DNA of 5,722 nucleotides from a bacterium (GTDB lineage Bacteria; SM23-31; JAUVVT01). A program made the translations under genes and the position numbers. The notes below the pieces were generated by a model that was not told the DNA's origin, did not search any database, and saw only the letters and a program-made list of their open reading frames with translations. The stretch spans positions 1-5,722 of the forward strand of contig JAUWXV010000233.1 of the NCBI GenBank assembly GCA_030616165.1, read 5' to 3'. Below are positions 1 to 5,722 of the stretch, one piece after another. Every line of letters begins with the position of its first letter. Positions within the stretch are counted from its first letter, which is position 1.

Positions 1-1
1 T

Positions 2-1240
2 AAAAAAACAGGAAAACTTGCACTCCTTGGAGGTCAACCAGTTCGGACCAAAGGATTTCCTCGCTGGCCTAACCCGGATGAAAAGACAGTTAAATCAATG
101 GTCGCTACAACAAGGAGTGGAATTTGGTGTAGAATTCAATCCAAGTCAGGTACAGTCCCGACTTTTGAAAAAAAGTTTGCAGAATTAATAGGAGTAAAAT
201 ACTGCGTAGCCACCGGCTCAGGAACTCAAGCTTTACACACGGCATTGGCAAGCCTTGGTGTTGACGGTGGAGATGAAGTTATTGTTCCACCTTATACAGA
301 TCCAGGCTCGATAGCTGCGATTTTCGTGTGTCCGGCTCTGCCGGTTATTATTGACATAGACCCGGAATCTTTTCAAATTGACCCTGATAAAATAGAAGAA
401 AGAATTAATGAAAATACGAAAGCGATTATGCCTGTACACATTATGGGACAACCTGCCGATATGGATAGAATTATGAATATCGCAAAAAAGCATAATTTGG
501 AGGTTGTAGAAGATACCTGTCAAGCACACCTTGCAGAATACAGAGGTAAAAAGTGCGGAACGATTGGTGAGTTAGGGTGTTTTAGTTTTCAAACAAGTAA
601 GGTTCTTGCTTGTGGAGAAGGGGGCGCAGTAATCGGAAATGACGAAGATATCATGGACAAATGTTACACTTTCCAGAATCGCGGGACATCACGAAGGGGA
701 ATTACTGAGGTTGGAGCACCAAAATACAGGATGAACGAATTTGAAGCAGCAGCATTACTTCCTCAGCTGGAAACTCTTGAAGAAATGTCTGTCAGGCGCA
801 ATGAAAACGCAGTCTATCTGACGTCAAAACTTAAAGATATTCCGGGTATTAATCCGCAAAAGTTATATGATGGTACAACAAGAGGAACTTATTATAAGTA
901 TGGATTTATATATAAAAAAGAACATTTTAACGATATTAATCGAAGTAAATTTCTAAGAGCCCTCAGAGCTGAAGGTATTTCCTGCAGTGGATATATTAAT
1001 TTTAGACTGGATAAAGAACCCTGGATTGAAAACGAATTAAATTCAAATACTTTTCGTAAACTTTATTCAAAAGAGAGACTTCAAAAATACCGCGAGGAAA
1101 ATAACTGTCCCAAGAACAATCAAATTTGCGATGAGATGGTTGTTTTCAGTCAGAATCAGCTTCTCGGACCGAAAGAGGATATGGATGATATTGCCAATGC
1201 TATCTCTAAAATCTACGACAATAGAGAACAACTGGCATAA
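2..1240 (+). CDS. DegT/DnrJ/EryC1/StrS-family PLP-dependent aminotransferase, 5' end outside window
   Basis: Members are cytoplasmic PLP enzymes that transfer an amino group, usually from glutamate or glutamine, to keto-sugars or keto-cyclitols. The first ATG in the window is at 98, but the frame is open to base 2. The codons before 98 encode KLALLGGQPVRTKGFPRWP, the usual N-terminal signature of this family, so the true start lies at or before the left edge. Numbering from the ATG at 98, the family landmarks are SGTQAL (41-46), the cofactor-ring aspartate in VVEDTCQAH (Asp139), the Schiff-base lysine in SFQTSKVLACGEGG (Lys168, codon 599-601), and the C-terminal LLGPKEDMDDIANAISKI block. Catalytic parts are complete and no frameshift is seen. 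Substrate cannot be told: scyllo-inosose, 3-keto and 4-keto sugar aminotransferases all share these motifs. It is followed 56 bp later by a ceramidase-like gene, probably in one transcript. Family certain, substrate unknown. Confidence 0.93.
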   Translation, partial: KKTGKLALLGGQPVRTKGFPRWPNPDEKTVKSMVATTRSGIWCRIQSKSGTVPTFEKKFAELIGVKYCVATGSGTQALHTALASLGVDGGDEVIVPPYTDPGSIAAIFVCPALPVIIDIDPESFQIDPDKIEERINENTKAIMPVHIMGQPADMDRIMNIAKKHNLEVVEDTCQAHLAEYRGKKCGTIGELGCFSFQTSKVLACGEGGAVIGNDEDIMDKCYTFQNRGTSRRGITEVGAPKYRMNEFEAAALLPQLETLEEMSVRRNENAVYLTSKLKDIPGINPQKLYDGTTRGTYYKYGFIYKKEHFNDINRSKFLRALRAEGISCSGYINFRLDKEPWIENELNSNTFRKLYSKERLQKYREENNCPKNNQICDEMVVFSQNQLLGPKEDMDDIANAISKIYDNREQLA

Positions 1241-1296
1241 TTGTAAAATATAAATTATTGAACTGCAATTATAGTGTTATCGATAGAAATAGTAAA

Positions 1297-2571
1297 ATGA
1301 AAACAAAAATAATTTTCAGAATCAATTTAATTCTATTTATTATTTTATTATCGGGTTTTTATCAGAAAATTTTTAGTGCTCTAAAAGGTGGAACTGCAAA
1401 GGTAAATATCACACCGCCTGTTGGAATCTGCTGGGCTTTTGATGATAAACCAATGGTTGATATTGCCGATGAACTCTATGCAAAAGCCCTGGTTCTGGAT
1501 GATGGATTTTCTAAAATTGCAATAATTTCCACAGATTTATTATGGATTCCTGGCAATATGACCTCAGAAATACGCCAGATTATAAAAGAAAAAACAGGTA
1601 TTCCTGAAATAAATATCCTTGTGTGTGCAACACATACTCACTATGTACCGAATATTTATTCGAGACATGTTACAACTTCGCCCATTGATACTTCTTATGT
1701 ACAAACACTTACCAAACAAATTGCAAGTGCAGTATTTATGGCTTATAAAAACATGAAAGATGTTAAAGTAGGTGCTACAAAAGGCGAGATTCCTGAAATT
1801 ATATATAACCGCCGAACAAAAAGGGCTGATGGAACTATACAAATGAGTTTTACGCTTCCACAGGATACTTCAGAACTGATATTTGGTCCTATTGATCCAG
1901 AAGTTGGCATAATTCGTATCGAAGATAATAATAGTAATATCCTTGCCTCAGTTATAAATTTTTCCTGCCATCCAACGAGTGCTGGTTATGAAGATATGTC
2001 GTATATTATTTCTGCTGATTATCCGGGATACACTACAAAGGTTATCGAGCAGATGGAGGGTGGAATTTGTCTTTTCACTCTTGGAACAGCAGGAGATATA
2101 GTTGTCATTGAGCGGGGTGAAAAGCAGCGTCAGCAAATAGGCACGGCTCTGGGGGCAGAGGCTTTAAGAAGAATTCAACGTGTTCCTACTACTGATGATG
2201 TTTCTATCAAGGTATTAAAAAAAAATGTAACACTTCCCTTAAAGAAAAAAATTTCGTCTGACAGTATCTTATACAGTGATTCAACGAAAAACTATATTAA
2301 TACTGAGATTCAGGCTTTTTCACTAGGGGATATTTATATTTTAGGACTTCCCGGTGAAAATTTGGTCGAATTGGGATTGGAGATAAAAAATAGATTTCGT
2401 GATAAAAACCTTTTTATTATCACTCTAAGCAATGATATAGTCGGATATGTCTGTCATAGTGAGGCATATGATGAGGGAGGATATGAGCCAACCAGAGGGA
2501 CAAATTTAGCAAAAGGTGCAGGTGAAATAATAATTCAGGAATCAGTTAATATTTTAAATCAACTCAAATAA
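1297..2571 (+). CDS. Secreted neutral/alkaline ceramidase N-terminal-domain-like hydrolase
   Basis: Predicted exported metal-dependent amidase-like protein of 424 residues. I chose the ATG at 1297 over an in-frame TTG at 1258 because it begins directly with a Sec signal peptide: MKTKIIFR, then a hydrophobic core at about residues 9-21, with cleavage near residue 28. No Shine-Dalgarno is evident at either start. Family landmarks in order are GGTAKVNITPPVG, CATHTH (His113, His115), NFSCHPT (His225), SADYPG (Asp241), GTAGD (Asp267), LPGE (Glu354) and GGYEP (Tyr396). The second HxH His, His225, Glu354 and Tyr396 match by order the two His, Glu and Tyr zinc ligands of Pseudomonas neutral ceramidase. 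The ceramidase hexapeptide GDVSPN with its catalytic Ser is here GDIVVI, so ceramide hydrolysis is doubtful. At 424 residues it also lacks the C-terminal domain of true ceramidases. Family assignment good, substrate unknown. Confidence 0.85.
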   Translation: MKTKIIFRINLILFIILLSGFYQKIFSALKGGTAKVNITPPVGICWAFDDKPMVDIADELYAKALVLDDGFSKIAIISTDLLWIPGNMTSEIRQIIKEKTGIPEINILVCATHTHYVPNIYSRHVTTSPIDTSYVQTLTKQIASAVFMAYKNMKDVKVGATKGEIPEIIYNRRTKRADGTIQMSFTLPQDTSELIFGPIDPEVGIIRIEDNNSNILASVINFSCHPTSAGYEDMSYIISADYPGYTTKVIEQMEGGICLFTLGTAGDIVVIERGEKQRQQIGTALGAEALRRIQRVPTTDDVSIKVLKKNVTLPLKKKISSDSILYSDSTKNYINTEIQAFSLGDIYILGLPGENLVELGLEIKNRFRDKNLFIITLSNDIVGYVCHSEAYDEGGYEPTRGTNLAKGAGEIIIQESVNILNQLK

Positions 2572-2627
2572 TTTTAATTTTGATATGTGGAAGGTAATAT
2601 TTTAAAATCGAAAGTTGAAAAAAATCG

Positions 2628-2688
2628 AATATGGATTCTTTGAAAGAGTGAGCATTTTTTGAGTTAATATTACATAAAAATCCATATT
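2628..2688. repeat. 10-bp perfect inverted repeat in the gap before the reductase gene
   Basis: AATATGGATT at 2628-2637 and its exact reverse complement AATCCATATT at 2679-2688 are separated by 41 bp. A further partial copy, AATATCCAT, follows at 2690-2698. The arms sit 33-93 bp upstream of the ATG at 2721, in the only sizeable gap of the three-gene cluster. They could be operator half-sites or simply AT-rich chance symmetry. The loop is too long and the stem too AT-rich for a terminator. I could not call a convincing promoter here: TTGAGT at 2659-2664 has only a weak partner (CATATT) 18 bp downstream. Confidence 0.4.
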
Positions 2689-2720
2689 TAATATCCATTT
2701 TAGATTAAAGGATTTATACC

Positions 2721-3941
2721 ATGAAATCGCCAACAAATAATAACAAATTAACGAGAAGACATTTCATAAAAAAAAGTTTATTTGGAACAGGCATTCTGAT
2801 AAATACAGGTAAATATTTTCAAATTAAAGGAAAAAAACTTGTCTCAAAAGAGATTGATATGAAATATAGAATACTTGGGAAATCCGGATTGAAGGTTTCT
2901 GAAATTGGTTTAGGAAGGTTAGAGACACAAGGTGAAAATGTTCTGAGCTATGCTTTCGACAGGGGAATTAATTATATCGACATGCCAGCAGAATATATAA
3001 AAGGCGAAGAAGGGAGAATGTTAAAATTAAAGAACAGAAGAGATAAGGTAATAATTGCCTCAAAGATTATAACTACACATAATTCAACAAAACAGGAAAC
3101 GATGAAATTAATTGAAAACGTATTGAAAAGAATTCAGACTGATTATATTGATATAATAATGATATACAATGTGGGTACTATTATCCGGAAACACGGAGTA
3201 ACAAAACATATTGAACGGCTTAAAAATGAAGATGTAATAGAGGCTGTAAATCAGGCTAAAAAAGATGGAAAAGTGAGGGCTTTCGGTATCAGTACTCACG
3301 GCGGAGATTTTAAGGACTATATAAACTATGCTATTGATTCCGGTCACTTTGACATGATTATGTTGAAATATAACTTTATGGCATTTCCAGAAGAAAAAGA
3401 ATTACTCAAAAAAGCTAAACAAAACAATGTCGGTTCCGTAGCAATTAAAGTAGTAGGGGGTGCATACGACCAGAAAATAAAAGGGTATGAAAAATCAAGA
3501 ACTCCTGAGTTCCGCAGAGCAGCAATCAAATGGGTTCTCTCAAATCCAAACATTACTAATCTTGTAATAAGGATGCCTACATTTGAAGAGGTGGATAACT
3601 GCATTAGAGCACTCGATGAAAAATATGGATATAACGACAGAATACTCCTTGAAAAATATGCCTCATCAGTCAAACCATATTACTGCAGATGGTGCAGTAC
3701 ATGTACACAGGCTTGTCCTTATGATGTATCTATTCCAGACATCCAGAGATATCTAATGTATTTCACAAACTTTGAATACAAAGAAGAGGCAGTGGAAAAA
3801 TATGCTGATTTACTTCCTGAACAAAAAGCTGATTGCTGTTTTAATTGTAATGCTCCTTGTGAAAACAAATGTCTCAACAACATACCTATAAAAGAAATCC
3901 TAACCGAAGCACATGAAATTCTTTCTATAAAAACTTTATAA
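2721..3941 (+). CDS. Tat-exported aldo/keto reductase with C-terminal 4Fe-4S ferredoxin-like domain
   Basis: Predicted oxidoreductase of 406 residues. The start is supported by AAAGGA at 2707-2712, eight bases before the ATG. Residues 11-20 (TRRHFIKKSL) give a twin-arginine motif followed by a short, weak hydrophobic stretch, implying folded, cofactor-loaded export or membrane tethering. An aldo/keto reductase barrel begins at Met47 (MKYRILGKSGLKVSEIGLG) and runs to about residue 300. Tetrad residues Asp87, Tyr92 and Lys115 are present, but the expected His is Tyr149 (IIMIYN). The C-terminus has CxxCxxCxxxCP (Cys322, 325, 328, 332) and a second group (Cys372/373, 376, 380, 384) with Leu instead of Pro after the last Cys, suggesting two Fe-S clusters. 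The layout resembles predicted AKR-ferredoxin oxidoreductases of the COG1453 type. Substrate unknown. The neighbouring genes suggest a sugar or cyclitol derivative. Confidence 0.92.
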   Translation: MKSPTNNNKLTRRHFIKKSLFGTGILINTGKYFQIKGKKLVSKEIDMKYRILGKSGLKVSEIGLGRLETQGENVLSYAFDRGINYIDMPAEYIKGEEGRMLKLKNRRDKVIIASKIITTHNSTKQETMKLIENVLKRIQTDYIDIIMIYNVGTIIRKHGVTKHIERLKNEDVIEAVNQAKKDGKVRAFGISTHGGDFKDYINYAIDSGHFDMIMLKYNFMAFPEEKELLKKAKQNNVGSVAIKVVGGAYDQKIKGYEKSRTPEFRRAAIKWVLSNPNITNLVIRMPTFEEVDNCIRALDEKYGYNDRILLEKYASSVKPYYCRWCSTCTQACPYDVSIPDIQRYLMYFTNFEYKEEAVEKYADLLPEQKADCCFNCNAPCENKCLNNIPIKEILTEAHEILSIKTL

Positions 3942-4077
3942 ACTGCTATTTCTAATTAATGCCAATCAAATCCCGACTGAAAAAAAGCTGGAGTATTCCG
4001 ACACAAATAGACACAAAATCGAAAAAGACAACATGTCTTTCGTGCCAAGAAAAGCAGTAAGCAATTAATTTTATTAG
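3942..4077. other. Gap between reductase gene and tRNA, with GACACAAA repeats
   Basis: No supported gene. Two direct copies of GACACAAA lie at 4000-4007 and 4010-4017 (10-bp period), with a third on the other side of the tRNA at 4281-4288. The 10-bp spacing places the two copies on the same face of the helix, as protein-binding sites often are. Recombinase arm-type sites are one possibility. A 33-codon reading frame (3959-4060) lacks a ribosome-binding site and is not called. Confidence 0.3.
4024..4040 (-). terminator. Possible weak terminator hairpin 3' of tRNA-Pro
   Basis: On the minus strand, 37 bases beyond the tRNA 3' end, AAAGACA - TGT - TGTCTTT forms a 7-bp stem that runs into TTTTTCGATTTTG. 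Position and U-run suit termination of the tRNA transcript. The stem has only two G-C pairs, so it would be weak. No other terminator-like hairpin lies between the tRNA and the convergent reductase gene. Confidence 0.35.
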
Positions 4078-4152
4078 TCGGGGCGGGCGGATTTGAACCG
4101 CCGACCTCATGCTCCCGAAGCATGCGCGCTGACCAAGCTGCGCTACGCCCCG
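4078..4152 (-). tRNA. tRNA-Pro (anticodon CGG)
   Basis: A complete 75-nt cloverleaf reads from 4152 down to 4078. The acceptor stem is a perfect CGGGGCG/CGCCCCG. The D-arm is GCGC-AGCTTGGTCA-GCGC. The anticodon stem CATGC/GCATG encloses loop TTCGGGA (anticodon CGG, reads CCG), and the T-arm is GGCGG-TTCAAAT-CCGCC. The C1-G72 pair with discriminator A73 is typical of bacterial tRNA-Pro. CCA is not encoded (CTA follows) and must be added post-transcriptionally. The 5' half (4116-4152) is repeated at 4212-4248, so this gene appears to be the integration site of the element to its right. The gene itself is intact. Confidence 0.97.
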
Positions 4153-4181
4153 CGTTGTTCCTAAATAAGATTGATTTTTAT

Positions 4182-4202
4182 AAAATATATTTCATATATT
4201 TT
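4182..4202. repeat. AT-only hairpin between tRNA and its partial copy
   Basis: AAAATATAT (4182-4190) and ATATATTTT (4194-4202) form a perfect 9-bp dyad with a TTC loop. It lies in the 59-bp spacer that must also carry the tRNA promoter on the minus strand. With no G-C pairs it is not a convincing terminator. Easy melting or a protein-binding dyad is possible, but low-complexity sequence gives such symmetry by chance. Confidence 0.3.
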
Positions 4203-4211
4203 TACTGATAA

Positions 4212-4248
4212 CGAAGCATGCGCGCTGACCAAGCTGCGCTACGCCCCG
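4212..4248 (-). repeat. 37-bp perfect copy of the tRNA-Pro 5' half (putative att site)
   Basis: Bases 4212-4248 are identical to 4116-4152, the first 37 nucleotides of the tRNA-Pro gene: acceptor 5' strand, D-arm, 5' side of the anticodon stem, and loop through the second anticodon base. Identity ends sharply on both sides (4115 c versus 4211 a; 4153 c versus 4249 a). The T-arm and 3' half are absent, so it cannot give a tRNA. A break inside the anticodon loop is a known crossover sublocation for tyrosine recombinases, and the recombinase gene 107 bp away supports an attachment-site origin. Duplication of the 5' rather than the 3' half is the less common arrangement. Confidence 0.9.
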
Positions 4249-4354
4249 ATAAATAAAATTAAAAATTTACGACTTTTTCTGACACAAAAAGCATGCGTTC
4301 CTGAGGGGGACCTTGCCAATTCTTGCCATTTTTTATGGATTCCTTGTTAATTTT
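4249..4354. other. Spacer between att-like repeat and recombinase stop, with short repeats
   Basis: No gene is seen. It contains GACACAAA (4281-4288), matching the pair left of the tRNA, the palindrome GCATGC within AAGCATGCG (also in the tRNA anticodon stem), and two CTTGCCA direct repeats at 4312-4318 and 4322-4328 (10-bp period). Short repeats beside an att core are what recombinase arm sites look like, but no binding site can be proven here. I see no terminator for the recombinase gene. Confidence 0.3.
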
Positions 4355-5050
4355 TCAGTCAATTTTTGGTATTACATTAAGAACGTTTCTGTAATGCATT
4401 GGATCATAAGTAACATACCTATCTGTTGTTTCTCTATCCCTATGTCCAAGAAGAAGCCTTACAATGTCCAGACTAACACCTGATTTGTGCAGCCATGTTG
4501 CAAATACATGTCTAAGGTCATGGAACCGTAATTTCTTTCCACCAACTGTTAAACTCGTTTTTCTAACTGCACGGTCAAAAGTTTTTAAAATAGAATAGTA
4601 TCGAGTATTAGTATGAGGATTTAAAAATACATATCCTTTTTCTCTATTTCCAATAGCTCGCTTCAAAACCTCAATTGCGAGAGGATAGAGTGGAAATTTT
4701 TCTGTTCTTCCTCCCTTAATGACTAACTCTGCTTCACCGGTTGGAGTTAAATCATGAAACTTGATCGATTCAATCTTCAGTCCAAGAATGTTCTCTTTAC
4801 GGAATCCTGAATAAATAGCAAACTCTACAATATTAGCCATCTGCTTTGAACCATGCCATTCAATGAACACTGGAAATAGCTCTTTAAGTGTTATCTTTCG
4901 TGCTCGCTCGATCTGTTTAGCTTTTTCCATTTCAGATTCCGGATCTTTACCTTCCATTAACCAGTCATTGAATTTTATTGCCATGCGTTGTGCATTTTGA
5001 AGGTTATTTCCTGCCGATAATCGCCTCCTTTCAGCGCATGGCCTCCACAA
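4355..5050 (-). CDS. Tyrosine recombinase/integrase lacking its core-binding domain (probable inactive remnant)
   Basis: Phage-type integrase family, which recombines att sites. The catalytic domain is complete (numbered from the TTG at 5050): Arg84 in YSGFRKENILGL, Lys112 in VIKGGRTEK, His177 and Arg180 in HDLRH, His203 in LLGH, and the nucleophile Tyr212 in TTDRYV. Residues 9-66 (RRLSAGNN to KITLKELFPVFIEWHG) resemble the end of a P4-like arm-binding domain and the linker into the core-binding domain. At Gln70/Met71 (about 4840) the sequence jumps directly to the catalytic domain, so roughly 100 residues are missing in frame. The extreme N-terminus is missing too, because a stop codon directly precedes the TTG. 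At 231 residues it is far below the usual 350-420. An ATG at 4984 is an alternative start. Family certain. Loss of function is inferred. Confidence 0.85.
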   Translation of the reverse strand: MWRPCAERRRLSAGNNLQNAQRMAIKFNDWLMEGKDPESEMEKAKQIERARKITLKELFPVFIEWHGSKQMANIVEFAIYSGFRKENILGLKIESIKFHDLTPTGEAELVIKGGRTEKFPLYPLAIEVLKRAIGNREKGYVFLNPHTNTRYYSILKTFDRAVRKTSLTVGGKKLRFHDLRHVFATWLHKSGVSLDIVRLLLGHRDRETTDRYVTYDPMHYRNVLNVIPKID

Positions 5051-5066
5051 TTATAATATATGGAGG
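5042..5066. repeat. Short inverted repeat CCTCCA/TGGAGG before the recombinase frame
   Basis: CCTCCA (5042-5047) and TGGAGG (5061-5066) flank 13 AT-rich bases, spanning the gap between the helix-turn-helix gene and the recombinase frame and overlapping the TTG. In minus-strand RNA the downstream arm places TGGAGG just inside the recombinase frame, so a hairpin could mask any ribosome entry there. It may also simply mark a deletion joint. Weak evidence. Confidence 0.25.
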
Positions 5067-5079
5067 TAAAAGATAAATA

Positions 5080-5355
5080 TCAAGAATTTCTTGGAAGAAG
5101 TATCAACTCATTATTTAATTTCTTTTTACTCTTAGTATTATTTAGCAAGTAAAATTTATTTAAGAATTCATCAAGGTCATCTTTTCGAATACGACGGAAA
5201 CGATGATGTCCTATACCTCTACTTGGTAATTCTTCATATGGCAACATTCCCTTAGCAAGCCAGTTTTTAATGGTACTCTGACTAACACATGCATATTCTG
5301 CAGCTTCTGAAAGTGTAAATGCTCGTTTTTCTTTTGACTTTTGATAGTTAAACAT
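5080..5355 (-). CDS. Excisionase-family helix-turn-helix DNA-binding protein
   Basis: Small DNA-binding protein of 91 residues. Residues 12-35 (AFTLSEAAEYACVSQSTIKNW onward) form a MerR/excisionase-type helix-turn-helix, with recognition helix about SQSTIKNWLAKG. A basic wing (GIGHHRFRRIRK, 47-58) and the typical closing helix DDLDEFLNKF (59-68) follow, then a Lys/Asn-rich tail. Such proteins bend att DNA to favour excision or act as regulators of element genes. The start is the ATG at 5353-5355. The Shine-Dalgarno is poor, and TATAAT on the minus strand at 5374-5379 is a possible -10 without a good -35. The gene ends 29 bp before the recombinase frame on the same strand, the usual xis-int order. 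Alternatives are a MerR-like transcription factor or an orphan antitoxin-like regulator. It appears intact. Confidence 0.85.
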   Translation of the reverse strand: MFNYQKSKEKRAFTLSEAAEYACVSQSTIKNWLAKGMLPYEELPSRGIGHHRFRRIRKDDLDEFLNKFYLLNNTKSKKKLNNELILLPRNS

Positions 5356-5422
5356 TTGTTTTCAAAAATAGATATTATAATTTTTTTATTTATTTCGATT
5401 TGATAAATTGCCATACACCTTA

Positions 5423-5443
5423 CCCCGAAGCAGAGCTTCGAGG
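5423..5443. repeat. REP-like hairpin CGAAGC-AGA-GCTTCG
   Basis: CGAAGC (5426-5431), loop AGA, and GCTTCG (5435-5440) make a perfect 6-bp stem. After one C/A mismatch two more pairs (CC/GG) extend it to 5423-5443. It is the most GC-rich patch in its surroundings. Its compact form resembles dispersed REP palindromes. No U-run follows on the + strand (AGGAATTG) or the minus strand, so it is not a normal terminator. Only one copy is in the window. Confidence 0.55.
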
Positions 5444-5472
5444 AATTGTTTTGATTAAATAAAGAAACAGTA

Positions 5473-5643
5473 ATGAAAGAACTCACAAGCTGGAGAATGA
5501 ATTTCAATGAGATTATCGAGCCGAGTGATAAGGATCTTTTGGATATGAAGAGGGCTTTTTTATTTTGTTTTGTGGGAAAAAAGTGCCAAAATTCCCATTT
5601 TTCCCATATATGTGAGTTTTTGGGAATTTTGTGCCAGGGTTAA
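5473..5643 (+). CDS. Doubtful small ORF or gene remnant (56 codons)
   Basis: The frame starts ATG at 5473 and ends TAA at 5641-5643. The first 29 residues (MKELTSWRMNFNEIIEPSDK and on) look protein-like, with mixed charge and spaced hydrophobics. The rest is Cys/Phe-rich and is simply the translation of the inverted-repeat block at 5573-5631. No Shine-Dalgarno is visible and no family is recognised. It may be the N-terminal stub of a gene cut by rearrangement, divergent from the excisionase-like gene, or no gene at all. Confidence 0.2.
   Translation: MKELTSWRMNFNEIIEPSDKDLLDMKRAFLFCFVGKKCQNSHFSHICEFLGILCQG
5573..5631. repeat. Two interleaved perfect inverted repeats built on TTCCCA/TGGGAA
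   Basis: Four hexamers lie within 54 bp: TGGGAA at 5573, TTCCCA at 5592, TTCCCA at 5601 and TGGGAA at 5621. Arm TGGGAAAAA (5573-5581) pairs with TTTTTCCCA (5598-5606), 9 bp. Arm CAAAATTCCCA (5587-5597) pairs with TGGGAATTTTG (5621-5631), 11 bp. The arms overlap in order A-B-C-D with A:C and B:D pairs, so the two hairpins cannot both form as simple stems except as a pseudoknot. Direct GTGCCA copies at 5583 and 5631 accompany them. Possible operator cluster or RNA switch/pseudoknot. Confidence 0.6.
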
Positions 5644-5707
5644 ATCATTTAATTTCAAGGGTTAAAGCAAGAATTTATTCGAAAAAAGTTGGATATTTTC
5701 TTTAACC
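5636..5707. repeat. AGGGTTAAA direct repeats with an inverted partner
   Basis: AGGGTTAAA occurs at 5636-5644 and again at 5658-5666, a 22-bp period (about two helical turns). CTTTAACC at 5700-5707 is the reverse complement of GGTTAAAG at 5660-5667. The set continues the repeat-dense region to the window edge. Spacing by whole helical turns suits sites bound by one protein, but nine-base repeats in AT-rich DNA can be accidental. Confidence 0.35.
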
Positions 5708-5722
5708 ATCCACAGGACAGGC

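Follow-up and report, generated by a model that had tools for sequence, protein, structure and literature searches.

The window analysed here, 5,722 bp long, is the whole of one contig (C94) of a 343-contig draft genome of 3.7 Mb that is 90% complete. Because the window and the contig coincide, the sequence to the right of the window cannot be read. The rightmost part (5548-5722) holds a ~150-bp dispersed repeat that recurs at roughly 17 further places in the genome, with about 82-98% identity, and that probably caused the contig break. ARAGORN finds a single tRNA gene in the window, a tRNA-Pro(CGG), which lies among the following features.

3994-4076, minus strand: remnant of a second putative P' arm on the 3' side of tRNA-Pro, with no integrase left (in-register arm comparison).
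4077-4152, minus strand: intact tRNA-Pro(CGG) (ARAGORN; Rfam tRNA model, 66.5 bits).
4116-4152, minus strand: repeat copy 1, the 5' half of the intact tRNA-Pro(CGG), ending in the anticodon loop (repeat finder).
4153-4211, minus strand: spacer of 59 bp between the tRNA-Pro halves, read here as the possible remnant of a later element.
4212-4248, minus strand: repeat copy 2, a second tRNA-Pro 5' half (repeat finder).
4249-4328, plus strand: putative P' arm of the 5'-side element, with CTGACACAAAA at 4279-4289 and the double motif TTGCCAATTCTTGCCA at 4313-4328.
4355-5050, minus strand: tyrosine integrase pseudogene, with the catalytic domain retained and the core-binding domain and N-terminus deleted.
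5080-5355, minus strand: excisionase-family helix-turn-helix gene, the partner of the integrase.

The two copies of the repeat are 37 nt long, 100% identical and 96 apart, with 59 bp between them, and copy 2 lies upstream of the 5' end of tRNA-Pro in the gene's own orientation. An exact repeat of this length within 5.7 kb is not expected by chance. The identity ends after position 37 of the tRNA-Pro gene (after C36 G37 and before G38), i.e., between the second and third bases of the anticodon, and the 7-nt anticodon loop reads TTCGGGA in tRNA-Pro(CGG) and TTCGTTA in copy 2. ARAGORN and the repeat finder thus reproduce what the initial annotation had described: a perfect 37-bp repeat of the tRNA-Pro 5' half, 59 bp upstream, broken inside the anticodon. 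The repeat boundary in the loop matches the position of anticodon-loop crossover, and we infer that such a crossover took place at tRNA-Pro. Neither a similarity search nor two mismatch-tolerant patterns (up to 3 mismatches) found a third copy in the assembly.

The integrase frame spans 231 residues and matches the catalytic domain. Aligned to three full-length relatives from the same genome, it is without ~109 internal residues (relative residues about 91-199), most of the core-binding domain, and its N-terminus is also missing. An active tyrosine integrase element carries core-binding and catalytic domains, and the window integrase is incomplete in this respect. The repeat does therefore lie beside an integrase, as originally stated, but this integrase is a pseudogene with internal and N-terminal deletions rather than an intact gene. 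Its intact relatives in the genome lie by tRNA-Ala(GGC) (C106), tRNA-Arg(CCT) (C127) and tRNA-Met (C150), and all three contigs also carry the pair formed with the excisionase-family gene. The genome scan returned named relatives of the integrase family at one locus only, in a Latescibacterota MAG (L155, 3470-4320 of contig JAFGMP010000455.1), where a broken integrase of this family is accompanied by three arms: two P' arms that terminate in the acceptor sequence of tRNA-Ala, and one that neighbours a further tRNA 3' fragment. There were no relatives of the family among viral contigs, and the phage and plasmid records gave distant integrases only, under 60% identity.

The family also shares sequences outside the genes. 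In all four members (window, C106, C127 and C150), the 3' end of the integrase has close to it the motif TTGCCAATTCTTGCCA, a double hexamer with 10-bp spacing. The genome contains 12 exact copies of this motif; the reversed control gives 0-1, even with two mismatches tolerated. The alignment of ten tRNA-proximal arms revealed a common layout: from the tRNA end there are about 30 bp, then TGGCAAGAAA or TGACACAAAA and a CA..TTGCTCC block, and after about 10 bp the double motif TTGCC.ATTCTTGCC. or GTGTCTATTTGTGTC. Their position suggests that these shared sequences are the integrase-side (P') attachment arms, to which the integrase would bind. In the window, copy 2 is joined directly to such an arm and lies 106 bp from the integrase stop, the distance between integrase and tRNA ranging from 50 to 106 bp in the family. 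The locus thus has the composition of a family member, i.e., a homologous integrase, the helix-turn-helix partner gene, a P' arm with TTGCCAATTCTTGCCA by the integrase stop and an adjacent tRNA. A partial tRNA-like match, CGCATGCTT near 4288-4300, was considered as a core site and rejected, since the ten-arm alignment shows it to be part of the P' arm.

The arm remnant on the other side of tRNA-Pro carries its motifs on the minus strand, with TTGGCACGAAA at 4038-4048 and an exact TGTGTCTATTTGTGTC at 4000-4015. The left and right arms are identical at 32 of 46 positions when compared in register with the acceptor stem, a value reached by 0 of 200000 shuffles, and together they correspond to the 54-nt inverted repeat I1 of the repeat finder. 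Both sides of tRNA-Pro have been used by family elements, one by the 5'-side element and the other by the element that left the 3'-side arm remnant.

The same genome provides comparisons for both types of insertion. On C127, the tRNA-Arg(CCT) gene has an integrase and its arm at the 3' end, and C327 holds a P arm and the displaced 3' half, 100% identical over 47 nt; judging from these two junctions, this is the usual 3'-side insertion. On C150, a tRNA-Met gene has integrase and arm at its 5' end instead, and C293 carries a P arm with the displaced, slightly decayed 5' half behind a promoter-like sequence. By the same sequence comparison, this is a 5'-side insertion with both junctions seen, on separate contigs; contig breaks interrupt the physical linkage within both pairs (C127/C327 and C150/C293). 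A tRNA-Met with the 5'-side arrangement of C150 is also present in the sister genus (G001). Another tRNA-Met, on C21, shows an intact gene followed by 4.1 kb, a displaced 3' half and then an older P' arm, an order that identifies it as a stacked insertion. These junctions show that the integrase family inserts in both orientations within one genome, and the window locus is of the 5'-side type.

Other tRNA fragments were observed during this survey. The gene for tRNA-Val(TAC) is a heavily used target, with at least five displaced 3' halves in one genome (L063, L095, L097, L099 and L141). On C173 (L143, 2565-2951), an intact tRNA-Leu(CAG) has a displaced 3' half 330 bp downstream of it, and the interval holds a frame that by eye resembles GIY-YIG; similar frames, again recognised by eye, occur near tRNA fragments in G004 (L228) and G005 (L239). 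REP-like palindromes (GGCGGATCCGCC; L095 at about 260-291, L101, and L104 at about 7814-7870) are found inside the T-loop of displaced tRNA halves and also beside tRNA-Pro(GGG), as if inserted.

The explanation that we favour, and to which we give about an even chance, is that the locus is a tandem attachment-site array which arose when elements entered the anticodon loop of tRNA-Pro(CGG) from the 5' side, and that the inner element has since collapsed. An older family element would have used the 3' side of tRNA-Pro and left the arm remnant at 3994-4076. An element E1, comprising the integrase and excisionase-like genes (4355-5355), would then have inserted with its integrase end against the 5' end of tRNA-Pro, bringing with it the 5' half that today occupies 4212-4248. 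E2, a related element that came later, would have inserted into the anticodon loop of the restored tRNA-Pro and supplied the 5' half now at 4116-4152, displacing that of E1 59 bp upstream. E2 would subsequently have lost nearly everything, down to the 59 bp that we take as its remainder, while the E1 integrase decayed. The direct junction between copy 2 and the E1 arm (compare tRNA-Met on C150), together with its 106 bp to the integrase stop, is the reason for reading copy 2 as the E1 attachment site. This order of events is a proposed one. Likewise, tRNA-Pro would now be transcribed from element-derived sequence; a promoter supplied by the element is plausible.

The three origins proposed in the initial annotation fared differently. 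The tandem attachment-site array is supported by analogy with the stacked insertion at tRNA-Met (C21) in the same genome. The collapsed earlier element has indirect support, but the match of the spacer to the ends of family elements does not exceed that of shuffled sequences. As to an element supplying the tRNA 5' half with its promoter, the 5'-side insertion is backed by analogy (C150/C293 and G001), whereas the promoter is plausible only. Several observations speak against two insertions: the repeat runs on into just 4 of the 7 bases of the loop, the 59 bp have no significant match to the P or P' arms of the family, and other tRNAs have comparable 5'-half arrays with no integrase beside them. 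The assembly, in which the contig ends at 5722 and the genome is 90% complete, also lacks the displaced chromosomal 5' half that E1 should have at its far end.

The spacer comparisons behind the second observation were made in register and locally, against shuffles. The score of the window spacer was reached by 39/500 shuffles for the P arms and by 81/500 for the P' arms, neither being significant, which is why a fusion of P and P' ends was rejected. The same in-register comparison for two other half-tRNA arrays of the genome (see below) gave 2/500 (P) and 14/500 (P') for the Lys spacer, and 23/500 (P) and 8/500 (P') for the Gly spacer. The window spacer contains one promoter-like pair, TTATCA-16-TATATT, which is not above chance; the promoter scan between the C150 integrase and its tRNA-Met called none.

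These other arrays may point to a different origin. Among the 41 tRNA genes of the genome, two more loci carry upstream copies of their 5' half, tRNA-Gly(CCC) and tRNA-Lys(CTT). On C145 (L138, 2216-2468), tRNA-Gly(CCC) comes after two extra 5' halves, and a perfect hairpin spacer (50 bp, identical in both cases, z -4.2) stands behind each of them. The first half is preceded by a promoter-like TTGACA/TATATT pair, so the whole array may share one transcript. On C326 (L137, 3514-3758), a tRNA-Lys(TTT) precedes one 5'-half copy of tRNA-Lys(CTT) with its 36-bp hairpin spacer (z -4.5) and the intact tRNA-Lys(CTT). In G025, a distant genome, a 158-bp unit made up of a spacer and a 5' half of 40 nt is present in two copies at a tRNA-Pro. 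No integrase was found beside the Gly(CCC), Lys(CTT) and G025 Pro arrays in the stretches examined. The initial annotation would have been refuted by related genomes that carry the half-tRNA duplication but neither element nor integrase, and in part such duplications are seen: at Gly and Lys in the same genome, and at Pro in the distant G025. The duplication in the window is thus, by itself, no proof of a link to its integrase.

An alternative that we consider possible, if clearly second in probability, is that tandem duplication, or movement in trans as a minimal att-only element, locally multiplies a short unit of spacer and 5' half (about 90-160 bp), one end of which falls in the anticodon loop; the integrase next to it would then be incidental. 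The Gly array with its two extra halves and identical spacers, the single extra half at Lys, the repeated unit in G025 and the lack of integrases in the stretches examined around all three speak for this model. The window departs from it in three ways: an element arm lies upstream of copy 2 where a second 59-bp copy would be expected, the spacer hairpin is weak (z -1.3, not better than shuffles, against the values for Gly and Lys), and no convincing second copy of the 59 bp was found in the genome. The partial 5' copies have similar lengths (37 in the window, 39-40 for Gly, 42 for Lys, 40 for G025 Pro and 36 for G004 Ser), and all stop at gene positions 36-42, i.e., in the anticodon loop or at its edge. 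This common stop favours a loop-directed process over random duplication, an argument that is post hoc.

We regard as unlikely a third model, in which a tandem duplicate of the full-length tRNA-Pro lost its 3' half, through decay or deletion, and its 5' half stayed behind alone. In the sister genus G001, the orthologous Lys locus has a degenerate full-length tRNA as its middle copy, so the Lys array may be a decayed tandem tRNA, and a decayed full-length tRNA-Gly stands behind a hairpin spacer of the Gly-array type on C260 (L071, 16282-16420; 92.5% over 40 nt). The sequence upstream of this tRNA-Gly is also similar, making the locus an apparent paralogue of the C145 array. At the window, copy 2 is identical at 37/37 positions and then stops abruptly, an outcome at odds with ordinary decay, which would not fully spare one half, and the 59 bp hold no trace of a 3' half. 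An assembly artefact duplicating half the tRNA is very improbable even in a 343-contig draft, given that the two copies have different unique flanks, that other tRNAs and other genomes have arrays of a similar make, and that the repeat is just 37 bp, short compared with usual assembly word sizes and read lengths. The comparison with empty sites drew on a phylum of six genomes, in which the tRNA-Pro loci of two class members (G004 and G005) were read; the stretches seen had no synteny, half copy or arms, which makes the comparison uninformative.

Insertions of this kind have been described before. Islander lists 3760 islands with a 3' fragment, 159 with a 5' fragment and 125 tandem arrays, and rejects candidates under 2 kb (PMC4383910). 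The window resembles its 5'-fragment islands in the tyrosine integrase, the anticodon-loop crossover, the upstream 5' fragment and the restored intact tRNA; it differs from them in that the integrase is dead and lies outside the two halves, the inner element amounts to just 59 bp and the outer displaced half is missing (PMC4383910). In Archaea, pTN3-like integrases use the 5' half of tRNA genes as their attB site, and a tRNA restored in this way depends on the promoter of the element; a review of archaeal tyrosine recombinases states that 5'-half sites are seldom encountered in bacteria (PMC8371274). The use of a 5'-half site is the sole feature compared between these integrases and the window, whose family is bacterial and uses both the 5' and the 3' side. 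In Caldiarchaeum, a 5' fragment of tRNA-Thr lies 1.8 kb upstream of the intact gene (PMC3293823). As in the window, the fragment is upstream of the gene, and a recombinase lies between the two; the case differs in being archaeal, tied to intron gain, and in having its element present rather than collapsed (PMC3293823). Judged by the Islander counts and the archaeal review (PMC8371274), the window is uncommon but not new: islands that displace the 5' end, and islands in tandem, have both been documented before. What may be less ordinary is that one family uses both sides in one genome.

A broader reading, which we put forward as speculative and rather doubtful, is that, to a single bacterial family of integrases, the anticodon stem-loop is a nearly symmetric site, so that insertion can take place on either side of the tRNA with an unchanged arm layout. 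Att-only units of ~90-160 bp (spacer plus 5' half) would also be mobilised or amplified at this loop, giving rise to rows of half tRNAs in front of intact ones. A tRNA fragment upstream of an intact gene can be the scar of an old insertion and may be mistaken for a gene or an assembly error. Most elements that target tRNAs displace the 3' end and do not separate the tRNA from its own promoter. With a family that inserts on both sides within a single genome, the determinant of insertion direction could be tested on near-identical integrases and arms.
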